Below are positions 1 through 64,000 of a stretch of DNA of 64,000 bases, piece after piece. The stretch covers positions 1,257,202 through 1,321,201 of the forward strand of contig MU270020.1 in NCBI GenBank assembly GCA_021432635.1. Direction: 5' to 3'. The notes under the pieces are model-generated. The model was not told the origin of the DNA. It saw only the letters and a program-made list of their open reading frames with translations, and did not search any database. Source of the DNA: Thozetella sp. PMI_491 (Eukaryota; Ascomycota; Sordariomycetes; Chaetosphaeriales; Chaetosphaeriaceae). The translations under genes were made by a program, and so were the position numbers. How positions within the stretch are numbered: the stretch's first letter is position 1; each line of letters begins with the position of its first letter.

Positions 1-3000
1 CAATGTGCTTGACTGCCTCGACGTGACCGCCGCGGACAGCTAGGTGCAGAGGTGTAAACCCATTGTTGTTTTCCTCTCCCACCACCTCAGATTCTGCCTC
101 AACGATCAGTTTAACGATTTCTGCGTTGCCGTTCAATGCTGCGAGATGCAGGGGGACATTGCCGTCATCGTCCTCAATCTTTGTAACCTTTTTGTTCTCT
201 GCCTGGCCTGCCTGGCTTTCCAGCTCAAGAAGTCGGGAGACAACTGCCTTGTGGACTCCCCTTGCCGCAAGGTGCAATGGCGTAGACCCGCCCCCGTCTT
301 TGCCCGCAAGAAGCCTGAATATCTGTGCGTTCCCTCTGCTGATTTGTTTGTTATCTTTGGGAAATAGCAAGTTCAGTATATCTATGCGACCAGCCTTGGC
401 AGCAAGATGCACTGACGTGCCATCCGAAATGCTGAGAGCGCCAATGTCGTCACTTTCTTTCAGGAGCAACTTGATTGCCCCCGGCTGCTGCCACCCGCAG
501 GCGAGGTGTAGCGGCGTCCATCCACGTTCCGTGATGGAATCGATTGAAGCTTTCTTTTCAATGAGCGTCTCGACAATCTTGGTGTGACCGAACTGGCAGG
601 CAAGATGCAGAGGTGCCATGCCGTCCGGTCCAGGTACGTTGACGTCGGTCCCGAGCTCAAGAAGTTTCTTCACGGCATCCAGATGGCCACTTTCGCATGC
701 CTGGTGGATCGGGTGCCAACCCGGAAGGATGTGTTCAGGATATCCTGGGAGCAACGGCCAGACATTGCTGCGCCCAAATGATGCCGCAATGAGTGAGGCG
801 CACGGGCTGCTGGCCCCAGCATCCACCAGCCGTTGAACGATAGATGAATCGCCTCGTGCAATGGCTGCTTCGAGGGCGGCCTCTCGGTCTGGCGACTCTG
901 GAGAATCTTCTAGCAAGGCATTTATAAGCTGCTCGCCCCCAACTTCAGCTGCGATAACAAGTGCTTTGTCTGAGGAGCCCCGCAGCTTTGGATGCTGGCT
1001 ATTCCAGTACAGCGATGCCCAGTTCTGAATCAATGCCTGATCTCGGAAGAAGTGACTCAAGAGATGCCGATCGGATTCCAGTTTGCCACAATGCACGTGC
1101 CAGAACTGTACTGCGTAGTCGACTAAGCCGTAGCCGAGGTCTGAGGATGCCAGAGCTTGCGATGTGACGAGACGGAGGTAGTTGAGGCATACTTGCGCAA
1201 TGACCGTGTCGCCATCTCTCCAGATCAAGCCACTCTGTGGATCCAGGAGGAAGCCGTGCGACGGCGCGATCAGGGCCTCGCGAATCGACGCATGGAGGAA
1301 GTGAGTATGCCCGTTTTCGACGCGGACCATTGAGCCGAGAAAGCCCTCAATCTCGGCGGCCAGGTTGCCAGACATGTTACTCTTGAGATCATGAATAGAC
1401 TCTGTGTCGATTTCCAGTACCAGAGCCATTTCTATCTCGGCCAGCGTGAGAGGGCGGCAAGACCACACCATCCAGGACAGCACCTTCCGGGACCAAGACC
1501 AGCGTTCCAGGGGGATCTGGCCCACCATCGCCAAGTAAATGCCTTCAAGCATATTCGGGGTGGCCTCTAGTTTTGCTTCGATATACGATCTTGCTGACCA
1601 GCTTGGGAGCCTCCCGATACTCTCTAAAATGAGCGTCGTTGCGAGGTTGGGCAACTGGCCCCCATCCCCTTGTCGAACCATCCCAATAGTCCGTCGTAGA
1701 GTCGTGTTTAGCTCTTCCCTAGCACTCTTGATTGCCTGGTTATCCTGGCCAAGCCTCGAGATTCCAAGCTCGGAGGCTTTTGCTAAATCGCTATCTCTGC
1801 TCCTGAGAGCCACGTTGTCCAGGTCCAAGGCGGCCAAAGGCGGAGGTTCATCAGTCTTCTTCCCGCTCGTGGTGACGATTCGCACAAAAGAGGCCTCATC
1901 GGATACCCAGTCGAGGATGTCGTTCAGAAAGGGCTGGTTTGAGGCCTCACACTGATCAATCGCTCCAATTAAGCATATCGCTTGCTTGTGGCTGTTACAG
2001 CCGACTAAAGTGCGAAGCAAAGTCCACATTGACTCTACTCTCCAATCCGATTTCTTAATCATTCGAGAGAAGAAGAGTGAGATGTGGTCGAATAGCGGTG
2101 GCTCCATACATAGCAGTTGGAAAGCAAGCGAGGAGAGCATTGCTAGCAACGAACTCTGGTGAACGTCTCTGCTATCGAATAGGAAGCTAACGACTCTCGT
2201 TCCAGGGGAGCTTGGCCCTATGCGAAGGAAGTCTTCTGGGAAAGGAAGGTCCAGAGTCGATATGCCATAGACCGAAAAGTAGCCAGTAGACATTTTCAAC
2301 CATTCCTCGTATGGCTTGTATGATTGCAGCCAATACAATAGTCGTGGCTTATAATTGAATGATTGACCTTGTGTTCTGCCAAACTCGGAAAGCGTCCGCA
2401 GGCAGTCGAAGTAAGCTGCTTCGTAGTCTAATAATGGAAGGTTAGCCTTCGCTAGAGGACGGGATGAGTGGAATATCAACATACTGCTTGAGCGATTTAT
2501 ATGCTCGCAAATCGTATCAAATTCTAGGCCTCCAGCATCGGAAAAACACCCAAGCTCGACGTGGGTCTTCACTCGCTTCCCGATAGTTTCATTTGCCGTC
2601 TCGAATGTTGCCGAAGACTTTGGAACTACCTACCTGCCATAAGCAACCGGCACGGATGCCAATGGAGCCCAATGGAGCAATGTTTGGTTAAGAGGAGACG
2701 CACAGGTGGCAGGAGAGTATCCTGGAAAATGCTCATTGTATTGAATATGGGCTCAATGCTGCTGAAGGCATCGCTGGCTTCTTTCAAAGCCTGGGAGGAG
2801 GTCTCGATAACCTCAGAGAGGTTGCCAATATACTCTTCCCCGCTCGCGAATATCAACCCACAAGCTATTCGCTCCCAGCCGTCCTGATTCGGCGCCCGAT
2901 GCGGAGTGCCAAAAAAGACCTGGCGGCAGTTTTATTAGCGAAGTATCGTAATCATAGATTCGTTAAGTGCGCATACTAGGAACGAGGTTCTGGCTGCCAA

Positions 3001-3605
3001 CTGGCAGTACTCTTCCATCTGAATTGCCAGAACTAAAGCCTAGTGGAGTATTCCATTAGCATTATAAGGCTCAATAAGTGGTGTAAGAGCAAATGGCATT
3101 GTACCTGCTTGATTATCACGCCGCCCAGGTCATGACCAATGAATACTAGTTTACGGTTCTATCAGCCGGTCTCATTAGCTCCCGGGACAATGGGGTATAA
3201 CTCGAGTCCTCACCTCAGGGGACTGCTCCTCGGCAAGCTTTTTTAACAAGGCCAGGGCTGTGTTTCTGATGCCCAGCGTGGAGATTCCCTGCCGGCCGAG
3301 GAACCGATAGTTGAAGCTCATAACGCGCGCAGAACCGATACGGCTGGGCAACAAATCCTCAAGCCACCTGATCTTGTCCCCTTCTCGCTTCCAGGACATC
3401 TCATTACCACCCCAGCGGTGGACAGCGACCACGCTATAATAAAATATGAGTATTGCGTGTCTCTGAAAGATTCGTAAAGTGGAGAGGCATCTATCGCAAA
3501 GCTTCGGGTGAAGCCACAGTGGAGGACTCACTCGTACTCCCGAGGATTGGTTCCGCCATCTGTGAGATCTTTCAATGGAAACAGTTTCACACTTTCTTCC
3601 GCCAT
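1..3605 (-). CDS. NLR-like protein: alpha/beta-hydrolase, NACHT-like core, ankyrin repeats (C-terminus outside window)
   Basis: Probable intracellular STAND/NLR-type receptor. A six-exon model closes in phase: 3605-3532, 3433-3214, 3158-3105, 3039-2977, 2919-2704, 2629-1, giving about 1085 residues before the window edge. The N-terminal lipase-like alpha/beta-hydrolase domain shows GHDLGG near residue 106 and FFGTPH near 139. Residues 210-480 are NACHT-like, with a Walker-B-like stretch LIGAIDQCE near 425. A winged-helix-like region holds YAVQFWHVHC. At least seven ankyrin units with PLHLA-type cores run from about residue 780 to the edge. The Walker A loop expected near residue 322 is not recognisable (YGISTLDLPF sits there). 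The nucleophile elbow has Asp in place of Ser, a variant I recall from fungal NLR hydrolase domains. The start ATG at 3605 is inferred. Family assignment is firm; nucleotide-dependent activity is doubtful. Confidence 0.85.
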
Positions 3606-4016
3606 AATCGCATGAGGATCAAGATCTATGGGCGTTGCAACTGAGTTCGCAGCGGCGAAGTGGTAGCCAACTCTAAAAGTCCGACTCTATCCCAAAGCTG
3701 ACTCTCGCGGATGGAAACAGGAGATGGCTTGAGACCTCCCGTGCTAGCAAGATTTAGATTAAGCGACAGGTACTTTTTTTTCTGTTAACGAGGCTACGGC
3801 CAAATTGTTTGCAGGCTGCGGGATAATAATTGGCGCTGCGTAAGACGCCACCGTCTCCCAATCTAGGTTGGCGGTTGTTCAGCTCGACTATACCCCCGGC
3901 TTCATTGGGTGACCAGCAGCACTGCTGATGCATTGCTATGAAACAATAGAGCCGAAGCAAAATACCGTAAATGGCACCTGGGGGTGAGGCGATAGAATTC
4001 CGCGCTGGGCGGAGCC
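3606..4016. promoter_or_regulatory. Divergent intergenic region
   Basis: This 411 bp stretch separates the NLR-like gene (leftward) from the unknown gene at 4017 (rightward), so it should carry both promoters. I see no TATA box, repeat or small gene that I can support. Confidence 0.5.
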
Positions 4017-5558
4017 TTGTCGGACACGTTAAAAACAACTCGTTTGGTGCCAGAGACGATTGTCCTCGCCGGCTCTACACTGCCTCTTATCATTGTGCTT
4101 CCCAGATCGCATGCAATCATGGAGCTTCTAAGCAAACCCGAACCGATCGAGCTCGACCTGGAAGAGTGGGTGCCTGGTGGTGCCTGGGTTAGATCTCGAG
4201 CGAATGAAGAGGTTGGTCGGGTGGATAGGAGCAACTACAAGTCCATCTTCTATATCATCCATGAAGTGCACGGAAAGTTCGACGCTGCCGAGCTAGCTGA
4301 TGACAACGCTAGCCTTCTTGTCTTCCAGATTGAGAACAAGGCCGACGATCCATACGCCCATTTCCTCCGCTTGAAAGTCACCCTGAAGTGCGCAAGAGTC
4401 AAGCCATCCGATGAGGCTCCATTCTTCTATGCCGCCGACCCTGCCTTGCGAGGAGAACAGGTACTGGAAAGCTTCATCATCAATAGGTCCAAGTCTTTTA
4501 CTACGGGCGCTTCCGTGAACGTCCAGGGAAGCAGTTTCGTCTCGGGAAGTACCAATGTGTCCAGCACAACGGCGGACAGCTACGAAGTCCGCGAGAGACA
4601 CACCATTTCTGCTCGTATCGAGAAGAGTAGTGCGAGAGCGGTGGCCCGTGACACCTCCTGGTGGGAACTCAAAGCAGCTCCTCATCCTGGGCAGGGAATT
4701 GGAGACTACCTCACGGTGGCTGTTGTCGTAAAGCGGGGAATGGGACAGCAATTCACCATCACGGCCGAGGTTGAGGCGGAGCTAAGCAACTTGTCGGACA
4801 AATTCCGCCGGATAAACCCCTTTCATAGGAAGACCAAGGCTGTTATGCTCGGCACCTACGGCCCAAAGCCGACAACTAACCAGGCCGTTCCAGACGGGGT
4901 GGACCAGAACAGCCTGAAAGATTCTACGGAGTCCCCTGAGGTCGTTAGAAAGAACCTCCAAGTTGGTGTGCATCTTCCCGAGATGGAACCACCTCTGGTC
5001 ACTTCCGGTAAGATATCTTACGTCGTATTAGCCTGAACTTACTAACCAAGGAGCAAAGATGGTCCGTCAGACGCCCTGAAGCCGCAGGGCCAGCACTCAG
5101 AACAGACCCCACCCTCTGGTGGAACTTCTGTGCAGCAGCAGACTATGACGACGTTTACAGAGAGAGCCGTGGTCAAGGAACCTAGTAAAGCTCCTCCTAG
5201 TCCACATGAGACTTTAGAGAGCGAGTTTGCTATGGAGAAGGCCGCTCCTCCGGCTCATGATGCGGTCTCTGGGACTACAAATATGCCCAAAACTCGCCCC
5301 ATCATCGTGGACAATCGGTATCCGGCAAAGAGTCCTCTCGATCGACGACCTATAGAACTTCCGGCTAACAGTCCACCTGCCAGCCCGGCACGGCCCGTGC
5401 CGTCGAATGCTAGAGCAGACCGCCACCTAAAGATGGCTGTGCTGTATCAGAGGCTTGCGCAGCTGCACACGGAGGAAGCTATGGAAATGCTCGGCCAGCA
5501 TGCTACGAGCTATGCTGATGAGGTCGAGAGCACTAGATGGGTGCCTCGCCAAATGTAA
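4017..5558 (+). CDS. Unrecognised 496-residue protein, upstream partner of an ankyrin-subtilase
   Basis: Two exons, 4017-5007 and 5059-5558, joined by a GTAAGA...AAAG intron of 51 bp; the phase closes and gives 496 residues. I do not recognise the family. Residues 60-280 look beta-rich and globular, with alternating hydrophobic strands and a Ser/Thr/Gly/Val segment near 160-185 (TTGASVNVQGSSFVSGSTNV). From about 290 the protein is Pro/Ser/Thr/Gln-rich and probably disordered; it ends in a short helix-forming segment (AVLYQRLAQLHTEEAMEML). There is no clear signal peptide, though residues 15-30 are hydrophobic. It lies 473 bp upstream of a same-strand ankyrin-S8 protease and divergent from an NLR-like gene, which hints at a shared pathway. 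A pore-forming or other effector role is only a hypothesis. An internal ATG at 4119 would remove the first 34 residues. Confidence 0.7.
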
Positions 5559-6031
5559 ATGAGTTTGGTTGCAACTTTGTGCGTATGGTGCTCCTCTCGC
5601 CAGAGGTGCCTCGGACGCTGGCCATGATGAACACGAGGCTGTGGAAGAAGCAATTTCAGCCCCTCACTTGAGATTTTGTTAACCCACACCCGTCGTAGCA
5701 GTAGCAGTAGGACTCTGGCGGAGCTATCAACGCCACTATCCTAATTGAGATATCAGCCCACGCACCTATAGAAACCTGCAGAAGTGGCTAACTCAGAGTG
5801 GTACCGCTGTTGCCGCTCATTTCGTCCTGTAGACCTATCACATTTTTTTTGTCAAGCTGACATCCTGGAGCCTCGGCGACAAATCCTGGACCAACCTCTG
5901 GGGTAAGGGGAAGGGCTCGGGAGACCGGCTGTAACACGGAGCGAGCCTTGTCTTGCGCGTCTGTCGAATGCTCTCTTTGTCTCTGAACATTCATTAGATA
6001 TCCCAACAAACGCTGTTGAGATAGATGTGGT
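5559..6031. other. Intergenic region between the unknown gene and the subtilase
   Basis: 473 bp holding the 3' flank of the upstream gene and presumably the promoter of the ankyrin-subtilase. No coding frame, RNA gene or repeat that I can support. Confidence 0.5.
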
Positions 6032-9000
6032 ATGCCGATGACAACTACTGTTCACAACGTCGGCGCTTCTACAATGGTTTTAGTTGAGGAACCGAAGTTA
6101 GGCCTGAGACCTACAAAAACAGGTCTTGGCAAGGTCCAATCAGGAGCAAGGAAGATAAAGACCGCCGTGATCAAGAAACGCGAGATGCCAGCAGCAACCG
6201 GTCGTGGACAGATGGAGTGTGGGAAAAATTCCACGCGGCGGCAGACAACAAGAAGGCGCTCGATGATCTGGAGGCCGAGCTGGACGCGTACGACCCAGTC
6301 CATCAATTTGTCATCGACAAGGCAAACTCGGCGTTCTGGAAACGTGACAGCCGGAAGGCACGAGAGCTTCTTCTCTGGATGCTGCAGACAGAGAGAGAAT
6401 GGTTCAAGCGTAAGGCGACCGCCAACGACTCCAAGTTCGGGGGCAAGAAACCGCTGCACCTAGCAATAGAAAAGAAGAACATGGACTTCCTGGAATGCTA
6501 TCTCCGTCAATGCAACGATCCCTCTGCCGGGTCGGCGAAGTCAAAGGCAATCAAGGCACTCGAGGAGAAAGACGGGGACCAGCAGTCAAACTGCCTGCAT
6601 GCAGCTATACGGGAAAAGCTCGTGCCCCACGCCGCCGAAATGATCAGTCTCTGCTCAGAGGCAACTCTGACAGACACTGACCGCAACAGGCAGACACCTT
6701 TCCATACAGCCATCAAGGAATCCGACCCGGCCAATGGCCACCAGCTTTTCAACAAGGTGCTGGAGGCGATGGAGGCACGAGATATAAAGCTGAAAAGCCA
6801 GCAAAAGGCTAAGAAGGAGAATAAGGAGGATCAACAAAAGGAGAAGGAGGAGGCCCAGGGAGGTCTGCTCTCGAGGCTGCTCATGCACACTGACAAGGAC
6901 GGCAAGTCGCCTTACCTAGAAAGTTTCCAACGTCTGCAAAGACTGAAAGACGAGCACGAGCGGGCCAAGAAGAGAACATTCGCCTTCGGTGACGGCTCGG
7001 TATCGAAAGAGACGGCATCGCGCAATGTAAAAAGTGAAGAGGACCTCTTGAAGCGTCTAAACGACATCATCTACCAGACCTTCGAAGTCACTCGCATCCT
7101 GGACCTCAGCAGAGCCCTGTACGGAACCCAAGGTCAGATTGTCCCCACAGCGAACATCTACACCCATTCTTGGAGTTTACTAACACCTGTCATGTAGGAT
7201 CTGGTACGGACAATGCGATCTGGAATACAGCCATGGTTTCTGAGCAGCACTAACGAATATCTAGAGAAGGACCTCTGCCTGGATATGTCTGACTTCAACC
7301 AGTCTTCGTACAACTTCCGCAACTTTGTTCGACGCTTTACCAATCTCGATCCAACAACCGACCCTGAGGTGTCCGATGAGACTGCAGCCAAGGGAGTCAG
7401 ACTAAAACTGTTCGAGGAGAAGCTCTTCTATGTGACGCTACCCAATCTCAACAGCATCCGGAAGCCATGCCCCCACGAGGGCGTTCGCACTTTGTTTTGG
7501 TGGCTGCATCACTGCCAAAACGTAAACTGGATTAAGACACTGACGATACCCGATAGCACTACAAGCCCCATGAGTGACGAGCTGCTATCTGAGGCCGTGA
7601 TGCAAAAGTTCCAGATCGAGGAGTTTGACTGGCGCAAACTGGACATAAGCCTCGACATCTTGACCGAGTCTCCTCATGCGGCGCATTTCAGGACAATCAC
7701 GCTCTACTCCAGCGGAAACTGGAGCACGATGTATCACTGGATCCTTTCCAATGACGGCTTGGCAAAACTACCAAATGTGAGTACGGCGCAGGTGATACGA
7801 CCGCCTCAACGAGTCGGCTGACCAGCTCATCCGTAGGTTTCCAAAGTCAACTTGCGTATCGTCCACCTGAATCCTTCAGAGGTAACACCCGCCACTCTAT
7901 CCATAGAATAAGTATCAGTCATTACGACTAATAGATAAGCAAGGGAGTGCACGATAAAAAGGCTCGCGACCACCACGACTACCGCGTGATTGATTTTGAG
8001 ACACAGCTCAAAAGTCGTCTTCTAGAGCTGAAAACAGCAGAACTCCAAAAGAGAGAAGAATATCCAACCCAGAAGAAACTCAACTTTCTTTATCAGCTGG
8101 ATATCGACCCAGCAGCCAAGTGGGAGTTTCCAGTCCTCAAGTATAACCAGGATAACGAGCTCCACGTGCCCAAGTCTGAATCCCGATCCGCTCTTAGCAT
8201 AAGTGTTTCCGGAGTGCTAACAAAGGCTTCAGAGTGCAATTCATCGACCAGCTCGTATACTGCCAGAACTACATAGATACCTTCAGACAGCTCAACGACA
8301 AGGATGATGACATCGTCCGGCGCTTCAAGGAAATCGCCCTCGAACCAAAGGCTGGGGCGGAGGACAAGCGCATCAAGGTAGCCATCATTGACAATGGAGT
8401 GGACAAGCTCGAGGACCGGATAAAGGAACAGATTGCTAAAGGAATCTCCTATGTCACTGCCGACGGAGGCAGTAGTCATCGCATGCTGCCTTGGTGGATG
8501 GTGGCAGACCCCCACGGCACCCATATGGCCTCCTTGGTCGCCCAGGCGAATCCATACTGTCGCCTTTATATCGCCCGGGTGGGCAAAGGTCGCAAGGATA
8601 TCTTGACTGAGCATGCCGTGAAGGTAAGCCTCCCGTGGCGAATCTGCCGCCCTTTCCTTAACCCAGTCGGATTTGGGCTGATTTCGCGTGTACAAAGGCC
8701 ATCCAGTGGGCGATGGAGCAGGGGGTCGACATCATCTCCATCAGCTGGACAACCAAGAAAGAGGACGAAAAGCTCAAAGAAGAGATCAAAAAGGCGGTGA
8801 GTGGCAGTGGCCCAAGCGGGAAGCGCGCGCTGGTCTTTTGCTCGGTGGCGGACGAGGGAAATTACAGCGGGGACATCTTCCCCGTGCAATGGCACAAGGA
8901 CGACATCCTCAGCGTAGCTGCAACGGATACTTACGGCCACCTGACGCCAGCATCGAAGCGCGCCGGCGGCGAGGTCAGCATCCAGGTGCCGGGCGAATCC

Positions 9001-9477
9001 ATCGCTGCCGAAGGCCCCTCATACCGCGATGCCGATAGCTCCAAGACCAATTTGGACGGGAGCACGCCGGTATCAGGCTCCTCGGTGGCTACAGCGCTGG
9101 CTGCAGGAGTACGTCGTCCTATAATCCTTTCCTGCTCCTCTACTGGGCTATTGGGCCATGGTGATCTTCAATGCGAGGAGTTCAGAGCCGAGCGGCATGC
9201 TCTGATACGATGGTTCAAGCGCTTCGTCCGGTCATTTAAAAGTGATGCACGCTGACTCCCCGTTTCCGAACAGATCGCATCGCTAGCCTTGGTAATGCTT
9301 CATACCTACAATGATTTGACGAAAGTCGAGTGGGAGGATCTGCACAAAAAGTCGGGAATGAAGAAAGTGTTTGACAAGATGCAGGGACAGGAAATGGGCA
9401 TCCAACTTCGCAAGCTCTTCCCCACCGAATTCAAGGATGAGGACATTGCTAGCCTCTGGAATAAGGCAAGCTTTTAA
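6032..9477 (+). CDS. Ankyrin-like / subtilisin-family (S8) serine protease
   Basis: Predicted cytoplasmic serine endopeptidase of about 976 residues. The model joins exons ending or starting near 6096/6144, 7140/7198, 7776/7837, 7881/7935, 8173/8233, 8623/8698 and 9108/9274, ending at TAA 9477. The N-terminal 350 residues are helical with ankyrin-type units (KKPLHLAIEKKNMDFLECYL, CLHAAI, RQTPFHTAI). The C-terminal half is the S8 catalytic domain: Asp in KVAIIDNGVD (codon at 8390), His in DPHGTHMASLV (about 8513) and Ser in SGSSVATALAAG (about 9090). All three catalytic residues are present. There is no signal peptide. The first 45 residues and the donors at 6097 (GTTAGG) and 7141 (GTCCCC) are the weakest parts of the model. 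Ankyrin-S8 proteins in fungi are linked to regulated cell death and incompatibility; that role here is inference from family and context. Confidence 0.85.
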
Positions 9478-10090
9478 CATGGGGGATGAGCAACCTTGCA
9501 TTCATTGAGACTCATTCTCAAAGCGCAAAGTCGTTGGCGCCTAGCGGCTTTACCTTTAGCCATGTGGGAATCTAAAGTGGACAACTGAATACTGGAATAC
9601 AAATCGACGTAAAGGTTCAAAAGATTCCATTCTGGCGACTCTAGGGTCTGAAGGGCTGAGGTTTTCTCGGTCTCTCTCAACAGGATGGGATAGCGTGGCA
9701 AATCACGTTGCGCCTTTGACGTGGACATGTTGCCGTAGGTCTCATACCTAATCCGAGAGCGAATCTTCATCGCGAGGATTGGATGCCATCCTAGCCACCC
9801 TGATTTTAGGCAGCCTATCTAAACGGCCATGGATGGCGAATGAGCATCACATCACAAACACACTCTCTTATTGCGTGAATCATAGATTCAGGAATATTGT
9901 CCCGTGTATCGTCACATGTGAGTACATGTGAGCGGATAGAGGACAGTGGCCTCCTTGCGGCTAAGCTGATATCGAGCTCCGAAAAGTAACACAGTAAAAT
10001 CTATGAATCAACGGCTCTTGAACTCTACTCTATTCGCATGTTCGTGGACACAAATCCCCCAAACCTGGCGTCGCTGCTGATACATCTACG
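9478..10090. other. Convergent intergenic region
   Basis: 613 bp between the 3' ends of the subtilase and the ABC transporter. It should hold both 3' UTRs. I see no gene or repeat in it. Confidence 0.5.
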
Positions 10091-13000
10091 TTATCGCCTT
10101 TTTGTCTCCTTGAAATTTCCCTGTAGCCCTGCTTTGACAACTAAGCCGGTAAATATGCCATTGTTTCCAAACAGCTCAAGAGGGCTGCCAACTTCCACAA
10201 CTTTTCCGGAGTCAACAACCACAACCCTGTCACAGTCCAGGGCGTTTTGCAACCTGTGGGTGATGAAAATGGCAGTCTTGTGTCGAAACCGAGTGCTGAG
10301 GACTTCGTGGACAATTTTCTCACTCTCGGTATCCATTGCCGCTGTCGCCTCATCCAAGACTACTACCTTTGCGTCCTGCAATAGGCAGCGACCTATAGCA
10401 AGCAGCTGCAGCTGGCCTGCTGAAAGATTAGCCCCACTCTGAGAAATCTGATAGTTAAGAGCATCTCCAGGGCTGGCGAAGGTCTTTGCCAGACCGCTAT
10501 CTTGGATGGCTGTCAAAATATCCGAGTCATCGAATCGACCCATTGGGTCTAGATTCTCCCTGACGGTACCCTTGAAAGTCCGGCATTCTTGAGGGATCAT
10601 GGCTACCCTAGACCGAAGCATGCTCAAGCTCACGCGGCTAATATCCAGGCCGTCAATTTCGATTAGTCCGTGTGTCGCTTCAATGAGTCGCAGAGTAGCT
10701 AGCGCCAAAGAAGATTTCCCTGCGCCAGACCGGCCAACAATTGCGGTAGATTGCCCGGGCAAGAACTCTAGATTGATATCTCGGAGGGCCAATGTTTGCT
10801 CATCCCCGCCGTACCCTGCACTGTATTGTCGGAATGTGAGCTTGCCGGTGTGTGGCCAGGAGGCAGGAATAGGCGGCGACGGTTCACGGCCTTGGTATTG
10901 ACGCTCTGGCTCCGAGTCCGCCATAGAAAATATGCGCTGGACACAAATCATCTCAGATTCGATTTGCGCTCTAGTCACCACAGCGCCGGCCATGGAGACG
11001 GAGAGCTGGAGCATATAGGACATAACAAAGCCTATGAGGCTGGAGCTGCTCCCGGTTGCGAATAGAGATGACGCAGCAAGAGCCTGTAAGATGCTAATGG
11101 GCAAAGTGATTAGCGATATCCTGCGATTCTTAGAAGGGGCAAGGGTCTAAGATTTGGCTTACGCTGAGATGAGATAGAGCCTGAAGAAGAGCCATAGTTC
11201 GACCTTGGTCGCGGCCAAGTACGCCTGTAGGTTCTTCTCGAGGTGTCGGAAATTTCTTTGGGTGAAATATGAACCACAGCCAAATGTGGATATCTGGTCA
11301 CCCCCGTCAAGAGTTTCCTGGAGGTTCGTGATAAGCGGGCTGCGGCACTGCGTTTCCAACCTCCGCGACTCAGCTAGAATGCCAATGCAGCGGCGTAGCA
11401 GCCAGAGGCAAATCAGGACCACCACCATGTTAACCACAATTGACCAGGGCAACGCGACAGTGAAAACAATCAAGCACACAGCCGCCCGTAGAATGTGTTG
11501 AATGAAGCCGAACAATGCGCCAAAGAGAGGGGCGTCATGCCTCGTCAAGTCATTTGCAAACCGGTTGAGTATCTCCCCGCTGGACGTGGTACGGAAGAAC
11601 TGCAAAGGACTTCGGAGTACGCCTGCGACGAGAACGCGGTGTAGCCTCTGAGATGTGATTTTGAGGCACAAATACCAGCCCATGAGCAAGGAAATGGCCA
11701 TTAGCAGGCTCTGACTAACGCCAGCTGCGGCGAAAGCTATCAGTCTTCCCATCATGGATTTGGTCGCTAGAGCATCTGCGAGCTCTTTCAAGATATACGT
11801 CGACCCAATGCTAGAGAGGTTGGCAAGAAGACTGATGAAGGTCATCAATGTCCACCTCCAAGGCCCAGCTATGTTGAACCATCGACGGTAGAGACCTGCT
11901 GGAACGAGTTCGGTCGGGGTACTGGTCTGTTCTGTACCTTGACTTGCCGTGGAATTGTTATTTTGCTGCCGACGAACAGTGCTAAAGCTATCAGCCTCAT
12001 GAGTTCGAGTCCCAGCCGTTGGTGGGCCATTTTCAACAGTCTCCAACGTGGTAGAGCTCGTCTCGCTTCGTGCGGCACTGCTAGGATCGAACTGATTGCG
12101 TTCCGTATCCGACTCATCTGGGGTAAGGACTTGGACTAAAGGAACCGCCTGTTGTGTTAACTGGCCATCCGCAAGGATGTATGCTCTGTCCGCACGAGTC
12201 CGAAGTGCTCCCGAGTTGGACACAATAACTCTCGCTGCATCTTTCAGGAGTCCATCAGGTCCAAACACCGTGTTCATCAAATGAGCAACTACCCTGCTGT
12301 CCAGTGCGGCCAAGGGGTCATCCATAATGTATGTGTTGGCTCTAGAGTAGACCACCCTGGCTAATGTGATTCGGCTCTTTTGCCCGCCAGAAAGACCAGT
12401 CCCATGGCTCCCAACGGGTTGCAAGTCGCCAAGCTCCATCATGCTGAGGTCATGCTCGAGCGCGCAGGCCGAAAGAACTCGGTGATATAGATCTTCGTCA
12501 AAGGGGCGGCCGAGAAGAATATTATCCCGGATCGTGCCACTAATCAACCAGGGATCTTGAGGCATGTATGCGATGGGTCCACGGATTGCGGTTGTCCCCG
12601 CATCCGGCCTGACGGATCCAAGTAGAAGCTTGAGCAGAGTGGTCTTGCCCCCAGAGACTGGTCCTCTAATCACTACACATTCCCCCTTCGCAACTGAGAA
12701 TGTGACATCGCAGAGAAGCGGTAGCAGTGTCTTATCCCAGGCATATGACACCTTTTGAGCTGCAACACTGCTAGTAATTGCGATTTGATCTGCTTCCATG
12801 TGATCTGGGAAATAAGTCGTGTGATTATTGTCATCTAGCGTGCAGAACTCAAGCACTCTGTTATAAGACACAGAACAGCTAGCCCATCCGCTGAGAACAA
12901 CGGGGAGAAGGCCAAGGGGTCCAATCAGTAGCGAACAAAATAGCAAAGCCGGGAAGATCTGTTCTCCTCTCAGATCCCCGTTCACCATTACAGCCGTGAC

Positions 13001-14610
13001 AAACGAGACGACTGCGACTAGAGTTGGGGTGGCTCTCATGACGAAGTTCATGAGAGCCGAAGCCCACGTAATGAGCTCGAAGGATTGAAGCTCGACTCGG
13101 CGTGAGGAATCAAGTCTCTCTTCCCTGTACGGCTCTTGTGCGTGCACCTTAATCATCTTGGCGTTTGTAATTGCCTCAGAAGCGAGGGCCATCCGCGCAT
13201 CTCTGCGGTTCATATAGGCGGCTTGTGAGCGCTGAAGAATAATGTTGCAGGTATAGTGGATTGGCAGCAATGCAATCTAAAGCGAATTTAGCGGAGAAAA
13301 GAATGCAGCAACCGTAAAACTCACCACTGCTCCGAGAGAGGCCAACGCGCTCTGCCACGAAAGGGTCACTCCAATGCTGACCAAGGCGATTCCCACCTGC
13401 AGAGGTGCGGACCAGACAGCATGTATGAAGATCACAAAATCCTGAGTGCGAAGCACGTCAACTTCGACTAAGTTTGTAGCCGACGACGCAGTCGGCCGTG
13501 TAGATCCTGGAATGAGCGCTCTTCGGAATATCAATGAGGCTAGACCAGCTCGGTATTTCGCGCCGGCCAGTTTGACACGGAATAGTGCTTGCGAGACTGC
13601 TATAGTGTCGACCAGCCCAAGGACAAAGAGAAAAGCGATATAATGCGGCTGCCGTGTAGCGAGGAAGAAACGTAATGCCCATGGTTGGCCGAATTTGCAG
13701 ATGATATCGATAATCTCGCAGGAAAAGCTGATGGCCGCCTCGGAGAAGCAGACTCGGTAGAGATATGACCAGAATCCCGGTAGGTTATCCGTTGCAACGT
13801 AACCTCTTTCCAGGACGTCGTATACTTTCTCCGGCCTGGTTGATGCAGGGAGAGGCGGTAAATCTTTCGCCGTCACAGCACGCTTTTGCCCCGTTGCTAA
13901 ATAGACGTTCACATCGGTGAATGTGACCTTCTGGAGGACACCGGATATCTGAGACGAGGTGCTGGCAACGAGGCAGATGAGATAAGTAGCCGAAAACAAG
14001 ATCGAAGCGGTTGAGGACATTACACCAGCCGAATAAGCCCAGATAAATCCCATGGAGGTGTTGTAGAGACGGTGCGACGCCGACGAGAGGCCATAAATGA
14101 ATAGTAGGCTGCAGGCCACGCATCCCACAATGGACAGGACCGGGGCACAAAGGCGAAGAAAGTAATCCGTCCTTTGGTGTACTGATGTTTGCTTTGATGC
14201 CTTCACAGCTTCACGCAGCAGCGCGGCGAGTAAAAAACCTTCGGACAGCTGGTATTTTCTGTTAGTCTATACAGCGGCCCCCGCCCTTCGCGTTCTTGGA
14301 CCTACTAAGAAGACAGCAGATGCTATCTCTAACTTGCCCGGACGCCGCGCTTCGGGTGCCGGGTCACACTTCCGCCCTAATAGCCGGAGGGTTGTGAAAC
14401 TGACAATAAATATCGAGGCGATGACCTGAAGACACCTGGGCTTGGTGAGCTCCGTGTGCCGATGACCTCGCCCTGTGGGAGAGACACTTACCAAAGGGCC
14501 CGTCCATTCAACAGTGTATCATGCAGAGCTGAGCTTGGCAATAGCCCGATGACATTGCCCTGTCCCAAGGGTGTTGCCGTCGTCACAAAAATTGCATCAG
14601 TGTTGTCCAT
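10091..14610 (-). CDS. ABC transporter, ABCC/MRP-like full transporter
   Basis: Five exons (14610-14492, 14435-14306, 14248-13325, 13276-11163, 11093-10091) give 1429 residues with every phase closing. That is the usual length for a fungal ABCC exporter with an extra N-terminal membrane domain. Order: N-terminal TM segments, TMD1, NBD1, a Ser/Thr-rich linker, TMD2, NBD2. NBD1 has Walker A GPVSGGKTT, signature LSGGQ, and Walker B YIMDDPLAALD with Asp where the catalytic Glu would be. Its H-loop position reads VIVSNSGAL, without His. NBD2 has GRSGAGKSS, LSAGQ, VVVLDEATAAMD and ITHRL, so it keeps Glu and His. This is the usual ABCC asymmetry, with one degenerate and one active ATP site. Likely role is ATP-driven export of organic anions or drugs across plasma or vacuolar membrane; the substrate is unknown. 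Divergent from carboxypeptidase 1. Confidence 0.92.
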
Positions 14611-15276
14611 GTCGGCGTGATGTGCAATTCGACTTGCACTAACCTCACCTTTCTCTAGCCACTAACGTCCTCTCCTGGCCCGAGAAAGTCGAGCCTAGAC
14701 GTTGGGCTTGGGGACTGGATATTCTAAGAGTAAGCGGGCGTATGCTCCCGTCAAATTGAACACCAATGACACAAGATGTGCTGCCTCCCAGCAAGGAGGT
14801 AATATTTCTCTGCAGGACTTCTTATTTCGATGTCGCGATGTGTCCTTCTGGTCTGTAGGTGTCTTGATCACTGTTGATGGGGACATCTAGAGCTCTAGGA
14901 GCCTGCCACTAGCACCAAATGTAGGTCTTCTCCCCCTGGTATTGAGCCCTGGTAGGTACTATTGGTTCATGGTTGAGGCGTGACTTGCCTAAATGGGCAT
15001 ACCGGAGCGACCCCCCACTTCCGCTAATGCTTACGGCCACGCTTCCGACTTGCCTTTAGCTGTTTCAAAGTCGGCCCACACATGAGGAGTCGATCACCAC
15101 AGTCAACTTCACGACCCGACGGAGTCAAATATCTTCAGAACGCAACGTGTATCTCATTTATTAGAGGAATAATCTTGCCAGGCTTGAATCCACTGGATAA
15201 AACCCAAGGAGCATTGCTAGCTGTGCGTTCCGACGTTATCTCAGGAGCCTTCCTTGCGTCCACCTTCTACCATCCC
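14611..15276. promoter_or_regulatory. Divergent promoter region of ABC transporter and carboxypeptidase 1
   Basis: 666 bp between the start of the leftward ABC gene (14610) and the rightward S10 peptidase (15277). Upstream in-frame codons extend the peptidase frame to 15082, but the signal peptide begins at the ATG at 15277. No other supported feature. Confidence 0.5.
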
Positions 15277-16907
15277 ATGATGGTTGCGATCCTGTCTCTA
15301 TGGCTAGTACCGGCTCTTTTAGCATCAGCTGGCGTTGCATCCCCTAGATACCGAAATATTTCGTCCAAGTATAATGCTTCCAACCGGATTCGCGTCAAAA
15401 CCCACGATGCGAACCGTGTCTGCCAAGGAGGAGTCACCAGCCATACAGGCTGGACGGACGCCGGAGACCATCACATGTTTTTCTGTAAGTTTCGTCCAAT
15501 TTTGCGGTCCCTTGAATGGGGATGCGCCTCTTATCCACTTAATCCACTAACGGGATTCCAAGGGTATTTTGAGGCGCGGAATCCCAAGCCAGACACCCCA
15601 GTGATGGTCTGGTTCACCGGTGGTCCAGGCGGCTCAAGTGTTGCGTCTGCATTTGTCGAAAATGGAGATTGCCTGTATGACCCGACGGCAAATAAGGCTA
15701 CGTTTAACCCCTACGCCTGGACAGAAGAGTTTCACATGGTCTATCTCGACCAACCAGTCGGCGTGGGACTCTCTTACATCAAGAATGCATCCGATGTCTC
15801 TGCCCATCCCGCCTCGGCCGATGATAGCGCCCCAGATGTGATTGCATTCATACGTTTGTTTGGCGAAGCCTTTCCCCACCTCGCTGATCGACCTCTTCAC
15901 CTCGCCGGGGAGTCATACGGCGGTCGATGGATCCCTGTCTACGGAAGCTGGATCCAGCAATACAATCACATAGTCGACCGCGAGGACCGGATTCCTCTCG
16001 CGTCTCTCATCGCCATCAGCGCATGGACACATCCAGCAATACAGGTGCCTTCGATGTACGACGTCGCCTGCCATCCTTTTAAGCAGTTCCCTCCTACTCT
16101 CAATTCTTCCATCTGCGAGTCCATGGCCGCTGCCTACCAGTCGTGCGAGCTGCTTCTGCACGCATGTCAAACCACCGACGACATGCTCGCCTGCGTCCGC
16201 GCCGGCGAGTACTGCAACAAGCATTTCAACGACGTGATTGAGGGAGAGACAACTAACAGATTTGATCGTCGCATGGTTTGCCCTGAGCCAGGTCACTGCT
16301 ACCCTGTCATGACGGAGATGTCGGCCTGGATAAACTCGGAGCCCATATTCAAAGACCTTCTCGAAGTGCTAGAGCAGTCAAACGGACAGAAAACAACCTA
16401 CTCGTTTATGAGCGATCTGATATCGTCCAGATTTGTCGAGAGCGGCGATATATCAAAGGACACGATTCCATACGTGGAGAATGTACTCCGCACTAGGAAG
16501 ATACCCATGCTCTTTACTACTAGCGATGCCGATATATTGGTCAACCCTAAGGGTCTACGGGAATCACTTGAGAAGGTAAGATGGCCGGGTCGCCCCTACT
16601 TCCGAGGAGCTCCATGGGATGAGCTACCGTTCAGGACCGCATCCGGGGGCTCTGGTGGCGTATTGCGCAGGAGCGACTTTCTCTGGTACGCTGAGCTCGC
16701 CGAAGCGGGTCACATGGTAAGTTCCCTAGTCTTACCTCTCCGGATCAGACTGCTGACTGCACAATGTGATAGTCACCTTATGATCAGCGCGCCGGCATGC
16801 TTGAGCTGATGCGGATCTGGCTCCGACATGTCACTGCAGATGACAAGACCCCGAGGCCCTTGCCAGAGCTTGTGGATCAAATACCTCTGATAAATGAAGA
16901 TCTTTAA
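15277..16907 (+). CDS. Secreted serine carboxypeptidase 1 (peptidase S10)
   Basis: Exopeptidase that removes C-terminal residues from peptides at acid pH. Exons 15277-15484, 15563-16716 and 16773-16907 give 498 residues, the normal S10 length. The start was chosen because the ATG at 15277 begins a hydrophobic signal peptide (AILSLWLVPALLASAGVAS). Catalytic Ser lies in AGESYGG, Asp in TTSDADILVN and His in AEAGHM at the last splice junction. The substrate-binding motif appears as TGGPGGSS. Several Cys residues in residues 270-330 fit the family's disulfides. It is the first of three S10 genes within 12 kb, and the three are clearly different in sequence, so they are not a recent tandem duplication. 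Confidence 0.93.
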
Positions 16908-17784
16908 TTGTCACGCAGAATTAGTCCGGCTCAGGGAAGAAGAATGGGAGGCTTCTTATTCCCGAGTGACATGCATGTTATGGAACCATAGGTACTGCAC
17001 GAGGCATATGTCCTCGCGGATAATTAAATACAGAAAACGAAGTGGCCCCGTTGCTGGCCCTACTGTCTTTGGCTGGAGAATCATGTACAATATCGATATC
17101 GAATAAATGCCCGATGACTTTTGACACAAGCTGCACAATCCTTAACTATAAACAACCAACTCCGCTAGATTCAAAATTCCTATTGCGTGTCTAAGCGACC
17201 CAAACTCCCATGAGTTGCTGCAATATCTTGTCACTCTATCAGGAAAGTTCGCCCCTAACAGGAGCCTGAATGCCTTGCGTTGGAGAGAAGAGCATAGTAG
17301 GTGATGCTTGCGCTCATTCTATTGGGTCCCTGTACTCATTCCTTATCTCGGAGGAGAGGGTGTTCCTCCCTCGGTTACAGATGAAGCACTAGTACCTGAA
17401 CTCAGGTCCTTGCCTACAAGTAGATGCCTGACTAGCATGGGTTTGGTTTAACACCCAGTTTAGACGGCGTCAGGTAACCCCAAATGTAGCGCCGACAGAC
17501 CATTCCTATCTCGCTCCAAAATAACGATAGTTTTTTCGGTGTCCCAATTGGCCGGTCGCTCTTATTCTCCCATTTAGGAATGGTTTGCCGATGACCAAGC
17601 TACGCCGCGGACACCCATGCAATCTAACACGCTATCCCAACCAAGAGGTGGGGTCAACTATGATACATTTGTCGCCCTCTCTCGGACCATGATATCAAAT
17701 TAGGTGCCTTTAAAGCACACTCTCACCGATAAGCTGTCAGTTTTGCGCTCTGTCTAATTACTTATCGTCTCAGTATCTGGCGGA
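16908..17784. other. Intergenic region between carboxypeptidases 1 and 2
   Basis: 877 bp with the 3' flank of carboxypeptidase 1 and the promoter of carboxypeptidase 2. A/T-rich in parts; no coding frame or repeat that I can support. Confidence 0.5.
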
Positions 17785-19395
17785 ATGATACGAAGCCAAT
17801 GGTTGCTTGCTTTGCAAGCGTTGTCCCTGGCGCATCTATCACACCAGCGCCGTCTTGGGGTAGACGATGGGTGGGATGTAGTTGAAGGCGACGGCTTCTC
17901 CGTTCGTACCCGAGATACACCTCCGGAGATCTGCGCCGGCGAGCCCGGGGTCTCTGGTTATGTTGATTGGGGCAATTAAGCACAGCCTTTCCCTTGCAAC
18001 CGTCGCGGCGTCCGAGAACATAGCGTCTAACCAATCTTACAGACAACAACCACATGTTCTTCTGGGTCTTTGAGAGTCGCAATGATCCATCCAGGGACCC
18101 TGTGATTCTCTGGCTTACCGGGTAAGCTACCTAGGTAGACCTATATAATATGTTTGGCCAAGGCGCTGTGCTAACTCACCGATCACAACAGCGGGCCTGG
18201 AGCTTCCAGCATTGCCTTCGGAGCGCTAGACGAACTTGGACCTTGCGTTTCTCGTGAAACAGATGACGAAACAGGTGGCCTCGTCCATAATCCTTACTCA
18301 TGGAATTCGAATGCAACAGTGATATTTGTGGACCAGCCACTCGACGTGGGATACTCATACGGAAAACGTCGTGTTCGCAACCTTGAAGAAGCCATCAATG
18401 ATCTCTACGCCTTCTTGGATCGACTGTTCATTGCGAAGCCGGAATGGGGCGAGCGAGACTTCTACGTAGCCGGCGAAAGCTACGGAGGCAGCTGGGTGCC
18501 TGCCATTGCCGCCCGCATCCAACGCATGCGCACTTCGCCACTGGCCCGTGTGGCTGCGAGTGTGACTGCTCGGCGCCCAGAAAGTTCCATTAACTTAAAG
18601 GGAATCCTAGTGGGCAACGGGCTTCTCAACCAAGCAGTTCAGCGGCGCGGCTTCTACGAAATGGGCTGCACTGGCTCGACAACCATTCTCAGCGCCTCCG
18701 TTTGCACACAGATCGCCGAAGCAGGCCCGCGGTGCGAGCTCCTCGAAGCGGCCTGTGAGGCAAGTGGATTTGACAGGAGCGTCTGCGATGTCTCGGACAA
18801 GTGGTGCCAGGCCAACGGGTGGTTTCCGATCAGACAAACGCCCTGGTTCCCCTACGACGTCCGCATCAACTGCACCGCGACACCTGAAAAATGCGTTAGT
18901 CCTCCGCCCGGCATCGTTAGCTGGTTAGATGATCCGGTTGTCCGCGAAGGGCTTGGAATCGACGCAGGCTTTGGCACAGCGCATCCTTCGAGTCGTACTA
19001 TATTCGAAGACTTCACAGCGAGCGGTGAGGTGGGCTACCCTTCCCATCCATGGGTGACGGAGCTTCTCGATGCCGGAGTGCGCGTGCTCATCTACGCCGG
19101 GAACAAGGACTGGCTATGCTCCTCTCCGGGAATGCTCCACTTCGTGGACAGTCTCGAGTGGCATGGTCACGCGCAATTCCGTGCGAAGACGCCCCAGCCA
19201 GTTCACGCTCCCGCTTCCACAAACAAGGGCGTTACTTTGGGAGGTGGCTCCACCGAAAGGACCCTTTGGGGGCATCACAAGAGTCATTCGCTGCTCAGCT
19301 TCATGGAGATTGAAGAAGCAGGGCATCTTGTTCCCAAGGACCAGCCGGAGGTTGCCTTGGCGATGCTGAACTACTGGATTGCGGGGGAGCTATAA
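17785..19395 (+). CDS. Secreted serine carboxypeptidase 2 (peptidase S10)
   Basis: Starts at ATG 17785 with a short hydrophobic leader ([14 protein letters not shown]). An early exon encodes [13 protein letters not shown], the next [14 protein letters not shown], and the main exon the rest. The second intron runs from GTAAGC near 18122 to ACAACAG near 18191. The first donor is uncertain: a GC donor (TGGG|GCAATT) gives the best homology, [13 protein letters not shown], while GTTATG slightly upstream is the GT alternative. Catalytic Ser in AGESYGG, Asp in YAGNKDWLC and His in [12 protein letters not shown] are all present, as is GGPGASS. Many Cys in residues 200-300 match the family. Predicted secreted or vacuolar carboxypeptidase; with neighbours 1 and 3 it fits an external peptide-degradation locus. 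Confidence 0.9.
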
Positions 19396-19497
19396 GATCC
19401 TAGAGCAGGCCATCTATATCCCGAAGAACAAGGAACTTAGCGAATTTATTATTGGTATTATCCTACATTGGTTAGAAAGTATGTCTAGCCGGCCCCG

Positions 19498-21734
19498 TCA
19501 ATGTACATCTACTACATCGAAAAAGCTTGCACCGGTTTCCATTATGCGCCCCATAAGCATCACTTTGTGCTTACAGGGCTTCGTCCACATGATGCTGAGC
19601 TCTTCCGTGGCTCCAAGGTCGCTAACTGCGCAAAGTAATATTCTCCCGCGTGCGCGCTCCACGCGGAACATGGTGAGAAGATTCCGCAACAGCCATGGGG
19701 GGATCATGGATCCTGGCGTTGCGCTAAATCGTTCAAGAAAAGGGAAAAGGCTGTCGAGGGCGTCTAGAACTACGGGATGTGGAGAGGAACATAAGATGGT
19801 ATGTACAGCCATCATCAGACCAACATGAACGAGCTCTTCTTCCACATTAGGCTCAGAGCTCAGTCCATGTAAAATCTGTAGAACCAAAACAACCCAAGGG
19901 TCTAAATAAGGTTCCCCACTTAGATCACCTCCGGTTGAATTGTCGAGCACTTCGCGTGAGCAGATTATCTGGGCGACTGCATATCGAATGTAGTTTATAG
20001 CCGCTCTTGAAGATTGGAAACGGAGAGGTTCAAATCGCATGGCTGGAGGGAGACTACTCATTAGTTCCCTTCCTCTTGCCGTTTGGCCATGCAACGGAAG
20101 GTCACACATGGGAAGTTGATCGTGCCAGCCGTCTAGTGCGTTGCGAAGATTTCCTAGGCGAGCGAGGTAGTCTTCTTCGGTCTCTGGTGCATAGATCCCA
20201 TCGACAGGAAGAGGCTTCGATACGATGGCTTCGAATTGCCGGGCCCAGGCTCGGAACAATGGCCAAGATGCATTAGGACCGAAGAGACGCCCGAAGAGTA
20301 GCCGCGTGTAGATTTGCTTGCACTCGCATAAAAGAACTAGGATGTAGTTACTTAGATCCGAGGATTCGCGGAACAGCTGCCACAGCGGCTCTCTAGCAAC
20401 CTTAGGCAACTCATGTCCCAGCGGAGACCATGGGAGGGTTTGGATGGAGTACCATGCCTTGCTAGAGGCCCAATGACTCAGCACACGACGACCCGTCCGC
20501 CAGGATACTAGCTCGTCGATGTGGACTGTAACGAGCTTATCGGCCTGACTGCAATGGGTGATGCCCCCTATGAATGTGCCAAGCTTCGTCTCGATGCGTA
20601 GAAATACTGTGAGTATGGTGAGAGACACCACTACCTGTGTGATGTGAAGTGGAGCTAGCAGATCGATAGCTGCCATTTGTTGCAGAGCAGCAGTGTAGAA
20701 CTCCAGACAGTCCCCGCGGGCATTGGCTGACGGCCCATCAGGGCCCCGCGTAAGAGAATCAAGCGCGAGAATAGCACACTTCAATGCTAGATTTGCGTAC
20801 CCGACGCCTTCCCATATGTCTTGGAAGAGCGTAGGGAGTTGCCGAGGGAAGTTTTCGCTCAGCTGTCTGTCAGTAAACCCGATCAACTCGCAGGCCGTGC
20901 TCGGTGGTGGATTCGGGGGGGTATGGAACATGGAGGCGTCAAGCTCCGAGGCCGACATGGTGGGCTGTGCTGGGGAGCTCGCCGCGATATTTCCTCGGGA
21001 GAAGGCCAGCAGCACTAGCCCCTCTATGGCAGAATCGCTTGACGGCTGCTCTGATACAGTCGAGAGCAATTCTGGTGCCAGGGAGCCCGGCACCAAGGTT
21101 GAGCCAGCATTTGTACTAGAAGAGGGTGTCATGTACTCGTCTTCGACCTGCTCGCCGGCTATTATCTCTCCATTCGCGTTCTCCGCAACCCTCCCAGTGT
21201 CGTCATCGCTAGACACCATCATCCTTCGTCCATACCCACTAGGCTCGTACGCCGAATATGGGGAGAGCGTTTGGCCAGGGCTGGCTGATTCATTGTCCTG
21301 CCTGGAAGTATCAGGTGGTGAAAGCTGGTCTTCGTCATATCTAGTCGCACCGGGCCGTTGTTGCTGGCGTTGATGTCGCTCTCGCCGCTTTCTCTGATGG
21401 TCGCGTGTCCTGATTGCCTCCCATTTCTGCGACTCAATGGCGGCAGATCTGCGACTTACAGCCTCGGTATCATCGCGGAAGACAAACGAGGTAGCGTATC
21501 CAGGGCAGGCAATGTTCAAGCGAATACATGTCCGGCAATGCGGTTTAGTTTCATCGCACTGCATGCGAGCACAGCCATTAGCCATTCGCACAAAGTTACC
21601 GAGATGCCAAGAGCGGCAATAACAAGACGCCCAACAGGAAATCTTCTAACCTTGGTGTGTCTCTGCCGGCACGGAAGACAACCACTGCGTGAACGGACGA
21701 TTCGCGACTTCGAGTTTGGTCTAGGGTCCTCCAT
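19498..21734 (-). CDS. Zn2Cys6 fungal transcription factor
   Basis: Two exons (21734-21651 and 21558-19498) give 714 residues. The intron interrupts the zinc cluster, a common place in this family. The N-terminus carries a perfect Zn2Cys6 pattern, C-x2-C-x6-C-x6-C-x2-C-x6-C, beginning GCLPCRQRHTK and continuing after the intron as CDETKPHCRTC. A basic linker (QRKRRERHQRQQQ) and a Ser/Pro-rich spacer follow. The rest is helical and resembles the fungal-specific transcription factor regulatory domain. Nuclear DNA-binding regulator. It is divergent from the OPT transporter and sits between two carboxypeptidase genes, so local regulation of the peptide-use genes is plausible but unproven. Confidence 0.93.
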
Positions 21735-22406
21735 TGCGGTCACTAGACCATCTGCGCTCTCTGCTCGTGTTTCGGAGTGCCAATGCGCTGATGGTAGAGA
21801 GAAGAAGAGGGGGAGGACAGGAGAGCGAGGAGCCGCACGAGCTGCGTAGTCGCCAGCAAGATAGGCTGTTAGCAACGCGGTCGAAATAATAATAATAGGC
21901 TTCTCCTTAGCTCCTTGTGTTCAGAGATAGGCGGCCACAGGCCAAAATGAGGTATGCCGATGCGAAACGAGGGTCCATCGTTCCAGTTTACCCAACGAGG
22001 TTTAGACTGTACCCCGCGCTCCGCAGATAAGGGATGGCTTGGCCCTCGGCGGTCTAAGTGGGCCTGGGAGCCCAGAAACCCCAAGTTATCAGCATCCCTG
22101 GCTGCAAGGCGCCTCTAGCAGGTCGTGGAGGGGTAAAGGTAGCCAAGGTAGGCAATAGGGCTTTTAGTTCTGAGCTCCCGTAGGGGGAGTGGTTGCTGGG
22201 TGCACTTATATGCCTTGAGTTCTCCTCCATATCCTGCGTAGTACCGCCGTTCTGTTCTATACCCAGACTGCAGCGAGAAAAACCTCTGGCCTCCACCACA
22301 GGCTAAGTCGAACTTTTGGCTGCTTTTAGCGCCCGACTTTCGTCCATCACTAGCACTATTTAGCCAATAGCCCACTTACGACTGCTGACTGCTAGTCGTC
22401 CACGGA
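21735..22406. promoter_or_regulatory. Divergent promoter between Zn2Cys6 regulator and OPT transporter, with HGATAR sites
   Basis: 672 bp shared upstream region. Four HGATAR motifs, the core recognised by AreA/NIT2-type nitrogen GATA factors, are visible: AGATAG at 21859-21864 and 21925-21930, AGATAA at 22025-22030, and TGATAA (minus strand) at 22086-22091. About two would be expected by chance in this length, so the enrichment is modest. Function is inferred from the motifs and from the peptide-transport gene downstream. Confidence 0.35.
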
Positions 22407-24872
22407 ATGCCTCATCCACTCCAAGCCGAACCATCTCCGGCTGTGGGGGAGAAGAATGGTGTGGAGGATGTGAAAAGCGATATGCCCGCTGCTGTCCGGG
22501 TTGCCTCTGAAAAGGAGATTGAAGGAGCTACCGAGGAGATCATCGACCTCTTCGAGCCGCTGCCGCCCAACCCGGGGCAGCGGCCGGAAGCTAGCCGAGT
22601 CCTTACGGTCCGCGCTCTAGTGCTTGGCTGTGTGCTCGGGACTCTGGTTAATGCCTCTAATCTCTATCTAGGTAAGCCAGCCGACCAGTCTCGTCACAAT
22701 GACCTCTCTCAGCGCTAGGCTTTCGACTAACCCCTATATCGCAAGGACTACGTTCTGGCATCACTTTCACAGCCAGTATGTTCGGGACCTTGCTCGGATT
22801 TGTTGTGCTCAAGCTACTGTCGCACTCGCTCTCTGAGTCTTTCCCCATCCTTGGGGGTTACTTCGGCCCGAGGGAGAACAACATCGTTCATACAGCTGCT
22901 GTGACCTCAGGTGGCCTCTCATTCATCTTCATCACCGGAGTTCCTGCCTTCTACCAGCTCGGGCTGATGTCGCAGGATCCCCAAGATGACTACTGGCGGC
23001 TGGTGACGTTCACCCTCATCTGCGCTTACTATGGCATGCTGTTCGCTATTCCTATGCGGAACTTCTTCCTCCGCACAGCTGCCAGAGACTGGAACCTTAT
23101 ATTTCCTTCAAGTGCGTCCCGAGGCTCGCATCCTGCAACTGCCCTATCCATGTTAACCCGCATACAGACACTGCGATAGCCGTCATGATCAAGGGCATCC
23201 ATGCAGCTGGTACGGGTCTCGACGACGCAAAGAAGAAGATAAAAGTGCTTGGGTATGCGTTCACTTGGTCGTTTATACATCGCGTGGTTTCTCAATACGC
23301 CATCGGCATTCTTTGGGATTGGCATGTTTTTGTCTGGCAAGTCTCGCATCTTTCTCTGCCATCTCAGTCCAAAACTCTCCCTTTTAGTGGAAGACTTATA
23401 CTGATACGATTGTAGGTTCTTTATTTGGTCTGGATACACCAACGGCACGGCCCTTACTGGAGACGGCTGGACCTGGTACATTGAACTTACTCCCGCGTTC
23501 TTTGGGTACGGCATGCTTGTCGGCCTAAATATCGGACTCTCGGGACTGCTGGGCTCTATCTTAGCCTGGGGAATTATCGGCCCGAGTCTCGTGGCTTCAG
23601 GTGTGGCAGCTGGGGTCCAGCCTGCACCAGATACAAAATGGGGCCCGTACACCGTCTACACAGCGCTGAGCCCTGGTCTCACCCCAGGCACGCTTCCTTC
23701 TCCTAGGTACTGGCTCCTGTGGCCTGGTATCATGATCATGCTGTTCGCGTCCGTTGCAGAGATTTTATCGCTCTACAAGGTCGTGTACAGGGTCACAAAG
23801 GCAAGTCTCTCGGGACTGAGACTCCCCACCCGACGCTCAGTGAGGCAGCTCTTTCGCAAAAGTGAAGCCGAACCGCTATTCGAGGGCGACCAACCGGTTC
23901 CTTGGTGGATCTGGCTTCCGGCAGTCATCCTCCTAATCATCGTCTCGTGCGTCATCCTAGCTCTCCAGTACGAAATGGGCATCGGTGAAACCCTAGTAAC
24001 CTTGATTCTCGGCTTCATATTCGCATTCCTCGGTGTCCAGTGTCAGGGCGCTGCCGACCAGTCGCCGACAACCGCGATAGCCAAGGTCGGGCAACTTATC
24101 ATCGGCGGAATGTCAAATGTACACAATACGCCGGCCACGGCGGCCCAAAGAATCAATCTTGCCGCTGCGCAGATTTCTGGCGGCTCGACATATGCCGCTG
24201 TTGAGCTGATCAGCGATCTGAGGGTCGGCTACCTCCTCGGGACCCCAGTGCCGCAACAGATTATCACGCAGGCAGCAGGCAACCTAATTGCTATTCTGAT
24301 ATCGCCCCTCATATTCATCCTCTTCACCAAGGCATACCCATGCATCCTCAACAGCGGAGATCCGACTTGCGAGTTTAAGGTGCCGGCGGCTGCGGCTTGG
24401 GGAAGCCTCGCCAAAGTAGTAACATCCGCTGATTTCCCTCTCCCGAAAAGCTCAGCAATTTTTTCACTCGTCATGGGGATCTTTGCGCTTCTTATTGTGT
24501 TGTTTAAGAATTTCTACCTAATCGGCGAGCGAACGAAGTACCGCAAATTCGTACCAAATCTGCCTGTCATTGGACTCGCATTCGTCACACCGTTTGTCGC
24601 CTTCAACATTGTGAGTGATGGTCCCGCTGTCGTATCTTTCATAACCCTAGGTGGGCTAATAAACACAACAGACGATGGCTGCCGGGGCTATTGCTGGCTA
24701 TATCTGGAAGAAAAAGGATCCTAGGCGATACGAAGCATATGTGTACTCACTTGCTGCTGGCGCCGTCGCTGGTGAAGGAATTGGTGGCGTCGTGAATGCT
24801 ATTCTTGAACTCGGGAAGGTTGGAGGCTCGAAGTATGGAAGCAAAATTGCATGTCCATTAGATTCGTGCTGA
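22407..24872 (+). CDS. Oligopeptide transporter, OPT family
   Basis: Proton-coupled plasma-membrane importer of small peptides, or a relative transporting metal chelates. Five exons (22407-22671, 22746-23111, 23168-23336, 23416-24610, 24672-24872) give 731 residues with all phases closing. An acidic cytosolic N-terminus is followed by about 14 hydrophobic segments. Family-like stretches include NASNLYLGLRSGITFTASMF, VVSQYAIGILWDWH, FFIWSGYTNGTALTGDGW and MAAGAIAGYIWKKKDP. The third intron only works with a GC donor (TG|GCAAGT at 23337), restoring FVWFFIWSGY; GC-AG introns are a known minor class. Divergent from the Zn2Cys6 gene. With three S10 carboxypeptidases next door, peptide import is the natural role. 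Confidence 0.93.
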
Positions 24873-25124
24873 TTGCTATATATGGCCTGCATCACAAGTT
24901 ATGTCGAGTGGGAGTGGAAGTAGAACAGTATACGAATATCCCGTCGTCCTGTATAGCTCTTCCCTTTAAAGCACAATCTCCGTTTTGATGGTATAAGCAA
25001 GAATACTTCTATATGTACATTGCCGCACTGGTAACCTTCAAATGATGCATCGTCGCTTATGCAATGGAAAGCTATTAAGCTAACCGCCGAATTATATATA
25101 CATAACTCCGCTGTCTACTACTCT

Positions 25125-26799
25125 TCACCAGCCCCTGAGCCATCTCTCAAGAATGGCTCCCGTTGCAGCGCCGGCGTGCCTCGGGGCTTCATGGCCTGCT
25201 CCATCGACTCCTACTAGCACCAGCTTTGCGTCCGAGGTCTGTTTCCAGAACCCCGAGCCCGGAAATGGCTCATTTCCAAGACTGCTCTCCGGCTTGTATC
25301 CCCAATTAGTCCACCGCGACGACCTGAAATCGGCTTGGCCGCTCCACCTAAGATTGTCGAAGGCATAGATCTGTCCTGGAGTGTTGACAATATAATCCTC
25401 GTTACCATTCAGGACTAACACCTTGATGTCCGCCCTAGCCTTGTTTCTACCCGAATCGAGGATATAACTCAATGGAGGAGCCATGGGGAGCAGATTCGAG
25501 CGCGTGGTAAGGTAGCCTTGGTTTAATTCGTAGTTCACTAGCTGGAAGTGAAAAGAGCTGTCGAATCCCAGAGCGGATAGAACCCGCTTTTGATTGATAA
25601 ATGTGGACTGGTTGCCGACCCCCTCTTCCCAGCAAAAGGGAAGATTAGTGCAAGGCAGATGGACTTGAACATTTCGTGTTAGATATATAGAAGCAGCATG
25701 AAAAAAGGGAGTATGACGGCCGCTACATAGCACGAACACTTACTATTGTAAGGGCTCTTGCGGCCGGCTATCTGCTCCGCGTTGTAATGTTTACCAACGT
25801 TGATGTAGCAGTATTCGAAGGCGGTTCGGCACACCTCGCCGTCTTCGGTCTCCCGACACAGATCTCCAAGTTTCGCACACTCCGGCATGACGGTGGCCAT
25901 TTCTCCACAAACGGTAGAGTTAAATATATGACCGCGGAGGTCCGTACACAAAAGGTCATAGGAGCCCAGAAAAGTGTACACAGAGTCGGTCAGAGCATTG
26001 ACTAGTATGGCCGATGTAATGTTCCCCCAGAACGCGTTCCTGGAGTTGTGGTCTCGCGATACGAGTATGTGATGCAGATACTTTGGCACATAATGGCCCC
26101 CGTAAGACTCTCCGGCGATATGAATTGTGTGGTTTGAGTATTGCCTGAAGATTTCCCCGAAGAAGACGTTGAGGAAATACTGGAAGTCGATTGCGCCTTC
26201 CTCGTCCGTGTCTGGCCACTGTCGGTTGGGTGCAACAGTAGCGAGACCAGTACCTGCAGGCTGGTCCAGGAAAAGAACGGAGGCGTTATTGTTCCAGCTA
26301 TACGGGTTCGGCTTCGTGTGGGTGCTGCTCGGGTGTAGTGTGCAAGGGCCTATTTCTGTCAGCAGACCCATCATTGAGGAACCCCCAGGGCCGCTGCAAA
26401 GTCTTCGGTGAGTACAAAACCAGGCTTTAGGCGAAGTCATTTCTGCGAGGCTTACCCATTCATCCAGATGATCAAAGGATCGGTTTCTGGATTGCCTCGG
26501 CTCTCAAAGAACCAGTAAAACAAGCGCTTATCCGAAGAAACGTCGACGGTGCCAGTCCATTGCTTCTCTCCGTACGTCTCGCATACATCTCCTGCCTGCT
26601 CCCGAACGGTAAAACTGCCAGTCTTGAAGTCGGCCTGGTCAGAAGGGTGGTCCGATGGGAGGGCTGGACTGTCAAAAAGCATCCCGTCAAGGACCGCTTG
26701 AGGGCGTTTGGGCGAGCCGGCATCGAGAATAGCCTGGATATATCGAGCATGGCAGGCCGAGACACTCAGCCCAACAGCTAGAGCCGCTAAAACATGCAT
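25125..26799 (-). CDS. Secreted serine carboxypeptidase 3 (peptidase S10)
   Basis: Three exons (26799-26456, 26393-25744, 25663-25125) give 510 residues. An ATG 23 codons upstream (26868) is in frame, but the one at 26799 places the signal peptide ([16 protein letters not shown]) at the N-terminus, so I chose it. Catalytic Ser in [13 protein letters not shown], Asp in [12 protein letters not shown] and His in [10 protein letters not shown]. The oxyanion and substrate loop is NGGPGGSS across the first splice junction. The His motif differs from the usual AGHMVP, which suggests altered specificity near the active site. It faces the OPT transporter, tail to tail. Probably secreted or vacuolar. 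Confidence 0.92.
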
Positions 26800-27507
26800 T
26801 CTGAAGTATGGCGCTGCCGTTACTAGTATGTAGTAAAGAGAAGGCTGCGGATGGGTGCCGGGTTTCAACTACAATGCAAGGAGAGTAGCGTAGGTTGTCT
26901 TAGGGCCTGCAGCTGGGTTATCTGCGAATTGTATGCGCATTTGCTTTCGTAGAGATCGGCAGCGATGCCATCCCGTACTCGGTCTGATAGCTCTAAGACG
27001 CGTTCGTGGGCTACAGGTGGCGCTAGTAGGTGGGTTTCCTAATCAGGCATAAAGAACCGCCCCACTTCGCCACAGAGGACCTCGTGCAAAGTTTCGCTGA
27101 GCAACTCGGGAGCAACATCAAGTGTCACAAATCCTGCAAGCCGTCGATAGCCTTATGGGAAATGTATTGAAATGGGCTAGGTATTGAAACGGACTAGATT
27201 GTATAGCGAGCATCTCCTCTAACGTCGATAAGCCAATCTCTGGTGTGTTGAGGTTCTCCGGCGTGTGGAGGTCCACCAAAGTCTTGCCAGAACTGAAATT
27301 CCATGAGTCACGGCCAAGGCGGGTAGAAATCTTTAGAAAATTTACCGCACTTAACGGGGCTGTAGAACCGACTTCCTCCGCTAATCATCTCCCAGTGGAG
27401 CTATCACATGGCCTTGGAACTCGCACCATTCACCTCCCGACTTACTAATAGCTATATGTAGCCTCATAAGTGGGCCCCGATTCCAATTGGTGTCAATTTT
27501 GTCTTCA
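26800..27507. other. Intergenic region upstream of carboxypeptidase 3 and tRNA-Arg
   Basis: 708 bp with the promoter of the leftward carboxypeptidase 3. No protein-coding frame or repeat that I can support. Confidence 0.5.
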
Positions 27508-27603
27508 GCCTTCGTGGCGCAATGGCAGCGCGTTAGACTTCTAAGCTATGTAAAATGACTTAGTGGTATCTAAAGGCTGCGAGTTCGAGTCTCGCCGTAG
27601 GCT
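27508..27603 (+). tRNA. tRNA-Arg(UCU) with intron
   Basis: A cloverleaf can be folded. The acceptor strands 27508-27514 and 27596-27602 pair except for one U-U mismatch at pair 5-68. D arm GCGC/GCGC. Anticodon stem TTAGA/TCTAA (27533-27537 with 27569-27573). Anticodon TCT at 27540-27542. A five-base variable loop, then T arm GCGAG-TTCGAGT-CTCGC (27579-27595). A 24-base intron (27544-27567) sits just after position 37, the standard site for nuclear tRNA introns. A run of five T follows near 27631 as a likely Pol III terminator. The acceptor mismatch leaves some doubt about function. Confidence 0.85.
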
Positions 27604-27832
27604 TTCTTGCAAAAAGAAAATTACTCTCTCTTTTTGCAGGTTTTTCGGGGGTTCACATTCTTGGCATTGTCGTTCAGGTTTTTTTTTTCTTTTTCGGCGC
27701 TTCAGTTGTAGGCGAGCTGTGGGCAAGACATCATTATGGCTGCTTTGCACTCGTGGATACGACACACGCACTTTCTGAAGAATCGATGCAGGTTGAGCTG
27801 GTCTGGATGGGCAAGCACCTAGACGGTTCATC

Positions 27833-28609
27833 TTAGGCCCGGCTCATCTTTGCGACAACCTGCGGCCGCTTGGTATCCCACTCGTCCCAGACAATCGAGT
27901 AGAGGGCAGTGTGTCTACCAATCCCTTCGCCCGTCGTGCCGTTTCTCCTCTCCAGTGCATCGATGGCGAGTCCCACTTTGCCGCCGTGGCAGATACGTTG
28001 CCACCGCATAATACCCTCAAACTCGAATCCCATCCGCGACGCGAGTCTGCGAGAGGCCTCGTTCTCCGAGTGCGTTCTCCACTCGACACGTCTCAGACCG
28101 AGACCGCCGGCGGAAGGAGGATCGAGTGCCCACTGGAGGAGAAGTCCGCTCGCATTCGTCGAAACATGCGTTCGCTGGAATGCCGGGAAGACAATGATTC
28201 CCATTTCTGTTATGGCGTGGACCTGACTCGTAGCGGAAAGAACCATTATGCCAGCGTAGTTGTCGGATTTCGTCTCGCCCCCGGGGGAATTAGTCTTGTC
28301 CAGGATAGCGTATAGGCACTCCTCGGGCGAGGCATCGACATGCCCGACGACTTGTTCTACGAGATCTTCCTCGCTGCTTATGGGCGGGAATGATAAGAAT
28401 CGAACCATATCGGGATTCTCCTTTATCTCCTTGACGAGCCGCGCTACGTGAAGATTCCGCTACCGTCCACACGTCAGCCCTTGGCTTAACTTAGTGCCTC
28501 TTGAAGAATCTCGCGAGGTCAAGGAGATAGCACCTGCATCAAATAGCTCCAGAGCCACGAGATCATTTTCCAAACGTCGCTGCTCGTAGAGGAAGGATGG
28601 CGTTGACAT
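27833..28609 (-). CDS. GNAT-like N-acetyltransferase domain protein
   Basis: The last exon (28408-27833 and a little upstream) encodes a fold like the RimJ/RimL group of GNAT acetyltransferases: YAGIMVLSATSQVHAITEMG, then VFPAFQRTHVSTNASGLLLQ, then LRRVEWRTHSENEASRRLAS and RMGFEFEGIMRWQR. That order of strand, acetyl-CoA-binding helix and C-terminal strand is typical. A short first exon from ATG 28609 encodes MSTPSFLYEQRRLENDLVAL. The intron between them ends at GGTAG near 28461, but the obvious donor (G|GTGCTA near 28528) is one base out of phase. The junction is therefore unresolved: a different donor, a sequencing error or a disabling indel. Substrate unknown. Confidence 0.7.
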
Positions 28610-29072
28610 GATGTCGGCAATTGATAACTTCTCAAGTGGTCGCTATGTTACCCGATCCTAGGTCCCTAGGGTACGTATTGTTAAGTGGGTCGACCGGATT
28701 GCTTGGTTCTGGTAAAGGAAAGCTCCGATATCCATGGAGAGATTGGGGCGACGGCTCAAGTTAAATACCCACTGCGGGGTTCTCGAATCAGTCGTCGACA
28801 TCAGTCGTTGGGGTTCCGGAATCAGCGGTAAGCCTATGGCTTCAATTCCCACCAAAGGTCAAGTCGCTGCAGGAAGTCACGGAGGGAGCTTTTTAGAGCG
28901 AATTGTAGTCCGCCTACGCTGACGCTAGCCTTGTTCGGTTTAGTATTTTCTACGAACGTCACATAATAGACGAGTGGACTACTCGGGGGTCTGTGCGAGA
29001 GCTCGTAAGACCCCCTACTTCGTAGGGGGTCACAAAACCGTGGGATGGATCAAAACTGTGGGACAAAACCCC
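28610..29072. other. Non-coding stretch between GNAT-like gene and assembly gap
   Basis: 463 bp. It holds the GNAT promoter and, at its right end, a hairpin and short repeats listed separately. The expected C-terminal coding sequence of the neighbouring PFK-2 gene is not found here in any frame. Confidence 0.5.
28981..29072. repeat. Hairpin and iterated short repeats at gap edge, possible mobile-element end
   Basis: GACCCCCTAC at 29009-29018 and GTAGGGGGTC at 29022-29031 form a perfect 10 bp stem with a 3-base loop. A further GGGGGTC lies at 28985-28991. To the right, CAAAACCGTGGGA and CAAAACTGTGGGA occur in tandem, followed by CAAAACCCC at the edge of the run of N. Such structure is common at ends of DNA transposons. 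No terminal inverted repeat partner or target-site duplication can be seen because of the gap. Confidence 0.45.
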
Positions 29073-29207
29073 NNNNNNNNNNNNNNNNNNNNNNNNNNNN
29101 NNNNNNNNNNNNNNNNNNNNNNNNNNNNNNNNNNNNNNNNNNNNNNNNNNNNNNNNNNNNNNNNNNNNNNNNNNNNNNNNNNNNNNNNNNNNNNNNNNNN
29201 NNNNNNN
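29073..29207. other. Assembly gap (135 N)
   Basis: Run of N inside the 6-phosphofructo-2-kinase gene. Its real length is unknown. Confidence 0.99.
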
Positions 29208-30741
29208 ACATCTTTTCGCACATGCCAGGGTTGATCTGGCTCATTTGAGATCGCTGTCGAACTTTAAAGCCCTTCTCCTTGAGGTAGTCGGCTGTCTGTA
29301 TGCTGCGGAGACGCGTCGAAGTCCATACAGTGAGGGGACGCAGCGGAATGTCGGCGCCACCTTGGTCGATGATAGCCTGGCGGTCCTGTTCCCGATGCTT
29401 GAGCAGAGTCTCCGTCATCTTGAGAGCGTACGCCTGGCCATCTTCCGAAAGCGGTGCATCAGCCCTGTATGAATCTTCCTGGGTCGCAGTACCAGCACGG
29501 ACGAAGAAGGTGGTCCGCGACTTGATGTGGAGATTTGTCAAGTAGAAGACAATCCGGTGGGAGATGTAGCTGAAGTTGACATTGTTGTAGAAGAAGGACT
29601 GGCCGGCGTTGATCATCTTGATGTAGTTCAGCTCCTGTTCACTCATGGTTTCGAAGACGGGAATCTTGGTCTCAATGCGCCGAAGATACAGTTGAGCAGC
29701 CTCCATAGGGTCCATGCCATGGAACTAGATCAGTTTAGTCTTTTTCATCAGGCTAATGGGCCATCGGTATACTCACGTCGGGTGAAGAGATCTTGACATT
29801 GCGGGCATTCTCCTTGAGGATCCGGTCGTCATCGACATACGACTCTAGAAAGAGAGTCTTTTCCCCATGTCAGCTTACGGCTGTCAAAGTCGAGTCATAC
29901 ACCAGAAGGGGAGATCACTGACTTGAACGTCATGCTTCGCAAATTCCTTAGCCAACGATCGCCGGCCACTAGCGGTAGGGTTGACAGCATCATATATAGC
30001 GACCTGCCCGTTTTCATGATTTAGCCAAGAATATATGTCCTCACGGCACTTCTTCAAGATTTTCTGTCGAAGCATGACAGAGGCCGGCGAGGCGTTCGGG
30101 AAGAAGTAATCCTGCGGGACTGTTCCTCCCTCGCCGACCGTGGCTCGACGATAATCTCCCAGATGGAAGATTCGAGTCTTGACGCCAAGCCTACGGACGT
30201 GTGAGTATAGGCCACAAGGACGCCCAGAGGTTGAACGACTTACCACTGTAGGTAGCGCGACATGGACACCGATATGTGGCTGATCCGTGTTAGTCGGAGA
30301 GAAGAGTAGTAACCGTTTCAAAACACGCACGTTTTTCCACGTGCCGGGAGGCCGACCATCACGATCGCAATACGACCGGAGTGGAAGAGCCTCCCGGACA
30401 TGGTGCTGTAGAGCTGCGCAGGTGCCAAGGCCGACTTGTCATGCTGGACATCGTGGATGCCATCGATGAAGGTAGAGCTCTTCCGGCGATAGCGAGGCGC
30501 ATTTGCCGCTATCTCGGCAGTGCTGCTAACGTTAGCTGCTTTCTTGATCGGAATAAAGATCTGAGGGACTCTAGGAAGAGGTAAAACTACGAAGGTAGAT
30601 GTGCTGTCTCTAGACTCTATAGCCAGGAAAACAGCTACGTTTTACCTGGGGGTCAGCTGAGCAGTAAACAGCAAATCGAAAGACTACGAGAGCGTCCTAC
30701 TATCATCGGAGCGAACCAGTCACTTACAGCAGAGTATCCAT
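29208..30741 (-). CDS. 6-phosphofructo-2-kinase / fructose-2,6-bisphosphatase-like protein, truncated by gap
   Basis: Makes fructose 2,6-bisphosphate, the regulator of glycolysis. Multi-exon; a 14-base first exon (30741-30728) encodes MDTLL and is followed by GTAAGT. The kinase domain shows the P-loop MVGLPARGKTHIS across a splice junction, then SRYLQWLGVKTRIFHLGDYR, AIYDAVNPTASGRR and the ESYVDDD region. The C-terminal phosphoglycerate-mutase-like domain begins FFVRAGTATQEDSYRADAPL, where the catalytic His of RHG is Ala. TSTRLRSIQTADYL follows, and the frame is lost in the gap after INPGMCEK. The missing His implies a kinase without the phosphohistidine bisphosphatase mechanism, as known for some yeast and fungal paralogs. 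The remaining C-terminus is not found on the other side of the gap. Confidence 0.9.
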
Positions 30742-32714
30742 CTTTTTTTGGGGTCTGGATGCCTTGTAAGCATGAGCTGGTCACCACCCTGCTAGAAACG
30801 TGTAATCCGACTCGGGAACCTGCACCTCTCAGACCCTATGACGGCGACTATAACCGACCAGTTGGATCGTGCTGCGCTGTAAAGTCGCAGATTGCAAGAT
30901 AACAACTGAGATGGTCTTTGTCGAATAGTAGCCTAAAATATGCCAGTAACCCACCTAAGCGAGGGCAGACATGTGTTTAGTGTTGCGTATCCTAAGGGGC
31001 CCGCAGCTATTCTTTAGCCTATGCGTCCGGGCAAGCCGATCTCGAAGTTGCTGTATTGATTAGCCCCAGGGCATCATATAAACTCATGAGAGGAAATTCA
31101 CTTTGGAGGCGCGGTTGCTGTGAAAAAGGTGAGCAAAAAATCGCTGGGGCGCAATGACGTTCAAGGTGGCAAATAACCTCGGATGCGGCTGGGATTGCTT
31201 GTCGAAGGCGGTCTTGAAATGACGCAAAAAATGGTCGCTGACGGGGTGCAGGCGAAAGCTTTCTTAGGGTGAATCCAGGGGGAGGACTTGGAGTCTAAGA
31301 CAGAGCAGTGTGTGCTCCGAGCAGTGGCAAAGTCTGTCGTTCTCCAAAATGCTCCTTCCTTCCTTCCCAACTCCCAGTGGCCGTGTTTCGCTGCTGCCCG
31401 CTTGAAGGAGCCTTGTTCCTCAAACGGCGAGTAAGGTTGGGGGAGGGCCTTCTCGTTCACGGTCCCCACCGCCTCGCGTATCCGTCAGGCCGGGAGAGAA
31501 CTGAGGGCTTAGGCGTGCAAGACCGCCTGGTTCGGGTTGAATAAATGCTCGAGGAGAAGAGGCCGCGAATACCACAGCGTCTGAGGGCCTTGGCCTGGAA
31601 CCTGCCTTTTGGGCTATTCAAATTCGAGGAAGCGATAATTATCGGTCCAAAGGTCGGGCGGCTTGCAAGAAAGTCGGAGCGGGATGGGTGGTATTGGTAG
31701 ACCTCGGAAGCCGCCAGGCGTGCACCCGGTCCGTCGTTCTCATTGAACGCACCCGGTTGGGCACAGGTAGAGCGAGTGGGGGGCACTACGGTATGTCGCA
31801 CCCAAGCTTGGCTAACAAAACAGAGCAAGCTTTGGTGGCTCCGTTGCGGGCTCTATGTATATGTACTGCTTTGCGTCCAGCAGCAGAGGCATTGGCCCAC
31901 ACGCTGCGCACTACTGAGGGCATGACGACGAGAGCATCGACGCTAGCCGGGAGTCTCGGGCCTCGCCCTATCCGGCCCTCGCGCTACTCTTGTCTTCCCT
32001 CGGCGTCCGCTTAGACGGAAGCTATAAAGGATTGCGGGAAGGAGCTCTCAGAAGGCGGAGGAGGAGCATGCCATGCTCCATAAATACACTTACGGTAACC
32101 GGCCCTTGATCCACTCATGTGTCGCCGTCGAGCGTTGCAATTCAACTACCACGTAGAAAGACGGCCAGAACCAAAAGGGTGGAGGATTAGATTTGGGTGC
32201 AACAACCGACCATGCCGGCAGTTCCCGGCTGGGAAGCCTTAGCTGTAACTGCACCCACGTACAAACACACGGGTGCATGTATGTACAATACTCGGCCGCG
32301 GGGGGCGTAAGATTTAGCAAGGATTAGATGCTCGGTGTCATGTTTCTCCCACTCCGGTGAGTGCACCTTTGGAAGGGCGAAGCTTGGACCAAGTAACGCC
32401 AGGCGGTCCACTCGTTCGCGTGAGAATGACGACCCAGTCTGTGTGGTCTTAGCTAGCTCCCGCGAAATTTTTGGTTTTCCAGCTTTCGATCCTCACGACC
32501 TGGCGAAAAAAAACCTTCAGACCGCATCAAGCCACGCTGCGCTCCGGGGCTTGGGACATTCTCGAACGGCCTGCTGTCTTTTTTCTATTTCTTTCTTTCA
32601 TTACTAGAAGCAGCGTTTCGCCTTCGTCTTGATACCGTCCGATTCCCGCGCTTGCGAGTTGGACCTAGAAATTTTCCGAGTTCCCCCTTTCGAGAATTTG
32701 CGACAGCATCGACC
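30742..32714. other. Long divergent intergenic region
   Basis: About 2 kb between the starts of the PFK-2-like gene (leftward) and TOM40 (rightward). The part next to TOM40 is pyrimidine-rich (around 32576-32600), as often seen before fungal starts. I found no coding frame with family resemblance and no RNA gene. Confidence 0.45.
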
Positions 32715-33929
32715 ATGGCGACAAGCGACAAGGCTTCGCCTCTGGCCTTCCTCCAGAGCAATCCTGTTCTCTCCAGTCTCTCAGATGTATACAAGGCTTT
32801 CTCGGACCGGCGTGCGAGCCTGGGCCTGAGCAATCCCGGGTCGGTCGAGAACGTGGGCAAGGAGGTTCAGCGCGATGTCTTCCTTAACAACTACATGTTC
32901 GCTGGCCTGAAGGCCGACCTCACCAAGGCCTTCAGCCTGAACCCGCTGTTCCAAGTCTCCCATCAGTTTGCCATGGGCGAACGGCTCAACCCGTACACAT
33001 TCGCGGCCATGTACGGCACTAGCAAGGTAGGTCGCGTGTCGGCCCCGATCGCAACCTTTGGGTGATCTTGAGGCATCGCTTGCGTGCGCAGCTACTGACC
33101 CTGCTACTACTAGGTCTTCCTTCAGGGCAACGTAGACAACGACGGGAACCTGTCGACGAGGTTCAACTACCGATGGGGTGCGTCCACCGTCTCCAAGACA
33201 CAGTTCCAGATCTCCCCGGGCGGCTCGCAGGACATGGCCCAATTCGAGCACGAATACACCGGCAGCGATTTCACGGCCTCGCTGAAGGCCATCAACCCTT
33301 CCTTCCTCGATGGCGGCGTTACTGGCATCTTCATCGGCCACTACCTCCAGTCCGTCACCCCGAAGCTGTCACTCGGTCTTGAGACTGTCTGGCAGCGCGT
33401 AGGTTTGAGCCAGGGCCCAGAGGCAAACGTCTCCTATGTTGGCAAGTACAAGTCGGACGACTGGATCGCCACCGCCCAGCTCCAGCCCCAGGGTGCTTTG
33501 AACACGTCATACTGGAGGAAGCTGTCGGATAGCGTCCAGGCGGGTGTCGACATGACCCTGACCATCGTGCCCGCTGCCTCTGGCATGATGGGCGGCCTGA
33601 GCTTCCAGAAGGAAGGTCTTACGACGTTCGGCGCCAAGTATGATTTCCGAATGTCGACGTTCCGCGCTCAGATTGATTCCAAGGGCAAGCTGAGTTGCCT
33701 GCTGGAGAAGCGAGTCGCCGCTCCCGTCACTATGACATTTGCCGCGGATGTTGACCACTTTTCGGTAAGCATAGGAGAGTTATGCTGGGACAGTGGGAAT
33801 GGAGACTGACGAGCTGGGTAGCAACAAGCAAAGATCGGTGTCGGTATCTCGATCGAGGCCAACGACGAGAGCCTCCAGGAGCAGCAGGAGGCCCTCGGCC
33901 CCAACGCCTCCCCCAACATCCCCTTCTAA
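32715..33929 (+). CDS. tom40: Mitochondrial import receptor subunit Tom40
   Basis: Beta-barrel channel of the TOM complex in the mitochondrial outer membrane, the entry pore for nearly all imported proteins. Exons 32715-33026, 33114-33764 and 33822-33929 give 356 residues, the usual length. Strongly conserved stretches: [46 protein letters not shown], and the C-terminal [11 protein letters not shown] with the beta-signal region. The short Asn/Pro-rich tail ([10 protein letters not shown]) is typical of filamentous fungi. Single-copy essential gene; no anomalies seen. Confidence 0.97.
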
Positions 33930-36677
33930 GAAGCTAGCGCGGCTTCGGTGAGGGATGAACGCCTCCCCGCTCCACCACACCAACCCACTGCGTAATCTAA
34001 TAGGCCCCCGCGAATGAGCCGTGGCGAGCAGCCTAACCCCCTCGTTGCCCGCTGTGCCACTTCATCTCTCTCTGTGCGTCGTGCTCCGGTCGATTTGGTC
34101 ATGGCGGAAGAACATGGCGTTTGATGAGGCTATACCTCGCTTGCCAGATCGACTGTCGCCTTCGCCGGTAACGTTTCTTCTTTCCTCATCTCGCCACACT
34201 TCTATTTTCGACCTTGCTACCACCCTTTTACTAGACGGACGGGATGTGGGGGGATCATCTGTACTATAGACCTGTCAACGGAATGGGGGCGCCATCTGCA
34301 GCATACGGCCTCGGTGGAATGGAAACGCGGTCATGTTTTCATCGCGCGAGTGTGCCCCAGTCTCATAAGGGGAGAGATGAGTTGCGGCGAAGTGATGCCT
34401 GGGTTGATCGCGACGGAACTGCCACCATCATCGCTCCCCTTCTGTAAATATAGCGACATCCATGTAACAGATACACGCGAAAAAATGGCCAGTGACTGCG
34501 GATACAACTCGATCACGCTGTCCATGGTGCATTACTGCTTTTACCGTGTTCCCCCACCCTTTGCCGTGAGGCCGATCACGTCCCAAGACTCTGTGCCACT
34601 CCATGTACGCCTAGCCAGCTGGCAGGCCTCAAGACGACCACCCGAAGCCATCGACGTTATTCAAGGAGGGGGGGAACGCCTATGATGGCCTCCATTGCGA
34701 TTGGCCTTGTCGTCGGCTATAGAAGTTGTCCCGGTTCCGCACAGCTTGGCAATATGGGTAGCAAAGAGCGGCTGCGTAAGCTGCGTCGCCTTGCCCGTCA
34801 GAGATCACAGGGTCGCATACCACGTTCAACTTTGTTTTGCTCCTTTCCCAGCTCCATCTGCCAAGACGGTCGATCTCCCGTGCTTGAGCAGGGCCGTCAT
34901 ATCGCCCAAGGGGGGGTGGAGTCTCAGCAATATCACCATAGAATAACACCGCGACGTCGGTCGGCGTTGAGGATCAGGTCCTCGGAACCTCCAGCGGTAG
35001 GCGGGCTCTATTCTTGGATCTGATCTGCGGGACAAGCTGGGGAAGCTGGGGTTTCCTGTCTATACTAGAGCAGAGCTCTTGTTGTACAGGTTCTCGACTG
35101 CACCGGGTTCCCTTCTCAGCAAGATGCCCAGCCCTTCAAGGCCTCCATATACCGGGTCTCTCGCTACTAACTCGCCTAGCCAAACTGGGAGATATACTTT
35201 CTCTACCTAGCTAAAAATTGCTAGAGGATGATCGAGAATGGCGATGGCTCCGGCACCGTTGGGCCCCCTCCCGGAGGAGATTCTAGACTCCTTGGCCTTC
35301 CCGTCTTCAGACGGCAACTTCCTGCAGATCCCGAGAGGTTGGTCCAGTCAGGACCGACACGTCTAGTACCCAGTGTCAGGTGTCACGTATCTTCTACACC
35401 TACCTCGATGTCTCGCTCGGGATAAAGGTAATTGTATTTTTCCGGCCTCACCTGTAGCTCCGATCACACTCTTCCCCTCCTCCCAGCAGACCAATCTCTC
35501 CTATCACTCCGGGATGGAGGACCGTCAATCGTCACCTCGGTTGGGATTGCCTTTACCCGCGCACGCCACTTGTTTATCCGGACACTCTCGAGGCCAATGC
35601 CGGTTCATGCTACGAATAGAAACACAAGTAAGGCTGAGGTGCGGGTTCTAGCCCACCGCTCGAGCGTTTGGGGTCGCTTATAGCCAGCGAGCCTGCATTA
35701 TAACCACAATATATGTTCCGCCTGGAGCCGCAATCCCTGAAGAAACCACGGAGCCGTTCTGCCCCGACTGCGGACGTCATCTTGGCTGGAGAGCTCGATA
35801 GACGAGACTTGGCGAGGTGGTTTGAACCGGTTTTGTACGCCCACTTCCCGTAGAACGGGTCTGCTCGTTCTACACAGCCTGGCGAGCGAGAAGAGCAGCA
35901 CAAGTGAGCACAGCCAGCCCGCTCCACTCCGGTTTGAGACTTCCTGCTCAAAATGCCGGCCGCCCTTGTTACGGAGCTATTTAAGAGCGGCCTATGTTGA
36001 TAGATTGCTCTATACGGAGGCCTTTCATTGGGTCCTCGCAGCTTCCGTGCCCATTCTTCTTGCGGAGAACCTGGCAGCTTTCGATGCCAGCTGCATATGC
36101 GCTCCGCAGCTGCACACCATCTCGAGCCTCGCTATAGTAACTTGACCTCTGGGCTTTAGAAAAGCCGCATATGACAGTTATAGCTTGGTTTACGCCAACT
36201 TCATCTACATGGCACGGCAGAGCTGCCGCTCCTGGTTTCCGGGGTACTGTCACCTCGTCTCTTGGCATGACTAGTCGGACAAGAGTCTAGATGCGCGACG
36301 CGGCTTACTATGCTCAACCATGCTAGCCCTTGCTGATCCGTCCATATTCCGCTTTCAAACGAGATACTTCTTCCTAGCGATATTTCCGCCCCCTGCACTG
36401 TCGCTTGTGGTCCGAATGCTATGATCCCTATGGCACCATTGCAGGAGGCCAATGGCTCACCGCGCTGTGTTCTTCCAAATTGACCTCATCTAGATCGTTC
36501 AACATGTTGCCATCAGTAAATGATTGACCGGAGCTCTCCTACGTAGCTCCTGTCTTGCATCACATGGCTCGAAATGGGTATAAAGAGGACCCTTCGGGGC
36601 TATCTTCTCGAGCATGTTGACAGCATTCCTCATCGACACAAGATCTTCCCAGCCGTATTCCATCTGACATAGACACC
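33930..36677. other. Gene-poor region of 2.7 kb
   Basis: Between TOM40 and the Lys-Gly repeat protein. Apart from the F-box-like remnant at 35238 and scattered short frames with no family resemblance, I see nothing here that I can call a gene. It may hold decayed coding sequence. Confidence 0.4.
35238..35430 (+). pseudogene. Decayed F-box-like coding remnant
   Basis: From ATG 35238 the frame reads MAMAPAPLGPLPEEILDSLA, like the start of a fungal F-box domain (LPxEIL). A stop follows about 38 codons later. In another frame VSRIFYTYLDVSLGIK follows, like the second half of an F-box. The frames do not join by an obvious intron, so this looks like a broken gene. Resemblance is short and the call is tentative. 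Confidence 0.3.
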
Positions 36678-37552
36678 ATGGCCTCCAAGCTTCTTCTTGC
36701 CGCTCTCCTCCTCGCCCCCGGCATCCTGGGACGCGCCCTCCCAGGCGAGCACAATGGTGCCGTGGCCGCTGCTCGAGATGTTGCTATGGTACTTAGTCCT
36801 CATAACGACAAGTGTGAATATATCGACTAAAATCTCTCTAGGCAGATGTCGTCGCTATGGTTGCGGCCCGCCAGACTGGCGAGCTCCCACCCCCTCCGGA
36901 AGGCAACGGAACCGAGACCGGCAAGCACAAGGGTAAGGGTAAGGGTAAGGGCACGGGTGTTGGGAAGGGGAAGGGCAAGGGTAAAGGCAAGGGCGATGGG
37001 TCCGACGCCCCGGCCCAGCCCGCCCAGCCCGCCCAACCTACCCAGCCCGCCCAGCCTGCTCAGCCCGATCTGGAGGCCCGTCAGACCGACGATCCCGAGG
37101 ACGATGATGACGAAGATGTGACTGCCGCTCCCGAGGCCAAGGGAAAGAAGGGCAAGAAGGGCAAGGGAAAGGGTAAAGGCAAGGGCAAGGGCAAGGGCAA
37201 GGGTAAGGGAAAGGGCAAGGAGGACAAGCCCGAGAAGCGTCAGGAGCAGGAGGAGGATGACGAGGATGTCGACGGCGCCGAGGACGTGAACGCCACTCCC
37301 GAGGCCAAGGGAAAGAAGGGCAAGAAGGGCAAGGGAAAGGGGAAAGGAAAGGGAAAGGGCAAGGGTAAGGGAAAGGGCAAGGAGGACAAGCCCGAGAAGC
37401 GTCAGGAGCAGGAGGAAGATGACGAGGATGTCGACGACGCCGAGGACGTGAACGCCACTCCCGAGGCCAAGGGAAAGAAGGGCAAGAAGGGCAAGGGTAA
37501 GGGGAAAGGCAAGGGAAAGGGTAAGGGCAAGGGCAAGGGCAAGGCGGAGTGA
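36678..37552 (+). CDS. Secreted Lys-Gly repeat protein with Kex2-type sites
   Basis: Exons 36678-36788 and 36842-37552 give 273 residues. The N-terminus is a clear signal peptide (LLLAALLLAPGILGRA). A short propeptide-like part and a Pro/Gln-Ala repeat (AQPAQPAQPTQPAQPAQP) follow. The C-terminal 140 residues are about two and a half tandem units. Each unit joins an acidic block (EDDEDV), the spacer NATPEAKGKKGKKGK and a long run of alternating Lys-Gly. Units 1 and 2 end in EDKPEKR, and Lys-Arg is a Kex2 cleavage signal. The protein should therefore be secreted and could be cut into polycationic fragments. I recognise no family. It could be a wall-associated or nucleic-acid-binding protein, an antimicrobial precursor, or a Kex2-processed repeat protein. 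Confidence 0.8.
37133..37552 (+). repeat. In-gene tandem repeat, about 165 bp unit
   Basis: Units beginning at GAGGCCAAGGGAAAGAAGGG start at 37133, 37301 and 37463, spaced 168 and 162 bp. Units 1 and 2 are nearly identical through the acidic block. The difference in spacing lies in the AAGGGC-type Lys-Gly run, which is itself a 6 bp microsatellite and likely to vary in length between strains. Confidence 0.9.
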
Positions 37553-38037
37553 ACAATAGCCCTTCACCGGGCCTTTCGGCTCTAACATGTGCGAATAAGA
37601 CCTGCCTAAAATCTTTACAGTTCAGTTCGATCGAAGTCCGGCTACGACAGTCGCTCTTTTAGTCTCCAACGCGCTTGTTTGGAAACATTCTCTGTACGTT
37701 TTGGATGCGGTCCGCGGATACAAGTACCTAATCTGGGTAGGTGACAGAGCTAGAGAAAGCTAGCCCTCTGTTGTCTATCTAAAAGAGGTTATGTACATGT
37801 CAAATCACGTTATACTCCGTCGTGGGAGAACAGGTATTTTGCCCGCCTATAAAACTCCGCAGAACGCCTCGCCTAAGCCTTGATATAAATGATAATCCCG
37901 CTTATGCCCGATACATCTCATTATCTGCCATTAGCTCCTCTAAAGCGCGGTTTGGGAATTTCCGTCTCAAAATTAATAGCTACACCTTTCCAACACGGGT
38001 AAATTGCGTGGCAGTTGACGGCTCCAAGGCGGAGAGC
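37553..38037. other. Convergent intergenic region
   Basis: 485 bp between the 3' ends of the Lys-Gly repeat gene and the lectin-like gene. Nothing else supported. Confidence 0.5.
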
Positions 38038-39630
38038 TTAGCTCTTCGCCTCGGTCGGGGTTACGTCTAGATCGCTGACGTAGATAAGTGTTGTGGGATC
38101 TTGAGTATCCCAGCGGTACTCTTGGATTGCATCATCGGCAATGGCGTATAGTCTCTGCTCCCTGTGCTGCGCGACGGCCGTGAAATTCTGGTAGGCGCCC
38201 TTCGTGGTCAAAGTGAGCAACTCATTGGAGGACCATGTCTGGGTGTTCCAGACGTAGCCTGTTAATTTGCCGTTGGTGTTGGTGGCGGCAACAAAGGTCT
38301 GGTTCAAGTTGTCGAAAGACGCGGCTGCATACATGGTATTGCCAGGTCTCGGCGTGAAGCCGCCTGGAAGATATCCTGGAGAAGCGTTAGCCCTGGACAC
38401 GATTACCATGGAAGCCAGGCACTTTGCTGTCGCCCTGGCCACGTACTCACCCTGCCGCCACTCCCCGACTGGGGACCGCTTGAGCTCGATCAGTACCTGC
38501 TTGAGGTCTTTTAAATAGAGACGAAGCTCTGAGCCCGCAACCATGATAAAGTTGAGCGAGGTGCCCTGGAACGCGTCTAGATTGGCTCCTGCTGTCTCCG
38601 GAGTGTCCCAGTTGCTCGAATTCAGCAGGCCGAGGTTACCACCCTTCTGATACGCAATGATAATGTCGCCGGTGCACCCCGGTCCGGTGTTGCATCGGTG
38701 CCAGACGCTCGCCAGGCTCGAATCATCGTCGGCGCTCTTTTCGGACACCTTCATTAGGTCGCCCAGCTCCCAACTTTTCCCGCCCATGTCCTTGGATACG
38801 ATGGTGTTTATGATGTTGCTGGGAGTCAGGAAAGTGACATGCATCTCGAAGTCGTAGTCCGGCGGACCGGTCGCCACCGCCGTGAGAGGGGTTCCCGGCT
38901 TAAGGTTGATAGGATTGCCCGTAGTGGCGATGGCGCTAGATACGTTGACGGCCTTCCAGGTTTGGTTTTTCGAGTCCCAGAGCGACACCAAGAGTGCATT
39001 GCTCGAGTCCTGAGCAAACACGGCATAGTGGGTATTGCGGTCCTGGTCGGTCCAATTTACGGCTGCCAGTTGAGAGGAGGAAAGTAGATTTTTGACCGGT
39101 AATGAGCTCGGGTTGGGGTTCGAGCTCGTCTGGTTGTTGGACTCCGTTGCCTCGTTATTGCGCTTCGTAGAGAGAGTGCCTCCGACAGCACCGCCTACAA
39201 TAGCAGCTATCACGCCGAGGACAACAAGCGCTGCAATGATCCAGAATGTCTTCGGTGGCAGCCCAAATATCCTCCTCTTCTCCCTGGGCTGGTCACCCTC
39301 AATATCTTTGTGCTCTTGCGGCCCAGGGGAGTCAGGCTTGGGCAGCGCGCGGAGTGTGGCAACTGGACTGGGCTGCCCGTATGTGGTCCCCGGGCTGTGT
39401 TCTAAAGTCGGGTCGTAGTATGTCTGGTGTCCTGGAGGAACATACTGGGACTGAGGTGGCGCGTTTGGATGGAGGGCCTGTGGGAGGACTCCCCAATCCT
39501 CGCTCATCACCACCTGCTTCTGCGCATACTCGCTGTTCGCAAGGTCGACCACTTCCAAGGTACTATAGAGCTGAGGCTCCGGGGCATTATGGTGCGGGTC
39601 GGAAGCCAACGCCGGCGCGGCCATGGTCAC
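38038..39630 (-). CDS. Membrane-anchored fucose-specific-lectin-like protein
   Basis: About 530 residues read straight through; a likely 75 bp in-frame intron (GTGAGT...CTCCAG, about 38374-38448) would remove 25 and join WRQG to YLPGGFTPRPG. The N-terminal 125 residues are Pro/Gln-rich, hydrophilic and without signal peptide. A single membrane helix follows (FWIIAALVVLGVIAAIVGGA). The remainder has repeated blade-like units, such as THYAVFAQDSSNALLVSLWD and MYAAASFDNLNQTFVAATN, resembling the six-bladed AAL-type fungal fucose lectins. Many NxS/T sites lie after the helix, which fits a type II protein displaying the lectin outside the cell. Sugar specificity is inferred from the family only. 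Confidence 0.75.
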   Translation of the reverse strand: MTMAAPALASDPHHNAPEPQLYSTLEVVDLANSEYAQKQVVMSEDWGVLPQALHPNAPPQSQYVPPGHQTYYDPTLEHSPGTTYGQPSPVATLRALPKPDSPGPQEHKDIEGDQPREKRRIFGLPPKTFWIIAALVVLGVIAAIVGGAVGGTLSTKRNNEATESNNQTSSNPNPSSLPVKNLLSSSQLAAVNWTDQDRNTHYAVFAQDSSNALLVSLWDSKNQTWKAVNVSSAIATTGNPINLKPGTPLTAVATGPPDYDFEMHVTFLTPSNIINTIVSKDMGGKSWELGDLMKVSEKSADDDSSLASVWHRCNTGPGCTGDIIIAYQKGGNLGLLNSSNWDTPETAGANLDAFQGTSLNFIMVAGSELRLYLKDLKQVLIELKRSPVGEWRQGEYVARATAKCLASMVIVSRANASPGYLPGGFTPRPGNTMYAAASFDNLNQTFVAATNTNGKLTGYVWNTQTWSSNELLTLTTKGAYQNFTAVAQHREQRLYAIADDAIQEYRWDTQDPTTLIYVSDLDVTPTEAKS

Positions 39631-41427
39631 AAGCTCGGGCAGCTCGTGGTTATTCGGGGATAACGTTCAATGTGCAAGAGGAGTGATCGGAAGTCCAAGA
39701 TACTTTAAAGGCAAGGGAGACTGCTAGCAAGTCGAAGCTACGAGCTAGGCAGACGAGAGCAGGGTACAGGTAGCTCAGAAATCAAGAAAAGTTTACAAAG
39801 AGAAGAAGGATCTATGAGAGATGGGAGTGGACGAGGGGACGGGGGGATGGGGTGCTAGATGAGGGTCCAGCAGCCCCAGCATAGGTAGTAGCAGCCTTCC
39901 TCTTTGGTCCTGCCCAAGCGAGAGAACCGGAAGGCGATCTGGCTAGCATAACGGGCGCGAGGAATATGCCCTTGCTAGTCGAACTAGTCCATGTTTCTCA
40001 GCTCTATGGAGATATGGGTAGCTGTGCCGCTGCGGATCGCGGCCGCCCGCTGAGCAGCTACTACTAAGTGGCGATTCGGACTGGCATCCTAGGGGGCCCT
40101 GGTGAGGATGGAAGGGAAGTGGGAACTTACAAAAGCTGCTAAGTTCTAGAAACGCAGCTGTGCTGCGCCGCAGCCCACCGGAGCCCAGGTTCCATTTCTG
40201 CGCTTGCCAAGGCGCGTGCGTCGCCCGTTTTGGATGCTTAATCGCCGAGTGCAGCCCGGTTTGCGGGTGCCTGTCTAAATGTTGCCGCCTATACGAACCC
40301 CAGCACGGCCCCCCGTCCTACCCTGCAAGGCGACGAATTAGAAGTTGGCATTGGGGGAGGCTTGGTTGCCCTATGGCGCTGCGGTAAGATCTAGCGCTGA
40401 AGGAAGACAAGCTATAGAGCTCGGATGGGAATAGATCGGCCTCCCATTGGCCCTGAGGGAAATGCATTCTCAGGGGTTGAGGCTTACCACACAACCACAG
40501 TCCTCTGCAGGCGGACGCGACCTTGGCGATGTGAGCAGCGAGTGAGTGGATTGGCGTGAAGACGAAATAACGTTTTTGTCCGGCGACGGGAGTCGAACGT
40601 TGCTGGGGTGTGCGGGTGTCCGTCCCTAGCTCCTTCCCCCTTCCTAAGTTCCTTCCTTCTGCTCGGACGCTCCCCATCTTGGTCTAGCTTTGCCATGCCA
40701 CCGGCGCGAGGCGTGCCAGATGCCGGGGTCTTTGGTAAAAATTGGACCCGCACTAAAGCTTGGCCGGCAAGACGTTATTTTCCTCAGGCAAGTCCGGACG
40801 GGAAGGTCCTCGGCTATCTAATACTTATGTGCTGGACCTATACATCCATCCCATGGGTCTCCTCGCGTCTGGAATAGCATCATTTTCACACACTAGCCCC
40901 CTCATATAGAATTTGCAGCGGCGCCACCTCCCTTGGCGCACTTCTCAGGCGGGTGTGCCATTGGTTTAACTGCCGCTGCAACCTCTACCAAGCTGACCTC
41001 CCTGTATTGGGGCTGCTCTAATATGGATCTTCATTATACGGTTGCACACGGGAGCTGCACCCGCCTCGACCATGCATATCTCATGCCAAACTAGTCATCT
41101 AGACCGGCGCGATGGCAACCCGCTTCAAGGCCGACGTCGATAGGCCGAGGATTCGTCTTACCTCCTCTGCATCCATCACCCGCCACCGATATGAGCATTG
41201 AGACATGAATTAGTCTTGTCGCATAATACATATGGACCTCGACCCGTGTACCACACTACCGCACCTTCGCTGCTTTCCCCAAGGCCTTAGCCTCTGTCTG
41301 CATGTGTCCTAACCACTACCACAGTCCCCAAACGCCGTTGCCATCTGCTGTCATGACCCGTGAAGAAACTCTAGGCGCCGTGTGTGCACCCTAGCTATGT
41401 GATAGGGTCCAGGACCAGCCTTCCACA
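39631..41427. other. Intergenic region upstream of the lectin-like gene
   Basis: 1.8 kb between the start of the lectin-like gene and the 3' end of POL3. Only short frames without family resemblance are seen. No tRNA or repeat that I can support. Confidence 0.45.
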
Positions 41428-44400
41428 TTACCACAAAGCCGCTTGGTCGAAGTCGAACCGCTTCAAATCCTTGTTCGCATCCTCTAGATCTTTCTTTGCT
41501 TTCATCCGCATGTAGAAGATCGGGCAGTCCTTGCTCGAGCAGATGACCTCGCAATGCATGCTCCCCTGGCATCGCTGACACTGCGTCCAGAGCCGACCGA
41601 ACCGAACTTCGAGATCCGAAACTTTGTCCAGTGTCTTCTTGTACAGTTCGCCGACACGCGGGGCATCGTCGGAACAGACAGCACCCTGGCTTTCCTCTTT
41701 GCCCGTCAGGGGCTTCTTGCAACCCATGCAGGTCTGCGTCTTCTTGGCAAACTTCATGAGACCGCCGATCGTCGGTGCCGCAACCGAGATCGCTCTGGTG
41801 TGGTCACCGGTGAGCAGCGACTTAGCCTTGGTTTCGCCCAGGATCGGTTCGAAGATGCGGCCGAGTGGCTTGGCTAGCTGGTTGTCGAGGTAGTACTTGG
41901 TATCGATTGGAACGTTGTTTTCTAGCACGTAGATGGGGTCTTCCGATCGCTCAAAGTTCTTGGATCCTGTCGCCCCTTTGACCATGACGTAGGCAACGCG
42001 ATCTCCGAGGGCCGGCGCCGAACCCGCGTCACGCTTCTTCATTCGCTGAGCGAGCTCGACATGGGCCTGCTTGGCCGCATAATCATCCTTCGTGAGCGCC
42101 TTGGTAATGACCAATTTCGACATATCCACCTTATTCTGCAAGAGCTCCGAGATCGTATCTTTGACATACCTGCCTCTCGGTCAGCATGGCGGGTTCTGCC
42201 CCAGAACAAGAAGGAAAGTACTTACTCTTGAGCACCGGGGACGTCGCGATCGATGAGGATCATGCGTAGGACCTTCTCGATGACAGTCTGAACTAGGAGA
42301 CAGTTGTCTCGACGGACCGTCTCGATACCCTTGGTATCCATCTTATCATACTTATCGGTCTTGGTCCAGTACAAGCCGGCGTAGCGCTTCTTGTTAATAA
42401 GGAGGTAGGGAAAGTAGACCTTTTCGAATTCGAGCTTGATCGGCTTGATGAATTTGTTCGAAACAAACTGCGAGGCATCCTCACCAAGCTTCATGGCCTC
42501 GGCGAGGTCATTAGTTCCGAACTTGACCATGACGGAATCGGTGTCACCGTAGATGACTTGGGCGTCGTGGGAGTAGCCGTTGGCGATTGTGTACCGCTTC
42601 TCCACCTCCTGCTTGGTCTTTTCAATCATCTGGCGGCCAAAGCTGGTGGTGCTACTGGCGATCTCCAGGCAGGGGAGCTTTCCAGTGGTGGCACCAGTTA
42701 AACCATAGACCGAGTTGGCCGAGATCTTCAAGGCAAGCTGCCGTCCGTTCAGCACGGCCTTCTTGAAGGGGTCGGTCTCCACCGCCAGCTCCCTCTTCGC
42801 TTGCTTTCTTGCGGCGAGCAGTTCCTCAAGAATCTGCGCTAGCAGTCCCTTCCTCTTCTTCGCCGTGACGAACATGTCACCATTGGGCGTGACGATGTAG
42901 TCCTCATCTTTCTTCAAACCCCATACCTCCACCTCCCTCTTCTTGATGAGGGTCGTGTAGCACAGATTATGTGCTTGCATGATACTGGGATACAGAGAGG
43001 CAAAGTCGAGCGTGGCGATAGGGACATCATAGTAGCCACGAGTAGGTTCAATGACGGTGGCACCCTCGTACTGGTCTTCGGAAACTGCCGATTTTAGGTT
43101 GGGGATCACCAGCTTCTGCTCCAAGGCCTTACGGAAGAGCTGACTGACGAACTTGATCTGCTGTCCTCGAGAAAGCAGGAAGTTGAAAGGGACACCTGTG
43201 ACTCTCGCCATCTCGGTGTAGTTTTCAACACACGATAGCTTGTCCATCAGCCTCTGAGGCAAGTAGGCATCCTTGAGACAGTAAAGAGCCAATCTCCGTC
43301 TCGACTCAGGGGTACCATTGAAGAGTTCCGTGATCATCGTGTGATGCACGTCTTCTTTCTGCTCTCCAAGGAAATGGGCTGAGACTGAGTTCAGAGTGTA
43401 GCTGCGGAGCTGGTGGTCACGCTGGATAAGTTGGAGAAGATCTAGTTGCAGCCGGCCGTTGGTGTTGGTGGCCTTGGTGTCACGGTTCCCCATCTGCTTG
43501 CTCGAGAAGTTGGTCTCCTTGGCGACGGACTTAACCCGGGTTCGGGACCAGTAGTCGAAGTCTCTGACTTTAAGATGCCTAGCACGGTCGAGGAGATACG
43601 GGAAATCGAAGTTCGCAATGTTGTAGCCAGTGATGATGTCCGGATCTACCTTCTCGAGAAAGTCTCGCCATGACGAGAGCATATCCTTCTCATCGCTGAA
43701 CGCCAGAATCTGAGTTGCAACGATCGGGCTGGTGGTGTCAAGACAAAACACGTTCCGAACAAACGGCTTCTTGTCTCCGTACTTGGTGACGACGTTGGCG
43801 ATCTGGATAACAGGGTCCATGTTGGGTTCCGGGAAGATGCCCTTGCGACCGGCACACTCGATATCGAACGACAGAATGCGGAGAGGGGCCATCTTGGACC
43901 ACTCGCCGACCGGCTTGTGGGCGACCAAGTCTCGGTAGCTGATCTCAGCCTCGATCTGGCAGTTGGAGTGCTTGTCTCTCGGGGCGATGAAGCTATACCG
44001 ACCGACTGGGGCTTCAACCCAGCACATGCCAGTGATCTGGTTCTATTAGCTACGTCCAGAAATCACGCAGAAGCTGAGTACTCACGGAGCAATCCACCAT
44101 AAAGCGCAGCACGTATTGGATGTTGTCGTACGTCATGATGTCCTTCATGATCTCACCCCCTGCCGTCTTCCACATGTTCTTCCAATTGGCCTGCCCTGAC
44201 TCAATTGTGCTTCTAACCTTGGCGATAAACTTGGGGTCCGTCACGGTGATCTTGATGAAGGGATTCTGGGTGTTGTTCTGGAAGCCGTAAATGCTCTCGC
44301 GCATCGTCAGGGTGATAGAATGGACGACAGGCTGGTGCATGGCGAAGTTGTTCTCAAGGTATGCTCGGAACTTGGGGCAATCTTCAGGGGTGAAGCCCGA

Positions 44401-44865
44401 GGGCGCTGGGACAAAGAGGTAGTGTTTGAAGTCCTTGACATGGAGCAGCACCGAGTTGCCGTTCTCGGTGACGCCGAACAGCTTGACAGTGGCCTGGCCT
44501 CCAGCGAGTGTGCCTTCTTCGGCCTCGATCGACTGGAAGGTGAGGGTGTCCTTGCTGGGGCTGAACCCTTCAGGCACCGGCGGCCGGTCCCAGGCCTGGT
44601 CCTTCTCGGTATTGGCCTGCTTCAAGTCCGATATGTCCTGGCTCATCTTCTCGAGGACCTCACTCTCGAAGGCACTCTTGGGCTGGCTCGACGCCAGCTT
44701 GTTCTTGCCGTCATTCTGGGAGCTCACCAGACGTGCGGCCGGGGAGGACGGCGGTGGGGCTTCGAGTCGTCTCTTCTTGGTGCTCGAGGGCGTCGTTGCG
44801 ATGTTTCGGCGACTGCTCGAGGCATCGCCGAACATGCGCTTCTGTGGGAGAACCGCGCCCGGCAT
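41428..44865 (-). CDS. pol3: DNA polymerase delta catalytic subunit
   Basis: Lagging-strand replicative polymerase with 3'-5' proofreading, nuclear. Exons 44865-44086, 44042-42226 and 42169-41428 give 1112 residues, close to the usual 1,100. Exonuclease motif I appears as [15 protein letters not shown]. Polymerase motifs: [15 protein letters not shown] and [12 protein letters not shown]. The C-terminus carries the two cysteine modules: CysA starting CMGCKKPL, and CysB, the iron-sulfur site, [20 protein letters not shown]. An in-frame ATG 15 codons upstream exists, but [10 protein letters not shown] is the typical start. Shares its promoter with CUT12. All key residues are intact. Confidence 0.97.
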
Positions 44866-45358
44866 CCTGACGATATGGCAACGCTGCGCGGGAGACGGGA
44901 CACAGGACAAAGAGGTATGAGGCGGATCAGGTCAAGGATTCATGGAGAAAATCGAAGCTGAAGTGACAAGACCGGTCCGGTCAAAGGTTGGATGTTGTTA
45001 CTCCCGTTGCTTGTTGTTCAAGTGCACAGTCGCGGGACGAAGGAGGGTCCTCGTTACGGACGCGACTCCACGCCCTGTACGTGACGCTCCACTTTTCATG
45101 ACGCGAAATCTTTAATTGCCATTATAAACCCTAACCCTTAAGCACCTGGTTGATGCATGCCCCGCTCCTCGTCCCTCACTCTCCACTCTTTTCGCTCTAG
45201 CTACCAGTTCGGGTTCCAAAGTAAACATCAATTCGCGATAGCTTCGACCGTGACGCGTAGTGCGAAACACCACGACACGGCCCGTTCGCAACATAAACTT
45301 TGGCCACAGAATCTTATACTATCTCATTTTGTTCTCTCAATCCCGATCCATTTCCAGG
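44866..45358. promoter_or_regulatory. Bidirectional POL3/CUT12 promoter with MCB-like sites
   Basis: 493 bp. MluI-cell-cycle-box cores ACGCG at 45060-45064, 45101-45105 (ACGCGAAA, also SCB-like) and 45253-45258 (full ACGCGT). MCB/SCB sites drive G1/S genes through MBF/SBF in yeasts, and POL3 is a classic S-phase gene. A CCCTAACCC stretch at 45128-45136 resembles a telo-box. Function is inferred from motifs. Confidence 0.5.
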
Positions 45359-47551
45359 ATGATCAGCTGGGCGCTGAGGCGCAACGCGGAGAGCGCGAAG
45401 GAGGCGCCTGGGCCGGGTACGTATGAACAAGCTTCCCTTTGGATTCTTGCCATTGGCCATGTGGCTTACGAAGACCGACGTCCAGATGATACACAAATTG
45501 AGCAACCCGATACTCCAGCTCCTGTGTTTGCGGTTCGCGCCTTGAAGACGGCGCTATTCGGAACACCCGCACCGCGAGAGGCGGGAACGGAAAGGCCGGC
45601 CGCGAAGAAGCTACCGGAGCCCGCCGACTTGGACCCAGCCGATACAAGGTCTCCTACGAAGCCTGCTGGCATACTTTTGACTCCTGGAACCGCAACATCA
45701 CGTCGTAAGCGCGTCTCATTCGGCGAGGGCGTCAAAGAAGGCGTTATAACAACGACAAGCACCAGTGGAATACCTGACGAGTTCCCTGGCAAGTTTCCGA
45801 GTCCTTGGCACGGAAATGATGATGATGCGAAATCACGGCCGAAAACACGACTCACCGAGGCCATGGAGAATGCGAAGAAGAACCGTGGCGGAGGCCAAAC
45901 CGCCGAAGTTGAAGAGTGGGAGGAATATGAGGATGATTTCGAGCCCGACCCGGACGTCACAGTGGACTTGAATGAACCGCATTCTCGCTCTGGCCGATAT
46001 TGGAAGGCGTACTTTGAGAACTACCACGTGGACGCGAAGACGGAAATGGAGAAGCTTGTCAAGTACAAGCAGCTCGCCAAGTCTTATGCCAAGCAGAAGG
46101 ATGCCGAAGCTGTCGACTTGAACCAGAAGCTCAAAGAGGAACAGGAGAAGGTGAAGGATATGGAGCGAAAGGTTACTGAACTGGCACGCCAAGTCTCAGC
46201 CAAGGCAGGCAGGGGAGGCGCAAAGTACGACGAGAAGCTGATGTCTGACCTTGCCAAGCAGACGGCGCTTTCCGTGCAGTATAAGGAACAGGTGGATGAG
46301 CTGGAGTCATTGATAAGGAGGAATTCAGAGGCCGACCTCGACGGAGACATGATGTCCCGCAAGACATCCCCACGAACCCACAAAACTCTGCTAGAGACCC
46401 AGCGCGAGCTCCGGAAAGCCCGGTCGCAGGTCAGAGAGCTGGATAGGGTAAAGAATGAGCGGAATCGGCTCAAGTCTGAGCTCAAATTTGCTGAGCAGCG
46501 CGCGACGAAGTTGGCAGAGGAGAACAAGAAACTGGCTTCGGAGCTTTCGCAGCCGAGAGTGGCAGACAACTCGAGGACTTCGGATCTAGAGAAGCAGTTG
46601 GAGGCTGCCAAGGCTGAGGCGCGTCTCAAAGACCATGAGCTGGAGAAGCTACGGGCCGACTACGAAGACATCAAGACGAACGCCAAAACAAGGTATCGCG
46701 AGGCAGGCCTGGTTGTGAAGAAGAAGGACGACAAGATTGCCGAGTTACAGGGCGAGCTTGAGTTCTTGAAGCGAGATCTGGACGCCTACAAGGCCAACCA
46801 TGCAGTCCATCTTGACAGCATTTCCTCTCGTACCTACCGACCTTCCGTCGTGCCTCCGGCTCACGAGAAGCCCGAGGAGGATACGACATTGCTTGTTCAG
46901 AAGCAGCTCGATAAGATTCGCCGTGAGAGTCTTGACGACGGCCTCCTTACGCCATCTCCAGGCGCGGGGACCATGCGCAGGCGCGACAGTTCTCGTGAGA
47001 TGACCAGGCGTCCGCCTCCCAGAGGATCGCTCTCCTCCGCGTCTAGAGTCAAGGAAATCACCTCCGGCGGAGGCATGGCTGGCCTCCCAGCTGTCCTGAC
47101 TGATCGGGCGAATCTTCAGGAGCCCAAGCGCGCATCTTCCGTCTCCCAGGTGCCGGTGGCAAAGACAGATGCATTGGAGCAGCTTAATCTCCTGAGCGGA
47201 CGACTCAACTCTGCGAACAAAGAGTCGTTCGCTCGAGCAGTTTCAGATAACCACCGCATTCGACGCAGCAGGACGTCGCTCCACGACCAACCCCGTCCAC
47301 TTTCGCTTCCCAGTGCTTTGGAGAACGAGCTACCGAAAGCGGATCTAGTTCGGGATACATTTGCACCGCTGGGTGCTCCGAGCGCCGAGATAAACACCAG
47401 TGTGATGTGGGATATGAACGCGTCCAAGACTACGCTACCAGACAGCCGCCGCGCAGCTGCGATTGCTCGGCTAGAGCGCAAAAGGGCTGAGAGGCTGAAG
47501 GAACAGCTTATGGAGCGGAACAAGGAGAACCAGAAGCCGAGCATGGGTTGA
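45359..47551 (+). CDS. cut12: Spindle pole body protein, Cut12 family
   Basis: Spindle pole body component that in fission yeast helps activate mitotic kinases. 730 residues if unspliced; a 54 bp in-frame intron (GTACGT...GAAG, about 45417-45470) probably removes 18. Start MISWALRRNAE is typical. Conserved Cut12 elements: DTPAPVFAVRALKTALFGTP and ILLTPGTATSRRKRVSFGEG. A long coiled coil rich in Glu, Lys and Leu spans about residues 220-490, followed by a basic Ser/Arg-rich tail. Divergent from POL3. Confidence 0.88.
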   Translation: MISWALRRNAESAKEAPGPGTYEQASLWILAIGHVAYEDRRPDDTQIEQPDTPAPVFAVRALKTALFGTPAPREAGTERPAAKKLPEPADLDPADTRSPTKPAGILLTPGTATSRRKRVSFGEGVKEGVITTTSTSGIPDEFPGKFPSPWHGNDDDAKSRPKTRLTEAMENAKKNRGGGQTAEVEEWEEYEDDFEPDPDVTVDLNEPHSRSGRYWKAYFENYHVDAKTEMEKLVKYKQLAKSYAKQKDAEAVDLNQKLKEEQEKVKDMERKVTELARQVSAKAGRGGAKYDEKLMSDLAKQTALSVQYKEQVDELESLIRRNSEADLDGDMMSRKTSPRTHKTLLETQRELRKARSQVRELDRVKNERNRLKSELKFAEQRATKLAEENKKLASELSQPRVADNSRTSDLEKQLEAAKAEARLKDHELEKLRADYEDIKTNAKTRYREAGLVVKKKDDKIAELQGELEFLKRDLDAYKANHAVHLDSISSRTYRPSVVPPAHEKPEEDTTLLVQKQLDKIRRESLDDGLLTPSPGAGTMRRRDSSREMTRRPPPRGSLSSASRVKEITSGGGMAGLPAVLTDRANLQEPKRASSVSQVPVAKTDALEQLNLLSGRLNSANKESFARAVSDNHRIRRSRTSLHDQPRPLSLPSALENELPKADLVRDTFAPLGAPSAEINTSVMWDMNASKTTLPDSRRAAAIARLERKRAERLKEQLMERNKENQKPSMG

Positions 47552-48033
47552 GGCAGTGTGATTGTCAAGTTGTCTGTGGTGGGTTTCGAGTCGTCTAAAT
47601 ACCCTCTAGGCATGGCACGGCGTTGGGGAGCATCTTTTCATGTGTATTATTTGCTTTTCTCTTTCTTTCGCTTTCCGAAGTGTTTATCTTGACAAACAGG
47701 AGTAGTGATAGAAGCACGGGGTGGGCTGCTCTGGCGCTTTGGAAACCTGCTTTTGACCTTGATGCTCTTCTATTCAGAAATTGATCATTATAAGCTTGCC
47801 TTTAGTTCTATGCAATCGCGAGGTCCTATCCTCATTGGTCATCTTTCGCAGACTTGTTCAGTACCTGCAGGTCGGGAGCCCCCTGTGGTCCCCTGTATGT
47901 TAGGCTAAGCGCCGCCCGATAAGAGGTTTACCTATGTACCCCACGCATACCACAAGACTGATCAACCACCATCCAAGTTCTGCTTTACGCCACGACGCTT
48001 CGTATAGTAGTCCCTGTACGATGCTTATGCGCG
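47552..48033. other. Intergenic region between CUT12 and UreF
   Basis: 482 bp, tandem genes. Holds the CUT12 3' UTR, with a T-rich stretch near 47650, and the UreF promoter. Nothing else supported. Confidence 0.5.
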
Positions 48034-49039
48034 ATGGTTTCAAGAGCTAGCGAGGCGCCGGAGGATTGTGAGCATGGTGAGCATGCCGAAAGGGAGGTTG
48101 CAGAGCTGGAGAGGCTCCTTCAAGAAGCCAAGGAGCGGTTACGACAGCGGAAAGCCGTTGCTCAAAATGAGCCATCTAGCGCTTCGCTTCAACAGACACA
48201 GGCTCTCAAAACGCGGACACCAAGCCCGCCTCGTGAGCAATCTTTTCTTCTAATCGTGAGATGGCAAACTAATAGACTGTTTAGCGCCTCTGACCAGTTC
48301 TAATCACTTCCTTCTCCTCCTCTCCGACTCGGCCCTGCCCCTCGGTTCCTTCGCCTTTAGCAGCGGGCTGGAGTCTTACCTGGCACACAATCGTAGCCGC
48401 ACATCGTCCTCGCCAGCCTCATTCAATATCTTTCTACCAATTTCGCTATCCTCCTATGCCTCCACTACCCTGCCATTTGCCCTGGCTGCGCATCGCGACC
48501 CGGCTACAGTCGCAGACCTAGACGACGCGCTTGACGCCGCCATCGTCTGCACCGTGGGCCGGCGGGCATCCATCGCGCAGGGCCGCGCGCTGCTCTCGAT
48601 CTGGGAGCGCTCACTCGTGGCATCTGTTCCGTCAGACACGGCAAAGGTACTCAAGCCATTCTCCTTGCTGCTGAAGGCATCGAGCGCGTCCGGGGGGTCG
48701 GCACCACATGGATGGGGTGATCCGCCTGCTGTTTCAGCGCACCTGGCACCGCTGTTTGGCGCTATCTGTAACCTAGTCGGGCTGAGCCTTGCGCAGACGG
48801 CGTATGTCTTTCTTCTCGGCCACGTCAAGGCCTTGGTGTCTGCTGCCGTGCGTGCGAGTATGTTTGGCCCGTACCAAGCGCAGAAAGTTCTGGCCAGCGG
48901 CTTGGTGAAGGATTTGATCAACGCGATGGTTGAGCGAGAGTGGGAGACAAGGGTTGAGGAGGCAGGACAGAGTATTCCTGTCATGGATCTGTGGATTGGG
49001 AGGCACGAGGTGCTGTACTCGAGGATATTCAACAGCTAG
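48034..49039 (+). CDS. ureF: Urease accessory protein UreF
   Basis: Chaperone that works with UreD/H and UreG to load nickel into urease; cytosolic. Exons 48034-48232 and 48285-49039 give 317 residues. The first exon encodes a charged helical extension (AELERLLQEAKERLRQRK), followed by LLLLSDSALPLGSFAFSSGL, the UreF signature. Later HVKALVSAAVRASMFGPYQA and a C-terminal DLWIGRHEVLYSRIF are also typical. Presence implies the organism can use urea as a nitrogen source. Confidence 0.93.
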
Positions 49040-49221
49040 CATCTCTTTCTGGGTGTAAATGCTGCGAGCTAAGCCTTAGTGCATTCCTAGCATCTAGCAT
49101 AGATACGGAACACTTCATATTGAGGAAACAAAATTCGACCAGGGTATCAATTTGTTAAATTGTACAAATGTCGCCCCGAATCGGGACAGGCATGATCTCT
49201 CAAAACGAGGGCAACAAGCTC

Positions 49222-50478
49222 TCAGTCGCTGTCATCGCTGTCATAGCCCACCAAAGGCCCAGTGGAAGCCGCTGGTTTCGGCTTGGACGCAACGCCAACT
49301 TGGGCAGCTCGCAAAGCGGCCAAAGTGCTACTCGAGAAGATACCGCTCTCCTCCTGCAGCCTCTCTGCCTCATGTTGAAGTCCCGACTCCGGAGCCTCCT
49401 CAAGCATCAAGCGCTCTTCATGCCCCAGCTCGAACCCTTCTCTGCCCCTGGGGTTGACCGCGTTGGCTCCTCTGGCAAAATGAACGTCGTCCGGCGCCTC
49501 ATAGCCCTCCAGGCCGTAGCTGCTCTCGATCTTCCGTCGTCTTTTCGCCTCGGGATCCCGGCCCTCAATCTCGGCAACGAATTCTTCCGGCAGCGCGCGG
49601 CGGATGGCCTCGGCCGCTTGCTCTTCGATCCGGCGGGCCTCGCGTTTCTGAGCGAGGGGGTTCGGGTCGGCCGTTGCCCAGCGTACGTTTAGGATCTCAT
49701 TGTGATCTAAGGACTGATGAGCCATGGCCTCCTTGGCAAACTCGGCGTTCGCTTGGTTGACGTAGGTGACGAAAGCGACACCGCGCGTATTGAGGACGCG
49801 AATGCGCTCGACAGGGCCGAACTCGGAAAAGTGACGGGCAACAATCTCTAAGGGCAAGAAACAGCTGTTAGCTCGCGTAAATGCAAGAAGGTGGCTAAGG
49901 AGGTTCGAACCTTCAATATCATCAGTGACGTGGATCCTGCCGATATATATGGTCCGGTTAACGCGCATGAAGCTTCCGGTGCCGCCCATGTCATCACGGT
50001 AGTCGCTGAACTTGTCACGACCAAAGCAGTCGACGTTCGGGCTAAACATATCGTGTATGCCGGGCAGGCGGTGAAGGTACGGGCAGTCCTGGCCTTTGGG
50101 GCACAGCCCACGTGCGAAAAACAAGCAGAAGTAGCTCCCTGGGACCTTGTCTGCGCGCGTGTAGCCCGAGTCCTGCGCAATGTTGACTCGCCCCTTGGCG
50201 TGTGTTTGCGATAGATACTTGTCCTCTCTGTCGCCGCCGCTCCACTTGTTGTACCATATATTGAATGTTGTGCCCGTCTGAGGGGGTGGTTCTGACTTGA
50301 CGACGGCTGGGTCGACCTGGGGTCGAGCCGGGCGCTTCTTGCGGCGGATGATCTTCTTGACTTTCTTTTCGCCCGGCGCCGCAACGTCGGTGCTGGTCGT
50401 TGTGAGGGCAAGTTCTTCCGAGGCATTGACGCTAGGCTCAATAGGCCGCGTCTCCTGCGCGGTGTCGGTGTCCGCCAT
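49222..50478 (-). CDS. cwc2: Pre-mRNA splicing factor Cwc2
   Basis: Prp19-complex-related factor that contacts U6 snRNA near the spliceosome's catalytic core. 418 residues read through; a 63 bp in-frame intron (GTTCGA...CCTTAG, about 49850-49912) joins DDIE to IVARHF and would leave 397. Domains: a basic N-terminal region, the Torus segment with FNIWYNKWSGGD, a CCCH zinc finger (CLFFARGLCPKGQDCPYLH), then an RRM with TIYIGRIHVTDD and RGVAFVTYVN. The C-terminus is acidic and ends GYDSDDSD. Divergent from RBG1. Confidence 0.95.
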   Translation of the reverse strand: MADTDTAQETRPIEPSVNASEELALTTTSTDVAAPGEKKVKKIIRRKKRPARPQVDPAVVKSEPPPQTGTTFNIWYNKWSGGDREDKYLSQTHAKGRVNIAQDSGYTRADKVPGSYFCLFFARGLCPKGQDCPYLHRLPGIHDMFSPNVDCFGRDKFSDYRDDMGGTGSFMRVNRTIYIGRIHVTDDIEGSNLLSHLLAFTRANSCFLPLEIVARHFSEFGPVERIRVLNTRGVAFVTYVNQANAEFAKEAMAHQSLDHNEILNVRWATADPNPLAQKREARRIEEQAAEAIRRALPEEFVAEIEGRDPEAKRRRKIESSYGLEGYEAPDDVHFARGANAVNPRGREGFELGHEERLMLEEAPESGLQHEAERLQEESGIFSSSTLAALRAAQVGVASKPKPAASTGPLVGYDSDDSD

Positions 50479-50787
50479 GCTCTGTGAAGGGGGTTAGGAG
50501 AGATGTAGAGAGTTTGTAGTAAATTAGACAGGCAATGAAGGCCACTAAGATTGTTGACCAAAGAGTTGGCTACGTATGGGGACCTGTTTTTTTTTCGCCG
50601 CCTGCTGTGGCGCAGCATGGCGTCGGCGGTGAAAGCTGTGGCGTTCGAGCTGCCCCTCCCCCGCCAAATTCTGCCAGCCGCCAAGGTCTAGCAGTGCTCA
50701 ATCAGACTTTCCTGAGGAGTAGAAGCAGTTTCCCTTCGGGGTATTTGGTCTTTATCTTGCAGTTTTTCAGCATCCAAGGCCGCCAAT
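50479..50787. promoter_or_regulatory. Divergent CWC2/RBG1 promoter
   Basis: 309 bp shared upstream region of two housekeeping genes. Contains a run of T near 50588 and CAATATGG at the RBG1 start. No specific motif identified. Confidence 0.45.
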
Positions 50788-52230
50788 ATGGTGAACATTA
50801 CGGAAAAGATCAAGGAGTGCGTCTACTTGAGGACCGTTGGCATACGTGCCCCGCTGACCGGGCGACAGGATCGAGGAGGAGATGAGGAAGACCCAGAGTG
50901 AGATGCGCCCTGAGAGCTAACTGGGCTATGGAGTTTCTGGCGTACTTGCTGACCTATGTATATAGAGAACAAGGCAACTGGTATGTGATATCTCTCAGTC
51001 CTTGTTCCACATTGCGAGTCGCGTTTATCTGCTAATACCGGCTGTGTTTAGAGTATCATCTGGGTCTACTGAAAGGGTGAGTGAGTCGCCGGAGGCCAAG
51101 ACTCGGCTAGGACCACGATTGCTTATGCTACTTGATACAGAAAGCTTGCCCGGCTCCGGGCGCAGCTTTTGGAACCCGGTCCAGGTGCAGGAGGGGGCGG
51201 CGGCTCCGGCTTCGACGTTAGTAAAAGCGGCGACGCGCGAATAGCCCTGGTCGGATTCCCCTCAGTTGGAAAATCGACATTTCTATCCAAGGTCACCAAG
51301 ACGAAATCGGAAGTGGCCTCCTATGCCTTCACAACACTCACGGCGATTCCTGGCGTGCTCGAGTACGGTGGCGCTGAGATCCAGCTCCTTGATCTTCCCG
51401 GTATCATCGAAGGTGCCGCTGAGGGAAAGGGACGAGGGCGACAAGTCATCTCGGCTGCCAAGACGAGCGATCTTATTCTTATGGTGCTAGATGCCACCAA
51501 GAAGGCAGAGCAAAGAGCGTTGTTGGAAGCTGAATTAGAGGCAGTCGGCATTCGGCTCAACAGAGAGCCTCCGTATGTCTCACCACTTGCACCACCCTCT
51601 CGCGTCCTCCTGTCTTCTATAGGTCCCTCAACTAACAACGCAAGAAATATATACCTCAAACCAAAGAAGGCTGGCGGTATGAAGATCAACTTCCAATCCC
51701 CGCCCAAGAACTTGGACGAGAAGATGGTCTACAACATCCTGCGTGACTACAAGATGCTCAACTGCGAGGTGCTCGTGAGAGATGAGAACGCAACCGTGGA
51801 TGACTTCATCGACGTCATTATGAAGGACCACCGCAAGTACATCAAGTGTCTCTACGTGTACAACAAGATCGATAGTGTCTCGCTTGACTTCCTCGACCAG
51901 TTAGCTCGCGAGCCCCACACAGTAGTCATGAGCTGCGAGCTTGACCTCGGCATTCAGGACGTTATTGACCGCTGCTGGAAAGAGCTCAGGCTCATCCGGA
52001 TTTACACGAAGCGCAAGGGGATTGAGCCGGACTTCAGAGAGGCCCTGATTGTACGAAGCAACAGCACTATTGAGGACGTGTGCGATCGAATTCACCGCAC
52101 GCTCAAAGAGACGTTTAAATATGCGTTGGTCTGGGGAGCGAGCGCGAGGCATATTCCGCAGCGAGTAGGCCTAGGACATCCGGTGGCGGACGAAGACGTG
52201 GTGTACATAGTCAGCGGGTGGAAGGCATAG
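50788..52230 (+). CDS. rbg1: Developmentally regulated GTP-binding protein Rbg1/DRG1
   Basis: Ribosome-associated GTPase that helps translation through difficult stretches. Six exons (50788-50816, 50869-50897, 50966-50980, 51052-51076, 51141-51572, 51645-52230) give 371 residues with all phases closing; exon 3 is a 15-base micro-exon. G1 [10 protein letters not shown]2 with [12 protein letters not shown]3 [19 protein letters not shown]4 NKID. The C-terminal TGS domain includes [13 protein letters not shown] and [20 protein letters not shown]-terminal helix [20 protein letters not shown] is conserved. Confidence 0.96.
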
Positions 52231-52660
52231 TATGGAAATAGAATTGGACACGGCTACACTCGCCCTGACTCGGAATTGTGATGGAGGAGAGAATCCCATT
52301 GGTAGAGCCTCAGTAAAAGATGCAGTAGCTGTCCACAAGTACGCTAGTCAGGCATCGCATCACAGGCGTCAGAGGACATTCTATGTCAAGAATAGGTATT
52401 TGTGGTCATCATTTCATATCATGGGCTCACCGCCCAGATTTCCTAGCCATCCCTAATGATAAAACAGGCCATGAGAATTAAAAAAACCGAACCACACCCA
52501 AACGCCAATGCTCGCCAGCATAAATGTACCCACATCCCAGCTCCCAATCGACCACTCTCCCACCCATCATCTCCTATTAGCGAGACTAGCATCGCGATGA
52601 GATTGTAGTGTCAACGGCATAGGAGAGGGCCGTCTGCATATAATGGGACATCGATGGTGC
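52231..52660. other. Convergent intergenic region
   Basis: 430 bp between the 3' ends of RBG1 and the Spo12-like gene; both 3' UTRs expected. Nothing else supported. Confidence 0.5.
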
Positions 52661-53158
52661 TTAATTGGCACTGGGCGCTGGCGGCGACTTAGGCTTGCCA
52701 AAGAGCGCTTCGCCCTCGAGTTTCTTAGCCGACGCCTGGGCAAAAAGCGACTTGGGCTTGACCCTGTAACAGAAGCAGGTTAGCTATTTCATCTCGGGGC
52801 AGAGGGCAGGCGACCGGTAATGGAGGGGTGGTAGTAAAAAAAAAGCCTGGGTCAACTTACTTGCCAACCTGCTTGCTCCGGAAAGCGTTCAGCTTGGCGG
52901 TGCAAGGCGACATGATGTTGTCGGAGGGGGAAATGTACTGCTTGTTCCTGCAAGTTTCAATAGCATTAGCGGCTATCGCTTTTGCACCAGCCATCAAGTG
53001 TGTTGATGAACTTACGCTCCCTGCTCGGCGATCTTCGACTGCAGGACTTGGCGGTGGTACTCCATGGACTTGACATTGGGCTTGGCCTCAGTATCCTGAG
53101 AAATGGGGACTGCCATGGGGGCATTGACATCCTTGATCGAAAGCGCGCTGGTCGACAT
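52661..53158 (-). CDS. spo12: Spo12-like mitotic exit protein
   Basis: Small three-exon gene (53158-53016, 52947-52861, 52763-52661) giving 110 residues with closing phases. The hallmark Spo12 core appears in exon 2 as SPSDNIMSPCTAKLNAFRSK. The N-terminal part MSTSALSIKDVNAPMAV and the segment EYHRQVLQSKIAEQG are typical of filamentous-fungus members. Spo12 in yeast acts in the FEAR pathway of mitotic exit and in meiosis. Nuclear role here is by homology. Confidence 0.85.
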
Positions 53159-53723
53159 CGTTTCTTCGTAATGTGGGGTGCGAAAGGCCTTGTGGTGCAA
53201 CTCTGATAGTGTGTAGAGGAGCGTGAGAAGTGCGTGAAGAGATGAGATGGCAAGCGGATGGCAATGCGGCTCCTGGATACTATGCGATGTGGGTGTGCGA
53301 GAGAGGATGCAGCAATGTTTGATGTGCAATGCAGTGGATGTTTAAATGTCGCGGGGTGCGAGCTTGCGCTTTGGGGATTTCCAAAGGCTTTAGTTGGTAA
53401 AATTTTGTCAACGGACTGCCTAAAGCGGAAGGCGTCGGCGGGGCAACACAAACAAATCCCTGAGAGTCCCGCCGCCCCGCGACGTGACTCACGAAGGAAC
53501 GCAGACCGGGGTCAGCGTCAGAGCGGGCCCTAGCAACCTCAGCTTGTTTGGCAGAGGCGGTCTAGACAAGACGGCCGACCAGCTGAACCCGTTTGTGAAC
53601 ATACTTGGTAGATAGCAGGTACTGCGAGGCACGAAGGGGTGACGTGGAGTTCTTTCTCCACTAATTTTGAGCAACGCATGAATAAAGACATCGTAACAAG
53701 CCACGTAGCCTAGACATTGTGGC
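53159..53723. other. Intergenic region between Spo12-like and acyl-CoA dehydrogenase genes
   Basis: 565 bp between tandem minus-strand genes: the Spo12-like promoter and the dehydrogenase 3' flank. Pyrimidine-rich on the minus strand near the Spo12-like start. Nothing else supported. Confidence 0.5.
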
Positions 53724-55311
53724 CTATAGATTCGACCGCTTGATAGCCGACCCAGGCTCATTCTTCTGGACGCCATATTGCTTCAGCAACTGCTCTGTCT
53801 TTGCCTTCTGGGCCAGGATTTTCTCCGCAACCGCCTTGCCCTTCTTGTTCTCATTCCGGCCCATCTGGTTCAGGTGCACCTCGTCCGGCCCGTCTGCCAA
53901 GCGCAACGTTCGGATCTGCGCCCACATGTTGGCCAGAGGGGTGTCTTGGCTCACACCCGCGCCGCCAAAGCTCTGAACCGCTCGATCGATCACTGTCAGG
54001 GCTGTCTGAGGCACCAGCACCTTGGCCTGGGCAATCTCAGTCAAGGCGGCTTTGGGCCCTTGCTCGTCCATCTTGATGGCGGCGTTGAGGACGATGAGAC
54101 GCGCGGCGTCGATTTCGATGCGCGACTTGGCAACCCACTCGAGGATGACGCCGTGCTCGCGCAGCTGCTTGCCGAAGGGAGTCTTGTGCGGATCGTTGAT
54201 GCGCATCAGCATCCACTCCAGCGCGCGCTCGGCCGCACCAATAGTGCGCATCGCGTGATGGATGCGGCCTGGGCCGAGACGCCCCTGGATAATCTCAAAT
54301 CCACGGCCCTCGCCGAGAACCATATTAGAGGCGGGCACCCGTACATTCTTAAAGGTAATGTGGCCGTGGCCGTGCGGCGCGTCATCATAGCCGTAGACGG
54401 TCAACATCCGGTGGATGGTGATGCCGGGAGTGTCTGCAGGCACTAGGACAACGGACTGTTGGCGATACGGGTCCTTGTTGGACGCATCACTCTTGCCCAT
54501 GACAATATAGACCTTGCACCGCTTGTCGCCCGCCCCACTTGACCACCATTTCTAGAAATATTTAGCATTCGGGTTAGTGTTAGGCAAGCAAGGAAGCGCT
54601 CTTACCTGGCCATTGAGAACGTACTCGTTCCCTACCCTCTCAATCTTCATCTCGATATTCCTCGCGTCTGAAGAAGCCACCTGGGGCTCGGTCATCAGGA
54701 AGGCGGATCGGATCTTGCCCTCCATCAAGGGCTTGAGCCACTCCGCCTTCTGCGCATCGTTTCCGTACTTGGCTAGAACCTCCATGTTTCCCGTATCGGG
54801 GGCTGCGCAGTTGACAGCTTCGGAGGCCACCCGCGATTTGCCCAACCATTCCGCCATCAAGCCGTACTCCAGATTGGTGAAACCCGGTGACTCCTTGTAG
54901 TGGCCCTTGGGGAGGAACATGTTCCAGAGGCCCAAGGCCTGGCCTCGCTTCTTCAGGTCTTCGAGGATTGGGGGGTGGGCATCCCATCGCGCCTCGCCGC
55001 TGCCGATCTGGGCCTCGAGGACGGCATCGGCTCTGGACCAGAGGGTGTCAGCGGAACCGGGGCTGGGACACGGAAGGAGAGGGGGGCTAGGGAATCAAGG
55101 ACGGTGCTTACGGAATGCACTCCTCCTCGACAAACTTGGCGACAGTGTCGAGCGCCTTCTTCGCGCGGTCGCTGACCCGGTCGCGGACCTGTTGGGTTGG
55201 CACATTAGCATAGGTCGAGTATTCTCAGGACTATGCCCCTCGGGAAGTCCGAGCAGCTTTCGGCGAGCTGTCGGCGAATTAACGTACTGCAATTGGGATC
55301 TGGGCAGACAT
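53724..55311 (-). CDS. Acyl-CoA dehydrogenase family flavoprotein
   Basis: FAD enzyme that introduces the alpha-beta double bond into acyl-CoA, as in fatty-acid oxidation. Exons 55311-55288, 55188-55112, 55032-54606, 54551-53724 give 451 residues. Domains in order: N-terminal helical ([20 protein letters not shown]), middle beta ([17 protein letters not shown], GADKxY-type [20 protein letters not shown]), C-terminal helical ([57 protein letters not shown]). The sequence is closest in style to ACAD10/11-like fungal enzymes. No mitochondrial presequence is evident and the C-terminus SNL is PTS1-like only loosely, so the compartment is uncertain. Confidence 0.93.
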
Positions 55312-56353
55312 GGTCGAAGAACTCGAGAGTACAGTTCACTGGTGTAAGTAATAGGATAAAAACTCTAAGGCTGGCAGGTTTGTTCAGCCAGGGGGATTGC
55401 GATGTGGGAAGAATGGCCCAGCGAAGTCCATGGAGGAGAAGGAAGTCGTCCGATCTCGAGGATGCCGACAAGCGAGGTTGTAGGAAGCCGAGGTTGGGGA
55501 GCTGCTGCAATGCGGGGACCCCGACTTACCTAAGGTAGCTCGCCCCCTGCTGCTCTCGATATCCAGTCAAGAAGCTGCCGCCCGCATCCGGACCCACACC
55601 TGCCGCACTAGTCGCTGCTGGCTACTCTTTTGTAATCATCAACCATCTCGCCTTTTGGCAAGGGCCTTTTCCAGGTGACCAATACCGGTTAGAGGCATTC
55701 GAGAAATAACACCGCTCGAGACTCACCTTTTCAAACCCTCCTAATCAATGGTTGCAGATTTTGGACTGTGTCCTGGCTCACTGGCTGTATCCTAAGTTTC
55801 TTGTCGATGCTGGGGCGCTTAACAGACAGAGCGAGCTCACGCAGCGTCAGACACCACGGCTATTGGTCAACTTGCTGTCAGGGTTTGAATAAGTTCGTTA
55901 CCTTCAAAAGACTTATCGGTAATGCTTATAGTGTCGCGGCAGGAGCCTACGTCAAAAGTTCGGAATGCGTAGGTTATTTATTGGCTCAGAGACCGATGGC
56001 ACTGCTGGGGCGTAGGTAGGTAGGTATCTAGTCCCACGCGGGCCATCAAGGTCCTCAATCCACGTCTCTAAGGAGGTTTGCGATATCCCTCTTATTTTGA
56101 TTCGTCGATGCATTCAAAGGCGCGATGGGACCAAGAAGAGCCCCGCGAGCTGGGTACCTTGATGGCCACATTCACCCGGGATAATGACGTTGGCTTAATG
56201 GCGGGCCCGTATCGTCGCTCGTTTACAAATAAGTTGCCAGATGGTCGCTTCGATAGAGTGCTTGCAAGATTTTTGCAGCTCGCCCATGCTAGTTGTTGGC
56301 TTTTTAAATGCTTCAGTTCACCAGCTGCCTCTTAGACTCATTGATTTCCCGCC
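55312..56353. other. Divergent intergenic region
   Basis: 1.04 kb between the starts of the acyl-CoA dehydrogenase and the DUF6604 protein; both promoters expected. No supported gene or repeat. Confidence 0.45.
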
Positions 56354-58961
56354 ATGTTGCTTGAACAGCCAATCAGCCTTCCAGGAGATATCTTCGAAGT
56401 ATACGCCTCCTACAAGAGAGGAACCGCCAAGGTCATTCGCTGGCTTTCTTCAAGCGCCAAAGATGTGGCCAGACCAAGGCCATACCTCACATCGATCCGA
56501 GAGCTGAGACATTTTGCCGATTGCGTCATCCTTAAGAAGATTCCAGTACCGGACGATATCATTCACGTGTTTCGGCAGACGATACAGGCCCGAAAAGGCC
56601 TCACGAACTTCTATAAGAGACAATTCAACACGGACAAGACGAGCAACGAGAATCATGACTATTTCAACGGTGTATTTGAAGAAGTCTATCGAGATCTCGT
56701 CCGCTCCTGCAACTGCACAGCCAACAGTCGCTCGACAGTTATCAAAGGGCATCCCAGCACGCCCCTCAGAAGAGGCACTGACAGAAGGTGGTCGAACACG
56801 TTCTCGTGCCTCGAACATGCAGAAACGGCAGGAAGTAAGGTGAACTTGCCCAAGGACTCACTTCCGAGCCCCGCTCCCGATGTGTCTCCCGAGAGAACAT
56901 TATCAGACGACATAAGCCCGTCGCAGACTAGTTTCGATTTCGAGGAGGGAGCCTGCCTAAGGATTGAGCACGATACTCTAGACGAGACGATGTATCTTCA
57001 TACCCATATTTTAGTAAGTTCATACCTCTATTTGTTTGTGATCGTTAGGTACTTACCAAGATCTCGACATAGCAACTTCAACAGTTGATGAGTGCTGTTA
57101 AAGAGTCATTCAGAGGTGTCACAACAGGCACAGTGCCTCTTGCTACCGCCGCTTCCAATGCAAACACAGCCTATACATTTGGAAAAATAGTCTGCAACGA
57201 GCTTTCGGAATATAACATTTACAATCCTACACAGCTCAAGGAGCGCTATTGTGAGCTTATGGATGGCCTCCACACACAAAGCATCGCTTCTAAGACCATC
57301 AGTAACGCTGCAGCTCCAACAGAGCACTGTTTTCCCGGCTCCCTTCGTTTCCACCTGGCATGGAGGGCTTTGGTTCTTTACCAGAAGAATCTGGAAAACT
57401 CGCGAGAGCATGACTCCATATGCTCCAATTGTGGAATGCCACCCAAAAAACCACACTTCGAGGACCCAGTCGAGTTCCTGGTGTGCCAAAAGCTGAAAAA
57501 CATCGAGTATTTCGAGACCGAAGAGAAGCAATTGGAAGATGCTGAAGTGAGTGGCTTTCTTCGACTGATCCAGGACATACATCAGACGATATATTGGATA
57601 CAGTCAAGTGAAGAACTTGGCAGAGCGAGGCGCCAGATCCCCTTGTTGGGAGATTTGCTGCTGTTCCTGAAAGACCGAAGTCAGTATGGCTCACCGCGAT
57701 CCAATCTCTGTGCTTTGGCGTTTGGATTGTGTCTCTTCTTGGAATCATACAAAAGCGTCTGTGGCATAGACTCTACCCCAAATAGCCCTGGCTGCTCGCA
57801 CGAGTCCACAGCATCACGTAGGTTGAGCTTCGATGCGAGGTATGCGCGACTAGCATCCTTAGGCTTTTCTATCCAGGTCAAAAAGCATCTAGGGCGGATC
57901 CTGGAATCCGGGGACATGCCGTGCAACTGCCTCAAAGTCAACGGCCGACCTGTGGTGCCTCTCCTGATTGGTTACCACCAGTTGATGGACAGCTTCATCA
58001 CCACCAAACGCTTTGATCTCTTCTACCAAGCTCCATGGGTGTCTGGGGATCATCACTTGGAGGAAATAACGCGAGCCGCAGATTACGGCTCCAAGGCATG
58101 GCATTACGGATATTTTATCGGCACTGTCCTACATATGTACAGCGCGCTCGTCCAAGTGGGACAGTTGGAGCCGAACGGAATACCAGTGCTGGAAGCACTC
58201 TGCAACACATTTGAAGACGCTGTGTTCCTCGGGAAGCGCTCCACACACAATGTCCTGGGTTGCTGGCAGCGCTGGACGGGCGGGAAGATCAAAACCATGG
58301 CCCATCGCAGCCAAACCTCTGCCACTCTTGGTCTCTCTGATCAAAAATGGCATTTCTGCTCGGTTCCAGACGCCAGCCATGGTGGTGATCAAAGATTCAG
58401 GAGCTTCAACCCATCCAATGTTTCTCTCCTGTCGCTTCTTGCAGAAGTCCAATCCCCATTGGATGATAGAGTCGTGGCATGGATATATTTGCCCAAGACG
58501 AAGAGGAAGAAGGTACGTAGCCCTCGTCCATAACCGCTACATTCCTGACTGTGGCCCCATTGCAGTATCAACCAAGAGACATTGTCAAGGCCAGGGCCAT
58601 GCTGCAAGCCGATGGGACATACACCGCCTACATGGAGCGCATCCAGTCTGCCCTGAGAGACGAATTCACAACTGGGGTGCTCCCTATTGCTCGTTTAAAC
58701 TACTTTTCAGTATATCATGCGTCACTCAAGGCAATGAGGCTCATTAGCCAAGCGAACCACAAAGAAGATCCGGGATACATCTGCAACTGCCCGGCCGAGA
58801 TGTGTCTGAGGGAATGCAATGCCATCTTGAAACAGCGCCTCGTATGGAGCGGAAGACGAGATTCTCTGGCCTCTGGAAGGTCTGCGTGTGAGTCTTGTCG
58901 GGAACAGTTGCTGCGGACTTTTGGGGACAAGAAGCCGAACGATTTTCTGTGGAATATGTAG
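56354..58961 (+). CDS. DUF6604-like protein of unknown function
   Basis: Exons 56354-57013, 57085-58512 and 58566-58961 give 827 residues with closing phases. The N-terminus resembles the fungal DUF6604 domain: a start like YASYKRGTAKVIRWLSSSAK, then ELRHFADCVI, VPDDIIHVFRQTIQARKGLT and HDYFNGVFEEVYRDL. A Ser/Pro-rich disordered linker follows (about residues 150-210). The rest is helical. It includes a Cys pair region CSNCGMPPKK and a C-terminal cluster YICNCPAEMCLRECN, plus CESC, which could bind metal. Function is not known for this family; such proteins are common in accessory regions of filamentous fungi. Confidence 0.75.
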
Positions 58962-61883
58962 TAAGAACGCAGATAACTGATTCAGCGATACTTTGTTCAT
59001 TTGGCTCTGCCTTGATACAAGTGACAAATCATGGACAATGATTGACGACCCAGCTCACGATTCTGAGTCGTTTGTTTCACCCATATTCCGGCAATGTCTG
59101 GAATGCTCACTTTGGAAATCTTCCCGTTACCTCTGCTTCCATGAAGGATTTTCAATCGCTATGGAAGACGGACCCATCAAGTACTGCCTAAGATCTGCAA
59201 CTAGTGGTACTGAAGTAGCTTAGAGCAAAGATGAGGTTCTAGATATAACTAGAGGCGATTCTAAAGCCAATTGGGAGCGCTGTTAGGTAGACCAGTACCC
59301 ACTAGCCCAACAGCATCAAATCGTCGATCTCTATTCGTGGTTTTAGTTCGCGATAAAATGTGGCGGGTTCAACAAGTCGACCACTTTGTTGCCCCGTGCG
59401 AAAATAGGCTTGTGATGTTCACTGCCTCCAGCTGCTTTCGGTGCACCCGGATCTGGCGTGTTCCGGTGGTCGGCAAGTTAGGCATCGAAAACGTAATTCC
59501 GTCAATACTCGGCGTGTACGGAATAAGCGACCAGGATACCCGGACCCTGATCGACGGGAAACGCGTGGCCGGTTCAGGCTGCCGCTTGCAGCGATCATTG
59601 CGAGGACTAGATCCACCGTCTGCTGCTGTTGACGTTTACGGCACTACTGGGCCAATATCTGCTTCCAGCCTGAGCACGACTGAGCAGAAACACAATGATG
59701 ACGACATCACCTCTTGAGGTTTCTCAAGGTGTCTTGAAAGCTCCTGGGAAAGGCCGTCTGAGTCCCCGTCTTAAATTGACCAGGACATGGCCTTGTTGTG
59801 TGCTGCAAGCTGCGGGGTCCGCCAGCTGTAGCTGTATCGCCGACCGAGTAGCTGGTGTTCAAAACATCTTTTCTCTGAGGCCAACGTCAACTCCATCATG
59901 TGTACGATCCAATGCCTGCATTTTGGTAGCTTGGTACGAGACGGAGGCTGGCCAGATAGGAGGGCTTGAGAGCCGTTTAACGACGCTTTTGGGTCTCTAC
60001 TGACCCTGTAAGCTCTCTGCATCTGGGCCAATTACTTTTAAGGCCTCTAGCTGTAAAAGTGAAGCCGGTGGTGTTTAATTCTCACGCTAACAAACCGACA
60101 GGGGTTGTTATATTGTGCAGGCCTTAACTTAGGCTACTACCGTGCAGCTGAGAAGGCCATGAGCCTTCCCCCAAGCACCGCGTCGCATTCAAGGCACCTA
60201 CTTCCATCACAAGGTAGGCAGACTTAACATGGCATGCCGATATTGCCCTAGTAAATTCTCGTTGGTTCATAATCTTGCGCTAATGGACAGTCAGGCGGCA
60301 ACAAAACATCAGCATCAGAAGCTACTAGACGACACGCCATCAAGTGGCGTGACCCCGATTAGGGAGGCCGGGTGATGGAGCTTGGCCACTTCGTCACTTT
60401 CATCACTGCCTGCGATGACGATTTTTTTTTCCCTCTCTCGCCGTTGCCATTCGGGTGATGCATCTGCTGGCCCGAAGGGCCGGGTTGCTCCTGTGTTCCA
60501 CACCAGGCATACTTATCGCGCATCTTATTGGAAGCTAGAGCAGGCATCGCGCACCGGACGAGGCCCCCCGGCCAATGACGCCGCCCTCGGAAACATCACC
60601 CCGCGTGGAGGGGCAAGAAGATTGACAAGCCCAGTCGGCCGTTGATCTCACCACGCGCAGGGGGGAGGCGCTGGTGCTAGCGACCACGCCGAACGGCCCT
60701 GGCTGCGACACATTTCTAGACGCTTTGAACCTAAGCGACGAGAGGGAAAGCGAGGGGGCCGTGGGGGTGAAAGGGGGGAGATTAACGATAAAATAAAAGG
60801 AAAGGGAAAAAAAAAAGAAAAAAAAAGAAAGGCGCCGCTATGGGACAGGCCCGGGCCAAATCTCTCGTGGCAGACTCTTGGCTACGGCCTCTCTGGAGGC
60901 ACGCACACGGGGAACTGGAAGCACACTGGAGATTTTCTGGAACTGCCTAACTCGGTGTCTTACATCGGCTGCACAAAGTACAGCCGATCGCCGGGTAATC
61001 GTTGCTAGAAATGAAGTCAGACCCTTTTCCAGTGACACCCCCCGTCGCTGATCAATTGGACACCGAGTCCCCAGTCAGCCCCACTGGGTTGGACCCCCAG
61101 ATCCAAGCCGCCGCTCGCCCTCCCGGTGTCCAGCCCAGGCAAGTAGCACGGCAAGCCAGGGCATGCCAGGCCCGGCTGGCCCGCTGGGCTGGGTTGGGTT
61201 GGGCGCGGGCTGGAAAAGAGACGTCGCTTTCCGACGCTGGGGCAAAAGGGAGGGGCCCCCGCTCTGCCGCCATCAGCCATCCATCAGAGACAACATCCCA
61301 CCTTGAATAAAAATTGGTCGACAGCCTCGAGCGAACGAGTGCGCCTCGCTGTTGACTCTCTTCGTTGTTGCTTTTTGCTTTGGTGTCCCCCTTCTCCTCT
61401 TTCGAGCATTCCGTGGCTCGACCATCACCACTTCCCCAGCCGCGCTGAAAAAGTAGATCGGCAGCCCAGCGTTTAGCTTCGCCTCCGGCTTCGTAACCAA
61501 CCGGCCACGGGCCCGGATCACCTGAACCCTGCGCTGCTTCAGTTAGCCGCCGCTTGGCCTTTGCAAACACGAAACAGTGCTCTCGCAATTGTCGCCTGGC
61601 CCATCTTGGCCTGCGAGACCTGCTGCTGTGGGCGCATCGCTTTGCTTCACCCTTTGCACGCCCGACCTGGCCAATCTTTTAATACTCGACGCCTTCGCTT
61701 CGTACCCCTCCGTCAGCCCCGCGATCCTCGACTCGAAGATCATGTTTGGTTTGCCCGAGCCTTCTGTCGCGCTCCCCCTCCTCTCGGCCTAAGAAAGAGG
61801 CACCCACAGCTCTCCCGTCTCGTCTCCGGCTCCCTCGCACCTTTCGGCGGCTACATGCGATATCTTCATATCCGTCGCCCAGC
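58962..61883. other. Gene-poor region of 2.9 kb
   Basis: Between the DUF6604 gene and the ubiquitin protease. Short frames only, none with family resemblance. A purine-only tract lies at about 60782-60833. The last 600 bp are C/T-rich and likely the promoter and long 5' UTR of the ubiquitin protease. Confidence 0.4.
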
Positions 61884-64000
61884 ATGAAGGGAACTCTGGG
61901 GAAATTCCGCAGCGTGCGCGACAAATCGGGCCATCGCCGCAACAAGTTGTCCGAACCAGGTTCGAAGGTGCGTCGCCCATCTCCTGGCGGCCCCCTCTGC
62001 TGTCGCGTGCGCGCTCCGCTCTCCTGGCCATATCTGACGTGCCTCCTCTAGTCGCGTCCTGATTCTCTCCTTTCGCTTTTCAAACCCGAGTCTGCGAAGC
62101 AAGCCCAAAAGGAAAAGGAGGATGAAGAGAAAGAGGGAGCCAAGGTAGGTGGACAGCTGCCCTCCAAGTAACCGAGTTGCCTACCGGGACGCTATTGACT
62201 GATACCAATTGTGCCCCAGGTCGAAGAGATATCCAAGCGGCTTGCCGAGCTCAACTACCATGATATCCCCGAGGAATGGATACGCTTTACTCTCTCGTCA
62301 AAGTTTGCGGCAGGCGACGCGGAGAAGGCACTGGAGCTCGTGCAGCTGCAGGAAAAGGCCTTCAAAGGAATAATACAACCATACAACCCCAACGTGCAGA
62401 TGCTTGGTGCAGAGAACAGGGGCAACGTCACTTGCTATCTGGATTCGCTGCTTTTCGCGATGTTCGCCAAGCTGACGGCCTTCGAGTGCATGCTGAAGAA
62501 CGACTTGACTGAAGGTTCGCATCAGAAGCTAGCAGCGCTACTCCGCCTATGGGTGAACATGCTAAGAAGCGGGAAGCTCATCCACACCGATATCGTATGT
62601 CCTTCCTGGGCAGCCCAGCTCTCTGGTATCAAACCCACGCTAACCTCCTTTGCTAGACCGAACACATACAAAACGCCCTGGCTGAGTGTGGCTGGGCCGA
62701 CGCAAAGGAGCTCGAACAGCAAGATACCTCCGAGGCATTCGCATTCATCACAGAGACACTGCAGCTACCGTTACTTATGCTACAAGTTGACCTATTTCAT
62801 CAAGGCAAAGGAGACAGCGACGACCACAAAGTTGTTCATGAGAGACTGCTCAATCTTGCGGTACCCGCTGACCCTGAGGGGAAGGGCATCAAGCTCGAGG
62901 ACTGTCTAGAAGAGTATTTCAACAACAAGGTCGAGGTATTGCGAGATAGCTTGGAGGAGAAGGAGAGGGAGAAAACAGGATCCATTCAAAAGAATACCAT
63001 ACGCCTCGTCACAGCGGAGGATGAGCCGGGATTCAACCCCTTGCAGCGAAGATGGACTACCCAAGAAGGGATTGTGGATTCCCCGACCCTCATGGCTGGG
63101 CCCGCCCTGTCGCCAGTATCAATCGCAGCCACTGAGTATTCGCGGCCTTCCCCGAGGCACCGATCCACGAGCATTATCCAGCGGATCGTGGTCGATGACA
63201 AGGGACAGCTTACCGACTCGGATCCGAACCTGCTTAGCAAAGTTAAGCGAACAGGGTCAACCGTTGTGAAAGCTGTCACCATCCCCGCCTGGCAGTTCTT
63301 CAGGCTGATACGTACGTAAAGATCCTCAATGCGGAACAGAAACTTGCGGCTAACATGGATGAACAGCATGGCACGCAACCTCCAATGCGCAACCAAAGAG
63401 CGACATTGAAGTCGTTCGCCAGTTCAATCAGCGGCCTGTGGTCGGTATTTGTCTAAAGAGATACACCATGACTGAGCAGGGAGTTCCTCAGCGCTTCAAC
63501 ACTTTTGTCGATATACCGGACAGCCTGCGACTCCCTCACTTCATGATGGTCAACGACCAGTTGGAAACAGCACAAAGTGAGCTGAACCAAGAATACAAAC
63601 TTGTGCTCCAAGGAGTAGTATGCCACCGTGGCGACTCTCTACAGAGCGGCCATTACATCTCATTTGCGCGTGTTGCGCCGAAGCTCATGACCGACAACCG
63701 AAGGCACGACAACGATCCTCCCCCCGACTATGAGGAAGCCCAGTGGGCCAAGTTTGATGACCTGGCTACTGAGCAGCGTGTCTCTTACGTTGATGACATT
63801 AAGCAGTCGCTCAAGGAGGAGATGCCCTACTTAGTGTTCTATCAAATAGTACCGATGGTAGACGTAACGGCGACCTCGACCGATGGATCTGTGACCGAGC
63901 CCCCGTCCTACGACGAATCAGCCACGGTTCTCACCGCCTCGGGCCAGCTCCCACAGACGGGCCAGCTCCCACAGACGCCCTTACTCGACCCGGATCGGGC
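61884..64000 (+). CDS. Ubiquitin-specific protease (USP/UBP family), C-terminus outside window
   Basis: Deubiquitinating cysteine protease. Exons 61884-61967, 62052-62144, 62220-62594, 62657-63311 and 63367 onward, open at the window end; over 600 residues visible. A basic Ser-rich N-terminus is followed by a UBA/CUE-like helical bundle (ISKRLAELNYHDIPEEWIRF). The Cys box is ENRGNVTCYLDSLLFAMF, with the catalytic Cys. The QQDTSEAFAFITETL segment is the usual QQD box. The His box is RGDSLQSGHYISFARVAP. The catalytic residues seen are in place. A disordered insert with PSPRHRST lies between the boxes. The visible C-terminal part, before the edge, is Pro/Ser/Thr-rich with a short direct repeat (GQLPQT). 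Confidence 0.93.

Follow-up and report, generated by a model that had tools for sequence, protein, structure and literature searches.

Genes at the locus

The window, a stretch of 64,000 nucleotides from Thozetella sp. PMI_491, lies on contig C6 of one 72.3-Mb assembly (G000), and every count given below refers to this single genome. By eye, its introns and genes resemble those of a filamentous ascomycete. Of the three genes at the locus, the leftmost is NLR-like and on the minus strand; to its right follow, both on the plus strand, a beta-rich orphan and then an ankyrin-subtilase gene of the S8 type (Table 1).

Table 1. Features of the three genes, with positions in the window
Feature	Position	Strand	Basis
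Ankyrin repeats, NLR-like gene	2..790	-	Ank_2, 161.6 bits; repeats continue past the window edge
NACHT-like part, NLR-like gene	1865..2206	-	NPHP3_N, 49.5 bits (cut-off 24.8)
SesB-like (serine-esterase-like) N-terminal part, NLR-like gene	2629..3540	-	Exon borders by eye
Partner main exon	4119..5007	+	Open frame; alignment of the family; start codon suggested by relatives
Partner conserved core	about 4269-4820	+	Within main exon
Partner intron	5008..5058	+	GTAAGA...CTAAC...AAAG, frame continuity
Partner last exon, Pro/Ser-rich tail with terminal helix-like stretch	5059..5558	+	Frame after splicing
Ankyrin-subtilase gene	6025..9477 (about)	+	Ank and Peptidase_S8 matches; model by eye
Protease 5' exon	6025-6029	+	Predicted
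Protease 5' intron	6030-6101	+	Predicted
Protease ankyrin-like part	6454..6723	+	Ank_2, 20.4 bits, below cut-off (27.3)
S8 exon with catalytic Asp and His	8363..8622	+	Alignment
S8 exon with oxyanion Asp and catalytic Ser	8698..9108	+	Peptidase_S8 match, alignment
Protease last exon	9274..9477	+	Frame, AG acceptor, by eye

The middle gene, which we refer to as the partner of the protease, was described in a sequence-only reading of the window as an unrecognized 496-residue protein with a beta-rich N-terminal half, encoded upstream of the ankyrin-S8 gene. The gene and the layout are borne out, but the predicted length becomes 462 amino acids. The main exon falls in an open frame at 3996-5033 (+) whose first in-frame ATG is at 4119; the 496-residue version requires a TTG start at 4017 and is a frame artifact. 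We prefer the shorter protein because its relatives (described below) begin near ATG 4119 and no in-frame ATG precedes it. A model with one extra intron, starting at an ATG at 3971 and encoding 488 amino acids, is possible.

The partner family

Searches of Pfam, NCBIfam, PADLOC, and PDB sequences with the window partner gave nothing significant (best E 0.03 or worse), and no relative of it was found in the viral contigs searched. As a single query against its own genome it returns itself and one chance match (E 3.4). The impression of a true orphan stems from this single-sequence search and was abandoned when relatives were found beside paralogous S8 genes. The DNA upstream of five such genes, which are the best five matches to one S8 exon of the window and were chosen by S8 similarity alone, encodes a weakly similar protein in four cases (L047-L050, not L051). 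Leave-one-out profiles built from five or from six other members recover the window protein at E 2.5e-9 and E 1.8e-10, respectively, each among 7412 open frames, and a three-member profile recovers it weakly (0.0028). Because of the match at E 2.5e-9 and the presence of the same neighbors at five other loci, the layout seen in the window is more than chance.

The family comprises at least seven genes: the window member on C6 and those at C5:351k, C19:767k, C20:543k, C84:155k, C87:188k, and C19:277k. This number is a lower bound, obtained from single-protein genome searches (with three partners found beside S8 genes and one later find as queries) and from profile searches of fetched loci. Family profiles fare no better, giving nothing significant in any of the four collections named above. 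Eight columns of the seven-member alignment are invariant (H, G, A, L, W, R, F, and P); the lack of Ser, Asp, Glu, and Cys among them speaks against an enzyme. The tails vary between members in length and make-up, and no conserved cut site could be shown in them. No S8 or CHAT place lies within 10 kb of the C87 member (L064:2847-4562), whose next exon carries a DUF6594 domain (62.2 bits). By eye, the DUF6594 sequence following this member looks membrane-spanning.

Linkage of the partner family to S8 proteases

Six of the seven members sit 2.5-3.7 kb from an S8 gene, a count that carries a discovery bias in that S8 loci were the source of four members and, of the two found by similarity only, one is near an S8 gene. 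Homologs that never neighbor proteases would argue against a module of this kind; those in the window's own genome adjoin an S8 gene in all cases except C87. The partner is on the 5' side of the protease at each of the six loci and no other gene was seen between the two, with a tandem arrangement at two loci and a divergent one at four.

Genome-wide, there are 83 S8 places (merged by hand), six of which have a partner member within 10 kb. The 5' side was read at 13 S8 loci including the window, and the profile finds members at six of these; the remaining S8 places were covered by the single-protein genome searches. One locus, C5:1572k, contains an S8-like Asp/His exon and no partner in the 5 kb upstream. 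The fetched DNA there includes no Ser exon, and the neighboring text is ankyrin-like by eye with no Pfam match. With C5:1572k, which is outside the six module loci, counted as the single miss, a partner is present at 6/7 loci and at 0/16 of the DUF7580-S8 places discussed below (Fisher test, p 6.9e-5).

The protease and partner trees resemble each other (Mantel r 0.66; 12 of 720 relabelings give a value as high), with low internal support in the partner tree (22-58). Divergence between copies is large for both genes, amounting to 1.2-3.2 substitutions per site for the S8 domain and 1.6-4.8 for the partner.

The ankyrin-subtilase clade

The Ser exon of the window protease exceeds the Peptidase_S8 cut-off (38.6 bits), and the Asp/His exon by itself does not reach it (18.3). 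The catalytic triad of Asp, His, and Ser is complete in all six partner-bearing proteases, that of the window included. The protease had been called intact, and with respect to the triad this holds; for the gene as a whole, however, it depends on the predicted 5' intron (Table 1). Ankyrin repeats exceed a Pfam cut-off in four of the six module proteases and fall below it in those of the window and C5, and none of the six has a DUF7580 within 3 kb.

In an unrooted tree of 18 hand-picked S8 domains (six partner-bearing, seven DUF7580-S8, and five others), the six partner-bearing proteases split from the rest with 100% bootstrap. Within this clade the proteases of the window and C5 form a group (97%), C5 being the locus that has an intact SesB region (see below). 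All six partner-bearing proteases (window, L033-L036, and L044) have Asp at the oxyanion position, and the 12 other S8 domains aligned all have Asn. Judging from this residue, the module proteases could have low or altered activity. Proprotein convertase 2 (PC2), which differs in being a secretory-pathway enzyme, is an active subtilase with Asp at the same position, so this substitution need not abolish activity.

The NLR-like third gene

Six or more ankyrin stretches are present in the NLR-like gene of the window, together with an incomplete NACHT-like match that covers positions 49-163 of the 164 in NPHP3_N and lacks the first 48, the P-loop part. The front of the gene is an esterase-like region that we take to be of the SesB type, and such a region adjoins the partner member at all six module loci. 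The C5 copy has sub-threshold Pfam matches (Abhydrolase_6, DUF676, PGAP1), and the SesB-like pieces of the window that were scanned have no Pfam match. Starting from the C5 and C84 copies, a SesB profile carried through three iterations recovers the other four loci at E 1.6e-31 to 1.8e-5, values that include copies taken in during iteration; for three of these loci (window, C19:767k, and C19:277k) only 19-24 residues around the nucleophile are matched. In eight other fetched loci the same profile finds nothing better than 0.92. SesB-like matches are common in the genome (63), and one of them (C10, E 0.017) has a DUF7580-S8 place 2.6 kb away.

The nucleophile elbow, for which GxSxGG is expected, reads GHDLGG in the window, AHDIGG at C19:767k, AHNIGG at C20, CHDIGG at C84, GHDIGG at C19:277k, and AHSLGG at C5. 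The esterase Ser is thus replaced by Asp or Asn at five of the six module loci, the set in which this loss was counted, and is kept at C5. The Walker A motif (P-loop) is absent in the window, C19:767k, C20, and C84, the four Ser-less copies that were read, and is retained in the NACHT-like part of C5 as GRSGSGKS. NPHP3_N is above the cut-off in the window, C19:767k, and C5 and below it at C20 and C84. The domain order of esterase-like, NACHT-like, and ankyrin parts is that of the SesB-NACHT-ankyrin NLRs of ascomycetes, and C5 also keeps their Ser and P-loop; the window copy and three others differ from these NLRs in lacking both, and C19:277k in lacking the Ser. The third, NLR-like member in divergent orientation that had been proposed for the window is present, with the correction that it lacks Walker A and the esterase Ser. 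Because the stretches read stay open and the loci are far apart in sequence, the gene appears to be a maintained pseudo-receptor rather than a product of recent decay.

A module of protease, partner, and NLR-like third gene, as had been suggested for the window, accordingly recurs in the genome. An NLR-like protein whose esterase is mostly dead, a member of an undescribed beta-rich family, and a cytosolic ankyrin-subtilase occur together at six diverged loci.

Comparison with gasdermin/protease pairs

Fungal gasdermin genes are reported to cluster with S8 or CHAT proteases, and HET-Q2 to remove a short C-terminal piece from HET-Q1 (PMC10197012, PMC12881547, PMC10989679). About 60% of fungal gasdermin genes are stated to adjoin S8 proteases (PMC10197012, PMC10989679). 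The two Podospora anserina proteins were assumed in the sequence-only reading to be encoded side by side; as described in PMC12881547, het-Q1 and het-Q2 represent idiomorphs at a single locus and are not neighbors within a strain, and adjacency to gasdermin is reported for HET-Q2-like (Q2L) genes. The present module shares with the HET-Q1/HET-Q2 system and the Q2L clusters a repeat-bearing cytosolic subtilase beside a smaller beta-containing protein and a two-gene or three-gene layout, and its protease has the Q2L traits of a full Asp/His/Ser triad and a repeat region (of ankyrin, TPR, or WD40 type). It differs in that the partner has no detectable gasdermin similarity, the SesB-type NLR-like third gene is constant, and the protease clade has ankyrins and the oxyanion Asp. 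The NWD2/HET-S and PNT1/HELLP clusters also encode an NLR-type sensor beside an executioner but are described as signaling via amyloid templating, not a protease (PMC12881547).

The same genome contains gasdermin/protease pairs of a different composition. At C6:72k, the neighbor of a DUF7580-S8 gene (L069:2343-3215) matches the PDB entries for rcd-1-1 (E 9.8e-8) and HET-Q1 (0.0016), and on the basis of these matches we call it a gasdermin. As a genome query, it yields 18 gasdermin matches at E up to 1, of which 11 have E <= 0.004, and 12 of the 18 are within 10 kb of a DUF7580-S8 place. Conversely, there are sixteen S8 places with DUF7580 within 3 kb, and a gasdermin match occurs within 10 kb at 12 of these (eight at the stricter E) and a member of the new partner family at none. 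The partner family therefore occupies the place that gasdermin has in the known pairs. Both arrangements place an S8 protease with a sensor-like domain beside a presumed substrate; the DUF7580-S8 pairs differ in their S8 clade, their sensor domain, and their gasdermin partner. No gasdermin match is found near the window module. One of the six module loci, C19:273k, has a gasdermin match 6.3 kb away on its other side, toward a DUF7580-S8 place. The ankyrin-S8 module thus exists, occurs repeatedly, and stands largely apart from the gasdermin/protease pairs.

DUF7580 is not named in connection with gasdermin/protease pairs in the literature searched. Two gasdermin matches, at C7:519k (E 0.0013) and C77:180k (E 0.2), are beside DUF7580 and have no S8 place within 10 kb. 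Genes that by eye are C2H2-type zinc-finger-like are found beside the DUF7580-S8 genes of L066-L070 and L072.

Possible function of the module

We give almost an even chance to the view that the trio, as a module found repeatedly in this fungus, functions in the manner of the gasdermin/protease pairs but through a partner other than gasdermin. In such a module, the ankyrin and NLR-like parts would restrain the protease and sense a cue, with the pseudo-NLR possibly serving as lock or sensor. By analogy with the action of HET-Q2 on HET-Q1, the freed protease would cut the beta-protein in its flexible tail, and the released beta domain would act, most likely at a membrane, so that the cell is killed or sealed off in non-self recognition or defense. 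The partner would then be both a protease substrate and an executioner. Besides the linkage and the matching trees, the complete protease triads, the lack of invariant enzyme-type residues in the partner, and the DUF6594 domain after the C87 member favor this view. Weighing against it are the C87 member without a protease neighbor, the partner-free locus C5:1572k, the gasdermin match near C19:273k, the oxyanion Asp, and the abundance of SesB-like matches. A comparison of amphipathicity with shuffled sequences, made in search of a pore hairpin, likewise gives it no support: peaks were clearly above the null in two to three of the seven members and fell outside the glycine/serine-rich stretch in which a hairpin had been expected.

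A gasdermin too diverged for sequence methods would have the same genomic role, a similar size, and a beta-rich composition, and adjacency to a protease gene, seen in 6/7 members here, is itself a gasdermin trait (reported for about 80%). Two AlphaFold predictions made without an alignment are too low in confidence (pLDDT 37.4 and 37.9) to weigh for or against a gasdermin fold. However, neither the window protein, one relative, nor two profiles retrieved a gasdermin from the PDB, and an hhalign comparison with the C6:72k gasdermin of the same genome gave a probability of 0.2 of 100 (E 0.36), whereas that gasdermin is itself recognized from a single sequence. The partner family also accompanies a different protease clade. 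We consider a hidden gasdermin quite unlikely. The suggestion that the protein might be a gasdermin is not upheld, as no sequence method used relates the partner to that family; its alternative, a new family of putative substrates, is the better of the two options.

The beta-protein could instead regulate the protease or the NLR-like protein, act as an adaptor for either, or be a guarded decoy of one of them, with the protease cutting something else. Constant adjacency and matching trees suit any binding partner, and tails that differ between members and share no demonstrable cut site fit such a role, but in the known fungal S8 pairs the substrate is reported to be the neighbor (PMC10197012, PMC10989679), and we regard this explanation as unlikely. 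It is improbable that the trio is a duplicated block of genes linked without a shared function: the single protease clade and the similar partner tree are what block duplication would produce, yet the copies are far apart in sequence and the strand arrangement has changed while the three genes have stayed adjacent. The least probable arrangement, which we find very doubtful, has the SesB-type esterase as the killer, the beta-protein as its inhibitor, and the protease as the destroyer of the beta-protein. SesB-like domains are linked to cell death in PMC9815663, and C5 keeps both the esterase Ser and the P-loop, but the change of Ser to Asp or Asn at 5/6 loci, including the window, argues against this arrangement.

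Building on the reading of the partner as a protease substrate, we tentatively propose, at somewhat below an even chance, that the module represents a second, gasdermin-independent system of protease-activated executioners beside gasdermin/DUF7580-S8, consisting of a beta-domain effector family, oxyanion-Asp ankyrin-subtilases, and a pseudo-NLR as a non-catalytic lock or sensor. The literature searched, which covers Clave et al. 2022 through reviews, assigns no partner to S8-ankyrin genes that lack a gasdermin; the recurrent partner described here would, if true, supply the target missing for a protease class, and the trio offers a two-protein cleavage test. The upkeep of a receptor-like gene that has neither esterase Ser nor P-loop would point to binding alone as the mode of action of some fungal NLR-like proteins.

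Other genes in the window

Three genes at 15082-19395 and 25125-26440, in one stretch, are serine carboxypeptidase-like by eye. An open frame at 36857-37552 contains long Lys/Gly (KGKGK) repeats and is probably low-complexity sequence.
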